The notes beneath the pieces are model-generated. The model saw only the letters and a program-made list of their open reading frames with translations, searched no databases and was not told where the DNA came from. Positions 1 to 64,000 of a stretch of 64,000 nt of DNA are shown here, piece by piece (the stretch's first letter is position 1; every line of letters starts with the position of its first letter). The DNA is taken from contig NC_018204.1 in the NCBI RefSeq assembly GCF_000219625.1, forward strand, positions 186,001 through 250,000. The letters run 5' to 3'. This stretch comes from Zymoseptoria tritici IPO323 (Eukaryota > Ascomycota > Dothideomycetes > Mycosphaerellales > Mycosphaerellaceae). Position numbers and translations under genes: made by a program.

Positions 1-2110
1 GCTATAGGGCGGACGGCGCGGCGGTAGAGAGGTAAAGGATAGGAGGGTACTATAGAGTATCTATTAAAAGGGAGCTAGTAAGGGTTATATTAAAGTTTTA
101 TAGTAGAGTATATAATTTAAAGCTAATAAAGTAGAGTTTAGAGCGGAGGATACTATTACGGTTAGATCTATACGGAGCTTCTTTACTCCTTTAAGGATTC
201 TCGTCTATAGTCGACTAACCGTCCTACTTCTAGATTAAAAATTATTATATTTATATCTATACGTAGATATAATATAACTTAGAACGTACTATCCTCTAAA
301 GCTATTACGGACGCTTCTACTACCGCGATTAGTAAATAGAGTAAACGACTTATAGAAAAGAAGGATATTAAGGGAATACTAGGCTTATATTTACTCTAAG
401 ACTATAGTATAAGGGCTAGTAAGATTGCTACCTATTTTATTATAGATACGAAAATAGGTATACCTTAGGTATACTAGCTCGATATTAAAGGGATAAGGTT
501 TTAAGTAAATATCGTAATAGCTAGAGAGAATTATAGATACTATTTTTAGCTATAGAAAATTACCTACCGGACCTACCTATTCTATTAAGTTATATATATA
601 TATTACATTTTACCTCCTAAAGCCCTAAAAGTAGGCTCTTTATTATCTCTCCGGCGATATTATAGATACTAATAATCCGCTAAGATTATAGACTAGTTGC
701 TTCTATTTAGTTTATCTCGCCTACCGTATTATAGATATATTCTTATATATATTATATAATACTAGTTTAGTCCGCGAGCTAGATTCTTACTATAATCTTT
801 AACCGTAAATATACGAGATCTTCCTAACTAAGTCGGCGGCTTATATCTCGATATAGTATTTAAAAAAAGACTTAGATAAAGAGAGGCCCGATATATAGAC
901 TTATAATTCTAATATCGGTTCGCGATTTTTAAACGTCTAACGTATAACTAGAACTTTATTATATAGCGCTAAGGACGAGAGTCTTAATAACTAGAACGCC
1001 TAGCGGTTATAAATAGAGGGATATAGAGGTGAATAAGTATATAGTAAGGATTAATAGTATCGGTAAAGAGAGAAGGAACGCTAGCTAGAAAGGTCTAAGG
1101 TTAGCTATAAAAAGATTAATATACTATACGCCGTTTTAGCGTTACGCCGACACCCGTAAGTCTACTTATAAGTAGATAAGTAATAGAAATAGCGAGGAAA
1201 CCTCGTATTCGGAAATTTAAGACTAATCTCTTTAATATCTATAGAGTTTAGTCTAAGTAGACCTCTTTATATTATAGGTTAGCGGGTACTTATAGAGAGT
1301 AGGTTTCTATTCCGGCGCGGAACGAAGTATAGTAGCGAGGAGTTGCCTTCTAGAACGAAGAGTGCTTAGATATATAATAGGAAACCTAGACCGGTAAGGA
1401 GGTAATAGGGAGCGACATATATAAAGGAACTTACCGTAACTATCTATCTTACCTAGTTCGTAGTAAGGATAGTCCGAGACGGCGAGCGGGGAAGAGACTA
1501 GCGGTCTAAGGCGGGAGATAGCCGTAGTATACTTAGCGGTCGGACTTCTCCTAGCGCGCTATACTACTACGGATGCGAAGTAGATACTTTTCCTATATAG
1601 ATATACCTAGCCTAGTAGTACCTATATCTACGAGTTCCTTTTTAGCCCGACGATAACGCTATACGATCCGATCGGTAAAGGCTATTATAGCGATTACTAC
1701 CGTATTTACCGCTACTAAGGTCGAGACTTAAGTAGTTTATATAGGTCTAATAATTAATTTATTAATTATGTAAGGTACACTCCGAGAAGGACAGGGTAGC
1801 GAGGTAGTATTATATATGTAGGGGTAGTGTTAGGTAGCTATTTATAAAAGTTATTACGAAAGGAGAAAGAAAGTCGGTAGCTAATACCGTAGACATATAA
1901 CAATCGTACGAAGTTGGTTATAAGGTTATTAACGTTGTCACCTCTAATTTTTTCGTTTGCATAATTGCTTCCTATCTATTATTGTTCTCTAACAAACTAT
2001 CTCTTTCGATTCCGAATTTATTACACTAACCCTCTTCCTAAACCGCCTCCTTTTCGGCCTTCCGACTCCCTACTTATAGTCTACTAATAAGAAAGACCCT
2101 ACCGGACGAA
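1..2110. other. RIP-saturated block, no usable reading frame
   Basis: Bases 1-425 contain no CA and no TG dinucleotide at all, while TA is very dense and CG is kept. All frames are closed by TAG and TAA. This is the end state of RIP acting on CpA on both strands. The original content, a repeat or a duplicated gene, cannot be recognised by eye. CA and TG become slightly more frequent from about 1750 on. Confidence 0.75.
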
Positions 2111-2805
2111 ATGTCTACACCCTTATCTAATACTTTTATATCTCTACCTACATTTATATATTTATCGACTATCCTTAGGTTGCTCTTATAAAAGCTCTTT
2201 ACTAGGTCCTTAACTTTTACCCTATCCTACACTTCTAAGTACTACTACGTTGCCGTACAACTAGCTACGGAAGTGGGCCTTCCGTTTGAAGAGGCAGCCG
2301 TATATATAATAAGGATAGCCGAATAGGTAAGTTTTACTTTCGCGATAGGTAGTTAAGTAAGGAACATTTCGCCGAAGGAAGAAGGAAGAGGCTTAGGATC
2401 GTAGATGTCGAGGTATTGCTACAGTCTCTTTAAGAGTCTAAGGTTAATACGTATAGTGCTATCGGGGCCGGAGAAGGTACGGGAGAATAGTACGATAGGG
2501 ATAATGTCGGTAATAGCGAAAGAATTAGAATAGATACGACCGAGGTCGTCCTCCGGAACTCGGACGAGCTTTTACGGACCTATTATAGCTTTGCTAGCAG
2601 GGAAGCGGTAATCTGCCCCGAGGAAGAGTCGGCGTTAGAGTTCCTTCGAGCCACGAATCGTCCCGTGAAATGTAGAGAGGCCGAGGCAGCGCAGAATTTC
2701 CCGTAGGGAGAGGTAAAGTAGGACGAGTTCCTAGACTTCGGTAGGAACGAGAATCGTCTTAAGGCGGAGGCGATAGTTGGTAGGTTGTCTACGCTTCCAC
2801 AATGA
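2111..2805 (+). pseudogene. RIP-degraded two-exon gene, unknown function
   Basis: An ATG at 2111 opens a frame to 2326, where a GTAAGT donor follows. A coherent frame resumes near 2370 and runs to a TGA at 2803-2805, giving roughly 210 to 220 codons in all. The internal stops are TAA at 2189 and 2431 and TAG at 2488, 2704 and 2719. All fit CAG, CAA or TGG codons hit by C-to-T change. Between the stops the translation is protein-like, with an acidic CPEEE motif near the middle and a basic C-terminal part. I recognise no family. The gene sits between two RIP-saturated blocks and was probably hit by the same process. The acceptor of the intron is not fixed (about 2360-2370). Confidence 0.5.
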
Positions 2806-3021
2806 GCGTTGTCTACTACACGTCGGAGTAGGTGCCCTTACTATATCGTCGTCCCAGTCGCGTTTCCGACGTAGATGTCTTAATAATAATCGTGGTCGAC
2901 TTAACGTTCGCAGTGCTTGGAGGGCGAGTTGGAAAGTAGGATATTGTAAAGGCTGATTCGGAGTTCTCGGCCAGAAGAGGAATTCCCAGGCGCCAATCGA
3001 CTTGGCTACGTAACGAGTAGA

Positions 3022-3357
3022 TTGTATAAGTGGGTCCGAAATGGTTGCGAGAACTGTACAGCTGTAGAACAGTCGGCCTGCAAGCGAATTGATTCCAATG
3101 GCTACTTGGCGTATGGCTCATTATCGAGTGTCATAGCAATACCTGTGCATTGTGCTGCACCGGCAGCAGAATCAATGCACGGAGGACAGCTTGTGCTGTG
3201 TGTCGTCGCGCTGGGTGTCGTTATCGCCTACAACGCGGTCCATAGAGGAATCTTTCACAATGCTGCGGTGACTCGTGACGCTGGGTTAAAGTCGTGGCTG
3301 CGGGGCTGGTTTGAAATGGTTGTGAGTAACGGAATTCGTAAATGTGTGGGCGACTAA
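3022..3357 (+). other. Short open frame in a barely mutated island
   Basis: CA and TG suddenly return to normal frequency from about 3000 to 3357 and disappear again after 3358. In this island a frame stays open for 111 codons. It starts at TTG, and the first in-frame ATG is at 3175. It shows a CxxC pair near its start and one hydrophobic stretch (about residues 57-73) that could span a membrane. No homology is recognised. It may be an internal piece of a larger gene whose ends were mutated. Confidence 0.25.
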
Positions 3358-3990
3358 GAAGTTCTCTAATGGTTCTATTTGGTCTTATAGGAATCTATAG
3401 TTAAAATTGTTAGTAACCGCCCTCGCCTAGACTCCTACCTATAGCGGACGTAGAAAGAACGAGATAAACTCGAGGTCTTATACGAGGAAGCTAGTAAACT
3501 TATCGCTGTCTCTAGGGAGCATATCGGCTTAACTCTAATAGGTAGTCTATAAGGTAGCCGCGCGATTAAAGCTCGTTATATCTCCCTTAGCTTAATACGT
3601 CGCCCTCTACTCGAAAGAGGCGACTGATGTTGTAGCGGCTGGGTCGTCAACGCACCTAGGGAGAGGGTCGTCGTACGTGGGTTGTAACTGTGGTCATAGT
3701 CAAGGCGACGGAGTTTAGACACAAGGGCGTAGGTCGTGCCGATCGAGATAGCATTCAGGAGCGGTAGAGTGGAGAAGTCGTAGACGCAGACATCTTACAT
3801 ATCGGAGGTCATGCCGGCGGAGGTGATGCAGAGGAAAGCCGACCGTTGCTAAAGTCGAATCCAATGTTCGACTGTCAGTCTGAATTTGTGGTTCGTCATA
3901 CCTCACGACTATGAGACCGAGTACTCTTAGCTTCTTAACCTCCCTGACTGACGACTTCAGCGGCTTAACGCACTCGACGAGGAGCCGGAC
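3358..3990. other. RIP-mutated stretch, no gene seen
   Basis: From 3358 to about 3600 the bases are again TA-dense and CA/TG-poor. From 3600 to 3990 the mutation is milder. No frame longer than about 63 codons is open and no motif is recognised. Confidence 0.5.
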
Positions 3991-3996
3991 CGGATC

Positions 3997-5450
3997 TCAT
4001 CTGGACGAGCCAACGGCAAAAGAACACAAGCCGCACATCTCCCAAGTCATCGAGTCCAGGAAGTCGACCAAGCTGCAGTAGGCGGAACGGAAAATGACCA
4101 GAGAGACCTCCTTCCTCGCAACATTAGGCCAGCGTGAACAGAATGATCGAGGGACCTTATGGTACAACATACCGCAGCGCTCAACGCAACACATGAAGGC
4201 AGCGCCCGATGAAGCAACCACGCAGCGCGGGAGGGGCGGACGGAAGTGCAGGAAGACCAAACGGCGGCAGATGACGTGCAGGAAGATCGGATGATTTGGT
4301 GCTGGAATCGGACTCACACGTGAAGCTGAGAACCAAACATTGTAGAAACCAGACGTTGCAAGCATGACCAAGCTATGAGCTGGCACGACCAGCTTCATAC
4401 AGGTGTGTGTACGGCTCAGCGCCAGCGAGAGACGGAAGTCGTGGATCTCGTTCAACTCCTGCAGTGCTGGCATGTCACCATACTGCCTGGCGCATTAATC
4501 GCACCAGCAGCCACCGACGCCAACGCCTCCAACCTCACGCCTGGCTCGCCATCTTGAGTACCACGTCGCTGTACACAGCAAATCGACGTCACAGGAAGGC
4601 CCACCTGTATGCGGCGAACTCGTGCTACCAGCTCACGCTGTCTGGAACCCCTCTCGGGCATGATATCAACCCGGACCTTTCGAACGTCCATGCAGCGATT
4701 GTATGGCCTGTCTCTCCAAGTGTTCCGCGGAAAAGTCGAGAAGGTACGCCAAATCCCTGCTTGCTCCAGACTGACCAGCTTCAATCGTGCTCATCTGCTG
4801 CGCTTGGTCATGTTGATCAATTTTGATGGAGACGCTGTCGTGAGGGTTGGAATCCTCGATGCTCTCATAAACATCCCCTATTTTATTACATCTTTGTTCA
4901 CAGCTGATGAAGAGAGTGATGGAGCATTGAAGTACGCCGTTCGCTCCACCATGTCCGAGGACAACGCAGAAGTTGATGGAGTATTCGGGTTCGCTGTCCG
5001 CTCCACCATACTCTTATTAATCAAGCTGGTGGCGGCAAAGCGGTCTCCCGGTGCTATGTCATACTCGGGCATATTGCGGCGAATCTATTTGAGGAGGTTG
5101 CCTTTGTGGCGGGGCTCGGCAGTGATACTGCGCTCCTAAGAAAGTTGATCGTAAAGGTCGTTAAGTTGTGTAGGGGTAAGGATGGCGACATTTTCGATGG
5201 ATTGCTGTCGGTCAGTATGAATGATGAGGATGAACAACTTCGCACCGTCCACTCCCTCCCTTTTAGCCCTAATTCGTTTAACCTCCTCCTCCTCCTCCTC
5301 CTCCTCCTCCGCCTCCCTTTTCGTACTTAACCCCGTAATAGCCCTTAGTAGTCTAACCCTCTCTCTCTCCCGCTCTATAAGCGCGAGAAGAGGTAAAGTA
5401 GTAAGAAGACGAACGCGTCGCCCTAATTTATCTAACTCCCTAAACAACAA
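3997..5450 (-). pseudogene. Degenerate gene with acidic start and internal repeat
   Basis: Read on the minus strand, the region begins with a Glu-run segment (5450-5136) encoded by the GAG/CTC microsatellite. It stays in the same frame through two TAG codons into a segment (5072-4878) with two imperfect copies of a unit of about 25 residues beginning MVERTA. After a stop and a frame change it continues through acidic and mixed helical sequence near 4860-4700. It ends with a 158-codon frame (4473-3997) that begins near the residues MPALQELNEIHDF. CA and TG are near normal here, so the damage is indels plus scattered C-to-T stops. The segments may belong to one gene or to two adjacent ones. The family is unknown. 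Confidence 0.35.
5282..5316. repeat. CTC/GAG trinucleotide microsatellite
   Basis: About eleven consecutive CCT/CTC triplets. On the minus strand they encode the Glu run of the degenerate gene at 3997-5450. Confidence 0.85.
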
Positions 5451-6080
5451 CCTCTAATGCCTCTAACGCCCTCCCCTAATCCGACTTTATCGCTTCCCTA
5501 TCCCTAGTCTACGCTAGGTAGGCCCGATAGCTCGCCGTAACGCTACGTAAATATAGTATAAGGGAAATAGTCGTACGCGGGGCCGCCGGCGACAATAGCG
5601 GAGCGTAATCGTAAGCGGAGTAGGAAGTTTCGTTAACGGGGCGGTAGTAGGCTAGAAGTAGGTCCGCCTCTATAAGACCGGATAGAGGTAAGGAGGTAGA
5701 GGGAGAAAGTATAATACTAGGGCATCCGATAAAGTAGGAGGGATTAGGGTAGCGGGTAAGAAGGAAGGAGAAAGGAGAGAGCCTTAGGTCGATATAGAGA
5801 TTAGCGCGGAAGGAGAGGATAAGGAGGAAGAGGGCGAGGAGAATAAGGAGGGTAGCGGGGTATCGAAGGAGGGCGGGAACCGTAGCGATCTTAGATAGAG
5901 AGGTTTCCGACGTAGCGTTCCGAGGTATTAGGGAAGTTATAGATAGATCTAGTCGCAATATTTTTCCCGGCGATAAATTATAATCCCCTCTATAACTATC
6001 CTACCTATATACGTTTTCCCTATCTTCCTCCCTCTCTTCTACTCTATCTTCCGTACTATCTTCTACCTTATATCTCCTAA
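5451..6080. other. RIP-mutated flank of the gypsy element
   Basis: The stretch is TA-rich and CA/TG-poor up to the insertion site. A 149-codon frame on the minus strand (5958-5509) has a composition (Leu, Ser, Ile, Tyr, Arg) typical of RIP-mutated DNA and is not accepted as a gene. Confidence 0.5.
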
Positions 6081-6085
6081 GCTTT
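6081..6085 (+). repeat. 5-bp target site duplication, left
   Basis: GCTTT lies immediately before the 5' LTR and is repeated at 18604-18608 directly after the 3' LTR. A 5-bp duplication is usual for Ty3/gypsy integrases. Confidence 0.9.
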
Positions 6086-6300
6086 TGTCACATCTGCCTC
6101 CGCCGAATACCGACAATCGGCATCTGATCCCCTGCCTTAGCGGCATATGCACCCCTACTAGGGCCTTTTAAGCTCGTTTAAGCTAGATTGCGCCTGTAGT
6201 ATAAGGATACGTAGAATCTCCTCCTTCCGAGAGAGTATCGAATCGAGTCTGTTCTAAAGTGATTTATACTACTACTCTATTCTTAACTACACCTTTTACA
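6086..6300 (+). repeat. 5' LTR, 215 bp
   Basis: It starts TGTCACATC and ends CCTTTTACA. I count 11 differences from the 3' LTR (18389-18603). All are transitions with no gaps. The gag frame is already open within the last 40 bases. Confidence 0.96.
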
Positions 6301-6342
6301 TACGATTCGATCTACCCTATAGTACGACGAATTACTTCCGAG

Positions 6343-8790
6343 ATAGCTTCGTCTCGTCCCGGCCTATTAGGGAGCAAGAGCACCCGTCGCTATACGAACG
6401 AACCCGCTAACGACCCGGAGACTATAGAAACCTCTACTTAGACTGCCGTTAGCGACGACGAAGACGCCGAAGGCGGGCCTAAAAACCCGGAAGAACCTAT
6501 CGGGCACTAGGATACCGCTAACGAGGGCGAAGAAGAACCGGAGAACCCTCTACAGGAAGAAGACACTCTACCTAAGGGAGAAGAAGACGATATTAATAAA
6601 CAAATCTGTAAGGAAGAGGCCGCTACCGCCAGATAGGAGCGCCTCCTCCAGCTTAGCCTTCTTTAGGCACGCAACAAGGCTATAAGGGACCGCATCGCCT
6701 AGGTACAGAACGGATCTATCCCTACTATCCTGCCCGATGCCCTAGTTTAGCTATCTATCCCTAAGAACGCGCTCCTAAAGGCCCGGAATCCCTACATCTT
6801 CGAGGGAAAGAACCGCGCCGACTAGGAATAGTAGTAGGAAGACATTAACCGAGCAATTAACCGGGCTAGTATAGCTACCGACGAAGAAAAGATAGAATTC
6901 GCTAAAGAATAGATAGCGAGACCCTAAAAGTAGTACTAGAAGCGCTACCTTCTCGACAAGGCACCTGTTTGGCTAACATAGAGCGACATATAGCTCGTAA
7001 TGCTAGATTCTATAGGTACAAAAGACGAACGCACCTAAAGAGCTATAGACAACATTAAAGAGGCTAAATAGGGCGACAGGACCCTAACTAGGCTAATAAA
7101 CTACCTAAAAGAACAGTAGGATAAGATCGGTTGCACTAACATTCCTAGGATAATCTATAAATTTAAGGGAGCTCTTACCCTAGTAGTTAGAAACAGGCTC
7201 GAACAGGGCTAAGTTACCCTTACGACCCTTATAGATACGGAGGAACAAGCTAACATATCGTACTAACAGATACAGGAATTTAACAAAAAGCGCTTAGCAA
7301 AGACTTCCGTCGACGAGACTAACGGAAGGCGCCTAAACAAAAACAACAAGCCCCTAAGTAGGCCGAGAAGGGCTAAAACCCCCCCGAAGGCAGCTAATAA
7401 GGAGAAGTCGGCCACTGCCTACTAGATATATAGCAAAGAGGGCTACCGGCGCTAGGAATGCCCTAACAAAGACTAGTCGGGAAAAGGGAGAGCCCGCAGT
7501 AGATCTCCTCTAACCGCTGCGGGTTAAGTCTAGTACTTAGAGGCCTAAAGAAAGGCTGCCGAGCCAGGAGGAATTCCCCGAACTACAGGGGAAGGGCTAA
7601 TACGCCTTAAAGTAAAGATGTAGGGTCCTAATAGGACTAAGATACTCTAAGCACTGCTTAATTACAGAGCGCAAAGCAACTTTATAGACAATATAGCAGC
7701 TAAAGAGCTAGGCCTAAGCCCCAAGTTAGGGCAAACGGCCTAATACGTAGTACTAAACGGCTAGAGGATAGCTATTTAGGGAGAATGCCGCGTCCCGTTT
7801 AAAGTAACGGACACTTAAGGACACACAAGAGGATATGTAGAAACCTTCGTAGTCGGAAGAATCTACGGGTTCTAACTAGTCCTCGGCATGCCCTAGCTAG
7901 AACGATAGAACCCGAGGGTAAACTTTATCCGCAAAAGCGTTACCTAGAAGGGGACGAAAGGCAGACAATAGAGGCCGGTTAGGCTCGTCTTACCCGAAGA
8001 GTTCTAGAAGGACGCCTCCGGCATCCCTTCGGGGCGCGTTTAGGCCCTTGCCGCTTAACGCACAGACGACGCGCCAAAAGAACCGGAACTTCCAAGCGAA
8101 TTCTCGGATTTCGCGGACGTTTTCGCAGAAGGAAACGAGTCCCTTCTCCCTAAGACGGGGCCGAATAAGCTTAGTATCGACCTCGAAGAAGGCAAGGAGG
8201 CCCTATACGGCCTATTATACAACCTCTCTATAACAGAACTAGAGACTCTACGTAACTACCTCGCCGATAGCCTAGAGAAGGGGTAGATCCGCCCCTCGAC
8301 CTCCCTAGCGGGGGCAGGCATCCTCTTTATAAAGAAAAAGGACGGTAGCCTACATCTATGCGTCGACTATAGGGCCCTTAATGCCGTTACTATTAAGAAT
8401 AGATACGCCCTGCCCCTCGTCTAGGAATCTCTAGACCAGTTGGCGCCGGCAAAGTTCTTTACAAAGCTAGATATACGAGACGCGTACTATCGCATCCGAA
8501 TTAAGGAGAGCGACTAGTAGAAAACTGCCTTTCGGACGAGGTATAGCCACTTTAAGTACACTGTAGTCCCGTTTGGGCTAACTAACGCCCTAGCAGTGTT
8601 CTAAGGATATATAAACTACGCCCTCTAGGGCCTGCTGGACTACTATGTTGTAGTATACCTCGACGATATCTTAATATACTTACAAGACGCCGAAAGCCAC
8701 AAGAAACACGTTAGGATAGTCCTCGAGAGACTTAGAAGACACCGACTCTTTGCTAAACTATTAAAGTGCGAGTTCTTTAAGCGGCAAGTC
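6343..8790 (+). pseudogene. gag-pol, 5' part: Gag, protease, RT to LINE insertion
   Basis: One frame, interrupted only by RIP-type TAG and TAA codons, carries Gag and the start of Pol. The probable start is ATA at 6343, formerly ATG. Gag has an acidic N-terminal part and a helical core. It ends in a zinc knuckle (7420-7461) of the pattern CxxCxxxxHxxxxC in which three of the four metal ligands are now Tyr (TGC/TGT to TAC/TAT, CAC to TAC). The protease active site (7660-7671) reads NYRA instead of a D-x-G-A motif. The RT part follows, with YLDD intact at 8656-8667. No Gag stop separates it from Pol, so the polyprotein was a single frame. The LINE interrupts it after residues CEFFKRQV. Confidence 0.92.
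8778..8790 (+). repeat. 13-bp target duplication of the LINE, left copy
   Basis: TAAGCGGCAAGTC occurs here and again at 14373-14385. The pol reading continues from one copy to the other once the LINE is removed. The A-rich LINE tail makes the exact length ambiguous by two or three bases. Confidence 0.9.
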
Positions 8791-9750
8791 CATCGACATC
8801 CGCACTTCCATTGCACACCTAATATTGACCCGATCATTACCAAACACGCACCATTCGAAAGCCCTTATTAAGGCCGTTCTAACGAACCCGCATTCACCCC
8901 GCTACCCTCAAAACCCACGCCGCTACTGGAGTTCAAAGATTCACCTTGTTGCCCCCTTTAGGGTGCAAATTTGAACCTAAACTCCGGGATTTGGCCCCTA
9001 CCTCCGAAACCTTATTCCGACCTTACCTCCCCTACACTCGAAACATTCCCTGTTTAGGGCATTACACAAGGAAGGTTTACAACCTATACTACAACACTTT
9101 AACACACTACAACACAACCAATACGCCGCCGATTCGGACGCCGTGTAGCCCGTTTGAAAGCCCTCGACGAGAGCTTTTATTCTAGCTATCAAACGCCTGA
9201 TTTAGTCGAATTTTGGAAGAGCCAAAGGCTAAACAAGAGCAGTGTTCCTAGGATACATAAACATACATATACATATACACTTAGTTCTCTCTATACTAGA
9301 GTTACCTGTTGTCCTACGCCGCCGAGAGAGGAAGCTAAAGGAGCAGTGTAGTTTAGTAAGGACGAATTTGCACCTCTAGGGATTAGAGTAGTAGTACTAG
9401 CTGTATAGCTAGATACTCTATATAGAGTATAGGCCTACCTTTCCCTAGAGACAAAGGTTGTCCCGAACCTGCTACCGCTACCCGCAGAACGCCTCTAAAG
9501 CCTGCTATAAAGACGCACGTTGCTGCAGGCCAGAGTACTTCCTAGAAGCAGAGGTATATTTATATATCTCTTCTCTCCTCTTTAAAGTATACCTTCTCCT
9601 ATACTACTTAATAGTAGGGAGAAGAGTGCCCTAGTGTCGCAAGTAGGCTAGGACCCGAACGCGATTAGAAATAGAGACGAACAAGCAGCCCTCTCGGCGT
9701 AAGACTACTGAGCCTCTTTTCAAACAACAAACAATAACAACAATAAGACA
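8791..9750 (+). other. 5' leader of the LINE
   Basis: There is no coherent frame before the ATG at 9751. CA is frequent but TG is rare, so the G-to-A side of RIP dominates. Short frames here (8946-9185, 9154-9351) have no protein character. An internal promoter would be expected for a LINE, but none is identified. Confidence 0.6.
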
Positions 9751-10923
9751 ATGTCTACCGAGACGGAAATAACAGACGCAAGCTTAGCCCCTTAGACTCC
9801 AAAAGCTACGGCTAGAGGGGACGAGGAAGTTACGTTTAAGTCTCTTAAGACCCTGCCGTCGCCGAAGGAACTACTAAAAAGAACCGGCATTCCTTTCCTA
9901 CCTAGGAAAAGGCAAAACCCCTTTAAATTTAGTAACTCCCCGACTCGCAGCCCTTCTCTCGGAAAGAAATAAACACTCTCTTACACGCCTGCGAACGAGA
10001 AGATCCTACAAGCCCGACAGCTACTAGTCGAAGCGGCGGGGGATCTAGTCGGGTTTCTAGGAGAACAAACCTGGGTTTTCGACCTTCTCGAAGTCTTTCG
10101 GCACTTTACCGAGCGTACAGACTTTAGGACAACGTCCCAAATCCTCGCAAAGCAAGTCTCGAACCTAGAAATAACAACAAAGAAACTAGCAGCATAGGCG
10201 AAGAAGCCTACTTTCGCAGACGTTGTTAAGGGAGACAGCGGATCCGCTACCTCTACCTCTACCTCCTCGACAACAAAGACAACATAACAACAACAACAAC
10301 AATAACAACAACAACAGTAGACGACCGTCTCCCGGAGGGCTAGTAAGCCGAAAGAACAAGCAGAACCGATGCCTCTTATCCTTGTACTAAAGGATAAAGA
10401 GAAGGAACTCGACTAGATCGCAACCCGAGACAAAATTAACAACGCTCTTAAAGGCGAAGACCAAGAGCTAGCTGTCCTTGCGATAAAGAAATTATTTCGG
10501 GGTAATATTGTCCTAAACTTTGCAACAGAGAAAGCCCGCTAACGAACGATTAATAGCCTTACTAAGGTTACCGATATCGTAGGCGAGGCACGGGTAATAG
10601 AGGACTCTCTCTAGCACAAGGTCGTAGTCTACGGCGTCTCGACCGCGAACTTTAACACGCTAACAGGCCTATAGGACATTCAACGAGAAATTAAGACCTT
10701 TAATAGAGGTCTTAAACTCGTAGGCACCCCGATTTGGCTAACAAACGAAGAGAGAAGAAGGACTCTTACTAGGGCGACAGTTCTAGTAGGTTTTGCTACC
10801 GAGGAGGAGGCAAAAAGGGCTATTTAAAACCGTCTATACGTAGGCGCGGACAGCCTAAGAGTCGAGAAGGCGAAGGATCGTATATAACAGAAAGGGAGGC
10901 CCCTAGAACGTTCTACATGTTAG
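9751..10923 (+). pseudogene. LINE ORF1 (nucleic-acid-binding Gag-like protein), RIP-broken
   Basis: The ATG at 9751 follows an AAC-rich leader. The frame of 390 codons contains RIP-type stops (TAG and TAA). The first third is basic and Ser/Pro-rich. A Gln-rich run encoded by CAA repeats lies near 10290-10320. The last third reads like the RRM-type RNA-binding fold of Tad ORF1 proteins, with a hydrophobic strand (VVYGVS) and a basic end. The expected ORF1 zinc knuckles are not visible. The final TAG at 10921 overlaps the ORF2 start in ATGTTAG. Because TAG may come from CAG or TGG, the true end is uncertain. Confidence 0.8.
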
Positions 10924-13900
10924 AATACTCTCTACGGATTTTCTATATTAATCTTAACTAATCTATCGAGGCTATAGAGTCTACCTTAGACGTCGCGGTT
11001 AAGCAGAAAGCCGACCTTCTACTAGTCTAGGAACCGTGGACTATAGAAGACCCGATAACAGGCTACAAAGAGACAAGATCTATTGCACACCGGGAATACA
11101 ACCAGCTATTCCTAACGACTACGGATTCGACGATCCGGCTAAGAACAATGCTATATATTAGCACAAGACTTAACGTTAATATCTCTCCTATTTTATTAGA
11201 CGACAGCGACATACTTTCCTTTGTTATTTTAGACAAGAAGGGCAATAAGATCTAGATAGTTAATCTCTATAACGAGAAGGACCTTCGGGATACCGAGAAC
11301 CCGCAAAACCGACGAACAATAGAGAGAATCCTCTACTCTCTACGCAACACGTTCCTTCTAAACACTCTACTAGTAGGAGACTTTAACCTTAGACACCCGT
11401 CCTAGGATCCGAGGGGAAAGGATACTACTAGCGCCCGCGAATTTATAGAGTAGATAGAAGACTAGGGCTTTACTCTACGTAATACGATAGGTGTCGGGAC
11501 CTTCTATAGGCCGCACCTAGACGCAGAGTCGGTCCTAGACCTTACGTTTATAAGAGGATCCTTATCTACGAAAGAAATCGACTAGAGAACGATTCCGACA
11601 GGCTCAGACTATAAGGCTATATCTATAGACCTTATTAGCGCGCAAGATCGAGCCCAACAGAAGAAAGTAGTTCTAGATATAGCTTCCGCGGATTAGGAAC
11701 TGTTTATAGATCTCCTAATAAGCAAGGCGACGTCTATTAACTATACGAACTCCCTCGACGACATTGCAGACTCCTTTACCTCGTGTATTACCGAATCGAT
11801 GCGGGGAGTAATCCTAGAGAAAGTAGTATACGCCTGCGCGAAACCTTGGTAGAATAGAGAGCTACGCACGCTACGCCGTACAATGTCTAGAACATATAGA
11901 CAGACCTTTACCTACGGACGTACGCCGACGCTAGACGAGAAAGAGGCGTATACGAAAGCGAGAAACGAGTACTTCTAAGCTATTAAAACAGCTAAGAAGA
12001 ACTACTAGAACGCTTTCCTCGAAAAAGAAGACTCGAAATCTATCTTTAAAGCTATGTCCTATACTAGGAATAGCAGCCGAAGACAGATACCTACGATAAA
12101 CAACGAAGATTCTTTCGAGGGGAAATGTAAGGCCTTCTCCGAAGCCTTATTTCCGCGCCCTCCTACCGAGGAACCTCTACCTAGCCGTTAGGAAGCGTAT
12201 ACAGCCGGGGATTAGGGCTAGACTACGCTAACCGAAGAGGAACTCGCTACCGCCTATAGTACGAAGATAGTAAAAGAAAAAACGCCGGGCCTAGACGGTA
12301 TTACGCAAGCTATTATTAGTAAAGCGTACGGCGCTATTCCTATTACCTTTCTACGTATATATAGTAGGCTACTCGACGAAGGACACTACCCCCGATGCTG
12401 GAAAGTTGCGACAGGCGTAGTTCTAGCAAAGCTAGGAAAACTAGACTATTCGGTCCCTAAGGCCTACCAAGTTATCTCTCTCCTAAACTACCTTAGTAAG
12501 ATTAGCGAGAGAATACTCGCAAAACGCCTAGGGATTATCGTAGAGACGAAGCCCCTTCTACACGACTCGTAGTTAGGAGGGCGAAAGAAGAAATCGGCTA
12601 TCGATACGGTACTTCTCTTAACGAATAAAATCGAGGAGAATCGAAGAAAGAAAAAGAAGACTTCGGTTATCTTCCTCGACGTAAGAGGAGCATACGACTA
12701 CGTTGCAAAGAACCGACTGTTAAGAATAATAATCTAGTTAAGGCTTCCGCATAGCCTTATATATTAGGTTTAGTCGTTTATAAGCAATAGACGCCTACGA
12801 ATAGCATTCGACGGATAGATATAGGAATTCTAGGACGTAGAGATCGGCGTTCCGTAAGGCAGCCCGATGTCTCCTATCCTCTTTCTAATCTATACGCGCG
12901 ATATATTCTTCTCGCTATAAGGAGTTACTCCTAGTTCCTACGTCGACGACATTAGACTATCTACCTCGTCTACGTCCCTTAAGAAGAACTCTAAGGTACT
13001 AGAACGTAAGGCAAGAAGGCTAATAGACCTAGGAAAGAAGAACTCGATTACTTTCGACCTAGCAAAGATAGACCTAGTACACTTCTTAAAAGGGAAAGGG
13101 TCCGATTGCCCGGTAATTCTTCTAAACGGCGATATTGTTCGCCCGGCAAAGAAAGCGATAAGGTAGCTTAGGATTTAGCTAGACGCCGGTCTTACCTTTA
13201 AGGAGCACATTGCAATAAGATCGGCACAAGCATAAGCAGCATTCTATCGATTAGAAAGACTAGCAAATACCGAACGCGGTCTATCTTCTATATCGTTAAG
13301 AAAGATCTACCTAGCCTACGTTACTATAATAGTAGACTACGGGGCCCCGGTTTGGTAGCGGTCGAAAAAGAGTATAAAACCTCTAGTATCTCTATAAAGT
13401 AAAGCTTATAGAAAGATCCTAGGCGTTTTCCGTACCGCCCCAAATGTCCCGTCCGAAGTAGAGTCAAATCTCTTCCCCCCGGATCTACGCCTAGAGAGAC
13501 AGTCAATTTTATACTCTCTACGCGTAGCAAAGCTACCCGAAAACTACCCTGTAAGACTCGCTATCTAAAGCGCGCCTTCGGATACGCGAGAAGTCCAACA
13601 CGAGGACTCGAGAGAGATACTTCCGCAAAAACGATAGAGAACATAGATATAACTACTCTGTTATCGACTCCGACAATATAAGCATTTCGTAGAACACGAG
13701 AGGGCTAACTACGCAAAAGACGATCTCTTTAGCGTCTAGAAAACCCGATACGAAATAGTAAGACAATAGGAGATTAATAAGGTACCTAGGAATACAAATA
13801 GCTACCTTAGTCGATTTCTATAGAGCCTGCTAGGAAAACATAGAATAGGAGGAAGACGCGCTTTAACTAGTGCCTTCTATACTATCCTATTAGGACACGG

Positions 13901-14288
13901 ATACCTAAAGTCCTATCTCTATCGCTTTAGACACGTAACGACGCTAGACTGCCCTTGCGGACGACGAGAAACAGTAGAACACCTCGTATGTAGCTGCCCT
14001 ATCTACGATGTATTTAGGCCACTACCGCTACGACAAGCACAATCTCTACTAGAAATAGTAGAAGATAAGGAACTCCGGAAACACCTTACTACCTTTCTCT
14101 CGGATACAAAGATTGCTTCTAGGTCCTAGCACCTAGCAAGAGGCGAAGACGAGACCGTCTAGCCTACACTCCTTTTACTTTTCCTTATTTGTCTTTCTTT
14201 AAAGTCCTTCGATACTAGCTAGCTACTATCCTAGGTACGGGTCTTTCCCTAAGGTCAAGAGATACGAGAGAACAACGATTGTACATAG
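10917..14288 (+). pseudogene. LINE ORF2: AP endonuclease, reverse transcriptase, CCHC
   Basis: The frame starts at ATG 10917, overlaps the end of ORF1, and runs about 1,120 codons with RIP-type stops. The endonuclease shows LLVxEPW near its start and GDFN at 11376-11387. Its SDH motif has become SDY (His codon to TAT at 11610-11612). The RT shows GLDG, LDVxGAYD and GSPMSP motifs and an intact YVDD at 12939-12950. Near the C-terminus a CPCG...H...C motif (from 13950) forms the CCHC seen in Tad-like ORF2. The product would nick target DNA and reverse-transcribe its own RNA there. The TAG at 14286 may itself be a mutated CAG. Confidence 0.88.
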
Positions 14289-14349
14289 ATAGACTACTGT
14301 CGCGAGACAGCCGTCCTACATAGTCATAGACTCCTACAGGACGTAAATG

Positions 14350-14372
14350 GAACAAACAAACAAACAAAACAA
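14350..14372 (+). repeat. A-rich 3' tail of the LINE
   Basis: AAC/AAAC units directly precede the right copy of the 13-bp target duplication. This is the usual 3' end of target-primed insertions. Confidence 0.85.
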
Positions 14373-14385
14373 TAAGCGGCAAGTC
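14373..14385 (+). repeat. 13-bp target duplication of the LINE, right copy
   Basis: Identical to 8778-8790. The pol frame of the gypsy host resumes here with residues KRQVGYL. Confidence 0.9.
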
Positions 14386-16896
14386 GGCTACCTTAGGTTC
14401 GTAGTAACCCTAAAAGGGGTCGAAATAGAGGCAGAAAGGATCCAAGCTATCGCTAACTAGCCCCTTCCGGCCTTAGTTAGGGACATTCGCATCTTTATCG
14501 GATTTACGAACTACTACCGCTAGTTTATTAAGGGATTCTCCCGCATAGCTAGCCTACTAAACTGCTTAACAGAGAGAGGCCTAAATAGTGCCAAAGGCGG
14601 ACACCGACAGAGAAAGGAGGAATTAGTTCCCCTCGAACTCCTACCTAACGCAGTACAAGCATTCTAGCAGTTAAAGACTAGGTTTATTAAAGCGCCTATC
14701 TTACGGCATTTTAACCCAAAACTGCCTATCCGCGTCGTAACAGATGCCTCTAGGTTCGCCGTCGGGGCAGTACTGTCCCAACCGCATAAAACGGAGGGCA
14801 AAATGCACTAGCACCTAGTAGCCTTCTTCTCTAGCAAGATAAACGCGGCCGAAAGGAACTATAACATATACGATTAAGAGCTTCTCGCTATAGTCGAGGC
14901 CTTTAAGCACTAGAGACACTACGTTAAGGGCGCTTCGCACCAAATTAAGGTCTTAACAGACTATTATAACCTAAAATAGTTTATAACAACTAAGCAACTA
15001 AGCCGAAGATAGGCAAGATAGGCAGAGTAGCTGTTAAACGTCGACTTCCGCATAACGTACAACCCGGGGTCGCTTAATGCCGCCGCGGACGGAGTAAGTA
15101 GACGCCTAGACTTAGAAGATAGGGACTACTCGGAACGGTGGATTAACGAAAGCGACAGTGCTCCTACATTAGACACCCTTCGGCACTAACTAGGTCTATC
15201 CGAGGGAATAACGGCCGAATCTAGCCCCGTTTAGTCTATAATAGCAGTTATAACCTACTATCTACAGCTCGCCACGACCTACTACAGCAAAACGTATATA
15301 ATAGCGAGCACTCTAATAGAAGAATTATTAGACTCCCCGCTAATTAATACAATACGCGAAAGCCTGAAACATAACCCTATAGCATTAACAGTCGAACTAG
15401 CTATAAATAACCCGGATCCGCTAGAATAGACCTAAAGGTAGGCTATATAAGGCGAATTCCTCTTCTACGAACGGAAACTGTACGTGCCTGCGGGCCTAGT
15501 ACGCCTAGCAGCTCTCCGCTAGTGCTATAACGATCCCCTAGCCGGCTACTTTAGTTTTGAACGGACCCTAGAGCTGTTGCAACGGTCGTTCTACTAGCTA
15601 GACATAAGAAAATACGTTAAGGACTACGTAAACAGCTGCTAGATATGCGACAGGGCGAAGCTACGGCGATATAGCCTATATAGAGAACTCTATGCGGAAG
15701 CTCTACTAAACGGGCCCTAGGAGGACCTAACATTGGATTTTATTACCGATCTGCCCCTAAGTACGTTTATAGGGCATACATACGACTTAATCCTCGTCGT
15801 TATAGACAGGTGGTCCAAAATAGCCTACTATATTCCTATACGGAAGGATATTAACGCCGAAACCCTCGCGGAGGTCTTCCTAAGAGAAATCTTCCGCCTT
15901 TACGGAACTCCTAAGTTAATTACGTCCGACAGAGGACTAATCCTTATATCTAAGTTCTAGAGCACGCTTTGCTACTACCTTAGGGTCCGAAGGGGCCTAA
16001 GTACCGCATATTACCCCTAAACGGACGGTTAGACGGAACGTTAGAACTAAACGCTAGAGCAATACCTACGAGTGTACTACAACTACGAACAGGACGACTA
16101 GGCATAGATGCTGTCGGTAGCCGAATTCTCTTACAACGATAGCGTTTATGCGACAACAGGGGTAACACTATTCTAAGCATATAACGTTCGCGATCTAATT
16201 GCCGCCAGATGGCCCGACCTGCCCTAATTAGAGGGCAAAGCTCCTAGTGCGGCGGAAATAGCGCATAGGGTAATCGGCCTATAGAAAACGCTATATAAAA
16301 GACTAGCTACGTTACAGGAGAGACACGCACGATACTACAATGCTCGCAAAACTGCGAAAACATACAAGGTTAGCGACCGTATGTACCTCTCTACTCGATA
16401 TTTGAAGTCTATCCGGCCGTCGGAAAAGCTCGATTACAAGTATATCGGCCTATATAGGATTAAGCGAGCCGTAAACGACGTCGCGTATACGCTAGAACTG
16501 CCGGAAACGATAAATATCTATCCTACGTTCTACATCTCCCTACTAGAGGAGGAAAAACCTACTAAAATCACCGAACGGGCCTAGAATAGCCTAAAGGAGA
16601 TCCGATTAGAGGAACCTAACGTTTACGTAGTAGACAAGATCCTAAAGCGTAAGAAACAACACGGCAGATGGATATACAGGATCGCGTGGAAGGGCTAGCC
16701 CGCGTCTAAAAACACTTAGGAACCTACGACTTACATTAGCCCTACTGCGATAAGAGCATTTAATAAAAGCACGGGAGGTACTAAGGGCGGTAGACTAGCA
16801 CGATAGATATACAAACGCGTTATTAGTTACTATTAAGGCCTAAAAGACACTAGTTAACACTATATAGACTCCTTAGTCCGGTTCCTAGTTACCTAA
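14374..16896 (+). pseudogene. gag-pol, 3' part: RT end, RNase H, integrase, chromodomain
   Basis: The frame matches that of 6343-8790. It finishes the RT thumb, then carries RNase H (VVTDAS near 14734), and an integrase with its zinc finger and an intact CxxC at 15637-15648. One His of that finger appears changed to Tyr. The catalytic core shows LDFI and TSDRG near 15735 and 15925. A C-terminal chromodomain lies at 16621-16740 (WIYRIAWKGW-like). The chromodomain places the element among chromoviruses, which target integration to heterochromatin. The stop is TAA at 16894-16896, and the other copy has TGA there. TAG codons throughout are RIP products. Confidence 0.92.
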
Positions 16897-17158
16897 AATT
16901 TTTCTCTACCTTAGAAGAATTTTAATCTAATAAAATCCTAGGGGGGGAAATTAGGGGCTAAACGGGCCCCTAAGGACGACATTATTACACAACGAGAGAC
17001 AATCGAGCACAGTGAAGTCATTTTAATTCTATCTGATCTATAAGTCGCCAAGTCGTAGCAAAAAGAAACAACCCGGGCGTTACCGCGCCTATTAGTCCTA
17101 AAACGAGCCTAAAAGAGGCTAAAAGAGATAAAAGAAACACGAAAAAGCGCTTATATGC

Positions 17159-18180
17159 TTATTCCTTAGGCTTAAGGTCCCTAGAGAGGTCGTACTCGGT
17201 CGGACGGAGCACTCCCTCTATAACGGAGGCCTTCGAGCCCTTCTTAGCGCCCGCACGGGTATAGACGGTGTCTAGAGCGGCCGAAAGGGCCTAAACGCGA
17301 CGCCGTAGGCGGTCCTCGGTAGATCCTTAGGCTAGAATAAGTCGCTTACGGGGGGTGTTAGGCATGTCTTTACCCTGTTAGGGTTAGTAGGGCACTTTTG
17401 GGCAAGAAGGGACCTAAATACTTATAAGCTCCCTCTTTCGCTTTACAGCCTCCTTAGCGAGCAACTTCTCGCGCTTTCCGAACATAAGCGGTCCCTTCTA
17501 GTCGAATTCGGCCTTGCCTTAGTACAGATAGAGGCCGTTAACACTAGTAAAGGAGTTGAAGCGCCTAAAAGGGGGTTAACGGAGCCAAACAGACCCGAAC
17601 TAACTACACATACCCCTGAATGCGTACGTAGACCGCCTTATAGGCCGAACAAGCCGCCGCAGCTATCGCTCCGGTACTATCGGCGGCAATAGCGGCCCTA
17701 CGGAGCTTATTAGCCCTCGTAATGTCGCCTTTAACTAGTTCCGGCATCTTTTAACTACATTAGCCCCCGAAAGCCCCCTTTTAAACCCGTACATACCTAG
17801 AAACAATCGCGGTTGGAGCAATTGTAACACTTTAGGTAATATTCGTCCTTATTATTAGTTGCCCACTTGTCCGGCGATTCGCGCGCAAAGAGGCAGAACT
17901 AGGCCAAATCGGCCTTGTTTAAGGGCTTGTTAAGGCAGTTAACGCACGGATTGCCCTTAAAGATGCCGTTAGCGGCGAATTGCTTGCGTTAGGTCGCGAT
18001 AGAGGCGGGTTACGTCATAATAGGCTCGTTCGGTCGCGGATAGGGTCGTTTAGTAAGAATAGCGGTTTTTCGATAAAAGTCGAGGTCGTCCGGTAGAAAA
18101 TAGGGCTAAAAGGGAACTAAACGCTACGTTAGCACTATACAGGCTACAAATGCCCCTTAGGGGGGCACTTTTAGACCTAT
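17159..18180 (-). pseudogene. Antisense intron-bearing accessory gene of the gypsy element, copy 1
   Basis: It lies between pol and the 3' LTR on the opposite strand. Four exons are joined by three introns: 17748-17796 (49 bp, GTATGT donor), 17565-17613 (49 bp, GTATGT donor) and 17375-17425 (51 bp, donor now ATAAGT, ACTAACC branch). With the introns removed the frame is continuous to TAA at 17161-17159. Its only interruptions are RIP-type TAG and TAA codons. The protein is about 290 residues. Exon 1 has the Cys spacing C-x2-C-x13-C-x21-C-x2-C-x4-C, which could bind zinc. The later exons are basic and helical with a Lys/Arg-rich stretch before the last intron. The 5' end is not resolved. I recognise no family. 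Fungal DUF3716-type Cys motifs would be a first comparison. Confidence 0.75.
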
Positions 18181-18373
18181 TTAGCCATCGGATAGGGTTA
18201 AGTCACACTTACTAAGTCTGCACAAGGTTGTTAAAGAAGAGAAGAACTCGAGGGATCCGAGCCTAGGTTTTAAAGCCGCAGTAGACCCCGATTAAGGCCT
18301 TAGGCTATTAAACTTAGCAAACACTAAAAAGAATTCACTCGAGGTAAAACTGTTTAGAGCGCGACGCTCTGCG

Positions 18374-18388
18374 TAAGGAGGGGGGCTA
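18374..18388 (+). promoter_or_regulatory. Polypurine tract
   Basis: A run of A and G (AAGGAGGGGGG) ends a few bases before the 3' LTR. It is the expected primer site for plus-strand synthesis. The inverted copy has the complementary run just after 60093. Confidence 0.7.
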
Positions 18389-18603
18389 TATTACATCTGC
18401 CTCCGCCGAATACCGACAATCGGCATCTAATCCCCTACCTTAGCGGCATATACACCCCTACTAGGGCCTTTTGAGCTCGTTTAAGCCAGATTGCGCCCGT
18501 AGTATAAGGATACGTAGAATCTCCTCCTTCCGAGAGAGTATCGAATCGAGTCTGTTCTAAAGTGATTCATACTGCTACTCTATTCTTAACTGCACCTTTT
18601 ACA
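18389..18603 (+). repeat. 3' LTR, 215 bp
   Basis: It is the same length as the 5' LTR. It begins TATTACATC, where TG has become TA, and ends CCTTTTACA. It is followed at 18604-18608 by the GCTTT duplication. Confidence 0.96.
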
Positions 18604-18697
18604 GCTTTTACTAGTTTTGTAAATGCGCGAACTTCTCTCTCTCCTCTATAGATAGCTCTTTACCCTCCTTCTGTTTTAATTCTTCCTCGAGCGGATC

Positions 18698-19462
18698 CTA
18701 CATACTAGGTATGTCTAAAGGTGAAGCCGGAGAAGAGGATTCGTTGGATGATGAAGGTGGATTAGGGTAGGGTTGATTGGCGGCGGCGAGCGAATTATTG
18801 AGACCGTCGTTAGAGAGGACGAGCGCCGGGATAGCAGCGCTCTGGGCTCGATATAGGATCGGACCTTGTCGGCGACGGATGCTCGGCCATAGGGGTGAGT
18901 GCCTTGGACAAAGAGGATGATCGATGGGAACGGTGTAGATTTTGCGGCGGTGGTGGAGAAGATGGATGGGTTGAAGAAGGAGCACGAAGATCATCAAATG
19001 AAGGATGGAAGGTGTCCACAAAGATGCTCTGGCTGGTCTTCCGTAGGCTCCTCGGAGCGTGGACTGTTGATCCTGTAGTCGCTTGAGGCGGGCGCTTACT
19101 GAGGCAGTCGTAGGCTCGTACAAGTCTCTGTCTGTTGGCCGGTCGTGTATGGTATCGCTGTATCGATCTGTCTGTCGGTCTGTAGAGTTCACGTTCTTCC
19201 AGTCGGTCTGAGTCGTCTGTGAAATCTCTGCACTGTCGAGATTGCGATGGAAAGACTCCCAATCTTTCGTAGTAAGACGAGGAGTTCTGGTTGAGGACAG
19301 AGCGGCTTTGACGGAGATGGCGGTGTACTCGGGGGTTTCGAGCCACTCGGTGAAACAGAGGTGGTTGGTTCTCGATTGAACTTTGGGGGATCCCGACGAG
19401 CTCATTTGTAGAGACGAGTGTGTAGTGGTATTTGTGAGCGGATCTTGTTGGCCAGTGTGCAA
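18698..19462 (-). pseudogene. Degenerate host gene next to the LTR, unknown function
   Basis: A frame of 254 codons is open on the minus strand. Its N-terminal part, with an ATG near residues MSSSGSPKVQ, and its C-terminal part, a Ser/Pro/Asn-rich tail ending at 18698, read like a fungal protein. The middle (about 19100-18850) is more protein-like in another frame, so small indels are likely. The gene starts 90 bp from the LTR and shows little RIP. No domain is recognised. Confidence 0.35.
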
Positions 19463-19651
19463 AACATGCGACGTAGTGTAAAGGCAGACCGAGCACGGCC
19501 GAACGGCGGGAATGGGGATGTTTTGGTCCGGTCGGAGGGATAATAATCCTTGGATGCATGCTGCACAGTGCCAAGAAGCCTGGGTGTATGTTCAATCGTA
19601 CCTTAGAATGAATCCTGCACCTATCCGACGGGCTCGTTTCAGCAACATTAA

Positions 19652-19709
19652 ACAATCGTGCAGCATCAATCCAGCAGCATCAACAATCGTGCAGCATCAA
19701 TCCAGCAAC
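19652..19709. repeat. 31-bp tandem duplication
   Basis: Two consecutive copies of a unit starting ACAATCGTGCAGCATC, the second 27 bases long. From 19463 to 19910 I see nothing else convincing. Confidence 0.8.
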
Positions 19710-19910
19710 GACAGACATTCCAGCGCCAGCAAAATGAGTCCGATCCAACCAGCCAGACCGCCTACCCTCTACTCCAAGATGGTGCAAGTTACCCACGTCC
19801 CAGGCTCCTCTAAGTTTCGCCGCACGGTAACTCGATTGTCTCCTCTCCATGTTCGACAGCGACAGCGACACTATTAACACTTGATCCAGATCCAGGCTGG
19901 AGACGACATT

Positions 19911-20894
19911 ATGTCCGGCGAAGAGTCCTCTTCCTCCTGGGCCTTCTCGCCCGAAGCAAACCGATATCGGCGGCAATACTAGAACCCCGGACGAAGTCGA
20001 GCGGGAGAAGCGCCACCTCCACCGCGAGGGCGTTTTGCCGAGATCCGAGCGACTGCAGCGAGAGCATCGTCACATCAAACTACACCAGAAAGAGGATGCG
20101 GACGGGAAGAAGGCATCAACGAACTTTGGCGTCCATGATGTGCCGGATATGACCATCTCTCCTCACCACGTACTACCCAAGCATGGCTTCTACGCCGCCA
20201 CCAGCATCATCTCCATGCTCTTTCTGGTGCTGGTCCTCATCCTCGGCTGCGGCCTCGCATGCATTGACCATCACGGACTGTCGTTCGGAGCCACACATTC
20301 GTCACGATATCTCTTCGATATCACGACACTCCCCGCGGTACCCAAGTTCCCAGAGGTGGATCTCGATTGCAACACGTCTTACACTTCCACCTCGACAATT
20401 CAAAGCATCCAGGCTTTTGCGCCGATGAGGCGAGTGATGAAGAGGACAACGATGCAATCCGGGACAGGGTCGTAGAGGAGGCGTAGGAGATATAGGAGGC
20501 AGGAATACGTAAGGTAGTCGAGGGCGATAAGCGGGCGAGGGAGCGGGAAAGAGTTATTAGGTAGTTAGTAAGGAGCGTCGCGTAGCGGATTAGTAGGTAG
20601 CCGTCGTTGTAGGTACACGATTCGGAGACGACGGTAGTAGAGGAAGGGGTCGGAGAGGCGCGGAGGACGAGGCAGTTGCAGGTAGTAACAATCGACATGC
20701 AGTTTGGTTAGTTGGCCGGGGCACTACGGGTGTTGGACGACGTGTTGGTGGCGTTAAGGGGGGTGGTGGAGGCCATGGAGGTGGAGGCCGAGCCGGCGGT
20801 GATGGGAGAGGTCCATAAGGTTACGAGGCGCGTGCGATGCGGAGAAGCTGGACCGGAGTTGGGTCCGCGAGGCGGGGGAGATGGAAAATGGTAG
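19911..20894 (+). pseudogene. Degenerate gene: one membrane helix plus helical tail
   Basis: The ATG at 19911 begins a Ser/Glu-rich N-terminus. After a frame change (about 20070) a hydrophobic helix of about 22 residues follows (near 20200-20260, core MLFLVLVLILGCGLACI). The frame then returns to that of the start near 20400, and an acidic, helical segment runs to TAG at 20892. That segment contains about seven TAG codons between 20475 and 20710, each replaceable by CAG or TGG. CA and TG are scarce only in this part, so RIP reached the 3' half. The architecture (disordered start, one helix, charged helical tail) recurs at 21256-23228 and 47043-48470. Confidence 0.5.
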
Positions 20895-21255
20895 CGGTAA
20901 GCCAAGGTAAGAAAGAACCACTCCATTCAAGCGAGGAAATACATGACAAGTGAATACCTTTGATTCTCCCTGATGATACAGCACATTCTGCATAGTATTT
21001 CACTCTTCATCTTCGTTTTCCCAAGAACGGAACGGACTGCGCCCGCAGTGCTGCTCTTAACATCCGGCGGGCGATCTAAGGGAGTGTGTCCGGCAGTTGC
21101 CTATTGCTTCCCGAGTTGTTCGTGTCCTCATCGACCTCGTCGTACGTCCCAATGTCCTCGTCCGTCCAGTCATCGTCAACACCCTGGTCTAGCAACCAGC
21201 ATCGGCGTCTCTGAGCCCGAGCCGCCTCCGCCTCCCGTCCTCCTCTACTCCCAAA
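20895..21255. other. Intergenic, nothing identified
   Basis: Overlapping short frames on both strands, none with protein-like character over its length. Confidence 0.4.
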
Positions 21256-23228
21256 TCAGGAGAGCCACTGCCAAGCCGGACGATCGATCCACTGGACGGG
21301 TTGGCCGGCCGACGTATGATTTGTCAACAGGACAAGAGCGTTGTTAAAGGCCTGCTTCGCGGCGAGGAAGGATGACGATAGACGTTCCTCCTCCTTTGCG
21401 GCGGGGAAGGACGAGTATGCACGCTTTTCCTTCTTATCTCGCGCCATAGATCAGAGACTTCGTCTTCCTCGCTCAACCCGTGAAGCGCAGCGGATACCGC
21501 GCGGACGTAGCGTTTCACATCCTCACCGGCTGTTTCGGTGAGGCCGAGCTCGTCGCCGGCGCCGTGTCCAGCCGCATGTTGCGTCCAGGTGTCGAAGCGG
21601 TGTCGAAGCGGTAGCGAAAGATGTCTATGCTGACTGGCAGCTGAGCGAGGATTAAGGACTGAGAAGCAACGAACACTGCGAGGGTAGATTTGAACATGGA
21701 GAGGCGGGTATTAAGGAGTTCGAGCGGAGCAGGACCGGTGGGGGTTGCTGTGGGCCAGAGAAAAGTCCGCGCGTAGGAATTGTGGCAGACTTTAGAGTTC
21801 AAGGCGTCTTGTTGGATCTGCGCGGCGGCGTGGGCGGCCTTTTGCGCGACGGCGAGGAAGGCGGAGGAGGATTGGAGGAGTAGTATGGTAATGTTCCTGT
21901 CCGTGCCGCAAGAGGCAGTGTTAGCTCTCAACAATGGAAGCGGGGAGGAAAAACGACCACAAAAAAACATACCACATCTGCCCCGCGGCTTCGACGCCGA
22001 GATAACCCAGCTTCTCGTCAAATGTCGTTTTGAAGCGAGGATAAATTTCAGGAGATTTCAACCACTGAGGCACAGGGCAGCCCCATCCGTATGGCGGGGC
22101 CTCCCAGGCGCGAGCAAGCAAGGCATGGGAGTACGATTCGCTGTAGAGTTCCGCGGAGACGTCCATCAGCAGGCAGGCAGATAGCCGGGCTTCGGCGTGT
22201 AAAGAGGCCGTGTTCTTGAGTTCTTTGAGCGCAGAGGCTGTGGAGTAGGTTGCCTTGACGAGGCCATCGAAAGGCTGGTCGGTAGAGGTCGGTAATCGCG
22301 AGACGAACCAATACAAGAGGAGGAAGACAAGGAAGCAGACTGAAAGCACAAGATAGTACACCAACGTCGAGGAGACTTTTTGCTGATGAGCTTGGGCGTT
22401 GATTGGCAAGTGCTGGCCAAATTCTTGGTGCGGCCGCTTCTCCGGGGCAAGGCCTTCGTGATGGAAGGATTTCGGCGGAGACTCTCGGGGTTGGGGATCA
22501 ATGCAATGATCAAGATGCCGAGAAGGAGAAGAGGCTCGAGGGATTTCCGGGCGTGGTGGTTTTGCAGTCCTCTCCTCTTCAGTAGCAGTAGGAGTAGTAG
22601 TACCAAATGTACCTTTCGCCAGCCGCCTGAGTCGTATCCACTGCGGTCTGGTCCACTGCGGTTGTATACATAGCGATCGTATTCATAGCGATCGAATCCA
22701 CTGCGGTCGTGTCCACTGCGGTGGTTGTATTCATGGCGGTCATACTCCTCTGGGCCGTGTCCAATCCGGCCAGGTCGCTGAGAGGGCTCCATGTTTCGAC
22801 GGTTAGTGGGATAATCACCGGGTTGCGGCCGAGAAGCAGGAGAAGGAGTCGGGTAGCCACCCAACGTGGTCTTGTCCGTTTTCACCCCATCTTCCCTTTC
22901 CATCGTGCTCTTTTTCCTCGTCCTGCTCTCCTTCTTGGTCTCATTGACGACGATCTTTCCTTCTTTCCTCTCTCCGCATGGCCTTTCCGGTATTGATCGC
23001 AGCAGGCGTCGTCAGCGCGGAAGAAGAGGCAGCTTCGCGGTCGCCCCGGCCTTTTCGCTCTTTCTTCTTGAAGTGTTTGATCATGGCTTGCATCTCGGCT
23101 CTGGTAGCCGGGGAGGTATGGGATAAGTGGTCATCGGCGCAAGCGAGCGGGGTTGAGGGGGTTGGTGATGAATGTTGAGGTCGGTCGGGCCGCGCGTCGG
23201 GGTGATGTGGACGATGGTGTTTGTCCAT
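21256..23228 (-). pseudogene. Membrane-anchored helical protein gene with intron, frameshifted
   Basis: The ATG at 23228 (MDKHHRPH) begins a His/Pro-rich and then Lys-rich N-terminus. After a frame change the reading (22903-22610) contains a degenerate five-residue repeat of the type D-R-x-x-Y encoded by a 15-bp minisatellite. After a second change it carries a membrane helix (near 22370-22310, LVLSVCFLVFLLLYWFV). An Ala-rich helical domain follows. An intron at 21897-21972 (76 bp, GTATGT donor, CTAAC branch) joins in phase with a further helical region. The C-terminal part (21520-21256) needs two more frame changes. It could be a plasma-membrane or organelle protein. I know no family. It is head to head with the gene at 23411. 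Confidence 0.5.
22630..22748. repeat. 15-bp coding minisatellite
   Basis: Repeated units around CCACTGCGGTC and CATAGCGATCG, spaced by 15 bp. On the minus strand they encode the pentapeptide repeat (Asp-Arg-Ser/Tyr-Gly/Glu type) of the gene at 21256-23228. Confidence 0.7.
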
Positions 23229-23410
23229 GGCGCAGATGTCGTGGACGGTATGTATGGTTGAGGGGGAGGAGACGAGGGAAAGTGGTGCATGGTAAGAGTA
23301 CCAGCCGTGAGTGCTGCGACCATTCTCCGTAAGCTTTGCCTTTGACTATATCTTACCAACTCGATCCTCTCTCTCTCGACTCCTCGTATATTCCCAGATC
23401 GCCCATTACA
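23229..23410. promoter_or_regulatory. Shared divergent promoter region
   Basis: The 182 bp between two outward-facing ATG codons (23228 minus, 23411 plus) contain CT-rich runs before the plus-strand ATG, as is usual in fungal promoters. It is inferred from layout only. Confidence 0.3.
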
Positions 23411-23965
23411 ATGCGTCCTGCATCCAGATCCCACAAGCTGGCCAGCCTCGACTGCTTGCTTGTGGACATCCAAGCTCGATCGAAAGAGAATCAGCGCGTG
23501 CTGGTGGAGATGATACAGTATTCAAAGCCCGTATCATGGAGTCTGGAGACACGTACGACATGCCTGGAATTCGGCAGTTCGCATACCAAGTCGTTGAAGA
23601 ACTGCTATGTGCAGCAGCTACACCGGATGAGTTCAAAATTGGTAGTTAAGGGAATGGACCAAGACATTGTCGGCCAAACTCGATGGCAGCGGGCCATTAT
23701 GGAGGCGGTCAATCATGTCGAATGGCTGGCCGACGAAGCCTAGGATAGTTCGTCCGAGAAGTTTTGCTTGCTATGGCAAAGAAGAGAAAACCAGATGGAG
23801 CCTTTCTCCGTGGAGGGAATTTGGACGAACGTACGGGCTGGCGACGATGCACCGAAGGCGAAGGGAGGATCTGAGGAAGGGAAGACAACTTATCTCAATC
23901 AGGTTAGAACTAGGTCAGATTTCAAATGTGACGTACATTCGAACTTCGCTAAGACTATAGTATAG
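23411..23965 (+). pseudogene. Degenerate gene, unknown function
   Basis: The ATG at 23411 (MRPASRSHKL) starts a frame that is protein-like to about 23515. From there to 23640 the neighbouring frame is the better one (acidic, helical, ending near TPDEFKIG). Then the first frame resumes, with one TAG at 23741-23743 followed by more coherent sequence to 23965. A GT directly after an Asn-Gln pair near 23900 could be a splice donor. The frame at 24015 may be a further exon. There is no recognised domain. Confidence 0.4.
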
Positions 23966-24014
23966 GATGTACCTCTACTTACCGTAGCTTACCGATTCTA
24001 TATAACTGTCCGCC

Positions 24015-24398
24015 TTGCATAGGAACGACCTCGTCTACACCGCTAATAGACTCTACTATTACTTACAATCCGTTCTATTTACTCCGCGTCCCGTACGACT
24101 CCTTTACTACGCCTATCTACGAGATCTCCGATCGCGAATTCCTAAACAATCTCGGAGTAGAGCATACGATTATGCTATACGGGACGAGCAAGATGGAGGA
24201 GGTATAGGTGGACAAGACTCCGACCGAGGAGAGACTTTGGTGCTAGAGAATTTGTTGCCGGAGAATTTGTTGCTAGAGGGGAGGAGGCAGAGGGAAGGAG
24301 GCGGAGGAAAGGAAGCTGAGAGGAGAAGGCAGAGCTACACCAATTCGACTTTCAGTCTAGCACGTTCATCCTCCAAGATACAAGTGTGCAGGCGTTGA
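24015..24398 (+). other. Open frame, Tyr/Arg start and Glu/Gly-rich tail
   Basis: 127 codons are open. The first third is RIP-shaped DNA (TA-rich), the last two thirds are GA-rich with an LLPEN/LLLEG duplication. It could be the 3' exon of the gene at 23411. Coding status is uncertain. Confidence 0.3.
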
Positions 24399-24999
24399 TC
24401 GCAGCGGTTGGGAGTCGGAAGTTGGAATGCGCTACAGATTGCCGGTCGCAAGAAGCAGTGGGCGCGAGGAGTAGCAAGAGCCAGCTCTCGAAGACGATAT
24501 TCTACGCCTTCATCTTGATGGAGTCACCACGTTAATTGCACTAGAGTTCTCGTGAAGATCAGCCAGAGTCTTCGTTAAGATCAGCCAGAGCCTTCATACC
24601 ATCGGAGCCTTCGCCGTCTACAGTGGAACAGCACGAAGCATGGAACCAACTCGACTTCTGTACCTTAATTCAACATGTTCGCAACGGCGTTCTCGCATTA
24701 ACCGGCCAAGTTTCGAGACTTCAAGACTTCAGCACAGGTTCAGAGTCACATCTGAATCTCTGTGGAGCAACCACAATCGTCATCCGACCCAACACAAATG
24801 GGGTGTGCAGTGCTTGAAAGGGAGATCGTGTAGCAGTCCTGTAGAGGACTGGAATATATTGCTCCCTGTTCAATGCTCCGTTGCGGTGTGCGATGAGCGG
24901 AGATGGTCACAAAGCGATCGAGGAAGGGAACGGCCCGGCTGAGCAGAGGCGAAATGAGACTTCGTTCAGGCTTCACAAACGCGAGCATTAGTTCCCTTT
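24399..24999. other. Intergenic with a 22-bp tandem duplication
   Basis: At 24551-24594 two copies of a unit starting CGTGAAGATCAGCC lie side by side with two or three differences. The rest shows no gene I would defend. Confidence 0.45.
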
Positions 25000-25997
25000 G
25001 GCGTACATGGACACTGCTTTCTATCTCCAAAACAGCAGCCCACAGCGACCTCTAGGGACACTCGCATTATTCAAAGCCGGAGATGCTGCGGTAGCAGATC
25101 AGAGCGACGGCATTGATCAACAGTCAACTTGTCAGCACCGGCGTGCATGGTGGTCGTGTACACCATCAACGTCCCACTTGGTCCGACATTATACCTTAGA
25201 GCATCGCTACACGGGCTATTTCATCCTTAACAACAACGACTTTCATCCTGACCAACGGCGACGACGACACCGGCGAACTCCCGGAGCTCGTACCTTTGAC
25301 GATCAACCATCCCGTCTTTGGCAGCAACCTCAACCAGAGTCGCCACCACTCCCTCTGCCGACGCCGCTACGGCCACTCGAAGCCTAAGTCCGAGGAATTA
25401 TAAGGCAGGCATGAGGTCGACACAGAGGAATGCCCAATCGAGCAGAATCATGTTTTCGATCTACAGCATCCCCATGACGAGGTCGAGGGCACATGGCGGT
25501 GGTGAAAGTGGCGGCGATGGAATGAATGCTGGATGCGGAAGCGATAGAGGAGCCTGAGCGTGGGGAGGAGAGCAGAGGAATCGGGCAAATGGCAGTCACT
25601 CCATCCGTTTTCATCATACCAGACAGATGGGATGTGTCAAACGTTTCCGTTCTGCTGTACCCTGACAGAAGTCCGGCTACTCCGCCAACCGCCTCACCTC
25701 CGACCGGTCGAAAACATGGCCATGGCTATAGCCATCAAAGTTCAACTCCATCGGCGGCGTGGTGCTTCAACAAGTCGAGCAGCGACGAGGCAGACTTGTT
25801 GATCGTGTTCGTGGTTCAGCCAGAAACCCGCGACTTCTCCCGGCAAGCTGTCCAAACGACTCTCCCTTCGAATAGAGTCCAACGTACACGAGGAGATTGA
25901 GATCTACGCAGGTCCATGGAACGTGGAAAGTGGGGAAGCGGCGATTCTGCTGATTTCGCTTTATATACTGCACGAAGCGCTCCGTCTCGGTGATTAA
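25000..25997 (+). pseudogene. Degenerate gene with several in-frame stops, unknown function
   Basis: Protein-like reading on the plus strand begins near 25000. An acidic segment (GDDDTGELPELV) starts near 25260, and its frame continues through TAA, TGA and TAG codons to about 25680. After frame changes the last part (25870-25997) ends in a hydrophobic segment (EAAILLISLYILHEAL) and TAA at 25995-25997. The sequence is not RIP-saturated. Indels and single C-to-T stops are mixed. No family is recognised. Confidence 0.35.
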
Positions 25998-26149
25998 TAG
26001 TTGGCTGTACCTTCTTGGGCTTTGATACTAGCGGATTCGGCCTAAAGCGTCGAGGACGCTGCGTGCAAGTACTCAAAGGCGGATTTCAAGAACTGTGCTG
26101 TGTGCTTTAGTGGTCTGAAGGCAGTCGATCGCCAATGCTGAAGCTGAAG

Positions 26150-26620
26150 CGCAAACTTAGAGACGGAGGCTTACAAAAGCGGCTTCCTCCAGATATGTGT
26201 GGATCTCCAGAGAGGTTGACAGAGATCCGGGAGAGCAGACGCCGTCTTCACACGTACAGCTGGTCGTAGTGGCGATGTCTCCAACGAGCTCGTCCTGATC
26301 ATCGCAAGTAAGACGGGGTTCGGGCCCAACGTTTTTCGAATGTGAGTTGTTTTTTTAATGCAAAAAGTAAGCGGTACTTTGACGTGGTGGCCACGTAACA
26401 TTCGAGCAGCTTGGCAGCCGACTCGGCGCTCGAGACTAGCTCCGTCGATCACCCCTCTTCCACATGCGAGATCTTGAACAACTCTCCTTGTATCTCTTCG
26501 AGGTTGCCCGAGGTGCAAGGAAGAGTGTGCTCCACGCATCCGAAGGTAAATGGTGGTGGTGCAGTGATTCTCTGCCGACTATAATGCGCCGTAGTAGTAG
26601 TAGGATCGAGAAGACCATAC
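26150..26620 (+). pseudogene. Possible F-box-type remnant
   Basis: On the plus strand the residues VSNELVLIIAS (26277-26307) are followed by a GTAAGA donor at 26308. Further on, MRDLEQLSLYLFEVARG (from 26464) looks like the second half of an F-box helix pair. Joined, they resemble the F-box pattern LPxEL...I...DL..LS. The supposed intron would be about 150 bp with no convincing acceptor. This is only a weak suggestion. Confidence 0.25.
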
Positions 26621-26704
26621 CGACACATCATCCTCTCCTTTTCCTATGCCTGGTCCTCACTGTCGCGATGCTGCTAGAGGAAGAAGAAGACTCCTGTCTT
26701 ATTA

Positions 26705-27211
26705 TTAGTCTCGGGATAGCGGCCGGCTGTACGACTCCTCCTGTTTATCCTCCTCCTCCCCTTTATTCTTCTTAACGAGGAATTTCTGCTGCTGCTGCTG
26801 GACACCCGCTGCTCGATCTGGAATCCCGGCCACGACAAGGATAGATTTAGAAGGTGGTACTTCTGGAGAGTTCCGAGTATCACGGCCATTCGGACATTCT
26901 GGCGGAAGCTGTGGGTGGAATCTGGGTTGGGAGTCAAGGTGTGTTGCTGCTCTTCCTGCTGCTGCCGCCGCTGCTGGGTTTCCAAGTTGTAACAGCGGGC
27001 GAGAGACAGAAGAATAGAAGCGGCCGCGACATGCGATGATGATCTGTTGGTAGTGTCATCCTGGGATGATGCGATACTTGGCGGAGAGCTGTCCTCCCAA
27101 GTCGTCGTCGTCCTCGTCGGCCTCCTCCTCCTCCTCCGGTCGTGAGGCGTAGCCTTTGGTAATGGAGGGTAAAACACGTGGATGCTGTGGACATGGTGTC
27201 TCCTGCGTCAT
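26705..27211 (-). pseudogene. 169-codon gene, intact but for one TGA
   Basis: The ATG at 27211 and TAA at 26707-26705 bound a single frame without shifts. The only interruption is TGA at codon 52 (27058-27056), which CGA or TGG would explain. The product has a run of five Glu followed by Asp-rich sequence (residues 26-37). A central Ala-rich segment, a Gln run (CAG repeat) and a Lys/Glu-rich end follow. It looks largely disordered. CA and TG are normal, so this is not a RIP-saturated gene. Either it is a recent pseudogene or the last 117 codons are separately used. Function is unknown. Confidence 0.5.
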
Positions 27212-27926
27212 CGTCGTCGGCGGTTCGCCCGGAAAGGAGAAATAGTAGTCCGAACTATGTCCTTTCGCCGATTAATAGTTCGTGCATCTAGCTCTATTGT
27301 TACTCTATTTATAAAGAAAATCAAACGTTGCAGCAGTAAGTGTTAATTACAAACGGAACTAACAGACAGAGATAATAATAAAGAAATGCTTATATATATA
27401 CGTTCCGACGACGCTTAACGTACGTACAGTCTATATATCGTAATAACTAGCGGGAGTGTAACCTTAACTTAATAGCACTTATAAAGAGGAACGTATTTAG
27501 GTAGTTAGAGGCGATAATCTAATAGCGGATAGATTTATAATACTAACGAGGTAGAGGAAAGCTATATATATATAACGGAAGAGAGCTACGACGGATCTCT
27601 AAATCGCCTCTAAGTACCTCGATGTTCAACATCAATGCGAAGAACCCGCGTTCAGCCAATCTTATCGCTTCGGGGTTGGCACCCGTTCTGTCAACTGCTC
27701 CGCTCCGAGATGTCTGCCGTTCGCTGCATCGCAATGTCCACCACAACCGTAGAAGCATCTCAGGGAATAGAGCAATCGCGGGAAAGCACATGAAAGAACA
27801 GAAAAATCGCGGGTGAAAGAACGGAGCAATTACGAGCTTGAAGGAAGTGCTTAAATTCGGAGTATACTTACAGTATTGACGATCTCCCAACATCGACACA
27901 ACCTCTCCTCCAGAACACCGCGCAGC
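27212..27926. other. AT-rich patch between genes
   Basis: From 27240 to 27610 the DNA is A+T- and TA-rich with ATATATA runs and no gene. From 27610 to 27926 base composition returns to normal and a 136-codon minus-strand frame (27953-27543) exists, but half of it lies in the AT-rich part and it is not accepted. Confidence 0.45.
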
Positions 27927-28720
27927 ATGTTGTTCATATATAACTCTGCCCAATCGACTCGATTGGGATCATCCTCCATTTCATCAACAAACGACTATAT
28001 GTTCACGATCAAAGAAGACATCAGCACCGAAGAACGCCACAACACAACTCAACGCGTGAAAGAGGTTCTGGATTACTACGGAGCGTTGGACTCAAAACTC
28101 ATCGAGTCGCCAGACGCAAGAATTATGCTCTGGGCGTTCACTACGAAGAAGTTGATCCTACCTTAAGATACTAAGCTTGTGCAAGATTTGCCATCAGTCC
28201 AATACTTTGGTCGCCAAGATCATAGATGAACTATGATCTCAAGGAAGTGCACCGCCGTTCCGCCAGGACGAACCCTTGCAAAATCCTCGACCCTATTGCT
28301 CGCTCCATTGATCACCACGTCTACTCCTCGCCCCATTGCCCCCAATCAGCCTTGGGTGAACGCACCGCATCGCAATAAGAACAATCTTGCGCTTGCGCTA
28401 CGGTCCAAGAGGAACGGTCGCGCTGATATACCCTCCAAGATCGGACGACTACCCTCCGAGAACGTCGTTGCCATGGACATCAATACAAACTTCACGGCCA
28501 CCGCAGATAAGTTCGAACAGCAACGGCTTGCATCGAGTAATGAAGAGAAATGACGAAGAGGAACCGGATTGGAGAAAGATCTACCAGCACCTTTTTTGGC
28601 TACCAGAGCGTTGCCACTGAGGTTGCATGCTTGCGCTGCGTACACGGCTGAGCGAGGCTCCAGCGCGAAGAAAAAGCGCTATTGCGTAAGTATGAGGGTC
28701 TGCAGTCACCTCTCGCCTAG
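27927..28720 (+). pseudogene. Degenerate gene, coiled-coil-like end, unknown function
   Basis: The ATG at 27927 opens a frame that stays coherent through TAA (28164-28166), TGA near 28227 and TGA at 28551-28553, all in the same frame. The first part is charged and helical, the middle Pro/Asn-rich with a Lys/Arg patch. A Glu/Lys-rich helical stretch follows near 28640-28720 in another frame. The three stops fit CAA and CGA codons changed by C-to-T mutation. Function is unknown. Confidence 0.45.
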
Positions 28721-29312
28721 GTTAAGAACGAGAACGTCCGGCTAAAGTCCGAGACCGTTGAAGGCCATTCGGTTATTGCTGTGGCCGGCTTCCAGTCGAT
28801 ATGGGCCTTAAGAGGGAGGTGGCAGAGGTAGAATTGAGCGAACGACTCCTTCTCCTCTTGCATTAGGTCGTCCATGTCGAGGAAGAGGCCTTGCCGGCTC
28901 GATTGACTTCGGCGCATTGCTCGTCCATGAACATGTCGACCAGGCTGGTGAAGTGAAGCCCGGAGGTTTCGTTAGCATGGCTAAGGTTCGACGGAACTGG
29001 CCGATCGCGTGTCAATCCGGACAGGGTGCAGAGGCTGGGCTTCACAGCCGGGAGGTCTGGAAGTTCGATGCGAACTCTTAGATCATCCGGGTCGCCGTGT
29101 CTTCAGGGAAGAAGTCGAACTTGCCAATGTCCATGTCCTTCCTACCAACCTCTTTTCAATAAAGGCGGCATAGCGGTTCCGAAGGCTCGGCTCTCGATCC
29201 TGAGTCTGGGACTACTCGATGTCCCCAAATCCCTCCCCTATCTCTCCAAGACCGATTTCGAAATCCTCCGGCAGGGAGCGGCGCATCTTCGCAGGGCGCT
29301 GCTTCGTTGGGC
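28721..29312. other. No defensible gene
   Basis: Short frames on both strands only. Remains of the flanking degenerate genes may extend into it. Confidence 0.35.
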
Positions 29313-30138
29313 TCAGCTGAGTGCTTCGGTCGGGATTGTTACTCTCCGAATGGCGGTCTGGGTCGTGCGTGCGTGCCGTTCGAATGGAGCGGGGGGTGTT
29401 GATATCTCCGGAAGCTCGATTTGGGGCGAGCAATAGCGTTGAGAGGGGCGATGGCGGAACTGAGGCCGGTCGGTCGAAGGCGTGAGCGTGGAAGAGAGGG
29501 TTTGGCGAATGGTCGCAAGGGCACCGTGGAAGTTGGCGATTTATATCGGGGTACCTCTCGCACGGAGGTCGGAATAGAAGCGGGCGAACCATTCGTCGGT
29601 GAAGAGGTCTTCGCGTATGGGATTGTGGGGGACGGAGGTTTGGGATGGGGAGGTCAGGGCGGTGTCTATGGCGTCAGCGTGGGACCAGAAGAGTGGGTTG
29701 TTGTCGACCTCGCTGGGACGAGTTGGCGGTGCTGGTGTTAGTAGTGCTGGTAGTAATAGCGATAGGAGATTCTCGGCGGGAGGGAGGTGTCGTTTTTGGC
29801 TGAGGATTGGGAAGGTTGTGATGGTCGGAGGAAGGTCGCTGTCTGTGGAGGCTGGGCCTGAATTCCCCAATCTCGTGAAGGCGCCGCGACAAGCTCGGCG
29901 GCCAATTCCACGATCTGCTTCAAGGCTAGTATCGTCCGGTGAACCCGATACGGCGGCTGGCTCGACAGTGGATAAGACTAATCTGACCTCGTAGTAGTCC
30001 GCTCGACTGAAGTCGCAGCTGGCCGAGTATTGCCTCCGTCTCTGAATAGAAGAACCGCAAACTCTCAAGGTCGTCCGGGTGGTTGGATGAAGCGCAGTCA
30101 CATCGCTGCCGTATAGCTAATAACAGGACGGCGTTCAT
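29313..30138 (-). pseudogene. Degenerate gene, unknown function
   Basis: On the minus strand protein-like sequence moves between frames. A helical N-terminal segment (near 30090-29930, LESLRFFYSETEAILG) comes first, then a Pro/Ser-rich stretch. An acidic segment with WFARFYSDLRARG ends at TAA 29543-29541. The same frame continues for 76 more codons to TGA at 29315-29313. The TAA fits a CAA codon. No domain is recognised. Confidence 0.4.
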
Positions 30139-31571
30139 GAGTGGGATCGCCTGTCGTTATTCGGACAGATACACGGTAGTCGCCCGGTGCGAGGCCGCCT
30201 GCTCCCGAGATTGCGTGGCCAGAAACGCGTATGTCTTGAGGAGAGCGTATCAGTCTGTCGTGATTGCGTATGGAGACAGTAACGTTCCGTGCCAAAAATG
30301 CAGTCCGAGGAGCGAGAGTGGCCTTGCACAGGACAAGCCATGTCCAGGTTTGACTGGAAGCCTCACGTGCGCAACTTGCGATACAGTGTCTGGCATTTAT
30401 CTGGCAGTGTGTACGAGCCACGAGGGAAGCAAGGTGTCCCAGGCGGTCGAACCCTGGAGGTGACTGTGCTGATGTCAAGCGGCTTGAGGATGGTTCAAAT
30501 AACGTTCTCAACATTGCCGGCCAGGCGCTTGCTGTTTGTTCGTAATGGCTTGGTGGCTTGGTGTAGAATTTTCGAGATGCGAGCCGTGGGCGGAAATTGC
30601 GTCGGTGGAAGACAGGAATTGAACCGGAATGTTAGTCGGACACGGCTTTAGGCACAGCGATGGTCACTATGTCGCGATGCAGCGCAGGTTCGATGGAGAT
30701 GGAGATGGAGATGTCGTGCTTTGAGACAGAGTAGTAGATACGGCAGGAAGTTAGTGCCTCCAAGGGAATGACGACCCCTGGCAAGAGGAGATCGGTGTGC
30801 TGAGCGTCGATGGAGGTCAAGTTGCATCAGAGCAGCGACTGCATCCCCAAAAGGTACCAGTGAAGTTGATCAAAATTGAGTGTCGACCTTGTTGCAAGTC
30901 TCGTCTTCGGGACGGCACGAGTAGATGGCATGACTCGCTGCCGTAAAGAACTATTCCGCTGTCTCGGACGCTCGGCAATGCAGAGGGTAAAACAGACGTC
31001 AAACTCAGCTTAGAGAATCGTAGGCCGGGGACAGCTAGCCGTCGTCATCGTCAGCTTCGTGGACAATAGCCTTGGTGTAGTGGTCTTGACTTTGCTCGAG
31101 GTAAAGGGTAGCGGACTTGATGTGTGCGAGTGTGTCGCTGTGGGAATAATCCAGCGGGATTGGAGGTGGGCGGTGGAATGTAATGATCACGGTACTCACG
31201 ATGAGATGCCCGTCTGGTCGACACTAGGCGAAGAAAGCCGGTCGCACGCGTAGAGGGTCGTCTTCGAAGTCCCGACGGCAGATGTTGTTGCGGCTGAACT
31301 GCTGGAGGAAAGTCCTTATTGGCGACGGCGGATTTGTGGGAAGGGATCGAGGTGGCACAGCGGGCTTTGCAGTCCTAGAAAGATTCGTCGTAGTAGGTCT
31401 TACATCAACTGTAGCCCCATTATGCTTCTAGCGTAGGAGCTTGAAGTACTACGCTATTAGGTCTAGAGCTTTGGCTGCAGTATCGAGACGGGTCGAAGAA
31501 AGACATAGCTAAGGTGGAACGGAGAACAAGCAAGATAGCTAGAAGGAATCGGTCGGTCGCGTACGGACACT
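30139..31571. other. No defensible gene
   Basis: Overlapping frames on both strands up to 138 codons, none convincing. A GGAGAT run near 30693-30711 is a short simple repeat. From about 31380 the DNA becomes RIP-shaped. Confidence 0.35.
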
Positions 31572-32907
31572 TTAGCGGGAGATGACGCGGGTTGAGCGAA
31601 GGCAGAGATTAGTAGGCTACACGAGCCAGACAGGCATTGGATTGAGGGCATCGGTGTTAAGAGTTGCTAGTAGAAACAAATCAGCGGATATAGTAGAGGA
31701 CGAGACAGTAGCACCGCACTATACCTCGGCGATAAGTGATGCGTAAAATCTAGACGATTTGTAGGTGAGACCGGTTACATTAATCTCTTGTTTGCCTAGC
31801 GCGTAGGCTTCTAGCATAGCTGGTCACGGAGAGCGCGTTCCGGGATTGTTCGATCTAGTTACGGAATCCGCGGACTTATTAACGATAGAGACAGTGCTGG
31901 CGAGCTTATAGGGTTCGTATTCGACAATGTCGGCTACGTCGGCGGGTAGGGCTATGTTGCGGCGAGTTACGGGTGCGAACAGCTAGTAGCGTTGTTGTAG
32001 GAGAAGAGAGAGGGCGCGGAGTCGACAATTAGGGAGACGGCAGAGAAGACGGCTGCTACGGCGCGGGGAGCGGCTAGGATTGGTAAGAGGAGGGCTACGT
32101 TAGGTCTTAGTAGTGCGGTCTTAAGACGTAAAAAGTGCATAAGCGAGTCGAGGAGACTTTAAAAGTGTCGTTAGTTCTAAAGTTCTCGGTGATAACGTAT
32201 CTGATTGTTCTACTAGCGACTTCCTATTCCTAGCCGTCGATAGCGAGGTAACATGCGGTGCGGTTAACTAGCGGTAGTAAGGCGCGAAGGTTATATATGT
32301 GAATGTGAATAGCGTAGCGGTGTACATAGCGGTAGTCGACAGTTAGGAGCAGTCGGTGCTAGCAGTAAGTCGTTGAAGCGGTGTGCTATATAACCTCGAA
32401 ACCGGTGCTTAGCGCCTAGCGGATAACCGTGCTCGTAGAAGGCTTAATGACAGTAGTTGTAGCATGCTGCGCGTCGGCGGTCGGTGCGCTTTGTTGGACT
32501 ACGCAACGAGATCGAGTCTCTTTCTGCAGTGCTCGCTCATGATTTTGCTTTTCGTCATGGCTGGGCGTGGTGCTCGTGAGGAGGCTACTGGCGGCGGTTT
32601 CGGCGGTGCGGTTTCGTTTCTGATTGTGCTCGTACTTATGCGTGCGTCTCCACCTGACGAGATCAGACTGTGAGGTTGTTGTGTCTTGGGCGACGTTGTT
32701 GGCTTCCTGGATGACGGAAATGGAGCCGAGCGTTTCGAAGGATCCGCCTGTGCTGGCATGACCAGCCTGCCTTGAAGCAAGACGTGCCGCCGATTTTGTC
32801 GGCACACCATCGTCATCCGTCGTCATCCAGTCGTTGTCCATAGTCGGATACTGACTTCGTGCAATGAATATGCAGGCCGATTCGTGGGAGACATCGTGTA
32901 TCGACAT
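31572..32907 (-). pseudogene. Degenerate gene, 3' half RIP-mutated
   Basis: The ATG at 32907 (MSIHDVSHES) opens a 163-codon frame of normal composition, Ser/Thr/Gln-rich. From about 32430 down to 31600 the DNA is TA-rich and CA/TG-poor. There the reading continues as conserved-looking segments in shifting frames, such as IALPADVADIVEYEPYKLAS near 31950-31890, interrupted by TAG and TGA. The end is TAA at 31574-31572. One gene therefore changes abruptly from unmutated to mutated. The family is unknown. Confidence 0.45.
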
Positions 32908-33162
32908 GAGGAAGCGATCGACAGCCTGTGACTATGCTTCTTCTGCAGGGTGGTGTTAACATACATACGTGCAACGAGCCTGGTTGTCATAGCTTACCAG
33001 CTTTGATCGGAGCGAAGCAATTGCCGGGTTGTGTCACCGATGCCCGAGTGTCAAAGGGCAGCCATGCTGCGAACGGTGTGCGTGAACGTTGGCCAGATCG
33101 GGTTTCCTGAATCTGTTGGTCCTGACATTATCGGCTCTGACCGGGCAGCAGGGTACGGATAC

Positions 33163-33711
33163 TCACTGTGTCTCTGTCTCGATGCAAAACCGTAGGCCAT
33201 TCTGTGGGATCAGCGGACCGATGATGTCTGCCGTCGTCTCGAGGGTGTGGGTGGTCCGGAGTCCAACTGCCCAACATCACCAAACGACATCTTCCTGCGA
33301 AAGGCAGTCGCACGGAGCCATGACGTAGAGCTGAGATGCGCCAGTCCGACTGATGCCAGCATCGGTGTGGGGAGTCTTGACACGTGGGTGCACGGTAGTG
33401 GAGAAGTCGCAAAGCATGGGAATATCAGAAGAGAGCTCGCAGAATCGGGCGGAGAACGCGGGTTCAATGGAGATGAACCATCTCGTCCGATCTCGGGATG
33501 CAAGGACGTGTTCATTTCCTTCGAATGGGAGACAAGGGGCCTGCCTGATCTTGCTGCAGTTATTTGTAAAGACCGCTTGACGCAAGGCGAATGGCAATGG
33601 TGAGAATAGCGGACGTTGATGTTGTGCAGGATCTGAGTCGTCGTCGTGTGAGAAGTTTTCCAGTGGCTGCAGTCGTCGTGGCTGACGTGGAGTTCTTGGG
33701 CGGGCACCCAA
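33163..33711 (-). pseudogene. Gene fragment in one frame with a single TGA
   Basis: A frame from 33711 to TGA 33165-33163 is broken only by TGA at 33279-33277. It begins with acidic residues (HDDDSDP) and then reads like a globular domain with several Cys. It has no repeats. The start lies upstream and is not found. A longer frame of 205 codons exists on the same strand in another register but is poorer in composition. The domain is unknown. Confidence 0.4.
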
Positions 33712-33751
33712 ATGCCATCATTGGTCTGTGCATTGTTGAAGGTAGACGACT

Positions 33752-34772
33752 TCAACGTTGTCGTGTGGGATAACAGAGGATGTTGTTGGCGAGTAGCGAT
33801 CCGGCTGGTTTCGGTAAAAGACGGCAAGGTGAGCGGATTTTGGCGGACCCAACAGTGTTTCGAGAGGTCACGCTAGTGGTAGGAGCCGCGATCGAGGTGG
33901 AGATGAGAGGAGTAGCGTTTTGGAGGTAAAGGCGAGACCGTAGCTGGCGCATGGGGGCGAAACACAGGCGAGCTTCATTTGTGACTGGCATAGCGCCAAG
34001 CTCTGAGGGCGGCGGATTGCAGAGTTGGAAAGGTCGCTCTGCAATTGCATATAGTATGCAGCGGTCTGGAGGTACCGCGGCGGTAGCAGTTGCGCCGGCG
34101 TTGCTGCCTGCGTACGGTGAGCTGCGAGGTTTATGGCGGTGCGATCAGCGGCGGTAGCACGTTCCTTGCATCCCGTGAGCACCATCTGAGACGAGTCCTG
34201 TGGCGTATGCTAGCGAGACGAGCTGCGACGGACAGACGGCGGCCGGGGTAGTTCGAGCGGCTGGAGAGTATGGAGCGACAAGGTCGTCGACGATAGGCCG
34301 TTTGATGGCTGGGAGAGACGTCAGGAGTGGCTGAAAGACCCACCGGGCAGCCAGTGTGGTTTTGGCGAAGACAACGTGGGGTGCTGGCACGTCGCAGGAC
34401 GCAGAAAGCGCAATGTCGGGAGTGACACCAGGCCGAAGGATCCGCAGTGCAGCCGCAGCCGAAGTCTGCTTGGAAACCAATGTCCCGAAGTCTCTCAGTA
34501 GGGGTGATGGCAGAGGTGGAAGCTGAGTTGAGTATTGACACTCGTGGACCAAGAGATGGCATCGAGGACGCGCCGGCAGAGATCACGCCTGGGCTCTCAC
34601 CAATACCTTCAGCGGTGCCAAGGGCGCTGCTAGGAGGAAGCTGATATTCGGGAGGGGTCGTTGCGAGTGCCTTAAAGAAGTCCGGATCCAAGAATGGCGA
34701 TGTTCTGCGGTGTGCCTTGGCTGGGTTGGCACCTGTCGAGACACGGCGCGCTGCTGTTGTGGAGGTCGGCAA
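33752..34772 (-). pseudogene. Degenerate Ala/Pro-rich gene, several frame changes
   Basis: The N-terminal part (34772-34470, residues PTSTTAARRVSTG) is Ser/Thr/Pro-rich with a segment FLDPDFFKALA. It continues in a second frame (34470-34145) as an Ala-rich helical domain, then a third (34185-34030), and returns to the second to end at 33752. The start codon is not clear; TTG at 34772 is not preferred. RIP bias is weak. Function is unknown. Confidence 0.35.
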
Positions 34773-34929
34773 TGCGCTCGTGCCTCAGTGTAATTGACGA
34801 TCACAATTCATGAAGAGTAGAGCAGGTTCCTCTCGCCGACCTAGGCTGCAGACCTCATTCTGTTCCCTTCCCAACGTGTTCGTAATCTCTAGAATCTAGA
34901 GGAAAGAGGCGATAGGGCAGGCGGAGGCG

Positions 34930-35556
34930 ATGTCCAATGTAGCGAAGATACGAGGACAGAGGTCGCTGCGGTCTCGTTCGAGATGCACCAGCCGGCGAAT
35001 TGCAAACGCTGGGAGCGGCACATTATCAATCCTGAGAGCGGTGGTCTCTCCAGCCTTCACCTCCCACTCCGCTCTCCTCCAGCCTCATCCGACAGCTCCC
35101 TTTCCTCCGATCTACCGATGTTCTTTTCCTTGAATCCGCTTGAATGCCCTCCGCGTGGACATCCTGCCGATCACATTCAGCTGTGCCCTGGATCTCCTGT
35201 TGTTTGACACCGAGTCCTCCCTCGCCCAGCCCAACGTTCCCTTCTTGTCCAACACCGGCCTACTCATCCTCCCCACGCGATTGTTCTCCTCGTCGAACTC
35301 TTCCGACCCGCCTGTTCTGTCGCCCTCCAACAACACCCCATCCGGCAATGCGTTAGTGTCCCGTATAGCTTTCTCGTGCCATGTGCCTTTCTTCGCCGCT
35401 AGGACTGTAGTCGAGCAGCGACCGTCATGCTCGTGGCGTGACTGTTGTGAGCAAGAAGCGGGTTCCTTTGAATCGGGTCGGTCGGCCGGTCGGACGGATG
35501 AGGGTCGTCATTGCAGGCAGGTGTTCGGTGGGGTGTACGGTGAGGTGAGTGAATGA
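34930..35556 (+). pseudogene. Possible gene with Ser/Pro-rich hydrophobic segment
   Basis: One frame runs from 34930 to 35556 with a single TGA at 35131-35133. The part after the stop has a hydrophobic stretch (ITFSCALDLLLF) and a Ser/Asn/Pro-rich tail. A minus-strand frame (35348-35112) is an acidic alternative over part of it. Strand choice is uncertain. Confidence 0.3.
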
Positions 35557-35836
35557 CTGACCTTGGCACGGCTGGGTGTGAAAGCGCGTGTGTGCTCAAG
35601 AGTCGGCGAGGTGCATAATAAAACAATAGAAGCAGACCAGACCTCTGGTTAAGGTACCTAGGTTCGCACCGACAAAGACCTGATGACTCAGCTTGCAAAG
35701 CTTCCATTTCCGACTGCACAAGAGCACCAGCCACGCCGTCGAGTCTGTCGAGTCTGCACCATCTATTCATATCTCACCTTGGGTTGCTTTACCTCTTCCT
35801 TCCAGCACACTCTGCCCTGAATCTTGAATTATCAAG

Positions 35837-36376
35837 ATGCCTCCAATGGCCACGCTACCGTATGCGCTCGTCTTTCAAGCTCCGATCGCTCGCCGCTGAT
35901 TGACCTCCGCTATAGCCCTGATCGAGAGGACAATTCTGCTTCGCGCAAGATCAAGTACCAACACCAAGAAGATGATGTCCCCGTGGTCGCAAACCTGATC
36001 CCCCTTGATCGCACCGATAAGAACGTACACGTCGAGTATCGTCGTGGATCACAGACAAGCAGTGCGGAAATACAAGAGCCAGGTTTAGGAGGAGTTGAGC
36101 GAGCGCGACACCATGTCTGGACTTCGGGAAGTGAGCCGGAAGACGACCTTCGAGCCAGCGGAGCATTTGCGGCAGAATTCGCTATCGACGCTAGCAATGA
36201 AGCTACGAGCACTCGAGAAGACCAAGGACGAGAAGACTAAGGACAAGAAGAACCAAGGACGAGCAGTCTGCACGCAAACGTTCAACATCGAGACGCCCGC
36301 GCCTAAAAGCAACACCCGCACGACCAAGGCGGTCGTGCGGAGAAGCATTGCGTTTTTCGACGCCGCCCAAAGCTGA
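35837..36376 (+). pseudogene. Degenerate gene with coiled-coil end
   Basis: The ATG at 35837 (MPPMATLPYALVFQA) starts the first frame. From about 35880 to 36050 the neighbouring frame is protein-like (charged, SPDREDN, KIKYQHQEDD). Then the first frame resumes as a Lys/Glu-rich helical tail with an internal KTKDEKTKDKK repeat, ending at TGA 36374-36376. One TAG (36086-36088) interrupts it. The protein was about 180 residues, mostly helical or disordered. Function is unknown. Confidence 0.45.
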
Positions 36377-36539
36377 TGGCAGCAAGGAGCGTCGCCTGTC
36401 GACCATACCAACACCACCGGTAGCATAACATCTGCTTATCACACCTGTTCTGTTGCTATCGCCAACTCACGGATATCGATTTGTCCGGCTATTCCATTCG
36501 ATTCTGTTCAGCAGGTATGCCTTCGTCGACATCTTATCT

Positions 36540-36925
36540 ACCGAGAAATGAAGAGGGCAGAACTCAGCATGCTTAGACACGCTATCTCCAACAAGCAAGC
36601 AAGCCAGCGTGGCAAAGGAAGCGAGCAAGTCGGCAAGCAAGTAGCACATCGCTACGACACCCTGCGCGTTGGCCGACGATTTCGATTACGACCTGGACGG
36701 CTTCGACGACGACGCTACATAATTGCACTCGCACCCTTCAGGCTTTCTTCCCACGCGCTCAGCTCATCACGTTTCAAGGACCAGCACGCCAAGTGTCAAG
36801 TTCCCAAGTCTGGTTATGCAGGCATCAATGCCGAGATCGACAACGACTTCTACGACTACGAGTTCTACCACTGCCAGGACGATCTAAAGTACGGCGATGA
36901 TGCGTATTGGGGGGAAACGGAGTGA
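36540..36925 (+). pseudogene. Acidic protein remnant
   Basis: A short segment DDFDYDLDGFDDDAT (from 36672) lies in one frame and a second acidic, Tyr-rich segment ending at 36925 (FYDYEFYHCQDDLKYGDD) in another. They are probably parts of one gene. No further identification. Confidence 0.3.
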
Positions 36926-38027
36926 GTCCAGGAAGAAGGAGAGCGACTCGGAACACCACCGAACTGGATTAGAGCATAAAGGCAGCCGAGATTAGAGATG
37001 AATACGACGTTGCAGAGAGCGGAGCTGGCCGAGAGTAGACTCAAGAGTTGGATACCGAGAAGATGGCAACAGAGATGGCTCAAGTCCTTAATCACTACAA
37101 GCCAGGGTATGGGAGGAGATCGGACGGCAGCGATATAAAGGTAAAGCAGATAGGGAGACAGTGTGCAAAGGTACGATAGCTTCATGGAGCGATTATCCTC
37201 TCATTAACACCTGGTCCCAGAAGATTATATGCGAAATGTGCCTCATGCTCGGTCCAGCCTGGATCGGAGGAGGCCGCAACTATATCGGATAGTGCCACAT
37301 CGAAGGTCATTGGAGTCCTGTCTGCATCGTCCCCAACATACCAGTCCGTGGTCTTGACCAATTTGCGCATCACGTTGAGTGGATATGCCGAAGCTTCGAA
37401 GGCTCAATGAAGATCTGTCTGGAGTAGAAGGCTGCATCTTTCCGGTGAACATCAATTACGGAATGCTCTCGCCCTCAGGGCTGGCCACACGCAATGGTCT
37501 ACCCTGGCAGCGAATACCTCCTTTTCGAACGCCGCTTGCTGCATCCGCCTCCTGCTCTCACCGTCCTTCGTTTCACCACTGGCTGCATCATAATCGTTAT
37601 GTTCTGGTTCCAAGGAACTGCTTCGGGTGCATGTTGTTGCACGCTCCAACCTCATCCCTGGTCCACCCCGCCGGCCGCTCTCCACACTTAAGAACGACAA
37701 TACCTCGCACCTCTCTCCTCCCGATTCCGCCCGCCTTATCCTCATCCCAACCTTCTCGCCTTCCACGTTCGTATAACCCACCAAGTCACCAGCGCCGTCA
37801 CGTATCCCACGAAGACGCACAACACTCGCTCGTGTGTGTTAATAGCATCCTTTGCCTCCTCCTCCTCCTCCTCCTCCTCCTCGTCCAACTTTTTGTCCCG
37901 GTTCGGATTGTCCTTGCTGTTTCGCTTTCTTTAATGCCGCTCCTTCCTCTTTAGCTCCCTCTCCTCCCTCTACTTCCTCTCCTCCCTCTACTTCCGCTCC
38001 CGCTCCGAGTCCTCCGGTCGTGAAGTC
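36926..38027. other. Intergenic with a CCT microsatellite
   Basis: Frames on both strands overlap without a clear winner. One plus-strand frame from 37494 has a hydrophobic stretch near 37590. A (CCT)n run of about nine units lies at 37854-37882. The 100 bases before 38028 are CT-rich, as in fungal promoters. Confidence 0.4.
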
Positions 38028-38958
38028 ATGGCGGATTGGCAGAGCAAATGGGTGCGTCTTACAACATATACTTCCTCCTTCCCTCGAAACTAACCTAACC
38101 CTATATTAGGCCGACTATACCGTTAACTAGTTAGACTACGACTCCGATTTCGTCCTTAATAAGACCTTTCCGAAGCCTCCGAAGGGCACTTAGAAGATTA
38201 CTTAGAGACCCTCCGTTTAACGTGTGTACAAGCCCGCGGGAGCTCTAATCGAGAGCGCTACTAGTTGGCTCGACTACAACGCAGCTCCTAAGCGTGGCTT
38301 GGATCGCCCCGCTGGTGATTTCTTAGACGAAGAGTCCGAGTTGACTGCGCAATTCACTAAGAAGAGTCTGGATCCCGACGGCGACTACGTCGCTCCCTTC
38401 ACTTATGGAAGTGTCTCGGAGCACATCCAGACTTTGATGTTACGAAACACAATGCTTAGCAAAAGGCTGCGGTAGACGCTGCCTATAAACACTACATGGA
38501 CACTATAGAGAAGAACACGCTAGTCCCTATTACTAACTTCACTAAGCCTAAGACAACCTCGAAGCTAATTATCTCCACACTTCCCGTAGAGTTGTTCGCT
38601 AAGGTTACCAAGGACACACTCTTCCTTAACTGGTTCGATCCCACGGACGGATCATCCTGCGCTACTCTGGATTCCGCCAAGGAGCGGGAGTTCATCAAGG
38701 TCAAGTCCGATCCTGGATTCGTGTACAACATCTGCGCAGAAGAATATGTACATTGCAAGACCGGGACCCGGGATCGAAGGAACGAAGGAGATAGAAGAGC
38801 GAATAGAGAGAGGCATAGACGGATTAAAGGAAGAAATCAAAAAGCGCCGTCGAAGCCTAGAAATAGCTTGAAGAATCGTCTCGGCAAAGCCCACGAAGGT
38901 CTGACGCCAAAAGCGGTTGCGCGAGCTGAAAGCAAAGAAATTACGCTATGCTCGCTAA
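38028..38958 (+). pseudogene. Two-exon gene, RIP stops and paired frameshifts
   Basis: The ATG at 38028 begins exon 1 (MADWQSKW). The intron 38052-38109 (58 bp, GTGCGT donor, CTAACC branch, TTAG end) joins in phase. The first 120 bases of exon 2 carry five RIP-type TAG/TAA stops, after which the sequence is clean. A one-base frame change near 38465 and a second near 38757 return to the first frame. The last part is a Glu/Lys-rich coiled coil with two TGA codons, ending at TAA 38956-38958. It makes about 290 residues. No family is known to me. The clear start, intron and end make it one of the best-defined genes here. Confidence 0.55.
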
Positions 38959-39000
38959 GAAAGGGGGACCTCTGACGCTTTGCGTTGTCGACTTCTTTAG

Positions 39001-39434
39001 CTTAGTGTTCTTGATGGTGTAGTGGATTTGGTTACTGGTATTGGTTGGTGCGGTTACCGGTTGGTTTGGTGAGCCTCTGCCGGCCTTTTAGTTGGTGTTG
39101 GTGCGAGATCTATGCTCTACCGGTAACCAAGAGTTGCGAGCTCCGGGCCAATAGGATCGCGGCGGCGAGGTCGAAGTCGAAATTCCGAAGTCGAAATTCG
39201 CATAAACGCATTTCGGTGGCTTCGTAAAACGACCAAATCTCGAAGATACTGCGGGTCTCGTTGTCTACTAAGGCCGGGAAGCGATAGTTCTGGTCGTTCC
39301 TAAAACGTCTCCTTTTGGCCCCTAAATTCTTACGTAATTTGGTATTTAACCACTGGTGGAGTTGGTATAGACCTCGCATTCTGTTGGTGGTGGTGGTGAG
39401 AGACCATTGTCTACCGGTAACCACACCAACAAGA
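39001..39434. repeat. Small inverted-repeat element (MITE-like)
   Basis: The motif GGTTGGTGYGGTTACCGGT occurs near 39043-39061 and inverted at 39411-39430. Another inverted copy of its core (TACCGGTAACCA) is at 39118-39129. The right arm matches 58109 onward (inverted). No coding frame lies inside. It fits a non-autonomous DNA transposon of about 0.4 kb. I could not find a target duplication. Confidence 0.5.
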
Positions 39435-41148
39435 ACACTGCTTCAGCTTGGATTACTTTCTGAAAAGCTAAGCGACTTGGTCGGCGATGGCTGCGACGTC
39501 GAACAATGAGCAAGACCAACGGTGCACTGGAATCGGATGGTCTTTCAGGCCCTGCAGTCTCACCTGAGGTTCGCACATGATTCGTCCACTGGGAGCTGTC
39601 AACCTCCTCCACTCCTCACAACGACTGCACGACGAGCTCCGCCACAGCTTCAGCTCCGAGCGCTAGCTGCTAGTCAAGGAGGCGGTCCTTCCTATCCTCC
39701 CTTCTCGGGAGAATGTGCTCTTGACGAAAGAGGCTTCGGCAAACAGAAATTGCAGATGAGGTACCTTAGTTTGTCGGGGCGTGGACTAAGAAGACGTTCT
39801 GGCGAGAATGACAAGAGCGGGAGTCGACGGGAGGTTGTTCCAGCTGCTTAGTTCTAGTCACCTGGCCCGACCTTCGAAGATTCTCCCTGGCTTGAAAGCT
39901 TCCTCACCGGCCGTCTATGGACACCGACATACATCGATCTGACGTGTTGTCTCAGGAACAAAACGAGACAGCCTAGCAGTCACAATTCAGTCCTTCACGT
40001 GATTGCGAGAATTCCAAGACGAATCGCGCCAACGGAGAAGCGCCGACGCGAGAACGACGCATTCACAACTACAAACCTCCATCTCATGAGAGCTGTGGCA
40101 CCGTGGACTGGATTGACAATACCAGGGAGCCATCCGATCAAGATGAGATGTGGAGAAGATGGGGAGAAACAGGTTGGGGTACAAGCTGGGGGAGTAGAGA
40201 GCAGAAGTCAGAGGAGCGTGGACAGCCTCCATCTACCCTGCACTCGGGATCTGGCATGGCTCTGGATACCCTCAGGCGCGGATCTTCGTGAACTGGTTTC
40301 ATGGCGCAAAGGACGCCCGTCGGCCGACCTGCGAACCGCGCGTGCACCACCATCGAAGCATCGATTTGCAAGTGCAACTGGTTCGCGCAGGCGAGATGGT
40401 GACAGCTCCCGACGCCGAATTCTACGAGTCAACGTCTGCTCGCAACGCTCGGTAATTCTGTCCAGAAGCGATGCTAATTGGCGACGTGATGGAGCAGCAG
40501 ACTGTGTCCAAGACCGCAGCCAAGCCACCTGCTGGCCAGACCCTGCTGTCTGGATTGCGCGAGGTACATTGACCCGTTGACGGTGAGCATCCTTCCCGAA
40601 ATCTCTCTCAGATTCGACGTTGCCAATCCATTGGCAATGGTAAAACGGATATGTTCTGCTTCCTTTTTCTTTCACAGTTCGATAGTTTCCCTGTCCGCTC
40701 ATTCCAGCCTAGTGAAAGAACATCTGCTTTATCAGACGCAGTCTTGTTGATCTCCGTCCTGTTCTGCACCATTCCGAGTGGTATCCTGCAACGGCAAAAT
40801 GCTTGTTCCGAAGCAGCGACAGAGCGTCGGCAATGTTACCGTTAGTACTGCTCTCGACGTTGAAGATGGTGGCTGTTCTATCCGTTTATTCGCCCTCGGG
40901 TGGAGGATTTCGGGCGATTAGAACGATCGCCTTGGGTGCCTGCTTGGAAATTTGTCCAGCATCTTCGACTCTTCTTCTTTGACTTCGACAACGCCACAGT
41001 GGGTCGTTACTGCAGCTCTGGGTAGGCCTTTTCAATCCACTTTCCTCCTTCCATTCCTCCCCACGACTGGACCTCGCAATGTCACGCGTTCCTCCCCTCA
41101 ACCCTCTCCAACACCACTGTGGCAGCCAGCCCAGCTTCACTCGCTCGC
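39435..41148. other. No defensible gene
   Basis: There are long overlapping frames on both strands at 39999-40702, none clearly real. A plus-strand Ser/Thr/Pro-rich frame (40952-41245) overlaps the gene at 41149 in another register. CT-rich DNA precedes 41149. Confidence 0.35.
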
Positions 41149-41469
41149 ATGGATCCCGTTAACCCTCTTCGGTCGGCGTGCACACACACACGGTCCACGG
41201 GTCGTCTGGGTCACGAGATCGCCGGTCGTCGCGGTGGACGAGTAATTGCTGCTGTCGAAGGCGATGTCCAATGGTAGTTGGATGCTGAGACGTATGGAAA
41301 GGCTGTGGTCCGAGTGGTTACTAGGCGACCAACATTGGCCGATCCACATGTTTTGGCGAGGGCAGATGGATGGTCGGCGATCATCGCAGAAAATGCTGTG
41401 GAAACGAGCACTGATCAGCTATCCGCAACGTATGTCCGTGACTCGCCGAAATTGAAATCACACTTCTGA
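41149..41469 (+). pseudogene. 106-codon gene, intact but for one TAG
   Basis: The ATG at 41149 and TGA at 41467-41469 enclose one frame whose only interruption is TAG at 41275-41277 (codon 43), fitting CAG or TGG. The N-terminal part is Arg/Gly/Thr-rich. The rest is a balanced, globular-looking sequence with a RVVTRRPTLADPHVLARADG segment. Base composition is normal. It could be a young pseudogene, or a gene whose stop is edited or read through. The family is unknown. Confidence 0.5.
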
Positions 41470-41867
41470 ATCCGAGATTCCCTCCCTCGCCCGGTCGGAC
41501 TGTGTCAACATCGTGGACCGTCTGCCGGCCTCACCCCCTCACACGATCATAGTCCAACCGCCGAGAATCACCGCCTCCGGCTAGTCCGGCCTACCTTAGT
41601 CTCTGCAGCATCCCTTTCCCGGTACACCGCGAGCGGCAGCTTCGAGATTATATGTCTGGTCTCCTACGGCTCTTGGACCTTCGCAGAAGTTCGAACGAGC
41701 CAGCAGCTTCACTGTAAGCCCGCCTGTCTCCATGCTGGGTGGCATTTCGCAAGAGAGCCTCGGCGATGCGGCTGGAATGGGTAGTCGGCGTGCAGAACAC
41801 TGCCGGATGTTGGACGAGAGGTTCGTGCTGATGCGAGAGCGCTTTTCGCATTGCTTCCCAGATCTGC
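41470..41867. other. Nothing identified
   Basis: Short frames only. Confidence 0.4.
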
Positions 41868-42479
41868 AGAGAGGTCTCGGACCAGGTTAGCCCAGATTAA
41901 GTCAAGGTCGTGTCCGAATGAGTGGTGCGGCAGCTCTCTCTTGTAGTTAAAGCTGAAGCTGAAAGCTCGTCGGCGCATGCTGGTGTGCTACCTGGCTTGC
42001 TGCTGGGGCCTATAGAGATCGGATAGAGCGTAGAAGATGAGGCAAACTATGCTGTCGCCTGTTCCGTACCCATAAGGGTGCTCGAGAAGGTATTGTGACG
42101 ATGTTCCATGTCTCCGGAATGTCGAACAGGAAAAGCGTATCGGGGGAATGGGGAAAAAGTGCTACGAACAATTCTGCGGCAGATAGGAACCCTGGGTTAG
42201 GCGTGACCGACGGGACCGTACACGAACCTCCTGTTTATGCGGGTCCAATCGCGGCTTGCTATCGTCCAGCTGAAGTTCGAAGTCTGTTACAGTAAACGAC
42301 GCTGCAGCCCGTCGAAGTCTGAAGCTTGAGAGTGCCGCTGTCCGTAGTCGCTCGGCGGTGGCGTATGGCTGAGCGGTTTGTCTCGAGGATCCATCTTGTT
42401 CCGGAGTATCGAAGAGGTGCGCACGAACCGTTTCTTGCTGTAGTTCATAACAATTGCCCTGTGTGAGTTCGGGGGCCAT
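41868..42479 (-). pseudogene. Degenerate gene, unknown function
   Basis: The ATG at 42479 (MAPELTQGNCYELQQ) starts a charged, helical N-terminus to about 42240. A neighbouring frame continues with hydrophobic, globular-looking sequence (AELFVALFPHSPDTLFLFD near 42180-42120). It then runs through TAG, TAA and TGA codons to about 41868. A 40-bp stretch ending CTAACCCAG near 42195 could be a very short intron in place of the frame change. The family is unknown. Confidence 0.4.
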
Positions 42480-43225
42480 TTTGTGATTCCGTTGGAGAAC
42501 TATGGAGGCCGTGTCGGCGAGGATCCATCTCCCGGTAATTCATCACAAGGTGGGAGAGCGACGACGGTGTTTTCGGAGGGCTGAGTCAGAGGCGTAGGTT
42601 AGTAGCAAAGTCACAATCGAAGAGTGGTGGTCGAAGACAGGAGGATTCATGTCTCAGATGTTGTGGTTTACGAAGAGCATGACAAGCTTCCTCGATCACT
42701 ACGTACGCTTTCGGTGGCTATCGAAGCCACATGCTACCACTATTAGATCCGCCGGCCCCGCTAATCTTCGCTCCCAGGACTTACATACACGGCCAGATCC
42801 ACACGCGTACGACGCTGGCATCCTATCTCACTTGATCTTAGGCATCCGGCAAAACAGATCGGCGTTCCTAAATGCTAGCAGTAGCACCGTCTAGGCGTTT
42901 TGGTCTTAGGTGTGTCGGCTCTCTGCGATCTTGCTAGAGAATTGGAGAGAGCTCGTAGCGGTAACGGATAGTATCATCGGAACTCTATGAACAATCATCG
43001 TACTTAATGAGTATTCTTAATTCGAGGAGTGAAGTATTATCAGAACCCGGGAGTCTTCGTTCTTCGGTTCCGGGTTTAGTACTCCCAACGTGCGTCCCCT
43101 GTAGGCGGTTTCACCACACAGCGTCTGGGCGTCGTCCACGTCGCCAGCTTGAACCACTTCACTGACCTCCTCGACACTGCATCTTGCGGAGTATCGAAAG
43201 CCTCTTTGTCTTTGAGGCTCACTGC
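42480..43225. other. No defensible gene
   Basis: A plus-strand frame at 42649-42894 and minus-strand frames near 43017-43343 are open, but neither has a clear start or motif. Confidence 0.35.
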
Positions 43226-43471
43226 ATGGCATCGAGTTCCTCGCAGTACGTGCCTGTTGATAAGATGAAATTCCGCATTCCTGCATGGCGTGTTGGAGAA
43301 CTTCCACCTCCTCGCGAACCCTGGATCTTGAACGTGGCTGCATTCTGTCTCGTTACCGCACTGTTTTACAGAACAAATCTCCTATGGCCTCTTAGTCGCC
43401 CTTACGACTCGACGGCTGCGTGTTGTAGTCTAGGCAGTCTGGACCAGTTTTGTTGTAGGTATCGACAGTAG
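43226..43471 (+). other. Small open frame with one membrane helix
   Basis: The ATG at 43226 (MASSSSQYVPVDK) opens 81 codons. A hydrophobic stretch near residues 35-50 (WILNVAAFCLVTALFY) could span a membrane. A minus-strand frame overlaps it in part. DNA after 43480 becomes poorer in coding character. Confidence 0.3.
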
Positions 43472-43733
43472 GCAGCATGACCCAGAGCTTCGTTGCTAAT
43501 AAACAATTCCCCTACTGTCTCCTACCCGCTACGGAACGGTCTTGTATCGTCGGACTGAATATTGTAACTGTCTGTTTAAGGGACAGCATGTGCATCGACT
43601 TTTAGTACGTGCCCAAATATGCCCGATGTAGTCGGTACACAAATGATGCTTAAGTTAGCTTAACACCCTAGTGCAACACCTCCTCTAACGCTATTACCGA
43701 GGAGGGACTAATCTCCCGAGTGCACTGTATCAC

Positions 43734-44633
43734 TTAACGCTGTAAACACCGAATCCGTCGCCGTCTAAGCACCGCCGATGTTGCATACGCAATGTCGCGA
43801 CGGATGTGAACATCGCAACAAGAATACGGCTCGGCCATCGGAGTGCCACGGACGGTCGTGAGGGTAGTAGCATTCAGATTCCTCCTCTTGTTCTTTACTA
43901 TCTCGACTCCAAATGCGATTCTCCCCACGGTTTCGAGCAAGTCTGACCTTATGTCTAGTCGTCGAATTACGTCCGCGAGGGAAGAGGCATCCCTATGGAA
44001 ACAAGCTTCCACCCGATCGTCGGCTTCGGATGAACCACTATGCGCTCGATGAAGTACCTCAGCTTAGACCTGAACATCCGATCGTTCAATGCAAACAAAA
44101 CGTTGTCGCCATGGATCTCGGACTCGAATTATATGGGAAGGTGTCTCAGCCGATCGAAGCCGAGCTTGTGCAGGTTAGTGATCGACCAGAGAAAGTCGCT
44201 TGAATACCGCTCATCCTGAATCTTCGCCCAACTCCAATCGTCGTTGTTGCGCTTAACCCGCGGCGGGACTAGACGTAGCTTTAGCGTCTTAATCCACGCC
44301 CGCGCCAGTAAAGCCGGGGTCTGGAATGAATGTAGAAATAAGGTGCTCCGTATTGGATAGTTGTGTTAGCGAGGTTGTATCGGTCTGCAGTCCTTCGAGC
44401 GTGATGGGGTGGTGACTGTAGAAGATTGGCATAATCTCGGGTCGGAATTGCTTTAAGACGGAGCATGCGTCGACAAAGTCTCGAGCACGGGTTTTGGATG
44501 TATAGCAGTCCATGTCGTAGCGTGTACGCTTAAAGTCGTCAAAGTGAAATGCGTACTGGAAGATGCGAAGACTCAGCTCGGGTAACAAGCCTAACAGGGT
44601 CAGCTCATCTAGTGTGATACCAGACTGAGACAT
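43734..44633 (-). pseudogene. F-box-like gene, broken
   Basis: The ATG at 44633 (MSQSGITLDEL) leads at once into LLPELSLRIFQYAF. This resembles the short F-box-like N-terminal motif (LPxELRxxIYxY) common in lineage-expanded fungal proteins. Around residues 60-75 is the usual IMPIFYSHHPITLEG block. After a frame change at about 44300 the reading continues with WIKTLKL and W-rich segments, a TAA near 44145 and basic sequence to about 43990. It then returns to the first frame to about 43734. F-box proteins select targets for ubiquitination, but this copy could not be made whole. CA and TG are close to normal. Confidence 0.5.
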
Positions 44634-44879
44634 GTCAAAACTCTCGTGACAGCATGTGAAGAAGAGCAAGAAGAAGACGTACCAGCTTGAAAGAAAAAAA
44701 ATACCACATCAGAACAGGCGAACAATATCAAAGAGAGAGATCACGGCTGAACAATCGCAGGTCCAAGACTGAACGAGTGAAGAATCATCCTTCGGGATTA
44801 AACGATCAGCTCTGCGGAGGACCTCCGCCGCCTTACTCTTGCAAAGACGTGACCGAAGAGCGGGGTCTCGAAAGAATCG

Positions 44880-46067
44880 CTGTTGTTGGCCTTGCAAGGC
44901 CTACTTGGGAGTGTTGACCCATCGTTGAACCAGAGTCCGACCTTCCTATGCCAGAAGGGGAGGAAAGGATTTGCCGGCATCAGGCAGCGCCCACCATTCA
45001 TTCCCAGCTCGCTCTCCACCACTCCAGCCTCAGGAAGGATCATGAAAATTCTCGCAACCACCGGGCTCTTGAGGAAGGCTTTTCGCCTCCTCCTCCCGCT
45101 CCCCCCGGATCTTGGTCATGGCTTTCTCGGCTTCGGCGAGCTTGTGTTGGAGGTGAGATATCTCTCCTTAGGTCTTCCGCAGCTTAAGCACGTTGCTCGT
45201 GGCCTGTTTTGCCTCCTCCTCCCGGTCTCCACGGACCCGAGCCGTCGCTTGCCGCATCTCAGCAAGCTTTGCATTATGCAGCTTAGAGATGTTGCTCTGG
45301 GCCTCTTTGGACTCCTCCTTTCGCTTTGCCGTTATCGACTCCTGCTCCGCTCGGATCTTAGCCATAGCTTTCTCAAATTCCACAAGCTTGCGTTGAAGCT
45401 ACGACTTGTCCTCTTCCATCTTCTGCAGCTTAGGTATGCCGTCTTCCTTAGTCCGCCTAAACCCGCGCCAACGCTTGCCTTACCTCCGCAAGCTTTGCAT
45501 TCTCGGCTGACAACATATCGCACCCTTGAAGCAGCTCAGAGTAGGTCTTGCCTAGCTCCTCTCTTAGCTTCGTGATCTGCTTTTCAAGCGTCGACTTATG
45601 TTGGTTTAATCTCCACCACCTCTTTCTCCTTCTCGCCAGCCATCGTCTTCTGCTGGCTAACCATAACCCCTAGCTGTACCACCTTCTTCTCCATCTCTCC
45701 CCTCTCCAAAGACCTCTCCCTCGACTGCCGACTCTCCTTGCACGCAACCTCATACTTCGCCCGCCGCCGATCACACTCCCCCCTGCGACTCCCCAATAAT
45801 CATGTCCGCCTTCTTCCTGAGCGAAACCTCCAGATCCATTCGCGGCGCGGTAATTAGTAGTAGTAGTGGTGGTGGTAGTACTAGCAGTCGACCCTCCCCG
45901 TCCGATCAACCCCTCCACTTCGCGCGCCAGATCCGCGTTGCGCACCCGCAGCTCGCCGTTCACGTACCGCACGCCGCGGAGTTGGTCGTGCAGCCCTTCG
46001 TAATAGCGGCGTCGCGCTCGCAGAGGAGGTCGTGGTAGGAGGCGGAGTCGTTCTGTAGGCGTTGCAT
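44880..46067 (-). pseudogene. Coiled-coil protein gene, broken by shifts and stops
   Basis: The ATG at 46067 (MQRLQNDSASYHDLL) begins a helical N-terminus. Through several frame changes follow a Thr run (ACC/ACT repeat near 45880), a segment rich in Lys/Glu/Arg, and two related units of about 70 residues centred on EKAMAKIRAEQE and EKAMTKIRGERE (near 45360 and 45110). The whole reads as one long coiled coil. Stops are mostly TAG and TAA that CAG or CAA would explain. It may have been a structural or scaffold protein. No specific family is assigned. Confidence 0.5.
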
Positions 46068-47042
46068 TTAGAGGAGGAGGAGGAGATCTTCCGGGTAATA
46101 TACTAGGGTTAGGGTTCGGTTGGCACTGTTCCCTCGTCTTTCGTGCGCGTCTTTTCTTGTTTCTAATCTCTTCTTTGCCGACAGAAAAAAAAAAGAGAAT
46201 TGAAATGCACACCTCGGTGTGGTAGTCCTGAGGAAGAAGGAGACAAAAAAAAAACGCTGGTAGGTCTTTGAGCAAACGAGAAAAAAGCGGCGAGGAAGAG
46301 AGGAGTAGAGTAGGGTCCAAACACCCAGCGAAAGAAAAGAAAAAAAAAAAGTCTCTTCGCAGCATATTCGTTTTTTAGCCCTCCCTTTTTTCCCTGCCCG
46401 CTCGCCACAACAATCTCCCGCATGCAATTTGAGACAACCCCGACGGCGGAGAAATCTCCTCCCAAGTCTCAGTCAGCCCCACACAGTCCCGTCCCTTCAC
46501 GACCACACAAAAGGAAGAGAGAAAGAAGGCCGTGGCGATGCGACATCCAAGAAGAAGACCAAATGAATCCTCCTTGCTCACCCTCGCTTTCTCGGTTTCG
46601 CTTTTCGAGCACGGAGGAACATGTGTGTGGTTGGCGGTGTGCTTTCTTCTTCTGTAGTTTCATTATTATCGTCGTAGTCGTTCATTCTGGGTAGGTCAAC
46701 GACGCTTACGATTGTTCGGAATCGACTAGAAGGGGTGGTGTAAGGAAGGATGAAAGGGTCGAACTGAGTTGAAAATAAACTATAAACAAATAAAGAATAA
46801 AAAACAAAACATGAAACAATATAGAATAATAGGACGTCCCCGTAATGTAGTTTCGGGAAAACGAGAGAGAGAGAGAGAGAGTTGCGTGTAAACATATGTG
46901 TAATCTCACTGCCCTTTCTCCAAAACCCCTTCTTTACACCGACTACCTCTCTAACCTACTCCTGCTTCTTCTTTACACTACCGCTACCGCCCCACGACGC
47001 GCTTCATCCCTCCTCATCGCTCGCACATATTTCCTTACTACC
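46068..47042. other. AT-rich spacer with A-runs and a GA repeat
   Basis: Three runs of nine to twelve A occur near 46186, 46243 and 46329, and a (GA)n run at 46862-46881. Frames on both strands here are composition artefacts. The stretch could hold promoters of the flanking minus-strand genes. Confidence 0.45.
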
Positions 47043-48470
47043 CTACATACGTTCTTCATCGCCACCTTCCGTGGCCGGACTAAGAATCGCATCCGAAGGG
47101 CTAACATATGTGCCGGGCTGTTTATTCTGCTCCGCAATCTTCTCGAGCACCTGCTTGTGCTGTTCCGTGTCCAGAGACTTGTTCTGCTGTTCCGTGTCCA
47201 GAAACTTGTTCTCCTCTCCAGCTGCTGAGGACTCTGGGTTGTTTTGTTGCGCGAGTTGTAGGTTCGAGTCCTTCTCGGAGAGGGCAGAGGCGATCGAGTG
47301 CCACATAGTGAGTGGTCGGTTATCTGCGATGGCTGAGGGTCTCGTAGTGCGTCTCCTTGTGAAGTTGTGTTGTCGTTCGTAGGATGGAGAAGCGAATGGC
47401 AGGGTCTCTTTCTCCGCGGTGGCTGAGGGTCTCGTAGTGCGTCTCCTTGTGAAGCTGTGTTGTCGTTCGTAGGATGGAGAAGCGAATAGCAGGGTCTCTT
47501 TCTCCGCGGTGGCTAAGGGTCTCGTAGTGCGTCTCCTTGTGAAGTTGTGTTATCGTTCGTGGGATGGAGAAGCGAATGGCAGGGTCTCGTTCTCCGCGTG
47601 TCCTTGGTCGTCGTCTTCGTCTCGAGCTAAGGTGGCGCCGACGACATGGAAGAAGCTCGAAAGTGCTATTGCACGCCTCGGTACCGCTCGTAGGGACTTG
47701 ACGACGCGGGAGACGGCGAGGCTGGCGCGGACGATGTCGGGGTAGCACTCGTCCCTACGCGTGCGGAAGGGGTGGTGGCAGACTCGGGAGAGGAGGGTAA
47801 CGAGTTGGCGGAGGGGACCGGGGAAGCAGTTAGAGTGGTAGAAGGCGAGTTTTGTTTCGAGGTCCAGGCAGAATGCCTCCAGACGGGCGCCCGTAGCGGC
47901 GGTGGAGTCGCTGACTTGTCGGCATTCGCCGACGACGGCGGTCCAGCTGGCGCGGTGTTGGGTATAGCGGTCTTGCTCGTCGGGTTGGAGGTCCGGGTCG
48001 GAGAGGGCATCGAGGTCTTTCTTGAATTCGACATCGCGGAGCATGGCGCGGAGGATGTCAGTGTCCACTCGCAGGGTTCGCTCGAAGAGGGCTTCGAGGT
48101 CGTGCAGCACCGCTACAAAGGACGTGCAGATGCTGACGGGCATCGTCGAGGAGCAGAACCGGGCTTGCTGGAGCTGGTCCTCGTAGACGGAGCTGGACCC
48201 GATGGTGCTGAATTCGTCAAACGCGCGCTCGTGCGAATGAACTCGGATTGAAATGGGGAGGTGGACGGGAACGGTTCCGGTGCCGGTGTTGGGCGAGCAG
48301 CTTCGTTACTGGGGAGGAGTTGCCAGAGCATGAACGCGATCACGACCACCACCACACCGAGACAGGCAGTCCGTTCAACGATCGCCGCGACGGAGTAGGC
48401 GCTACCCTCCTCGACGCGAGGAGTCGGAGCTGGCCAATCGGCTGGAAACGGTGGACGGGGGCAAGTCCAT
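47043..48470 (-). pseudogene. Membrane-anchored helical protein with 3 x 30-residue repeat
   Basis: The ATG at 48470 (MDLPPSTVSS) starts a short Ser-rich N-terminus. In a neighbouring frame (about 48410-48250) lies the membrane helix (LGVVVVVIAFMLWQLL). From 48250 the first frame resumes and stays open for about 230 codons of Leu/Arg/Asp-rich helical sequence. It then enters a 90-bp repeat that encodes three 30-residue units (LPFASPSYERQHNFTRRRTT-like). It ends in a Gln/Asn/Lys-rich tail with a duplicated LDTEQ motif at 47043. In this long part the only stop is TAA at 47552-47550, fitting CAA. The architecture resembles the genes at 19911 and 21256. The family is unknown. Confidence 0.6.
47331..47600. 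repeat. 90-bp tandem repeat, three copies
   Basis: Copies start at 47331, 47421 and 47511 with few differences. The period is a multiple of three. On the minus strand the copies are read as three in-frame 30-residue repeats of the gene at 47043-48470. Confidence 0.95.
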
Positions 48471-48503
48471 GGCTTGACGGTCGAATAACGCTGTAGCAGC
48501 GTT

Positions 48504-49142
48504 CTACTTCTCGACCGCGGTGTATGTCGTTAGCGTGTTGTCGGTGTGGTCATCGGTCAAGCCAGAAGAGCTGTGCGACGTCTGCATTCCGGACATGGTG
48601 GTCGTACTCTCCGCTCGTCCTTGCGGTCGTCGTCGTCGTGGCTGTGCTTGTTTCATGATGGGGGGGAGTGAAATAGACAGATCTGTGATGCGGAGTGTGT
48701 CGAGGTTGGAGTGTGTCGAGGTTGGATATGTCGAGGTCGGAGTGTGTCGAGGTTGGATATGTCGAGGTTGGAGTGTGTCTGAATCTGAAGAGTCTGAAGA
48801 GTCGAGAAGATTTCGTACGAGAAAAGTCCTGTCTTGTGGTGGTGGAGAGTAGGCGGGACCATGCCAAGCCAATCCACGATTGTCTTGCCAAAGTGAATCG
48901 TTTCCTCATACACCCATCCATAGAGCGAGAGACATGGCGCCGATTTCGGGAGCAGAGACAAGTTCGATCCAAGGGGAAAACTTTCGGTCGTCAACCTTGT
49001 GACTTTGTGACTTGGCTTGGAAATCCTCCGAAGGTGTGTCTGTCGAGAGCCTCTGCGCGGACCGCCTCACTTTCTCGTCTCTCTGCCTCTTCCTCGTCCT
49101 CCTCGTCGAGCCCGCTGCCGGTCGGTCTGTATTGCTGTCCAT
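48504..49142 (-). pseudogene. Basic Ser/Asp-rich protein gene, one TGA
   Basis: The ATG at 49142 (MDSNTDRPAAGS) and stop at 48504 enclose 213 codons in one frame. The only interruption is TGA at 48908-48906 after residues ALWMGV, fitting TGG or CGA. The N-terminal 30 residues are strongly basic (RRTRKRQRDEKVRR), like a nuclear localisation or DNA-contact region, but no leucine zipper follows. The second half has an Asp/Ser run and a degenerate repeat (Thr, Pro, Arg, His) from the minisatellite at 48693. The gene ends 34 bp before the ATG of the next gene on the same strand. Function is unknown. Confidence 0.5.
48693..48781. repeat. 15/16-bp minisatellite
   Basis: Alternating units GAGTGTGTCGAGGTTG (16 bp) and GATATGTCGAGGTTG (15 bp), about five and a half in all. 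Together they make a 31-bp higher period. They lie inside the gene at 48504-49142. Confidence 0.9.
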
Positions 49143-49441
49143 GGCAATGGCAGGCTGCTTCATCTTTTAACGAGCTCCAGTTCCGTGTGGAGGAGTGTGA
49201 ATGATCCAAGCACTCTGACGCCTCTTCCGCGGTTGGCCATCTCGACCTTCACGACGTGCGTGCCGTATCTTTTTCTCTTCTTCCTGGTCTCCTTCCAACC
49301 AATCCGACTAATCTATCCATGGCTGTTCAATTCGGAATGTGCCATCGAAAGCGGAGAAGGTGTGCGATCTTGTCGTTTCGGTCGGCAATGGTGGGAATTC
49401 GCGGGTGAGTTTCTTGTGAGTCGAGTCCATGTCGGCCAGCA

Positions 49442-49974
49442 TCAGTCATGGAAGTCATGTTTGAGGCTGGATGCTTGGAATAGGACGGAGGAGAGAGGTG
49501 ATGATTGCAAGTGGAGTCGATGATTTAGGTTGGATTCGATTGAGGAATGGATGGAGAGAGGGAAAATGAGATTTTTGATTTGGCCATGATGGATTACCAG
49601 AACTACGGATGTCGCCTGAGGCTGGAAGTTCACAGAGTTGTCGCTTGTCGAGTCTTGGCAGCTTTGAAGAAACACCTTTACACCTTCAGGTCTGCGACAT
49701 GGAAGTCGGAGACAAGACCACAATAAAGTACACAGTCCTCATCATCACGGTCTGGCAGTGGCAGTGATGATGGCTTTGCAGGCTTCTTGAATGGCACTTC
49801 CGGAATGCTCGACGATGATTGTATGGGCCTTGAGTGCGGATTGATCCCAGTGCTCTCTCCTTGACGATGCGAAGGCTCTTGAAAGCAAAAGACCAAGTGC
49901 ATCAACGCTGGCAGGACATTCGTCTCGACCGCATGGCGCACCTCGTCGGCTTCATCCGCTCCGGCGTTCTTCAA
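49442..49974 (-). pseudogene. Degenerate gene, unknown function
   Basis: Two frames follow each other. The first (49974-49678) is acidic at its start, then Ser/Pro/Lys-rich, ending near residues DCVLYCGLVSDFHVADLK. The second (from about 49700 to 49442) continues with Gln/Ser-rich and hydrophobic sequence. A one-base change near 49690 would join them. No clear ATG is found at the start. The repeat CTTTGAAGAA near 49975 suggests a local duplication. Confidence 0.35.
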
Positions 49975-50157
49975 AGCCCGCCCTCATTCTTCAAAGCGTA
50001 TGCCTCCTGAGTCGGTCCGCACCCACAGACTCGAAATTCTCAATCAACGTAGAACGACTCCAATACGACCACTTTGCCGGTTTTTTCGCCTGCCATCGCA
50101 TCGTGGGTGGCAAGGTGTCGAAAAGGTGAAGTCAGCAATTGTCAGGCGATCTGAACC

Positions 50158-50391
50158 ATGCAGTTCCAGGATCCTCCACCATCAGCCAACACTCCACCAT
50201 CTGCAACACCATTGGACGACCAGCTTGACCAGGGAGAGCCGCCTCCGACCACGACTACGACCACGACAACAATACGATCCCCTACCGATCCGCCGATCAT
50301 CCTCTCCGCCATCCGCCTCACCCAACCTTCGCCGCAGCACCACCCATTGCTCCCTCCTCCACCCGATTTAACCCCCCAAACCGCGGGATGA
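50158..50391 (+). other. Pro/Thr-rich open frame
   Basis: The ATG at 50158 (MQFQDPPPSANTPPS) opens 77 codons, Pro- and Thr-rich with a Thr run from an ACN repeat. It is in the same register as the C2H2 gene that follows at 50548, but the region between them is closed in that register. It may be its displaced N-terminus. Confidence 0.35.
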
Positions 50392-50547
50392 AGACGACAG
50401 TGAGGAGGAGAGGCATGAAGAAGGACATTGCTGGTGGGGTCCAGCACAGCAGTGTTTTCACATTAGCCAATTATATACGCCGACATCATTGGCTGCGGTA
50501 GGTAGGACAAGGTACGGCTACCCAATACCCACGTCTTCACGAGAGTC

Positions 50548-51693
50548 GTGCCCTCCCCGTTGCTTTCTTCGTTTTTCTCCGCCGATGCATACGCAACGGA
50601 CAGATCTCCCGACAGTCTCGTTGTCCTCCGCGATCAACTCGATCTTCAGAAAGCCTTTGCCGGCAACCTCCGCCCAAACCTCGACTTCCAGCCTTACACT
50701 CCCAACGATCGGATGTTGAACTGCACCAGCGGCTCCAGCGCCGTACCGTATGGCTCGATTGGTTATCACGCGGACCACATCCATCAAGGATCCAGCCTTC
50801 CGCAGACTTCTGCGCCGTACCTCGCTCAGCGGAGCAGTCCAAACCTTGAGCGTGGGCTCCCAACTGCCTTCCAAAGCGTCTCGGGAAAGACGAAGGGAAT
50901 TCTCTACGACAGACAGGGCACACTCGACAAATAGGCTTACTACAAGCGGAAACCTCGCTGTCCGGTATGTGCTACGCGATCTAGTATAGAGAGCATCCAT
51001 TCGCACCTGGTCGAGGCCCATGCCGCTTCATCGGAGACGTCGCCTTTGCTTACGCTGATGGATCCAACAACATTTTGAGACAAAGTGGCCGAGGATGCCG
51101 ACTGTCCGCTCTTAATAACTCTTTAGGAGGCAGATCTACCTACTAACGTAAGACTGCTCCGATCAGACTGCCGGCACTTCTGTACAGAATGTGACACGGA
51201 ATTTAACTCTCCACTCGAGGTGCACCTCCACGCTGCGATCAAGGGGCATTGAGAAAAGACCGTTGGCAAAAAGACCGTTGGCATAGACAGCTCATCGAGA
51301 AGAGAACTACCTTGTCCTTAGAAGACAAGTGCGTCCACTAGTACGTGGGCATGTCCAGCTCCATTCTTCGCAAACTAATGCGTTCTCTTTCTAGACTCTG
51401 AGAAGGTGTCGGCACCAAGACCGTCTCTTCCTGCCGATCCATCCACTTCCACTCCACGCCCCGTCACCGCCACATCCGCCGACACGCCTTTGCCGCAATC
51501 CGCCATGTCCGTCCCAAGGGGTACTGCAATTGGCTACGCCGCCTTTAAGCAATACGATGAGAATGGCAACGAGATTAAGCTGAGAGGTCGACCCTTCGGC
51601 TGGCGCAAAGACATCCATTTACGTGCAGCCGCTAGCCTTACGCCCGCGAAGGCTGGCTACAAACCGATGTCCTCCGCCTCCCGTCTTCGTTAA
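50548..51693 (+). pseudogene. C2H2 zinc-finger protein gene, nonsense-mutated
   Basis: One register is coherent from 50548 to TAA 51691-51693. It is interrupted by TAG at 50932, TGA near 51074, TAG near 51123, TGA at 51250 and TAG near 51319. Two Cys2His2 fingers are visible. Finger 1 at 50959-51021 has the pattern C-x2-C-x11-H-x4-H. Finger 2 at 51181-51249 starts CTEC and ends HLHAAIKGH. An intron at 51341-51394 (54 bp, GTACGT donor, CTAATG branch, TTTCTAG end) joins in phase to a Ser/Thr/Pro-rich tail with a conserved-looking block (AAFKQYDENGNEIKLRGRPF). It was probably a DNA- or RNA-binding regulator. All stops fit C-to-T or G-to-A changes. Confidence 0.6.
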
Positions 51694-52041
51694 TCCACGA
51701 CCGCCGCCTCCACATCTCCTAGCGCTTATAGTTGGGAAGGCACTTGGAAACATAGCAGATTGTGAGATTGCGAGGCGCAAATCGCCACGAGAACGAGGGT
51801 GACGGGAGACCTAAGGTCTTTCGTAGGCAGTGGAGATTAAGCAACAAAGACGGCAGGGCGGAGGAGGAGGAGCAGCGGTACATTCCCTTTTGTGTTGATG
51901 CGATCCATCCTGTCCGTTACTGCTAATAATACGATGCCTTTCACATCGCCCGGGCGCTCTTACCGAGCCAAATCTCGTGCAACACCCACCCTTATACATC
52001 CCGCCGACGTCCTCCTAATCCCCTTCCACCCTCATTCCCAG
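51694..52041. other. Nothing identified
   Basis: The 3' flank of the C2H2 gene and of the minus-strand gene at 52042. No frame is convincing. Confidence 0.4.
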
Positions 52042-52765
52042 TCATCTCTCGCAGCCGCTATCCCAATCATCTGTCAAAACCGCCACAAGGAAATCCCAAC
52101 ACAGCTCTATCCCCTCCACCCTCTCCGCCCACTCCGGCCAACCCCAGCGCTCCACATACCCCGCCAAGCCCTTCCTCTTCACCGCTTCCACACTCGTCGC
52201 ATTCCTCTTGACGTTCGGCCCCAACGTCGCCCGATCCCCGCCGAGCACGACCACTTTCGTCGTGTCCCTCTCCTTTTGCAACAGACTCCACGTCTCATGG
52301 CTCCAACGCGATTCCGGCAATCGCGGGTCCCGCAGCTACCACTCCATGCAGCCCAGGACCTGGTCGAATTCGTCTTTGGCGATCGACTTTGGGGTGTGGG
52401 CGGTGAGGTGGCCTCTTCCAGGAGAGCGTTGTGTTTGTGCGCTTGGTGGACGGTGATGCCGAGGTCGTGGAGCGTGGGGGTGTTGATCGGGAAATCGGGA
52501 CAGGGTTATGGGGTATGTGCAAACTCTGGCATGCCGATCAGCTGCGACGCCAGACCGGCTGCTTCGGTTCCCATGGCTCCCAGAGCATGACCGCACTATG
52601 CCATCTCCTCCGGTTCTTCGATGCTCGCAGCTGCACGCAGAGTCCTTGGACTCTAGAGTATAGCCTGGCATCAAGATCAATGTAGGTGGATACATACCGC
52701 TGTGTAGGCAAACGGACAACTTCAAGCGGAAGCAATTCTTGCAGCCGTCGACATAACTCGTGTTA
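52042..52765 (-). pseudogene. Degenerate globular protein gene
   Basis: The N-terminal part (52735-52540, YVSTYIDLDARLYSRV) continues through TAG codons to about 52430. After a change of frame it runs on from near 52370 (IAKDEFDQVLGC) through one TAG at 52321-52323 to a Trp-rich end (YVERWGWPEWAERVEG) that stops at 52042. Composition is that of an ordinary folded protein. No clear ATG or family. The stops fit CAG codons. Confidence 0.45.
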
Positions 52766-52941
52766 ACCTACTCCTGCATGCGACCAGAAGGTACTATAAT
52801 CGAGAGCAATCGATGGCCACCGCCAACCAACCGACTGTGCCGGCAAACACTCTTACCAGCACGTGAAATTCACGACTAGATGCACGGTTATTCCCGTCCA
52901 CAGCTTCGCTTGCTACAAGTGTTAAGTGGCGATGAACGCAG

Positions 52942-53640
52942 TCATCGGGTTTGGTATGAAGTCGTTACATAGGACGCTTTCGATAGAACGGTTGTCGTAA
53001 ATAACTTGCGGCAGGACGGACACTTGCAGCGACCTCCTACGTTGGTCTTGCCGTCCTCGACCGGATCAAGCCCGGTCTTATTCCTGGGAGACCTTCGACG
53101 CCGATACACCGATCGCCAACTCTTGTATATCTCCACACCGTTCGGGTTGCGTACCGAGAAAGTCAGTTCATCAATATTGCCCGTTGGGGAAATATTTGGT
53201 CGATGGAGACAGAGGCGCCAACTCAAATCTCCACTTCGACCTTGCTAGACCGGTTAGGATGTACCTCGAACGAAAGATGCACAAGACCACGAGGCCGCAG
53301 GCAAAACTTCTTACGATTATACGCGGTGATATATGTCTAGCACCAAATGCAACGAAAAGACTTGTGAGACTCTGCTGCATTCCATTCAAGACTACGAGGG
53401 CCTCCAAGCGACGACAGAAATACGGACTTCTCCTCGTGAAGTGTACCGGGCAGGGTACGAGCTGCGACTCACAGCAGAGCTCTTCCTAGCCTCGTGAGCA
53501 GTCCGTAAGCAGGATGACAATGAATACTGCCGTACATACGGGTGCTCGAAGCAATACCGACGAAATGAAAGCATCGGAGTGTGCCTGCACTCGAGCTTCA
53601 ATAGCGCATGGTGCACGGTCGCCTCGAGCAGCACACTCTG
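52942..53640 (-). pseudogene. Degenerate gene with CPSC motif
   Basis: Frames at 53649-53392, 53407-53171 and 53226-52942 follow each other on the minus strand. The last contains a CKCPSC motif near 53020. The middle has a hydrophobic stretch. Order and joining are uncertain. No family. Confidence 0.25.
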
Positions 53641-54137
53641 CCTTGCCACTCCGATCCGGAAATACCTCTCGGTCGATATTCTACGAGAACCGTCTCATTC
53701 ATCTTCAGATCTACCACTTCCTCAGTGAACCACGACAGGTCACCGCCGTTATGTCCAGTTCCCTGGATAGCAAGGCACGGCAAGGCTTAGTAAAGTAATG
53801 CTCCGATTTCGACGCACGCTGAAGACAGTTTTGCTCTATCGTAGACACTAATGCACCGAATTCCAGCTCCATGTCAACGAGCCAAGGAGACAGGATGGAG
53901 AGACAGCTTACACACACTTGCGGACATGGCAAAGGGTCACTGAGCTCGAGCAGTAAGTAGCAGCGACTTCTCTGCTGCCGTTCCGCGTCTCAACCACCGA
54001 CATTGAGGGACCTCTCGCCAAGGGACTCCAAGCGAACTTCCTCCTTCCTGGCAGATTCCCGATCCTCCGTGCATCTGGCGTTCGCCGATGTATCAGTTGT
54101 GCCATGTCGTTCGCCGGATCGTTTCGTCTCGCTACAT
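53641..54137. other. No defensible gene
   Basis: Short frames on both strands. Confidence 0.35.
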
Positions 54138-54863
54138 TTACTCCTCATCACTCTGCTTCCTCGCCTTGCTCTTGCTCTTCTTCTTGCTCGGCTTGTTGGT
54201 TCTTCCTGGAGTCGCAGGGACATGGTCATCATGACGAGGATCTTGTTCTTTCCAAGCACGGCCCGAAAATCCAGCGTCGAAGGCACCCGGCAACACCGGA
54301 TATGCAGGAGCCTTGCCCTTGTTCTGCTTTGCGAAAGCGTCGATGGTCTGGTCTTGGATGTGAGCATGTCTTCGCGACGTGTGGCGAGAATGCATGGGCT
54401 TGGGTAGATCTCCGCCGTCGACCAGGCTGAGTGGGCCGACTGCGTGCTTTGATGGCCGCTATTTCACATGCCTCTCCAAGTTGTCCTCAACGCCCGTCAT
54501 GAGAACATTCTCGTTGTCCTTGGTCATTCGGTCGATCGTGGTTCAGTTGATGCATCCGCCGAAGGAGTTCAGGATGACTTTGGCCATCTTTCTGTTCAGC
54601 TGTTGACGATCTTCTATCGGGTAAGCCGGTGTGACATCGAACATGTCGTCAACGATGCTGGATATCGCCTTGATCGCCCATCTCTCCGGCCGGCCACTCT
54701 GGAATGCACAGCATGCCAGGTCGAATGAGGACTGTTGTTTCCTGCTCTCCTTCGGCGCCTTTTTTGTTTCTTCCGGCTTCAAAGCCACACGCACTCTCTC
54801 CTTGTCCTCTTGACGTCCCTCCTCCTTGCCTGCTTCGCATTGCTGGTTTCTCCAAGACAGCCT
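54138..54863 (-). pseudogene. In-frame continuation of the 591-residue gene
   Basis: After the TGA at 54866-54864 the same register stays coherent for 241 codons, with only TGA (54545-54543) and TAG (near 54461) before a natural-looking end. There is a Lys/Glu/Arg-rich stretch, then a globular-looking block (WAIKAISSIVDDMFD), and a basic C-terminus (KKKSKSKARKQSDEE) at 54138. Either the gene at 54864-56639 once ended here and has been truncated by a stop, or this is a separate gene that lost its start. Confidence 0.45.
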
Positions 54864-56639
54864 TCACTTCACCAGCTTGACAAGTATTCGAGCCCATAAG
54901 CGACTAGCCAAAGCAGGCGTGTTATAGCTGTTGCGAAGGTAGGCAAGGTGTTGGTGTAAGCACCAAGGTATCTTTGGATACGGCGGAGGTGTGTTGCGGC
55001 TGTAGCGATCGTAGACGAGGCGGTGAGAAGGGTGACAAGCCGTCGGGTTGCTGCTTAATGGTAAAAACGCCAGATGGTGCATAGTTGATGCACGAACTTC
55101 TCGGCCGGCGCTGTGGTGAAGAGATATGAGGCGAGGGTGCCGAGCCGTCGATGCCGTTGGGGTGGCTGGTGGTACCCACGCCGGATATTTCGTGGTCGAT
55201 GCACGGAAAGACGCCGTGTGAAACCCCATGTTTTCGCCACGCCCAGCCATATGGTGAAGAGAGATCAGGCGAGGGCGCTGAGCCGTCAGCGCCGTTGGAT
55301 TGGCTGGTGGTACAGGCGCCGCACGTTGCGTGATCGATTGGGATGCTATGTTCGCCATGCGCACATTCGAAGCAGGCTGTTGCGTTCGGAGGGATTGTTC
55401 GAAAAATGATGGCTTGAGCAGATCTGGCGCTCCCCAGGGCGGACAGCTCTCCTGGAGTTCGGGAGGTGATTCGTCTGGTACTGGATCTCGGACGGTGGTC
55501 GATGGGGTGAAAAATCGATGGCAACGGATGCTGGTGATACAGACCTCGCCAATATCTTTCGGCACGATGGTCCGTAGAGCCAAGACGTCACCGAGCTCCG
55601 CGAGCCTGCCCTCGACGAATGTAGTCGAGCCGTCCGAACGCTCGAGATTGGTGATTGTACATCTGTAGAACTTGAGCGGTCCGAGTGAAAGTTCCAACAG
55701 CACTCGTGACTTTTTTCCACCCTCATCTTCAGCTTCATCATCGAAATCGGCATCATCGTCATCGTCATTGTCATCAACCTTGTTGTCAACCTCCTTCGCA
55801 CCCTCAACCAGGCATCCGAGATCAACCGCATTGAAAGTTCTGCCGTCTAAGCTGTGAATGCGAATAATATGTTGGTTGTCTTTGGTGGACCTGTCCAAGC
55901 CATAAAGCCTCGAATCCCAGTGAAGACGGAAGTGCCGATCGCCGAACATGAGCCCCAGGTCCTTGATTCTGGGTGCGCACAATTGCCGGAAAAGATCCAG
56001 GCAGCGGAAGGACGAGGGAGACCGACAGACGGCCTCCAGCAGCGGACGGATGTGATCGAGCTCTACCCACCATGTCAGTGTCTTGCGTTGCTTGTGCAGG
56101 GAAAAGATCGCGCGAGCGTCCTGATGCGTGAGTCCGAGTTGGGTCAAGGAGTGTACAGCTTCGGTACGTGGCTTATCGCGCCAACCTGGATTCATGTATG
56201 CGACTCGACAGATATCCGGGCTCGAAACCTCATCCTCACGGCGCCATCCGCCGGGAATACGATGCACCACAAAGTACCCGAGTGTTCGAGTTTCGAGCGG
56301 TGCAGAAGCGCACCACGCCGTGATGGTCTCATCGCGTTCGGGAAGATACCGGGATCGTAGGCCAGGCGGACAGTCGTGGACTTCATCCTGATCGTTCCAT
56401 GGATCTCCAAGCACATGCCAATGTTCTCCTTCTGGTGTTTCGCCGATGCTGAACTCGCCTTGTTTGTTCCCTACACGTTTGAGCTCCAGATCGGCGTCGA
56501 TACCCAGAGATTCGATAATAAGCCACTGCTCGTGACTGTTTGTCGTCGGTGGCGGATAGAATGCTGCGTTTGACGGGGGAGCGGGATGGCATAGTGGAGC
56601 GCGAGCACGAGTATCTCCATCACCCGTGGCCTGGCTCAT
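54864..56639 (-). CDS. Longest open gene: 591-residue protein, unknown function
   Basis: The ATG at 56639 (MSQATGDGDTRA) is preferred over the TTG at 56648. The first 330 residues look like a folded protein with several Trp, Cys and His. An acidic run (DDNDDDDDADFDDEAEDE, near 55740) interrupts it. A strand-rich block (LELSLGPLKFYRC) follows. The last 170 residues contain two copies of a unit of about 45 residues (VPPANPTA.../VPPATPTA...), encoded by a GC-rich duplication at about 55050-55330. In that repeated part a neighbouring frame is more balanced, so a hidden frameshift is possible. The reading continues in register past the stop. Base composition is normal, without RIP. No known domain. 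Confidence 0.55.
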   Translation of the reverse strand: MSQATGDGDTRARAPLCHPAPPSNAAFYPPPTTNSHEQWLIIESLGIDADLELKRVGNKQGEFSIGETPEGEHWHVLGDPWNDQDEVHDCPPGLRSRYLPERDETITAWCASAPLETRTLGYFVVHRIPGGWRREDEVSSPDICRVAYMNPGWRDKPRTEAVHSLTQLGLTHQDARAIFSLHKQRKTLTWWVELDHIRPLLEAVCRSPSSFRCLDLFRQLCAPRIKDLGLMFGDRHFRLHWDSRLYGLDRSTKDNQHIIRIHSLDGRTFNAVDLGCLVEGAKEVDNKVDDNDDDDDADFDDEAEDEGGKKSRVLLELSLGPLKFYRCTITNLERSDGSTTFVEGRLAELGDVLALRTIVPKDIGEVCITSIRCHRFFTPSTTVRDPVPDESPPELQESCPPWGAPDLLKPSFFEQSLRTQQPASNVRMANIASQSITQRAAPVPPANPTALTAQRPRLISLHHMAGRGENMGFHTASFRASTTKYPAWVPPATPTASTARHPRLISLHHSAGREVRASTMHHLAFLPLSSNPTACHPSHRLVYDRYSRNTPPPYPKIPWCLHQHLAYLRNSYNTPALASRLWARILVKLVK

Positions 56640-56749
56640 CCTGCGCAAGGTGGATATCGTGTCGAGGACTTTGTAAATCGTTCACTTACGAGCTTTGTCG
56701 GAGAAGAAGGTTGAATAGTAGAAGAGACAAAGAGGCAGAATTACTAGTA

Positions 56750-56782
56750 TGCGGGTGCGGCTGCGGCTGCGGGTGCGGGTAG
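56750..56782. repeat. GC-rich hexanucleotide repeat
   Basis: Units GCGGGT and GCGGCT in tandem, upstream of the 591-residue gene. Confidence 0.8.
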
Positions 56783-57781
56783 GATAATCTGAGCCGCCTG
56801 GCAATTATAGTAGGTCGCAAAGAATAGTCAAACTACCGGCAATATAGCCGGGACAATAGAGCGTGTAGATAGATTGCAAGAGTCTGCCAAAAAGAGGTTT
56901 GTTTCTACTGTTAATTGCAACCCACTGTCTAGTGTAGCTCTAAGCTTTCGCAAACAAGGAGAGTATCGCCCGCTCACTAAGCAGATTGCCTCTCCTATCT
57001 CTGTAGGACATTGAACGCTATGCATTATCCGACGACCTCATTGAGACGTATAGCATCGACAGCGGGTACGGACATCTTCCCTCAGCTTCTAGTTCTATAG
57101 GAGAGGACTCAGCACAAGCATCGCATCATGCGACCATGTCAATGGGGCTTTCATCTCGGACAGCTAAACAACCTTGCCGTAAGAGAAACATCAACAGCCG
57201 ACGCAGACAAAGAAAAAAACCTTCTCCGTATATGCATGTCGTCTATAGGCAAACAACGATAAGACTGCAGCAAACATTAACGCCGACGCAGACAAAGAAA
57301 ACCACCTTCTCCGCATATGCATGTCGTCTGTAGGCAAACAACGATAGAGATTAACTTAGCATAGAGCAGTCTCGTAGACTAGTAAGATCTACAACACAAC
57401 AAGTTTTATTTCAACAGATCGTCCTTGCACGGGACACGTTTTTAATTAATCTCAACTCGTTATGTCGGTGGCTTGGTTCCAGGGCCGGCGAGCGCTGGTC
57501 CTCTAGCGTACTCCGTCCAGGCTGGGACAAGAGCGAGCATTAGCTCAACATCGCTTCACCTTCGGTATCCCGGCGGCGCAGCACAACGTGTTTTTCGTTT
57601 TCAATCGTCGTGTCCTTTCTACGATGGGACGGGAGAGGGAGAGTTGTCGGCACCGCTTCGCATTCGGCGCCATTTAGCCAAGTCATGTCGCCACGGCAGT
57701 CGAAGGAACGCTGGAGGCAGGCAAGCTTAAGAACGAGGGTCAAGCATTAGCGTTCCATGCGTTCTGGCTGAGACATTAGCT
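56783..57781. other. Intergenic, no defensible gene
   Basis: The stretch is mildly A+T-rich with the direct repeat at 57197-57346. Short frames on both strands (for example 57473-57730) lack motifs. Confidence 0.4.
57197..57346. repeat. 65-bp direct repeat, two copies 85 bp apart
   Basis: 57197-57261 and 57282-57346 agree at all but about four positions. Both contain TATGCATGTCGTCT and end AACAACGATA. Confidence 0.9.
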
Positions 57782-58108
57782 AAACATATAGAAAGATGTC
57801 GAGCAACTTGCGGTCTTGCAATCGCGCCATAATCGCGGAAATAGTATCCGGGAGCAGGTTATGCCAGCAGTTCAGGGACAATTGCTCAATACTCGGCAGG
57901 TTTTCCGAAACCTCCTCCTGGAGAAGTACAAGGAACTTGGTCCATACTCGGACTTCGTGCACTCGATGGAGATTCTCGACCGCTTGCCCGAGAGTCCGAT
58001 CGCGGTCCGCGGTGCGGTAACACTCACGACACCGCTGAGTGCACTCCTTCGCGCAGTACAGCATCATCTGGGCGATCCGGCTTACAGGACCAACGTCCAG
58101 GACAGAGC
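57782..58108. other. Coding-type segment, strand unresolved, cut by repeat
   Basis: Both strands are open across this piece. On the minus strand (58238-57780) it reads as a Cys- and Leu-rich helical protein ending at TAG. On the plus strand (57816-58181) it reads as a charged helical protein. In both cases the frame runs into the repeat that starts near 58109, so a transposon-like insertion probably interrupts the gene. Confidence 0.35.
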
Positions 58109-58160
58109 TCTTGTTGGTTTGGTTACCGGTATAGATAGGGCTCTCACTAATACTAACCAA
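58109..58160. repeat. Arm of the inverted-repeat element family
   Basis: CTTGTTGGTTTGGTTACCGG matches the right arm at 39411-39434 (inverted) with one difference. The homology continues loosely for 30 more bases, allowing for RIP. Confidence 0.55.
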
Positions 58161-58189
58161 ATAGTAGGGGTTGCTCACTAAGGATACTA

Positions 58190-59878
58190 ATAGTAACCAC
58201 CTTCCTAAATAGGAAATTGCATTAAAAATAAGGCTCAAATTGTGTCTGTATCTGCTAGTGTTGTTACTGTCGATATAGTGTCAATCTACTACTCTTAAAC
58301 CGCTCTTAATAAGCTAATATTGCCCTTCTTCGTATATTTATATTGTACTAGCTCTTGCTCCTTATTAAATGCACTGCTCTTCGTTAGTAGACCGAACTAA
58401 CTACGTAAACAGTTATAAGCCTTAATAATGTCTCCTTAAAGACAAGAGCGACGGTATCCTATTAAATCCCTACCTACTAAGAAGGTACGTTTATCCTTAT
58501 TACTTATAACTAGAATAGCTAGTGTGTCGAACGCTAGTTGTAAGAGCTCTAGCTCTAAATACCGCCGTTCGAACTAGTATTGTAGAAGGTTAAGGGGCTC
58601 GTATAGTATGTCTTAGACGTAGTCGGTCGAGAGGTAGTTATCGAGGGGGTCTACGCGTACGAAGGTGTTAAGTTTACGTCGTTTAAAATCGCGGAGGTAA
58701 TCGTAGAGGTCGTCGCTCTCGAGAACGCGTACGGTAGAAGGGGCGGTAGTAGAAGGGGTAGTAGAAGGTCGGTAATCGCTAATCTAAAGGTCCTTAGCGA
58801 GCTCTCGGACCTACTTAATATAGCCCTATTGTTTATTAGTGCTATAGAGCTAGAGGTCTTTAAACTAGCCTATCTTAAGGGTAGGGTTAAGAACGATAGT
58901 AGCGTAAACTATTAGCATCTCGTTAGTAAGTTTCTAGTACTTCTTAGCCTTTAGCTATACGTAGTTATAGTACGTAGAGAGGTAGCTAAACTACTCGTCT
59001 ATTAGTGCTTCCTCTTTAAACTCTACTAAGAACTTTAATATATAGTCTAGTATAAATTGTAGGGTCGGGTACTACTCGTAGAGGTGCTTACGGTTGCCCT
59101 AAGTAGTTATTATCGTAAGCTCGAAGACGTAAAGGGCGTTATAAAGTCGGTTAATCTACTACTAATTGTTCGCGGTAAGGGTATTATCTCGGACGGTGCG
59201 GTCGGTTCGGTAGAGCCTATAGAACTTTATAAGACGCTCCCTTATACTCTATGCTCGGCCGAGTATATAGTAGAAGGAGTTCTAGCGTATAGAGTTGTCT
59301 TAGATAAGCTATAAGGGTGTAGTTAGTTAAAGAAAGAAGGTATATATCTTAAAGTTAGTATTCTTAGCGGGGCTACGGCTCTACGGTAGTAGCCGAAATT
59401 CTAACGGCTAGTCCCTAGCGTATAGGGGAGCTAATTAGAGCGGCCGCTAGTAGAATTTCGGCCGCTACCGTAGAGCTATAGCTCTACTAGCGTTAAATCT
59501 CGAGATTCTTTAAACTTCTTAAAATACCTTACTTACCTTTAAATTATTAAATATTACCGCCGTACTAGTGCACCGAACCTCTATAAACGCCTCTAGCCTC
59601 TATATCGACCCTCGAATCTATCGGATAATGTTGTACAACTTGCCGACTACCCTACGATTACGCTAGAACTACTTAACCGCCTCGAGAGCCCCCTTCTCGA
59701 CCTATCGCTCTAACTCCTTTACTACCTTACCGCTACCCTTACCGAGTAACATAGCCTTCGCGATAAGGTTAGTAATATAGCTAAGGCATCTAAGGCGTCT
59801 ACCCTTACGCTATTTAGCGGTACGGTTTAGGTATAGATGCTTTAGGACTATATCGATAGTAGGGTCGTTGTTAGAGCT
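58190..59878. other. RIP-saturated block
   Basis: TA is dense, CA and TG almost absent, up to the left end of the inverted gypsy copy. A 76-codon frame (59084-59314) is open by chance of composition. The original content is not recognised. It contains the foldback at 59361-59495. Confidence 0.7.
59361..59495. repeat. Imperfect foldback, about 135 bp
   Basis: GCTCTACGGTAG followed by a CCGAAATTCTA-type stretch (59379-59402) reappears inverted at 59451-59476, and the outer flanks pair further (to about 59361 and 59495). The loop contains a second small palindrome (TCCCTA/TAGGGGA). It could be a small DNA element or the end of one. Confidence 0.6.
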
Positions 59879-60093
59879 TGTAAAAGGTGCAGTTAAGAAT
59901 AGAGTAGCAGTATGAATCACTTTAGAACAGACTCGATTCGATACTCTCTCGGAAGGAGGAGATTCTACGTATCCTTATACTACGGGCGCAATCTGGCTTA
60001 AACGAGCTTAAAAGGCCCTAGTAGGGGTGCATATGCCGCTAAGGTAGGGGATTAGATGCCGATTGTCGGTATTCGGCGGAGGCAGATGTAACA
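59879..60093 (-). repeat. 3' LTR of copy 2, 215 bp
   Basis: The reverse complement of the copy 1 LTR with the same length and ends (TGTAAAAGG... to ...GATGTAACA as written here). The complementary polypurine run (CCCCCCCTCC-like) follows directly after 60093. Confidence 0.96.
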
Positions 60094-60301
60094 TAGCCCC
60101 CCTCCTTGCGTAGAGCGTCGCGCTCTAAACAGTTTTACCTCGAGTGAATTCTTTTTGGTGTTTGCTAAGTTTAATAGCCTAAGGCCTTAATCGGGGTCTA
60201 CTGCGGCTTTAAAACCTAGGCTCGGATCCCTCGAGTTCTTCTCTTCTTTAACAACCTTGTGCAGACTTAGTAAGTGTGACTTAACCCTATCCGATGGCTA
60301 A

Positions 60302-61323
60302 ACAGGTCCAAAAGTGCCCTCCTAAGGGGCATTTGTAGCCTGTATAGTGCTAACGTAGCGTTTAGTTCCCTTCTAGCCCTATTTTCCACCGGACGACCTC
60401 GACTTTTATCGAAAAACCGCCATTCTTACTAAACGACCCTATCCGCGACCGAACGAGCCTATTATAACGTAACCCGCCTTTATCGCGACCTAACGTAAGC
60501 AATTCGCCGCTAACGGCATCTTTAAGGGCAATCTGTACGTAAACTGCCTTAACAAGCCCTTAAACAAGGCCGATTTAGCCTAGTTCTGCCTCTTTGCGCG
60601 CGAATCGCCGGATAAGTAGGCAACTAATAATAAGGACGAATATCACCTAAAGTGTTACAATTGCTCCAACCGCGATTGTTTCTAGGTATATACGGGTTCA
60701 AAAGGGGGCTTTCGGGGGCTAATGTGGTCAAAAGATGCCGGAACTGGTTAAAGGCGACATCACGAGGGCTAATAAGCTCCGTAGGGCCGCTATTGCCGCC
60801 GATAGTACCGGAGCGATAGCTGCGGCGGCTTGTACAGCCTACAAGGCGGTCTACGTGCGCATTTAGGGGTATGTGTGGTTAGTTCGGGTCTATTTGGCTC
60901 CGTTAACCCCCTTTTAGTCGCTTCAACTCCTTTACCGGTATTAACGGCCTCTATCTATACTAAGGCAAGGCCGAATTCGACTAGAAGGGACCGCTTATGT
61001 TCGGAAAGCGCGAGAAGTTGCTCGCTAAGGAGGCTATAAAGCGAAAGAGGGAGCTTGTAAGTATTTAGGTCCCTTCTTGCCTAAAAGTGCCCTACTAACC
61101 CTAACAGGGTGAAGACGTGCCTAACACCCCCTACAAGCGACTTATTCTAGCCTAAGGATCCACCGAGGACCGCCTAAGGCGTCGCGTTCGGGCCCTTTCG
61201 GCCGCTCTAGACACCGTCTACACCTATGCGGGCGCTAAGAAGGGCTCGAAGGCCTCCGTTATAGAGGGAGTGCTCTGTCCGACCGAGTATAACCTCTCTA
61301 GGGACCTTAAGCCTAAGGAGTAA
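60302..61323 (+). pseudogene. Antisense accessory gene of the gypsy element, copy 2
   Basis: This is the same gene as 17159-18180. Exon 1 ends at 60685, and introns lie at 60686-60734 (49 bp, donor now GTATAT), 60869-60917 (49 bp, GTATGT) and 61057-61107 (51 bp, GTAAGT, ACTAACC branch). The phases are 0, 2 and 0, and the frame runs to TAA at 61321-61323. Here the third donor is intact and the first is damaged; in copy 1 it is the reverse. The first Cys of the Cys pattern is Tyr here. Internal stops are RIP-type TAG and TAA. The start is unresolved, and a GTAAGT near 60271 hints at a further upstream intron. The promoter would have to lie near or in the LTR. Confidence 0.75.
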
Positions 61324-61585
61324 GTATGTAAGCGCTTTTTCGTGTTTCTTTTGTCTCTTTTAGCCTCTTTTAGGCTCGTTTTAGGACTGATAGGCGCGGT
61401 AACGCCCGGGTTGTTTCTTTTTGCTACGACTTGGCGACTTATAGATCAGATAGAATCAAAATGACTTTACTATGCTCGATTATCTCTCGTTGTGTAATAA
61501 TGTCGTCCTTAGGGGCCCGTTTGGCCCCTAATTTCCCCCCCTAGGATTTTATTAGATTAAAATTCTTCTAAGGTAGAGAAAATTT

Positions 61586-64000
61586 TCAGGTAACTAGGAA
61601 CCGGACTAAGGAGTCTGTGTAGTGTTAACTAGTGTCTTTTGGGCCTTAATAGTAACTAATAACGCGTTTATATATCTATCGTGCTGGTCTACCGCCCTTA
61701 GTACCTTCCGTGCTTCTATTAAATGCTCTTATCGTAGTAGGGCTAATATAAGTCGCAGGTTCCTAAGTGTTTTCAGACGCGGGCTAGCCCTTCTACGCGA
61801 TCCTATACATCTATCTGCCGTGTTGTTTCTTACGCTTTAGGATCTTGTCTACTACGTAAACGTTAGGTTCCTCTAATCGGATCTCCTTTAGGCTATTCTA
61901 GGCCTGTTCGGTAATTTTAGCAGGTTTTTCCTCCTCTAGCAGGGAGATGTAGAACGTAGGATAGATATTTATCGTTTCCGGTAGTTCTAGCGTGTACGCG
62001 ACGTCGTTCACGACTCGCTTAATCCTATATAGGCCGATATACTTGTGATCGAGCTTTTCCGACGGCCGGATAGACTTTAAATATCGAGTAGAGAGGTACA
62101 TACGGTCGCCAACCTTATATGTTTTCGCAGTTTTGCGAGCATTATAGTATCGTGCGTATCTCTCCTGTAACGCAGCTAGTCTTTTATATAGCGTTTTCTA
62201 TAGGCCGATTACTCTGTGCGCTATTTCCGCTATACTAGGAGCTTTGCCCTCTAATTAGGGCAGGTCGGGCTATCTAGCGGCAATTAGATCGCGAACGTTA
62301 CATACTTAGAATAGTGTTACCCCTGTTGTCGCATAAACGCTATCGTTGTAAGAGAATTCGGCTACCGACAGTATCTATGCCTAGTCGTCCTGTTCGTAGT
62401 TGTAGTACACTCGTAGGTATTGCTCTAGCGTTTGGTTCTAACGTTCCGTCTAACTGTCCGTTTAGGGGTAATATGTAGTGCTTAGGCCCCTTCGGACCCT
62501 AAGGTAGTAGCAAAGCGTGCTCCAGAACTTAGATGTAAGGATTAGTCCTCTGTCGGACGTAATTAACTTAGGAGTTCCGTAAAGGTGGAAGATTTCTCTT
62601 AGGAAGACCTCCGCGAGGGTTTCGGCGTTAATGTCCTTCCGTATAGGAATATAGTAGGCCATTTTGGACTACCTGTCTATAACGACGAGGATTAAGTCGT
62701 ATGTGTGCCCTATAAACGTACTTAGGGGCAGATCGGTAATAAAATCTAATGTTAGGTCCTCCTAGGGCCCGTTTAGTAGAGCTTCCGCATAGAGTTCTCT
62801 ATATAGGCTATATCGCTATAGCTTCGCCCTATCGCATGTCTAGCAGCTGTTTACGTAGTCCTTAACGTATTTTCTTATGTCTAGCTAGTAGAACGACCGT
62901 TGTAACAGCTCTAGGGTCCGTTTAAAACCAAAGTGGCTAGCTAGGGGATCGTTATAGCACTAGCAGAGAGCTGCTAGGCGTACTAGGCCCGCAGGCACGT
63001 ATAGTTTCCGTTCGTAGAAGAGGAATTCGCCCTATATAGCCTACCTTTAGGTCTATTCCGGCGGATCCGGGTTATTTATAGCTAGTTCGACTATTAATGC
63101 TATAGGGTTATGTTTCAGGCTTTCGCGTATTGTATTAATTAGCGGGGAGTCTGATAATTCTTCTATTAGAGTGCTCGCTATTATATACGTTTTGCTACAG
63201 TAGGTCCTAGCGAGCTACAGATAGTAGGTTATAACTGCTATTATAGACTGAACGGGGCTAGATTCGGCCGTTATTCCTTTAGACAGACCTAGTTAGTGCC
63301 GAAGGGTGTCTAATGCAGGAGCACTGTCGCTTTCGTTAATCCACCGTCCTAAGTAGTCCCTATCTTCCAAGTCTAGGCGTCTACTTACTCCGTCCGCGGC
63401 GGCATTAAGCGACCCCGGGTTGTACGTTATGCGGAAGTCGACGTTTAACAGCTGCTCTGCCTATCTTGCCTATCTTCGGCTTAGTTGCTTAGTTGTTATA
63501 AACTATTTTAGGTTGTAATAGTCTGTTAAGACCTTAATTTAGTGCGAAGCGCCCTTAACGTAGTGTCTCTAGTGCTTAAAGGCCTCGACTATAGCGAGAA
63601 GCTCTTAATTGTGTGTATTATAGTTCCTTTCGGCCGCGTTTATCTTACTAGAGAAGAAGGCTACTAGGTGCTAGTGCATTTTGCCCTCCGTTTTATGCGA
63701 TTAGGACAGTACTGCCCCGACGGCGAACCTAGAGGCATCTATTACGACGCGGATAGGCAGTTTTAGGTCGAAATGCCGCAAGATAGGCGCTTTAATAAAC
63801 CTAGTCTTTAACTATTAGAATGCTTATACTGCATTAGGTAGGAGTTCGAGGGGAACTAATTCCTCCTTTCTCTGTCGGTGTCCGCCTTTAGCACTATTTA
63901 GGCCTCTCTCTGTTAAGCGGTTTAGTAGGCTAGCTATACGGGAGAATCCCTTAATAAACTAGCGGTAGTAGTTCGCAAATCCGATAAAGATACGAATCTC
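61586..64000 (-). pseudogene. pol of copy 2: RT end, RNase H, integrase, chromodomain (partial)
   Basis: The colinear counterpart of 14482-16896. The stop is TGA at 61588-61586, where copy 1 has TAA. Open pieces remain in the integrase core (62662-62462) and before the chromodomain (62101-61898). All other regions are broken by RIP-type TAG codons. It continues beyond the window. Confidence 0.9.

What the first reader, a model, noticed from the sequence alone, without database searches (positions are those of the whole stretch)
17159..18180. Intron-bearing antisense gene inside a Ty3/gypsy element
Between pol and the 3' LTR the opposite strand carries a four-exon gene. Three introns of 49, 49 and 51 bp have canonical donors and branch sites, and the frame is phase-consistent across all junctions. 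It is present at the same place in both copies, so it belongs to the element. Intron-containing genes must enter from DNA or be kept antisense, because introns in the sense RNA genome would be spliced out. Being antisense explains why they survive retrotransposition. The Cys spacing C-x2-C-x13-C-x21-C-x2-C-x4-C suggests a zinc-binding protein. I do not recall such a gene as a standard part of fungal gypsy elements.
Basis: partly seen in the sequence, partly recalled or inferred. Interest (0 to 1): 0.88.

Follow-up and report, generated by a model that had tools for sequence, protein, structure and literature searches.

The report
Spliced antisense gene in fungal retrotransposons
A jumping element in a wheat-infecting fungus carries, on its reverse strand, a small gene with three introns, and a related gene with introns at matching places sits in two other diverged element families, so introns can apparently ride through copying via RNA by facing backwards.

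Summary
The finding holds and grows. In the window copy (minus strand, 18018-17159) the four exons and intron lengths 49/49/51 are as described, but intron 3 starts ATAAGT, not GT, and the frame has 8 stops: the element is RIP-mutated. The least mutated of 40 fetched copies (L042) has the same exons, three GT..AG introns and 236 codons with two stops. Two annotated proteins of Zymoseptoria tritici strain 1E4 match it (97%, 92%) and between them span all three junctions; that annotation used RNA-seq intron hints. The gene lies downstream of 39 of 40 scored pol ends; the 40th copy is truncated. New: two further Ty3 families (reverse transcriptase 65-67% identical to the window's family) carry a related antisense gene with six matching Cys and introns in phases 0,2,0 (two of six acceptors were chosen to keep frame). 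Searches found no relative outside Z. tritici and no known domain. Antisense accessory genes of Ty3/gypsy elements are known (Boty brtn; plant Grande, Retand); antisense introns kept across diverged families are the unusual part. Function is inferred: a basic, probably zinc-binding regulator.

The parts
17797..18018 (-). Exon 1 with ATG and the six-Cys domain (C-x2-C-x13-C-x21-C-x2-C-x4-C)
   Evidence: homologous to exon 1 of families B and C
17748..17796 (-). Intron 1, 49 nt, GTATGT..CTAAT..AAG
   Evidence: the only intron with indels among copies (7 events)
17614..17747 (-). Exon 2
   Evidence: present in P0001 and P0002
17565..17613 (-). Intron 2, 49 nt, GTATGT..GTTAAC..TAG
17426..17564 (-). 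Exon 3
   Evidence: homologous to exon 3 of family B (0 of 1000 shuffles) and C (9 of 1000)
17375..17425 (-). Intron 3, 51 nt; donor reads ATAAGT in this copy; TACTAAC..CAG
17159..17374 (-). Exon 4 with the stop codon, K/R-rich
18117..18212 (-). Candidate leader intron, 96 nt, GTAAGT..CTAAC..TAG (predicted only)
   Evidence: donor GTAAGT in 38 of 40 family A copies; similar candidates in families B and C
18233..18246 (-). CT-rich tract, candidate antisense promoter or start region (inferred)
   Evidence: L042 position 455 on; CT-rich stretches also before the candidate leader introns of B and C
18375..18385 (+). Polypurine tract AAGGAGGGGGG (by position and sequence)
6086..6300 (+). 5' LTR, preceded by GCTTT
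18389..18603 (+). 3' LTR, followed by GCTTT
6301..8790 (+). First half of the gag-pol region; reverse transcriptase match begins at 8329
   Evidence: C15:194329-194793
8791..14372 (+). Nested LINE-like insertion, 13 bp duplication TAAGCGGCAAGTC, CAAA-rich tail; not part of the element
   Evidence: absent from the seven other long stretches L057-L063
14373..16806 (+). Second half of pol to about its end (position by offset from L057)
   Evidence: RNase H, SH3_Tf2-1, Chromo matched in L057
60464..61323 (+). The same antisense gene in the second, inverted copy, which runs off the window

Best explanation
A Ty3/gypsy chromovirus lineage of Zymoseptoria tritici carries an accessory protein gene on its antisense strand between pol and the 3' LTR, with three spliceosomal introns. 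Shown by sequence: the gene is part of the element and is shared, with matching introns, by three diverged families. Follows from known biology: the genomic RNA is the sense strand, on which these introns read CT..AC, so they are not removed before reverse transcription; spliced mRNA can come only from antisense nuclear transcripts of integrated DNA. Inferred: transcription starts at a promoter of the element's own (CT tract and leader intron between the 3' LTR and the ATG); the product, about 240 residues, basic with a six-Cys domain, is a nuclear zinc-binding regulator of the element (feedback on sense transcription, or help with integration or chromatin escape), as HBZ is for HTLV-1 and as proposed for plant antisense ORFs. 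Real element-borne antisense spliced gene: about 0.9. The protein is what selection kept: about 0.8. Nuclear regulator: about 0.4.
For: L042 structure. Two 1E4 gene models span the three junctions in an annotation made with RNA-seq intron hints (PMC5765654, passages). Gene downstream of 39 of 40 scored pol ends. Families B and C: product scores A-B 174, A-C 99, B-C 356, above each of 1000 shuffles; 23 of 25 B and 17 of 22 C-like exon-1 matches lie antisense to a reverse transcriptase match 3.2-4.1 kb away. No indel event in 711 exon positions among 56 loci, 7 in intron 1. Transversion columns 30 of 711 in exons, 13 of 153 in introns, p 0.04. Product basic: A 43 K+R, 27 D+E.
Against: No transcript seen. 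Stop counts do not favour the frame in most copies. Synonymous excess among exon transversions is weak (10 to 23 against 269 to 1153 possible, p 0.08), and the excess of third-position transversions between families is not significant (p 0.10-0.19). Exon 2 shows no A-B or A-C similarity. Acceptors of B intron 3 and C intron 2 were chosen to keep the frame after first choices failed, so the match in phase is partly by construction at those two of six junctions. Indel contrast overstated by simple repeats. No domain or fold. No function tested.
Confidence: 0.75

Rival explanations
1. The antisense transcript, not the protein, is the working product: it pairs with sense RNA, feeds small RNAs and tunes copy number; the reading frame is a by-product.
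For: Position and strand fit; such a role is discussed for plant antisense ORFs (PMC7264820, passages).
Against: A non-coding RNA would not need six matching Cys, exon-by-exon protein similarity and matching intron places in three families. Both may be true.
Confidence: 0.12
2. A host gene captured by an element ancestor and now a passenger without use to the element.
For: Introns of ordinary fungal kind; no relation to known retroelement proteins.
Against: Kept in three families whose reverse transcriptases are 65-85% identical; exon-1 queries of A, B and C gave 77, 74 and 66 matches, and I saw no host copy among them, though these lists hold scored candidates only and host context was not checked match by match. 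Capture is a possible origin; passenger status is what is disfavoured.
Confidence: 0.08
3. Chance or sense-strand coding: the antisense exons are an accident of RIP-mutated DNA, or the sense strand holds the real frame.
For: In most copies the sense-strand frame has as few stops (6.8 against 7.7 on average); 2 of 100 shuffles of L042 reach its open path.
Against: Gene models in another strain use the same borders; exon similarity to B and C follows the proposed exons; position 3 of the antisense codons has the most transversions in all three comparisons, though not significantly, where a mirrored sense frame would predict position 1.
Confidence: 0.05

Closest known systems
brtn, antisense gene of Boty-like Ty3/gypsy elements (Botrytis cinerea, Sclerotinia sclerotiorum)
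   Same: Fungal Ty3/gypsy element with a chromodomain; extra gene in antisense between pol and 3' LTR (PMC7264820 and PMC4227169, passages)
   Different: The brtn paper is not held, so introns, Cys domain and homology could not be compared; no Botrytis protein came up in searches with our proteins
Plant antisense ORFs aORF-3R (Grande gene23, RIRE2, Retand, PvRetro13)
   Same: Same place and strand, in most copies of a family, no known function; gene23 has its own promoter and a nuclear product (PMC7264820, passages)
   Different: No introns mentioned in the review's main text (term search); Retand products carry TRP28 (PMC11963269, passages); no Pfam domain here
HTLV-1 HBZ
   Same: Antisense gene at the 3' end giving a nuclear regulator (PMC11963269, passage; its splicing and bZIP are recalled)
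   Different: Retrovirus of people; only a non-significant match of P0001 to a C/EBP bZIP chain (E 0.15); the candidate start here lies outside the LTR

Membership tests
Ty3/gypsy chromovirus (the carrying element) | Two LTRs with TG..CA ends and short target duplication | tested here: met
   (TG..CA read in less mutated copies; GCTTT in the window copy)
Ty3/gypsy chromovirus (the carrying element) | Reverse transcriptase, RNase H, integrase and chromodomain in this order | tested here: met
   separate pieces of L057: RVT_1, RT_RNaseH_2, SH3_Tf2-1 and Chromo above cut-off; rve below cut-off (E 0.0006)
Antisense additional ORF between pol and 3' LTR (aORF-3R) | Antisense, between pol and 3' LTR | tested here: met
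Antisense additional ORF between pol and 3' LTR (aORF-3R) | Present in most copies of the family | tested here: met
   39 of 40 scored pol ends
Antisense additional ORF between pol and 3' LTR (aORF-3R) | Transcribed | not testable with these tools
   only indirect: 1E4 gene models made with RNA-seq hints
BRTN of Boty elements | Sequence homology to BRTN | not testable with these tools
   BRTN sequence not at hand; paper not held
HBZ-like bZIP regulators | bZIP domain | tested here: not met
   no Pfam match; C/EBP match E 0.15
Zinc-binding protein | Conserved Cys set across diverged members | tested here: met
   six Cys in A, B and C; one is Tyr in 2 of 4 B copies shown
Zinc-binding protein | Known zinc-finger family | tested here: not met
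   no Pfam match for A or B products
Zinc-binding protein | Bound zinc | not testable with these tools
   bench assay needed

The most novel reading that the evidence does not exclude
A lineage of Ty3/gypsy elements has kept an intron-bearing antisense gene since before its families split, so spliceosomal introns have survived very many rounds of reverse transcription by facing backwards. The introns may also act as a check: the protein can be made only from a nuclear antisense transcript of integrated DNA, never from the genomic RNA, so it reports integrated copies.
Probability: 0.5. Interest if true: 0.85.

Novelty: new variant of a known kind. Interest (0 to 1): 0.72.

Why it matters
Retroelements are expected to lose introns because they copy themselves through RNA. 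This case shows a simple way round that, kept in three diverged families, and gives an orphan protein family with 117 exon-1 matches in one genome (52 A, 44 B, 21 C). It makes testable whether fungal LTR elements control themselves with antisense proteins. It also warns annotators: such genes appear as unnamed host genes (as in strain 1E4) or may vanish under repeat masking.

Tried and rejected
Chance open frame: rejected on the gene models and families B and C, though the window copy alone cannot exclude it.

Foreign nested insertion or recent capture: disfavoured because three families carry a related gene in the same place.

LTR-borne antisense promoter as in HTLV-1: not the first choice; in family A the CT tract starts about 140 nt inside the LTR edge. 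LTRs of B and C were not mapped, and no promoter was tested.

Domain and fold: Pfam, PHROGs and PDB sequences gave nothing significant; Rfam gave no match in 16700-18700; the AlphaFold2 model of P0002 is unusable (mean pLDDT 42), so no fold search was run.

Homologues elsewhere: three protein searches found only the two 1E4 proteins; viral contigs gave none; genome contigs is prokaryotic and was not scanned.

Selection tests on RIP-mutated DNA gave weak signals only.

Families D and E: an antisense Cys-rich frame in D (E 0.05 to C) and a long antisense frame in E were looked at; stop counts do not favour the antisense frames, so neither is claimed.

Full report
Source. The window is G000:C15:186001-250000 of a 39,686,251-base genome in 21 contigs. 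That the window is from IPO323 is an inference.

The element. Window 6086-18603 is one Ty3/gypsy insertion with 215 bp LTRs (TG..CA ends in less mutated copies), target duplication GCTTT and a polypurine tract before the 3' LTR. All seven of the long stretches L057-L063 run straight from the equivalent of 8790 to 14373 (the eighth, L064, matches only an 837-base part further on), so 8791-14372 is an insertion of 5.6 kb; it has a 13 bp target duplication and a CAAA-rich tail and is LINE-like. Two of its frames had no Pfam match at E 0.01, so the LINE reading rests on the edges. The same sequence (96% over 5,579 bases) sits in another copy, L080, between pol and the gene. The element proper is about 6.9 kb. 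Separate pieces of the less mutated copy L057 match RVT_1, RT_RNaseH_2, SH3_Tf2-1 and Chromo above cut-off and rve below it: a chromovirus. In 2 kb steps the element has TA/AT 1.8-2.1 and (CA+TG)/(AC+GT) 0.3-0.6, against 0.3-1.2 and 0.8-1.4 in the host DNA between the two copies: RIP.

The gene in the window. Minus strand, exons 18018-17797, 17747-17614, 17564-17426 and 17374-17159; introns of 49, 49 and 51 nt. The third donor is ATAAGT in this copy. The joined frame has 8 stops here and 9 in the second copy. By itself this is weak evidence.

Less mutated copies. A DNA search of the genome scored 40 of 57 candidates, matching at 92-100%. Of the 40 fetched, L042 (C19:88469-90372) has the lowest TA/AT, 1.27. 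It reads as four exons of 222/134/139/216 nt, introns of 53/49/51 nt, and 236 codons with 2 internal stops. A lenient splice-aware search finds its longest open path, 184 codons, with exactly these introns; 2 of 100 shuffles reach that length; four other copies (L014, L028, L029, L034) do not exceed their shuffles (37, 54, 24 and 60 of 100). Two 1E4 proteins match: P0001 (162 aa, 97% over 69% of the query) and P0002 (133 aa, 92% over 56%). P0002 crosses junctions 1 and 2, P0001 crosses 2 and 3. The 1E4 genes were predicted by BRAKER with intron hints from infection RNA-seq (PMC5765654, passages), so the introns are probably, not certainly, supported by reads. Intact gene models therefore exist in nature.

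The gene belongs to the element. A pol-end query scored 40 of 82 candidates. 39 of the 40 have an exon-1 match of the gene in antisense downstream within 12 kb, 33 of them within 1.7 kb; the other six have a longer gap, as insertions would give. The 40th (C9:206920) stops matching at the end of pol and has neither gene nor 3' LTR in the stretch fetched.

Constraint within the family. In a pile-up of 56 loci on L042 (not each covering every column), no indel falls in 711 exon positions; 7 indel events fall in the 53 positions of intron 1, none in introns 2 and 3, 5 in LTR and leader, 12 in 269 positions on the pol side. Part of the intron 1 and pol-side events lie in simple repeats, so the contrast overstates selection; without intron 1 and the pol side, 5 events and none in exons give 0.04. 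Transversion columns: exons 30 of 711, introns 13 of 153, Fisher p 0.04; L063 against L042: 13 of 711 and 9 of 153, p 0.008. Among exon transversions 10 are synonymous and 23 are not, against 269 and 1153 possible, p 0.08. Stop counts per frame do not favour this frame in most copies (fewest in 7 of 45).

Two more families. An exon-1 query (P0002 residues 1-74) gave 77 matches in the genome: 52 of this family (A) and 25 distant ones at 33-38% identity, E 1e-4 to 0.013. 23 of the 25 lie 3.23-3.28 kb beyond, and antisense to, a reverse transcriptase match. In L082 this family B reads as exons 216/137/139/261 and introns 56/42/51 with phases 0/2/0, 250 codons with 6 internal stops; GT and AG are kept at all three introns in the three other copies looked at (L081, L083, L084). 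A first choice for the acceptor of B intron 3, 7 nt upstream, broke the frame. A family B exon-1 query gave 74 matches: 44 B, 6 A, 3 fragments, and 21 at 46-51% identity that form family C. Of the 22 rows I tested as family C (the 21 and one fragment), 17 have a reverse transcriptase 3.2-4.1 kb away in antisense; the fragment (L088, C2) proved to be a family B exon cut off in its middle. In L087 family C reads as exons 216/137/127/252 and introns 53/57/49 with phases 0/2/0, 243 codons with 10 internal stops; a first choice for the acceptor of C intron 2, 13 nt upstream, was out of frame. So at two of the six B and C junctions the acceptor was chosen to keep the frame; the donors and the other four acceptors were not. 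Product local scores A-B 174, A-C 99 and B-C 356 exceed each of 1000 shuffles (maxima 58, 71, 60). By exon: exon 1 is significant in all three comparisons (0 of 1000), exon 3 in A-B and B-C (0) and A-C (9 of 1000), exon 2 only in B-C, exon 4 in B-C (0) and weakly in A-C (15 of 1000), not in A-B (112 of 1000). Cys spacing: A C-x2-C-x13-C-x21-C-x2-C-x4-C; B C-x2-C-x13-C-x14-C-x2-C-x7-C; C the same as B with x15. One Cys reads Tyr in 2 of the 4 B copies shown. Transversions by codon position (1, 2, 3): B-C 67, 61, 82; A-B 78, 71, 97; A-C 76, 86, 104; third position highest each time, p 0.10-0.19; exons 1 and 3 alone give the same trend, p 0.13-0.19. Reverse transcriptase pieces are 67% (A-B), 65% (A-C) and 85% (B-C) identical; in a tree of 17 pieces B and C join at support 0.99 and A joins them at 0.56. 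Of 125 Ty3-type reverse transcriptase matches (150 are listed; I left out 25 longer-spaced ones by eye), 74 have an exon-1 match of these families in antisense 2-12 kb downstream and 51 do not; the family A list given to that script was partial, so 74 may be low.

Leader. In A, B and C a CT-rich stretch is followed by a candidate intron, GTAAGT..CTAA[CT]..AG, ending 98, 7 and 9 (or 4) nt before the ATG; in family A the donor is GTAAGT in 38 of 40 copies. I read this as the antisense gene's own start region. It is a prediction.

What it works like. Reverse transcription copies the sense genomic RNA, and introns lying in antisense are not recognised there (established knowledge). Antisense ORFs of plants in this position are transcribed, gene23 of Grande from its own upstream promoter, and some products are nuclear (PMC7264820, passages). 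In fungi, Boty elements have brtn in this position (passages). I place this gene with them by position and strand; homology to any of them is not shown. The product is basic (A 43 K+R, 27 D+E), has no Pfam family, and found no relative outside Z. tritici in three protein searches or in viral contigs. The nuclear regulator role is inference.

Novelty. Nine paper searches ran and one failed. The listings and the passages read showed antisense extra ORFs in plants and Botrytis, and I saw in them no LTR element with an antisense multi-intron gene at matching intron places in several families. The library lacks most subscription papers, the brtn paper among them, so this does not prove absence. Two Z. 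tritici transposon papers do not use the word antisense in their main text (PMC10652580 and PMC10936205, term searches).

Noticed in passing
window 8791-14372: A 5.6 kb LINE-like insertion (13 bp duplication, CAAA-rich tail) splits the window element; the same sequence at 96% lies between pol and the antisense gene of another copy (L080).
   Followed up: partly
L106 (C3:2592200-2594500), about 1090-1800: A fourth Ty3 family (D) has an antisense frame with a Cys motif like family C (E 0.05) and no evident introns; stop counts do not favour it. Possibly an intron-free relative.
   Followed up: partly
L107 and L108, about 361-1790 of the reverse complement: A fifth Ty3 family (E) has a long antisense frame (16 stops in 476 codons) rich in charged residues beyond pol; other frames have as few stops, so it is unproven.
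   Followed up: partly
C4:957302-958374: A family C and a family B exon-1 match lie about 650 bases apart in opposite orientation.
   Followed up: no
L088 (C2:1892950-1894350): A family B exon 1 is cut off in its middle and joined to unrelated sequence.
   Followed up: no
window 1-2000: AT-rich, strongly RIP-like stretch ((CA+TG)/(AC+GT) 0.11) left of the element, probably another old repeat.
   Followed up: no
LTR of several copies, L042 reverse-complement position 199-202: Insertions of 21 or 41 bases inside the LTR (7 alignments) mark a subgroup of copies.
   Followed up: no
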